Shown here piece by piece: positions 1 to 6,704 of a stretch of DNA of 6,704 nucleotides (position 1 is the first letter of the stretch; each line of letters opens with the position of its first letter). The stretch comes from Bacteroidota bacterium (GTDB taxonomy: Bacteria > Bacteroidota > Bacteroidia > Chitinophagales > Chitinophagaceae). Location: NCBI GenBank assembly GCA_023429365.1, contig JAEYVW010000478.1:1-6704 (forward strand), in the 5' to 3' direction. The notes under the pieces are model-generated. The model had not been told where the DNA came from and did not search any database. It worked only from the letters and a program-made list of their open reading frames with translations. A program made the position numbers and the translations under genes.

Positions 1-2
1 GT

Positions 3-614
3 GCCAGTACAAAGCCTGAAATATCCGACGCTCCCTACAACCTGCCCGTCCAAAACCAACAAGGGGGCCAGGGCGGCGGTGGCCAGATTATGGCCGGATT
101 CCTGGTGGATGCAAATGGAAATATCGAGTATCCCCAAATCGGGTTGATCAAGGTAGAGGGCCTGACAAAAATTGAACTCGCCGAACTCATCAAACAAAAA
201 ATCAACGAAAAAGATTCAGTGCTTACCAACCCTTCCGTCATCATCCGTTTTTTGAATCTGAAAGTAACGGTACTAGGTGAGGTCAACCAGCAGGGTCCCA
301 TCAGCGTGCCCGGAGAAAGAGTCACGATCCTTGAGGCCATCGGCCTGGCAGGTGGCACCACTGAGTTCGGCATCCGGAATTCGGTGAAGGTAATGCGTGA
401 GATCGACGGGAAAAGGGAAACGGGTATCGTGGATTTGTCATCAGAGAATTTATTTGCTTCTCCATATTATCACCTCATGCAAAACGATGTTGTGGTGGTG
501 GATCCAACCCGCCGCAAAGCAAAGAAAGCCGACCAGGACATACTCAAGCGCCAGGTTAGTTTCGGCTTAAGTCTTATCACCTCTATTGCCTTGCTCTATA
601 ATATTTTTAACTAA
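3..614 (+). CDS. Wza-type polysaccharide export protein, 5'-truncated (Poly_export/SLBB)
   Basis: C-terminal 203 residues of an outer-membrane polysaccharide export protein. The frame is open from base 3, so the true start lies upstream; the first in-window ATG (base 90) falls inside the domain and is not the start. After a Gln/Gly-rich loop (bases 51-86) comes the typical export-domain text GFLVDANGNIEYPQIG, then ..GLTKIELAELI. An SLBB-like segment follows (VTVLGEVNQQGPISVPGE, then LEAIGLAGGTTEFG), ending in a strand with NDVVVVDP. A basic stretch (RRKAKKAD) leads into a hydrophobic C-terminal helix (SFGLSLITSIALLYNIF), which resembles Bacteroidota homologues rather than the E. coli Wza amphipathic barrel helix. 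By family knowledge, such proteins form the periplasmic and outer-membrane channel through which the polymer leaves, docking with the Wzc-like partner encoded next. The signal peptide and lipobox Cys would be outside the window. The stop TAA overlaps the next ATG, implying one operon. Confidence 0.93.
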   Translation, partial: ASTKPEISDAPYNLPVQNQQGGQGGGGQIMAGFLVDANGNIEYPQIGLIKVEGLTKIELAELIKQKINEKDSVLTNPSVIIRFLNLKVTVLGEVNQQGPISVPGERVTILEAIGLAGGTTEFGIRNSVKVMREIDGKRETGIVDLSSENLFASPYYHLMQNDVVVVDPTRRKAKKADQDILKRQVSFGLSLITSIALLYNIFN

Positions 615-616
615 TG
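612..616 (+). promoter_or_regulatory. TAATG stop/start overlap (translational coupling)
   Basis: The TAA stop of the export gene (612-614) shares its last A with the ATG of the kinase gene (614-616). The preceding bases (ctctataatatttttaac) contain no Shine-Dalgarno-like purine run. Re-initiation by ribosomes finishing the upstream gene is therefore the likely way the kinase is translated. An alternative in-frame ATG at 647 would remove 11 residues ahead of the first membrane segment and cannot be excluded. Confidence 0.6.
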
Positions 617-3049
617 GCTCTTACAGAAAATTCCTCGGGTGTGATCATGGAAGAACAGGCGACGGCCAGCAAAAGCGAGGCTGCCAATCTAAGTGTAAGA
701 GACCTGTTTTATAAGTATGCCCGTTTTTTCCCCTATTTCATCCTGTCGGTAGCAATGGCTCTGTTGGTGGCATTTATTTATTTAAGGTATGCTGCGCAAA
801 TCTATAATGCAGGCGGCAGTATGCTGATCAAAAGCCAGCAAACCAGTCGCGGGTCTGATAAAGTGGAAGACCTGCTCATGGGTAGCAACCGTACCGATAA
901 TATTCAAAGTGAAATTGAAATATTGCGGTCGAGGCCACTGATGACGCGCGTCGTTCGCAAACTCAATCTCGAATATTCCTATATCGCCAAAGGCCGTATT
1001 AAAGATCAGAACGCCTATAAGATGGCGCCATTCTCGATGCACGCCTTCAGCCTGGCAGATTCTTCCAGGGCGTTCTCGATGGAAATAAAATTCATCAACG
1101 AGAACCAGTTTTATGTCAACAACGAGGCCACTCCTTTTTCATTTGACCAGATCTTTGAAAATCGCAATGGCGTATTCAGATTGCAGAAAAGATCTGACCC
1201 GGCTGCCGGTAGCGAGTACAATGTAGGATGGCAGCCAGCGGAAAGAGTGGCGGCATCACTGGTAGGAAGTACGAATGTACAGCCCAAAGCGGGTGGTACC
1301 GGTATCCTGCTGATCAGTATGGAGGCTTCTAACCCCTATATGGCTGCCGATATCGTCAACAACCTGATGGTGCAATACGATTCGCTTACCATCGAGCAGA
1401 ATAATTTCTCCACCGACCAGATGATCGGATTTATCGACATCAGGCTCGACAAGTTGAAAGGAGAACTGGACAGCCTGCAGGATATTATGCTGGACTATCG
1501 CCAAAAAAACAAGATCATTAATGTAGATATCCAGTCGAATAGCTCTTTTGGAAAAATCACTGCTGCAGACCAGGCGGTGAGTGAGCAAATGATCAAGATC
1601 TCGGTTGTGGAAATGATCAACGAGTATTTGCAGAGCAAGGATAACCAGTATAGCCAGGTTACTGTACCGTCCTCACTGGGACTGGAAGATGTGACACTAA
1701 ACGAACTTGTGAATGGCTATAACCGGGCGCAACTTGAAAGAAAAGCGCTGCTCGAATCAAATATTCCACCCAGCAACCCGGCTGTAAAGGAAGCTGAGGC
1801 TATCATCGAGCAACAGCGGAAGATGGTAATTGAAAACCTTCAAAACATCAAGAGTTCGTATGCCACGGCTATTGCGGCGCTTAACCGGAAAACAGCGACC
1901 GAACAAGCCGGTCTTGAAGAGCTTCCTTACAAACTGAAAGAATTTCTTGACCTTGAAAGACAGGTTACAACTAAGCTTGCACTTTATAGCCTGCTGGAAG
2001 GCAAACGCGAAGAAGCCGCCATTTCCCGGGCGTCAACAATTTCCAACTCAAGTATTATCGACAGGGCATCTCCCAATCTCAATCCCATAAAGCCTGAGCG
2101 TCGGACGATCCAGCTGATGGCAATCTTGCTTGGCCTGGCACTCCCCGCCCTTGTGATATTTATTGCTGAGATCCTGAACGACAAAGTGACGACACGTTAC
2201 GATGTAGAAAAGATCACACCTGTTCCCATCCTCGGTGAAGTGGGTCACTCCTTTTCTGAAAATACTTTGGTGGTCAACAAAACCAGTAGGGGCATGGTGG
2301 CGGAGCAATTCCGCAGCATTCGTTCCAACCTGCAATATGTGATCAGCAAAACAGATAAGCCGGTCATACTGGTCACCTCTTCCTTCAGCGGCGAGGGTAA
2401 ATCCTTTGTAAGTATCAATATGGCGGCGGTGCTGGCATTGACGGGCAAAAAGACGATCATCCTGGAATTTGATATCCGCAAACCCAAAGTAATGTCGGGT
2501 CTGCGATTGGACAGAAGACCCGGTATATCCAATTACCTGGTTGGAAAAGCGGAATTGAAAGACCTGGTTGTAGCGGTACCTGGTCATGAGAACCTGTTTG
2601 TGCTTCCCTGCGGTCCGATACCTCCCAACCCGGCAGAAATGCTGTTGGATGAAAAGATCACCGAACTGTTTGACTGGGTGCGTAAAGAATTCGATATGGT
2701 AGTAGTCGATACAGCACCGGTAGGCATGGTAAGCGATGCGCTTACTCTTGGCGGTTTTGCCGATTGTACCTTGTATCTCGTTAGACAGGGTCGTACATTT
2801 AAGAAGCAGGTGGTGCTGATCGATGACCTGTACAGGGAGAAAAAACTTCCCCGCGTTTCCATTGTCATTAATGATGTGAGGATCAAGGCAGGTTATGGTT
2901 ACTATGGCTATGGCCGCTATGGTTATGGCTATGGTTATGGTCACAACGGACAGGACAGTTACTACGAAGAGGAAAAGGCACCGCTGTCGACGCTTGAAAA
3001 GATGCTGGCATCGCTTGACGTCAGGAAATGGTTCCGCAAAAAGGCATAG
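614..3049 (+). CDS. Wzc-type polysaccharide co-polymerase / tyrosine autokinase (BY-kinase)
   Basis: 811-residue inner-membrane protein that, by family, sets polymer chain length, contacts the Wza channel and autophosphorylates on tyrosine. Domains in order: short cytoplasmic N-terminus; TM1 about 39-58; Wzz-type periplasmic region with the SEIEILRSRPLM motif near 99-110; long helical, coiled-coil-prone segment about 265-465; G-rich-type motif (YSLLEGKREEAAISRAS, 458-474); Pro-rich lead-in (P487, P491, P494); TM2 about 499-520; then the cytoplasmic kinase. The kinase shows ExxRxxR (E564, R567, R570; the oligomerisation motif in BY-kinases), Walker A GEGKS (593-597, K596), Walker A' IILEFDIRKP (615-624, first Asp replaced by Glu) and Walker B VVVDTAP (696-702, D699). 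A Tyr-rich tail (10 Tyr between 761 and 784) is the expected autophosphorylation cluster. Kinase and co-polymerase are fused in one chain, as in proteobacterial Wzc. No cognate phosphatase (Wzb) is visible in the window. Confidence 0.95.
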   Translation: MALTENSSGVIMEEQATASKSEAANLSVRDLFYKYARFFPYFILSVAMALLVAFIYLRYAAQIYNAGGSMLIKSQQTSRGSDKVEDLLMGSNRTDNIQSEIEILRSRPLMTRVVRKLNLEYSYIAKGRIKDQNAYKMAPFSMHAFSLADSSRAFSMEIKFINENQFYVNNEATPFSFDQIFENRNGVFRLQKRSDPAAGSEYNVGWQPAERVAASLVGSTNVQPKAGGTGILLISMEASNPYMAADIVNNLMVQYDSLTIEQNNFSTDQMIGFIDIRLDKLKGELDSLQDIMLDYRQKNKIINVDIQSNSSFGKITAADQAVSEQMIKISVVEMINEYLQSKDNQYSQVTVPSSLGLEDVTLNELVNGYNRAQLERKALLESNIPPSNPAVKEAEAIIEQQRKMVIENLQNIKSSYATAIAALNRKTATEQAGLEELPYKLKEFLDLERQVTTKLALYSLLEGKREEAAISRASTISNSSIIDRASPNLNPIKPERRTIQLMAILLGLALPALVIFIAEILNDKVTTRYDVEKITPVPILGEVGHSFSENTLVVNKTSRGMVAEQFRSIRSNLQYVISKTDKPVILVTSSFSGEGKSFVSINMAAVLALTGKKTIILEFDIRKPKVMSGLRLDRRPGISNYLVGKAELKDLVVAVPGHENLFVLPCGPIPPNPAEMLLDEKITELFDWVRKEFDMVVVDTAPVGMVSDALTLGGFADCTLYLVRQGRTFKKQVVLIDDLYREKKLPRVSIVINDVRIKAGYGYYGYGRYGYGYGYGHNGQDSYYEEEKAPLSTLEKMLASLDVRKWFRKKA
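2891..2941 (+). repeat. Gly-Tyr codon repeat in the kinase C-terminal tail
   Basis: Seventeen codons alternating GGY and TAY, interrupted by one extra TAT and one CGC, encode residues 760-776 with 8 tyrosines. The DNA is close to a hexanucleotide microsatellite (ggttat / ggctat). Two further tyrosines (783-784) follow outside the tract. Function is inferred from the position: BY-kinases carry their autophosphorylation Tyr cluster at this end. Confidence 0.85.
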
Positions 3050-3166
3050 CTATCAGCAAAGGCTTTCTCTAAACATCTTTTATAAACTTCATATTAAGAA
3101 GATCGGGTCCCTGAATATGATCTCAAATCGCGACACGATCTTTTCTTCAATTTTATCTAAGCCTAT
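3050..3166. other. Intergenic gap between kinase and epimerase genes
   Basis: 117 bases, A/T-rich, with no open reading frame of its own that looks genuine. A 7-bp inverted repeat (aagatcg 3099-3105 / cgatctt 3136-3142) with a 30-base loop is followed by a T-rich stretch. It is too weak to call a terminator. No convincing Bacteroidota promoter (TAnnTTTG with an upstream TTG) was found. The gap is the longest non-coding stretch outside the rfbB-rfbA cassette, so a separate promoter for the sugar genes could lie here, but none is demonstrated. Confidence 0.5.
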
Positions 3167-4126
3167 ATGCGAATTTTAGTTACCGGCGGCGCCGGGTTTA
3201 TCGGTTCTAATCTGGTTGAAAAATTATTATCCGATGAAAGAATAAGTTTTGTACGCGTGCTTGACAACCTGGCGACAGGTTCGCGTGAAAATATCAGCGG
3301 TTATCTAAGTAATCCAAAGTTTGAATTTATCGAAGGAGATATCCGTTCGTTTGAGACCTGCCTCGAAGCTTGCGAGGGTATTGACGCCATTACCCACCAG
3401 GCGGCACTGGGATCGGTACCCCGTTCGATCAAGGATCCATTAACAACCAATGAAGTCAATATTACTGGTACGTTAAATATTTTTACCGCGGCAAAAGAAA
3501 AAGGAATCAGGCGCGTGGTGTATGCGGCAAGTTCATCCACGTATGGCGACCATCCCGGGCTGCCAAAAGTAGAAGATAAGATCGGTAATCCCCTTTCGCC
3601 GTATGCGGTCACCAAGTTTGTAAACGAATTATATGCCCGTGTGTATGCCAGCTTATACGGCATGGAGTTTATTGGACTGCGATACTTCAATATTTTCGGG
3701 CCGCGCCAGAATCCGCAGGGGCCTTATGCTGCCGTGATCCCTTTGTTTGTAAAAGCGATACTTGAAAGTAAAGCACCTGTTATAAATGGAGACGGTAGCC
3801 ATAGCCGCGATTTTACATTTGTTGACAATGCGGTCCAGGCTAATATCGCTGCATTGCTAACCACAAGCAGGGAAGCGGTAAACCAGGTATATAATATTGC
3901 CTGTGGCGAACAGACTTCCCTTCTACAATTATATGATGCATTAAGAGTAGAAGCCGGCAGCTCCGTTGCACCGCAACATGGACCTGAGCGTGCAGGCGAT
4001 GTGAAGCATAGCCTGGCTGACGTGTCAAAAGCAAAACAGTTACTGGGTTATCATCCTGCCGTGACCGTCAGGGATGGCCTGAAGACAACCTTTAACTGGT
4101 ATAAGAACAACCCCAATCGTTTATAA
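3167..4126 (+). CDS. wbpP: UDP-GlcNAc 4-epimerase, WbpP/TviC-like extended SDR
   Basis: 319-residue NAD-dependent extended short-chain dehydrogenase/reductase predicted to interconvert UDP-GlcNAc and UDP-GalNAc (or their uronic acids) in the cytoplasm for polymer precursor supply. Visible motifs: nucleotide-binding GGAGFIG (7-13), HQAALGSVPRSI (77-88), SSS (122-124) in AASSSTYGDHPG, catalytic Y146xxxK150 in SPYAVTK, LRYFNIFGPRQ (171-181), and GDVKHSLADVSKAK (277-290). These segments closely recall Pseudomonas WbpP and Salmonella TviC. S282 occupies the position of E. coli GalE Tyr299 (WbpP Ser306), the residue that governs acceptance of N-acetylated sugars; this mapping is from remembered sequences. 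The protein lacks the extra N-terminal segment of WbpP. The start is firm because an in-frame TAA lies at 3158-3160. A generic GalE-like role or a uronate epimerase role remains possible. Confidence 0.85.
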   Translation: MRILVTGGAGFIGSNLVEKLLSDERISFVRVLDNLATGSRENISGYLSNPKFEFIEGDIRSFETCLEACEGIDAITHQAALGSVPRSIKDPLTTNEVNITGTLNIFTAAKEKGIRRVVYAASSSTYGDHPGLPKVEDKIGNPLSPYAVTKFVNELYARVYASLYGMEFIGLRYFNIFGPRQNPQGPYAAVIPLFVKAILESKAPVINGDGSHSRDFTFVDNAVQANIAALLTTSREAVNQVYNIACGEQTSLLQLYDALRVEAGSSVAPQHGPERAGDVKHSLADVSKAKQLLGYHPAVTVRDGLKTTFNWYKNNPNRL

Positions 4127-4128
4127 TT

Positions 4129-4158
4129 TCAATCTCAACCTTAACCTTAATCTCAACC
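4129..4158 (+). repeat. TYAAYC hexamer array just upstream of rfbB
   Basis: Five tandem hexamers (tcaatc, tcaacc, ttaacc, ttaatc, tcaacc) fit T(C/T)AA(C/T)C and fill most of the 35-base gap between the epimerase stop and the rfbB ATG, ending three bases before that ATG. The array occupies the ribosome-binding region and contains no Shine-Dalgarno-like purine run. The same motif recurs inside rfbB at 4518-4540. Confidence 0.75.
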
Positions 4159-4161
4159 TAA

Positions 4162-5220
4162 ATGCCCAAAACCATATTCATCACCGGTGGCGCAGGGTTT
4201 ATCGGATCACATGTTGTCCGCCTGTTTGTAACCAAATACCCAGACTACCAGATCGTCAATCTCGATGCGCTGACCTATGCCGGTAATCTTGAGAATCTGC
4301 GTGATATTGAGAACGCCGCCAATTACAAGTTTGAAAGAATAAACATTCTTGATACTGCTGCCCTGGAAGAAATATTCGCGAAGTATCAACCACAGGGTGT
4401 GATTCATCTTGCTGCGGAGTCGCATGTCGACCGGTCGATCGTTTCTCCCCTTGATTTTGTTTATACAAATGTGATCGGTACCGTCAATCTCCTCAATGTC
4501 GCAAAAAAGACCTGGTCTCAACCTCAATCTCAACCTAATCTCTTCTACCACGTTTCCACCGACGAAGTATTCGGCGCTTTGGGTGAAAGCGGATTTTTTA
4601 CTGAAGAGACCAGGTACGATCCGCATTCTCCGTACAGCGCGTCAAAGGCGGCTTCGGATCATTTTGTGCGCGCCTATCATGATACATATGGACTGCCTGT
4701 GGTGGTGAGCAACTGCTCCAATAACTACGGCCCAAACCATTTTCCAGAGAAACTGATCCCGCTTTTTATCAATAATATTATTACCAAAAAGCCTCTGCCG
4801 GTTTATGGTGACGGGCTTTACACCAGGGACTGGCTTTTTGTAAAAGACCATGCGTCAGCGATCGACCTGGTGTTTCATAAGGGCAAGCGTGGTGATACCT
4901 ACAATATTGGTGGCTTTAATGAATGGAAAAATATTGACCTGGTCAAACTGCTTTGCCGGCTGATGGATGAGAAACTTGGCAATCCTGCCGGTACCAGCGA
5001 GCAGCTGATCACCTATGTAAAAGACCGTCCCGGCCACGACCGCCGCTATGCGATTGATGCAAGCAAAATAAATCGCGAACTAGGTTGGAAGCCATCCGTT
5101 ACGTTTGAAGAAGGATTGTCTCGTACCATCGACTGGTACCTGGCAAATACTGAATGGCTGCAGCATGTGACTTCTGGCGAGTATCAGAATTATTACGAGG
5201 AACAATACTCCAAACGCTGA
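4162..5220 (+). CDS. rfbB: dTDP-glucose 4,6-dehydratase
   Basis: 352-residue extended SDR that converts dTDP-D-glucose to dTDP-4-dehydro-6-deoxy-D-glucose using bound NAD+, the second step toward dTDP-L-rhamnose and other 6-deoxysugars. Seen in order: TGGAGFIGS (8-16), LDALTYAGNLENL (34-46), HLAAESHVDRSI (82-93), STDEVFG (132-138) with the catalytic T133-D134-E135, YSASK (Y158, K162), NCSNNYGPNHFPEKLIP (184-200), YTRDWLFVKDH (220-230) and DRPGHDRRYAID (288-299). Length and motif order are normal for RmlB. An in-frame TAA at 4159-4161 directly before the ATG fixes the start. The oddity is residues 119-126 (SQPQSQPN), encoded by a short tandem repeat in the loop before the STDEVFG strand, where the family is variable in length; the enzyme is probably still active. 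Its pathway partner rfbA lies downstream but is separated by the GxxExxY cassette. Confidence 0.96.
   Translation: MPKTIFITGGAGFIGSHVVRLFVTKYPDYQIVNLDALTYAGNLENLRDIENAANYKFERINILDTAALEEIFAKYQPQGVIHLAAESHVDRSIVSPLDFVYTNVIGTVNLLNVAKKTWSQPQSQPNLFYHVSTDEVFGALGESGFFTEETRYDPHSPYSASKAASDHFVRAYHDTYGLPVVVSNCSNNYGPNHFPEKLIPLFINNIITKKPLPVYGDGLYTRDWLFVKDHASAIDLVFHKGKRGDTYNIGGFNEWKNIDLVKLLCRLMDEKLGNPAGTSEQLITYVKDRPGHDRRYAIDASKINRELGWKPSVTFEEGLSRTIDWYLANTEWLQHVTSGEYQNYYEEQYSKR
4518..4540 (+). repeat. TYAAYC hexamer repeat inside rfbB
   Basis: Three hexamers (tcaacc, tcaatc, tcaacc) followed by a shortened one (taatc). The 12-mer tcaatctcaacc at 4524-4535 is identical to 4129-4140 upstream of the gene. It is read in frame as part of SQPQSQPN (residues 119-126), so the array causes no frameshift. 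Confidence 0.75.
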
Positions 5221-5242
5221 AACCCTCGATGAATTAGAGATT

Positions 5243-5275
5243 TTAAACCACAGCGGGCACAGCGAACACGACGAG
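5243..5275 (+). repeat. Left inverted repeat of the GxxExxY cassette
   Basis: The first 18 bases match the right arm perfectly in inverse orientation. Over 33 bases, 27 match. After the leading ttaaac, the arm consists of three 9-mers, each beginning with CAC: cacagcggg (5249-5257), cacagcgaa (5258-5266) and cacgacgag (5267-5275). It starts 22 bases after the rfbB stop. Confidence 0.85.
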
Positions 5276-5322
5276 GATCCGATTATGTTTCCGGGTTATT
5301 TTGGTAATAGAGAGAGTGGGGG

Positions 5323-5727
5323 ATGCATTGCAAAACGTTCATAAAGATGCATGAGAACGAGATAGGAACTATACTTTTAGATGCTACATTTCATGTACAT
5401 AAAGAATTAGGCCCGGGGCTACTTGAAAGTGCTTATGAAACGTGTCTTGCATACGAGTGTGTTCAAAGAAATTTATCTATCCAAACACAGGTTACCTTGC
5501 CACTTATCTATAAAGAGGTAAAATTGGAATGTGGGTATCGGATTGACTTAAAATTGGAAAACAAGGTTATAGTTGAGATTAAATCGGTAGAAACCTTAAA
5601 TGATGTCCACCTGGCGCAGATGATAACCTATCTTAAGTTATCGGAATGTAAGCTGGGGTATTTGATAAACTTTAATGTAAAATTGCTTAAGAACGGCATA
5701 AGACGGGTTGTTATCGGTGAGATGTGA
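5323..5727 (+). CDS. GxxExxY family protein (PD-(D/E)xK nuclease-like fold)
   Basis: 134 residues from the first ATG. Family members usually begin close to the NEI.. segment, so the ATG at 5347 (giving 126 residues) may be the real start. The diagnostic motif is G32-L-L-E35-S-A-Y38, preceded by FHVHKELGPG. A PD-(D/E)xK-like core is intact: D75 in GYRIDLKLENK, then E85-I-K87 in VIVEIKSVE, followed by Q99 and Y103 in HLAQMITYLKL, resembling the QxxxY motif of RecB-type nucleases. It ends with the typical LGYLINFNVKLLKNGIRRVV. The family has no established function that I know of; nucleic-acid binding or cleavage is only suggested by the fold. No signal peptide or membrane segment is seen. The gene differs from its neighbours in base composition, has no link to sugar metabolism, and is enclosed by inverted repeats, suggesting a passenger or selfish gene rather than part of the polysaccharide pathway. 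Confidence 0.9.
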   Translation: MHCKTFIKMHENEIGTILLDATFHVHKELGPGLLESAYETCLAYECVQRNLSIQTQVTLPLIYKEVKLECGYRIDLKLENKVIVEIKSVETLNDVHLAQMITYLKLSECKLGYLINFNVKLLKNGIRRVVIGEM

Positions 5728-5765
5728 AAATAGTTCGAAGAGGGTCTGGTAAACAATATAGTAAG

Positions 5766-5798
5766 CTCGCTGTGCACTCCGTGCCCGCTGTGGTTTAA
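5766..5798 (-). repeat. Right inverted repeat of the GxxExxY cassette
   Basis: Reverse complement of the left arm, perfect over 5781-5798. Read on the minus strand it is ttaaac followed by three 9-mers, again each starting with CAC: cacagcggg (5792-5784), cacggagtg (5783-5775) and cacagcgag (5774-5766). It begins 38 bases after the GxxExxY stop and ends 47 bases before the rfbA start. It is too far from the left arm to act as an ordinary terminator hairpin. Confidence 0.85.
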
Positions 5799-5845
5799 TT
5801 ACACTGTAATAAGTTCAAAACCGATCAAATAATTAATATACACAC

Positions 5846-6704
5846 ATGAAAGGTATAATATTGGCAGGGGGTTCGGGTACAAGGTTATATCCTATTACCA
5901 AGGCCATCTCAAAACAATTAATGCCTATCTATGATAAGCCGATGATCTATTACCCGCTTTCCACTTTGATGATGGCTGGCATACGGGAAATTCTGATCAT
6001 CACCACCCCGGAAGACAACGCCTCTTTCAGGCGCTTGCTCGGTGATGGCTCGCAGGTAGGCTGCCGGTTTGAATATGCCATACAGGAAGTGCCCAACGGG
6101 CTGGCCCAGGCATTTGTGATCGGCGCCGATTTTATTGGCACTGACAAAGTAGCCCTTGTACTCGGCGATAATATATTTTATGGTGTCGGCCTCGGCCGCC
6201 AGCTTAAAGCACTCAGCCAGATCGAGGGTGGTTATGTATTTGCTTACCAGGTAAGCGACCCTGAGCGGTATGGGGTGGTGGAATTTGACACTGATATGAA
6301 AGCTATCAGTATTGAGGAGAAACCCGCTCAACCCAAATCAAATTATGCCGTACCCGGACTTTACTTCTATGATAATGATGTGGTAAAAATTGCCAAAGAG
6401 CTGCAACCTTCCGCACGTGGCGAATATGAGATCACCGATGTAAACAAGGAATACCTGCGCCAGGGAAGATTGAAAGTTGCAGTACTCGACCGCGGAACTG
6501 CATGGCTCGATACTGGTACCTTCGATTCATTGAGCGATGCCAGCGAATTCGTAAGGGTGATCGAAAAAAGACAGGGTACCAAGATCGGGTGTATTGAAGA
6601 AATCGCCTATCGCAACGGGTTTATTGACAAAACACAGATACTGGCACTCGCAGATGCGCTGAATAAAAGCGGTTATGGCATTTACTTAAAGAAGATGGTC
6701 ACCT
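5846..6704 (+). CDS. rfbA: Glucose-1-phosphate thymidylyltransferase, 3' end cut by window
   Basis: 286 codons are read from ATG 5846 to the window edge without a stop. RmlA proteins are usually about 285-295 residues, so only a few C-terminal residues should be missing. It condenses glucose-1-phosphate and dTTP to dTDP-glucose, the substrate of RfbB, and is normally feedback-inhibited by dTDP-rhamnose. Motifs: [13 protein letters not shown] (6-18) with the nucleotide-binding [25 protein letters not shown] (22-39), LGDNIFYG (106-113) with the metal-binding D108, IEEKP (156-160), [10 protein letters not shown] (167-176), GEYEITDVN (192-200) and [10 protein letters not shown] (216-225). The leader (ataattaatatacacac-like) is A/T-rich with no Shine-Dalgarno sequence, as is common in Bacteroidota. 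rfbC and rfbD would be expected further downstream. Confidence 0.96.

What the first reader, a model, noticed from the sequence alone, without database searches (positions are those of the whole stretch)
5243..5798. GxxExxY gene packaged between perfect 18-bp inverted repeats, splitting rfbB from rfbA
Seen: an 18-bp perfect inverted repeat (27/33 over the full arm) encloses exactly one complete gene of a family without known function, and the unit sits between consecutive dTDP-sugar genes. Known, from memory: GxxExxY genes are patchily distributed, and accacagagg-type repeats are frequent in environmental genomes. Inference: the nuclease-like protein and its end repeats form a minimal mobile or selfish unit that carries its own end-recognition sequence, comparable to REP/RAYT or other solo-nuclease systems.
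Basis: partly seen in the sequence, partly recalled or inferred. Interest (0 to 1): 0.78.

Follow-up and report, generated by a model that had tools for sequence, protein, structure and literature searches.

The report
Nuclease gene with matching end repeats
A gene for a small predicted DNA-cutting protein sits between two mirror-image arrays of a short DNA word, and in relatives of this protein from other bacteria the word changes together with the start of the protein, so the protein likely reads its own end repeats and may be the core of a little-known selfish element.

Summary
A perfect 18-bp inverted repeat (27/33 over the arm) encloses one GxxExxY gene between rfbB and rfbA. Each arm is three 7-bp words on a 9-bp step (CACAGCG type). 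This is a family trait: inverted arms score >=18 at 44 of 77 GxxExxY loci against 6 of 196 neighbour genes. The words belong to the protein. They follow protein relatedness while DNA farther out does not. In Nostoc one orthologous site carries four types; word and protein N-terminus switch together while gene body and flanks do not. Residues 16 and 19 of the predicted first helix are among the best predictors of the word. Gene-less arrays occur, up to 61 hits per genome, many repeated inside MITE-like contexts. I infer a PD-(D/E)XK nuclease that reads its own end arrays: REP/RAYT-like logic, unrelated enzyme. Movement is not shown. The window copy is old: relative L001 shares the site with diverged arms, while 26 other family loci lack it. 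Searches of an open-access library found no such system.

The parts
5243..5275 (+). left arm: TTAAAC edge followed by three heptamer words on a 9-bp step (CACAGCG 5249-5255, CACAGCG 5258-5264, CACGACG 5267-5273)
   Evidence: the same word type occurs in the left arm of L001 at the same site and in L003 at a site without flank similarity
5766..5798 (-). right arm, inverted: CACAGCG 5792-5786, CACGGAG 5783-5777, CACAGCG 5774-5768; outer 18 nt identical to the left arm
5323..5727 (+). GxxExxY gene, 134 aa (probable start M9 at 5347); predicted PD-(D/E)XK fold with D75, E85 and K87 all present
5353..5409 (+). codons of predicted N-terminal helix 1 (residues 11-29); residues 15, 16, 19 and 20 are the candidate word-reading face
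   Evidence: helix limits; covariation with the arm word; natural switch in Nostoc
4162..5220 (+). rfbB-like gene, left neighbour
   Evidence: orthologous junctions; name recalled
5846..6703 (+). rfbA-like gene, right neighbour (runs off the window)
   Evidence: orthologous junctions; name recalled

Best explanation
The unit is a GxxExxY gene whose predicted PD-(D/E)XK nuclease likely recognises, through its first helix, the short DNA word repeated in the two inverted arms around the gene, and would use those arms as the ends of a small selfish element. Shown here: the arms are a family trait, the words belong to the protein rather than to the site, the word switches together with the protein N-terminus, and arrays with the same words occur without a gene. 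Inferred: several copies of the protein bind side by side on one face of the DNA (the 8-10 bp step is close to one helical turn), bring the two inverted arrays together, and cut there; the repair or copying that follows keeps the unit in place, allows allele exchange, and now and then seeds new arrays. Not shown: binding, cutting, or any movement.
For: Association: IR score >=18 at 44/77 loci vs 6/196 neighbour genes (Fisher p 3e-23); arm step 8-10 bp in 57 of 69 loci with IR >=16. Ownership: protein identity vs arm 6-mers (79 loci, pairs <80% identical) Mantel r 0.24, 0/1000 permutations reach it; DNA 500-1000 bp out r -0.05. Switch: one Nostoc site, 30 loci, four types A CGCAAAG, B1 CGCGAAG, B2 CGCCAAG, B3 CGCAGAG; of 158 exact copies of these words in the arms 152 are the type's own, 28 of 30 loci have it exactly in both arms (types were named from the words, so the independent facts are the agreement of the two arms and of the N-terminus). 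B2 and B3 gene bodies are as alike between types as within (0.938 both) while left arm plus N-terminus is 0.67 vs 0.92. Before VIGAAIEVH the protein reads AYA or VYA in 5/5 B2 (in L291 only after a stop in frame) and LTGK or LTGE in 8/8 B3. Flank identity does not follow type (0.891 vs 0.893). Code: in 55 representatives residues 19 and 16 lead for word positions 5 and 6; at <70% identity (46) residue 16 K/R/N/Q goes with A at position 5 in 18/19 and E/G/S with G in 9/10. Dispersal: three-unit arrays 60 hits in G009, 48 in G002, reversed-pattern control 0; B2 word 5-25 hits per B2 genome vs 0-4 in other typed genomes, p 9e-5. Occupied and empty versions of two sites.
Against: No movement seen; the Nostoc unit stays at one site (29 of 30 cluster, L297 matches reversed) and the window copy is shared with L001. 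Without the two arm copies the solo-array/allele link is weak for A (p 0.10), B3 (0.22) and B1 (0.53), leaving B2 (1e-4) and the pooled test (10 of 10,000). 13 of 20 arrays fetched in G088 share one MITE-like context, so counts are not independent. G130 has 61 B2-word hits but no typed gene. The residue-16 classes were chosen after seeing the data; the hold-out gave 12/12 for K/R/N but no E/G/S case, and only 14 of 91 hold-out loci had a word of this shape. As a block, residues 13-24 do not beat the rest (p 0.10-0.36), residue 61 ranks beside 16, and for the whole word at <70% identity residue 125 ranks first. The 70-nt right-arm comparison did not separate types (0.59 between vs 0.51 within), probably because it runs into varied outer DNA. 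Neighbours on one common strand match the gene's strand in 28 and oppose it in 6, which DNA-level movement does not predict.
Confidence: 0.55

Rival explanations
1. RNA-level unit, like the 23S rRNA intervening sequences: the two arms pair in the transcript, the gene lies in the loop, and the protein binds or cuts that RNA (excision, or control of its own message).
For: Sense-strand bias 28 vs 6. The arms pair in the predicted RNA fold of the unit. In Nostoc B types the left array is in frame just after an ATG. The S23 protein, known from rRNA IVS elements with terminal inverted repeats cut by RNase III (PMC4990558, passages seen), sits between arms of short words in the same genomes.
Against: Of 20 dispersed arrays fetched in G088 only 1 has the exact inverted word within 300 bp downstream, so most would form no hairpin. 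The 8-10 bp step fits DNA turns. The best fold matches are mostly DNA nucleases, though Foldseek also lists tRNA splicing endonucleases. The whole-unit RNA fold is not unusual (z -1.42).
Confidence: 0.2
2. Immobile self-regulation: the arrays are operators that the protein binds to control its own gene; solo arrays are mere passengers of other repeats or decay products.
For: Long residence at one site; left array close to the start codon; 13 of 20 solo arrays in one shared MITE-like context.
Against: A second, matching array behind the gene is not needed for an operator; gene-less arrays in differing contexts (7 of 20); 82-93% identical proteins at sites without flank similarity; a conserved nuclease active site.
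Confidence: 0.13
3. Passive association: GxxExxY genes land in, or are carried by, repeat-rich intergenic DNA and have no functional tie to the repeats.
For: The words are frequent in some of these genomes, also in MITE-like contexts.
Against: Words in both arms change together with the protein N-terminus at one fixed site; neighbour genes lack the arms; DNA farther out shows no such signal.
Confidence: 0.05

Closest known systems
REP elements and REP-associated tyrosine transposases (RAYT); REPINs
   Same: One nuclease-type gene between two inverted copies of a repeat that is also dispersed without the gene; distinct repeat types near distinct proteins; RAYTs described as single-copy and seemingly unable to move themselves (PMC2817692 and PMC3116915, passages seen).
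   Different: The enzyme is PD-(D/E)XK, not the Pfam Transposase_17 (IS200/IS605-related) domain; the arm is an array of heptamers rather than one GC-rich palindrome with a GT(A/G)G head; inverted gene-less pairs are rare in what I fetched; mobilisation not shown.
Intervening sequences of 23S rRNA with S23 (four-helix bundle) protein
   Same: A small ORF between terminal inverted repeats, called a selfish element (PMC4990558, passages seen).
   Different: Different protein family; intergenic, not in rRNA. S23 genes in the nine genomes searched have arms with a 7-bp step, a parallel rather than the same element.
Restriction-endonuclease-like nucleases (Cas4, BamHI, Hjc folds)
   Different: In the best match the common core begins at residue 30, after helix 1, the part that covaries with the word (some other matches, such as BamHI, begin earlier). 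No methylase was looked for.
Heptanucleotide tandem repeats (TAACTGA of Beggiatoaceae; STRR of cyanobacteria, the latter name recalled)
   Same: Short tandem words in intergenic DNA of overlapping host groups (PMC4679880, passages seen).
   Different: S23, four helix and nuclease do not occur in that paper's text; GxxExxY words step by 8-10 bp. A link of 7-bp words to S23 is my inference from 30 loci.

Membership tests
GxxExxY protein family (TIGR04256 / PF13366 PDDEXK_3) | Profile score over the curated cut-off | tested here: met
   136.8 bits vs 35; 134.9 vs 22
GxxExxY protein family (TIGR04256 / PF13366 PDDEXK_3) | GxxExxY motif and PD-(D/E)XK residues | tested here: met
   G32, E35, Y38, D75, E85, K87 invariant in 50 sequences
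PD-(D/E)XK nuclease fold | Predicted fold matches solved members | tested here: met
PD-(D/E)XK nuclease fold | Nuclease activity | not testable with these tools
   needs purified protein
REP/RAYT | Transposase_17 / IS200-IS605-related tyrosine transposase domain | tested here: not met
   only PDDEXK_3 is over its cut-off
REP/RAYT | Gene flanked by two inverted repeat units | tested here: met
REP/RAYT | Each unit a single GC-rich palindrome with GT(A/G)G head | tested here: not met
   units are tandem heptamers
REP/RAYT | Same repeat dispersed in high copy without the gene | tested here: inconclusive
   60 and 48 hits in two cyanobacteria, 13 in one and 0-3 in 11 other genomes, 61 in G130; partly shared MITE-like contexts
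Insertion sequence / MITE | Target-site duplication and clean empty site | tested here: inconclusive
   one site without arm trace (L168) among 30 Chryseobacterium loci, others occupied or scarred; no duplication could be defined at about 75% flank identity
23S rRNA intervening sequence | Located in 23S rRNA and encoding S23 protein | tested here: not met
   between two protein genes; PDDEXK_3 protein

The most novel reading that the evidence does not exclude
GxxExxY units are a previously unrecognised class of selfish DNA in which a PD-(D/E)XK nuclease reads a heptamer word with a simple helix-to-DNA code (residues 16 and 19) and spreads or defends arrays of that word; S23 four-helix proteins with 7-bp word arms are a second, parallel class, and together they are the source of much of the short tandem repeat DNA of cyanobacteria and Bacteroidota.
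Probability: 0.35. Interest if true: 0.95.

Novelty: new variant of a known kind. Interest (0 to 1): 0.85.

Why it matters
GxxExxY proteins occur in many environmental bacteria and carry no functional name in the libraries searched. A protein-repeat pairing with natural allele switches at one site gives them a specific, testable job, offers a compact readable protein-to-DNA code in a nuclease fold, and suggests an origin for short tandem repeat arrays. If the code holds, the family is a ready-made set of small sequence-specific nucleases.

Tried and rejected
Own-genome search: no genome is held for the window. Literature: repeat strings in 2 papers, which by title and abstract start are about mammalian heart cells and the eye; GxxExxY in 2 papers, one passage each, neither about repeats. 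Whole-unit RNA fold: not unusual. Phage carriage: no match in 50,697 phage records, 2 loci in IMG/VR, 8 of 72,556 plasmid records: not phage-borne as a rule at that sensitivity. First Mantel run was wrong because minus-strand loci were not turned; one search replaces it. Recent insertion at the window site: rejected because L001 shares the site. Clean allele-word dispersal for all four words: only B2 is strong once arm copies are removed. Block test of residues 13-24: not significant. Hold-out test of the residue-16 rule: too few informative loci. Right-arm identity: uninformative.

Rows dropped or parts used: one search used 77 of 81 loci (250 bp needed on both sides); one search kept 102 distinct of 111 loci, scored 100, and used the 79 with IR >=14 in the Mantel test; words were readable in 71 of 102; alignment A1 holds 50 loci that I picked, window and L097 included. 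In Nostoc 33 of 53 genomes have a >=70% relative of L097; 30 were typed, G116, G131 and G136 were not fetched and count as untyped. Junctions: 30 of 114 matching genomes fetched, 27 with both genes. The 60 Chryseobacterium copies were picked by me from the capped list. S23 loci: 30 of 72 matches fetched, no neighbour-gene control run for them. Several match lists were capped. MITE, STRR and rfb names are recalled, not searched.

Full report
What is in the window. Searches confirm an inverted repeat with arms at 5243-5290 and 5751-5798; the outer 18 nt are perfect and 27 of 33 pair over the arm. One ORF lies between them, 5323-5727 (+), which scores as TIGR04256 and PF13366. Read closely, each arm is three heptamers on a 9-bp step: CACAGCG, CACAGCG, CACGACG on the left, CACAGCG, CACGGAG, CACAGCG on the right. 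The unit lies between rfbB- and rfbA-like genes (names recalled) on the same strand. No whole genome is held for the window.

Is it a family trait? One scan of species genomes gave 126 hits, of which the best 80 became loci. A local inverted-repeat score over 250-bp flanks reaches 18 at 44 of 77 GxxExxY loci and at 6 of 196 other genes in the same loci (Fisher p 3e-23). In a larger set of 100 loci it is 56 of 100, and where the arms score >=16 (69 loci) the internal step is 8-10 bp in 57. Words differ between loci: CGCAAAG, CGCAGAG, CACAGAG, CGCAACG, CGCAGAT and others. It is not universal: of 60 Chryseobacterium copies that I picked from the list, 42 score >=18, but one orthologue group keeps only 2 of 29.

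Do the words belong to the protein? Protein identity predicts arm-word similarity among pairs under 80% identical (79 loci, r 0.24, 0 of 1000 permutations reach it), while DNA 500-1000 bp away shows nothing (r -0.05). Proteins 82-93% identical occur at sites with no flank similarity.

The Nostoc switch. Of 53 genomes in the genus of G009 (Nostoc favosum by its record title), 33 hold a >=70% relative of the L097 protein; 30 loci were read and lie at one orthologous site (29 cluster directly, L297 matches reversed). The site carries four types with words CGCAAAG (12), CGCGAAG (5), CGCCAAG (5) and CGCAGAG (8), next to an ACGAAC edge; only heptamer positions 4 and 5 differ, and the spacers are 2 and 2 bp in the first type, 1 and 2 in the others. 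Types were named by their words, so the tally that 152 of 158 exact word copies are the type's own, with 28 of 30 loci having it exactly in both arms, mainly shows that left and right arms agree. The independent fact is the protein: CGCCAAG and CGCAGAG types have gene bodies equally alike between and within types (median 0.938), while left arm plus N-terminal codons drop to 0.67 against 0.92. Before VIGAAIEVH the first reads AYA or VYA in 5 of 5 (in L291 only after a stop in frame), the second LTGK or LTGE in 8 of 8. The right arm, about 350 bp away beyond the shared body, carries the matching word too, although a plain 70-nt identity of that side did not separate types (0.59 between, 0.51 within). 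Flank identity does not follow type (0.891 vs 0.893), so types exchange independently of the neighbouring DNA.

Gene-less arrays. Three-unit CGCARAG arrays give 60 hits in G009, 48 in G002, 13 in G007 and 0-3 in 11 other genomes; the reversed-pattern control is 0 in all 14. These counts include the arms of GxxExxY genes and a few overlapping hits. Of 40 fetched examples 32 begin right after GAAC (counted by eye), as the arms of L097 and L102 do, and their words match those of GxxExxY genes in the same genomes. Gene-less inverted pairs exist (L242, L269). Among 30 typed genomes the CGCCAAG word has 5-25 hits in its own type and 0-4 elsewhere (p 9e-5; 1e-4 without arm copies); the other three give p 0.011, 0.006 and 0.052, but 0.10, 0.53 and 0.22 without arm copies (A, B1, B3); pooled permutation 0 of 10,000, or 10 of 10,000 without arm copies. 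Related genomes were not corrected for. Arrays also ride in other repeats: 13 of 20 fetched in G088 share one MITE-like context. G130 has 61 CGCCAAG hits but no typed gene.

Presence, absence and age. At a Chryseobacterium site (30 loci) some genomes carry the unit, several keep a solo arm scar, and one (L168) shows no trace; at a second Nostoc site short versions keep arm ends. For the window, L001 has the same gene order, epimerase-like gene, rfbB, GxxExxY, rfbA, with diverged arms of the same word type. In the family of that genome 114 of 117 genomes match; of 30 loci fetched 27 hold both genes, only L001's own has the unit, 12 have a direct junction of at most 123 bp and 14 have longer spacers, without a GxxExxY hit. 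So the unit entered before the window and L001 parted, or was lost elsewhere.

A parallel. All 9 genomes searched with TIGR02436 (S23 four-helix protein) hold it, 72 matches. Of 30 fetched S23 loci 19 score >=18, and among 23 scoring >=16 the step is 7 or 14 bp in 18; no neighbour-gene control was run for these. S23 is known from 23S rRNA intervening sequences with terminal inverted repeats (PMC4990558, passages). This is a lead, not part of the main claim.

Mechanism and verdict. Shown: arms, ownership of words, co-switching, gene-less arrays, presence/absence. Inferred: helix 1 reads the word, several copies bind along the array, the two ends are brought together and cut. Open: DNA or RNA as substrate (sense bias 28 vs 6 of 51 loci, speaks for some transcript effect) and whether anything moves. 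It works like REP/RAYT (PMC2817692, PMC3116915, passages) but is not a member: the catalytic domain and repeat form differ. My searches of the open-access library (listings, with passages of six papers) showed no paper linking GxxExxY or PDDEXK_3 to flanking repeats; subscription papers are mostly not held.

Noticed in passing
L111-L140 (30 S23 loci in G001-G009): Genes for the S23/four-helix bundle protein are also flanked by inverted arms of short tandem words, but with a 7-bp step (7 or 14 in 18 of 23 with IR >=16) and other words (GGAGTTA, AATTCGC, TTCAGTG).
   Followed up: partly
L329-L348 (G088) and L230-L249 (G009): Many word arrays sit in one shared MITE-like context per genome (ends like GTAAGTCCT or CTTAACTGA; MITE is my label) and seem to have been amplified with it.
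   Followed up: partly
L082:1895-1984: A roughly 90-bp insertion in the right arm of a Nostoc unit, with similar stretches at many other places in Nostoc genomes.
   Followed up: no
L201-L229: A Chryseobacterium GxxExxY group with mostly decayed arms (2 of 29 score >=18): possible domestication.
   Followed up: partly
window 4122-4161 and 4517-4538: Short direct repeat CTTAACCTTAATCTCAACC just before rfbB, with a 91% copy inside rfbB.
   Followed up: no
Nostoc B-type loci such as L282 and L287: The left array is in frame after ATGGAAACGAAC, so it may be translated (METNR-QDAKDAK, METNR-RGAENAE).
   Followed up: no
51 GxxExxY loci of L001-L080 and the window: Sense bias: both neighbours on the gene's strand in 28, both opposite in 6.
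   Followed up: partly
G130: 61 CGCCAAG array hits but no typed GxxExxY allele; the hits lie on many small contigs.
   Followed up: no
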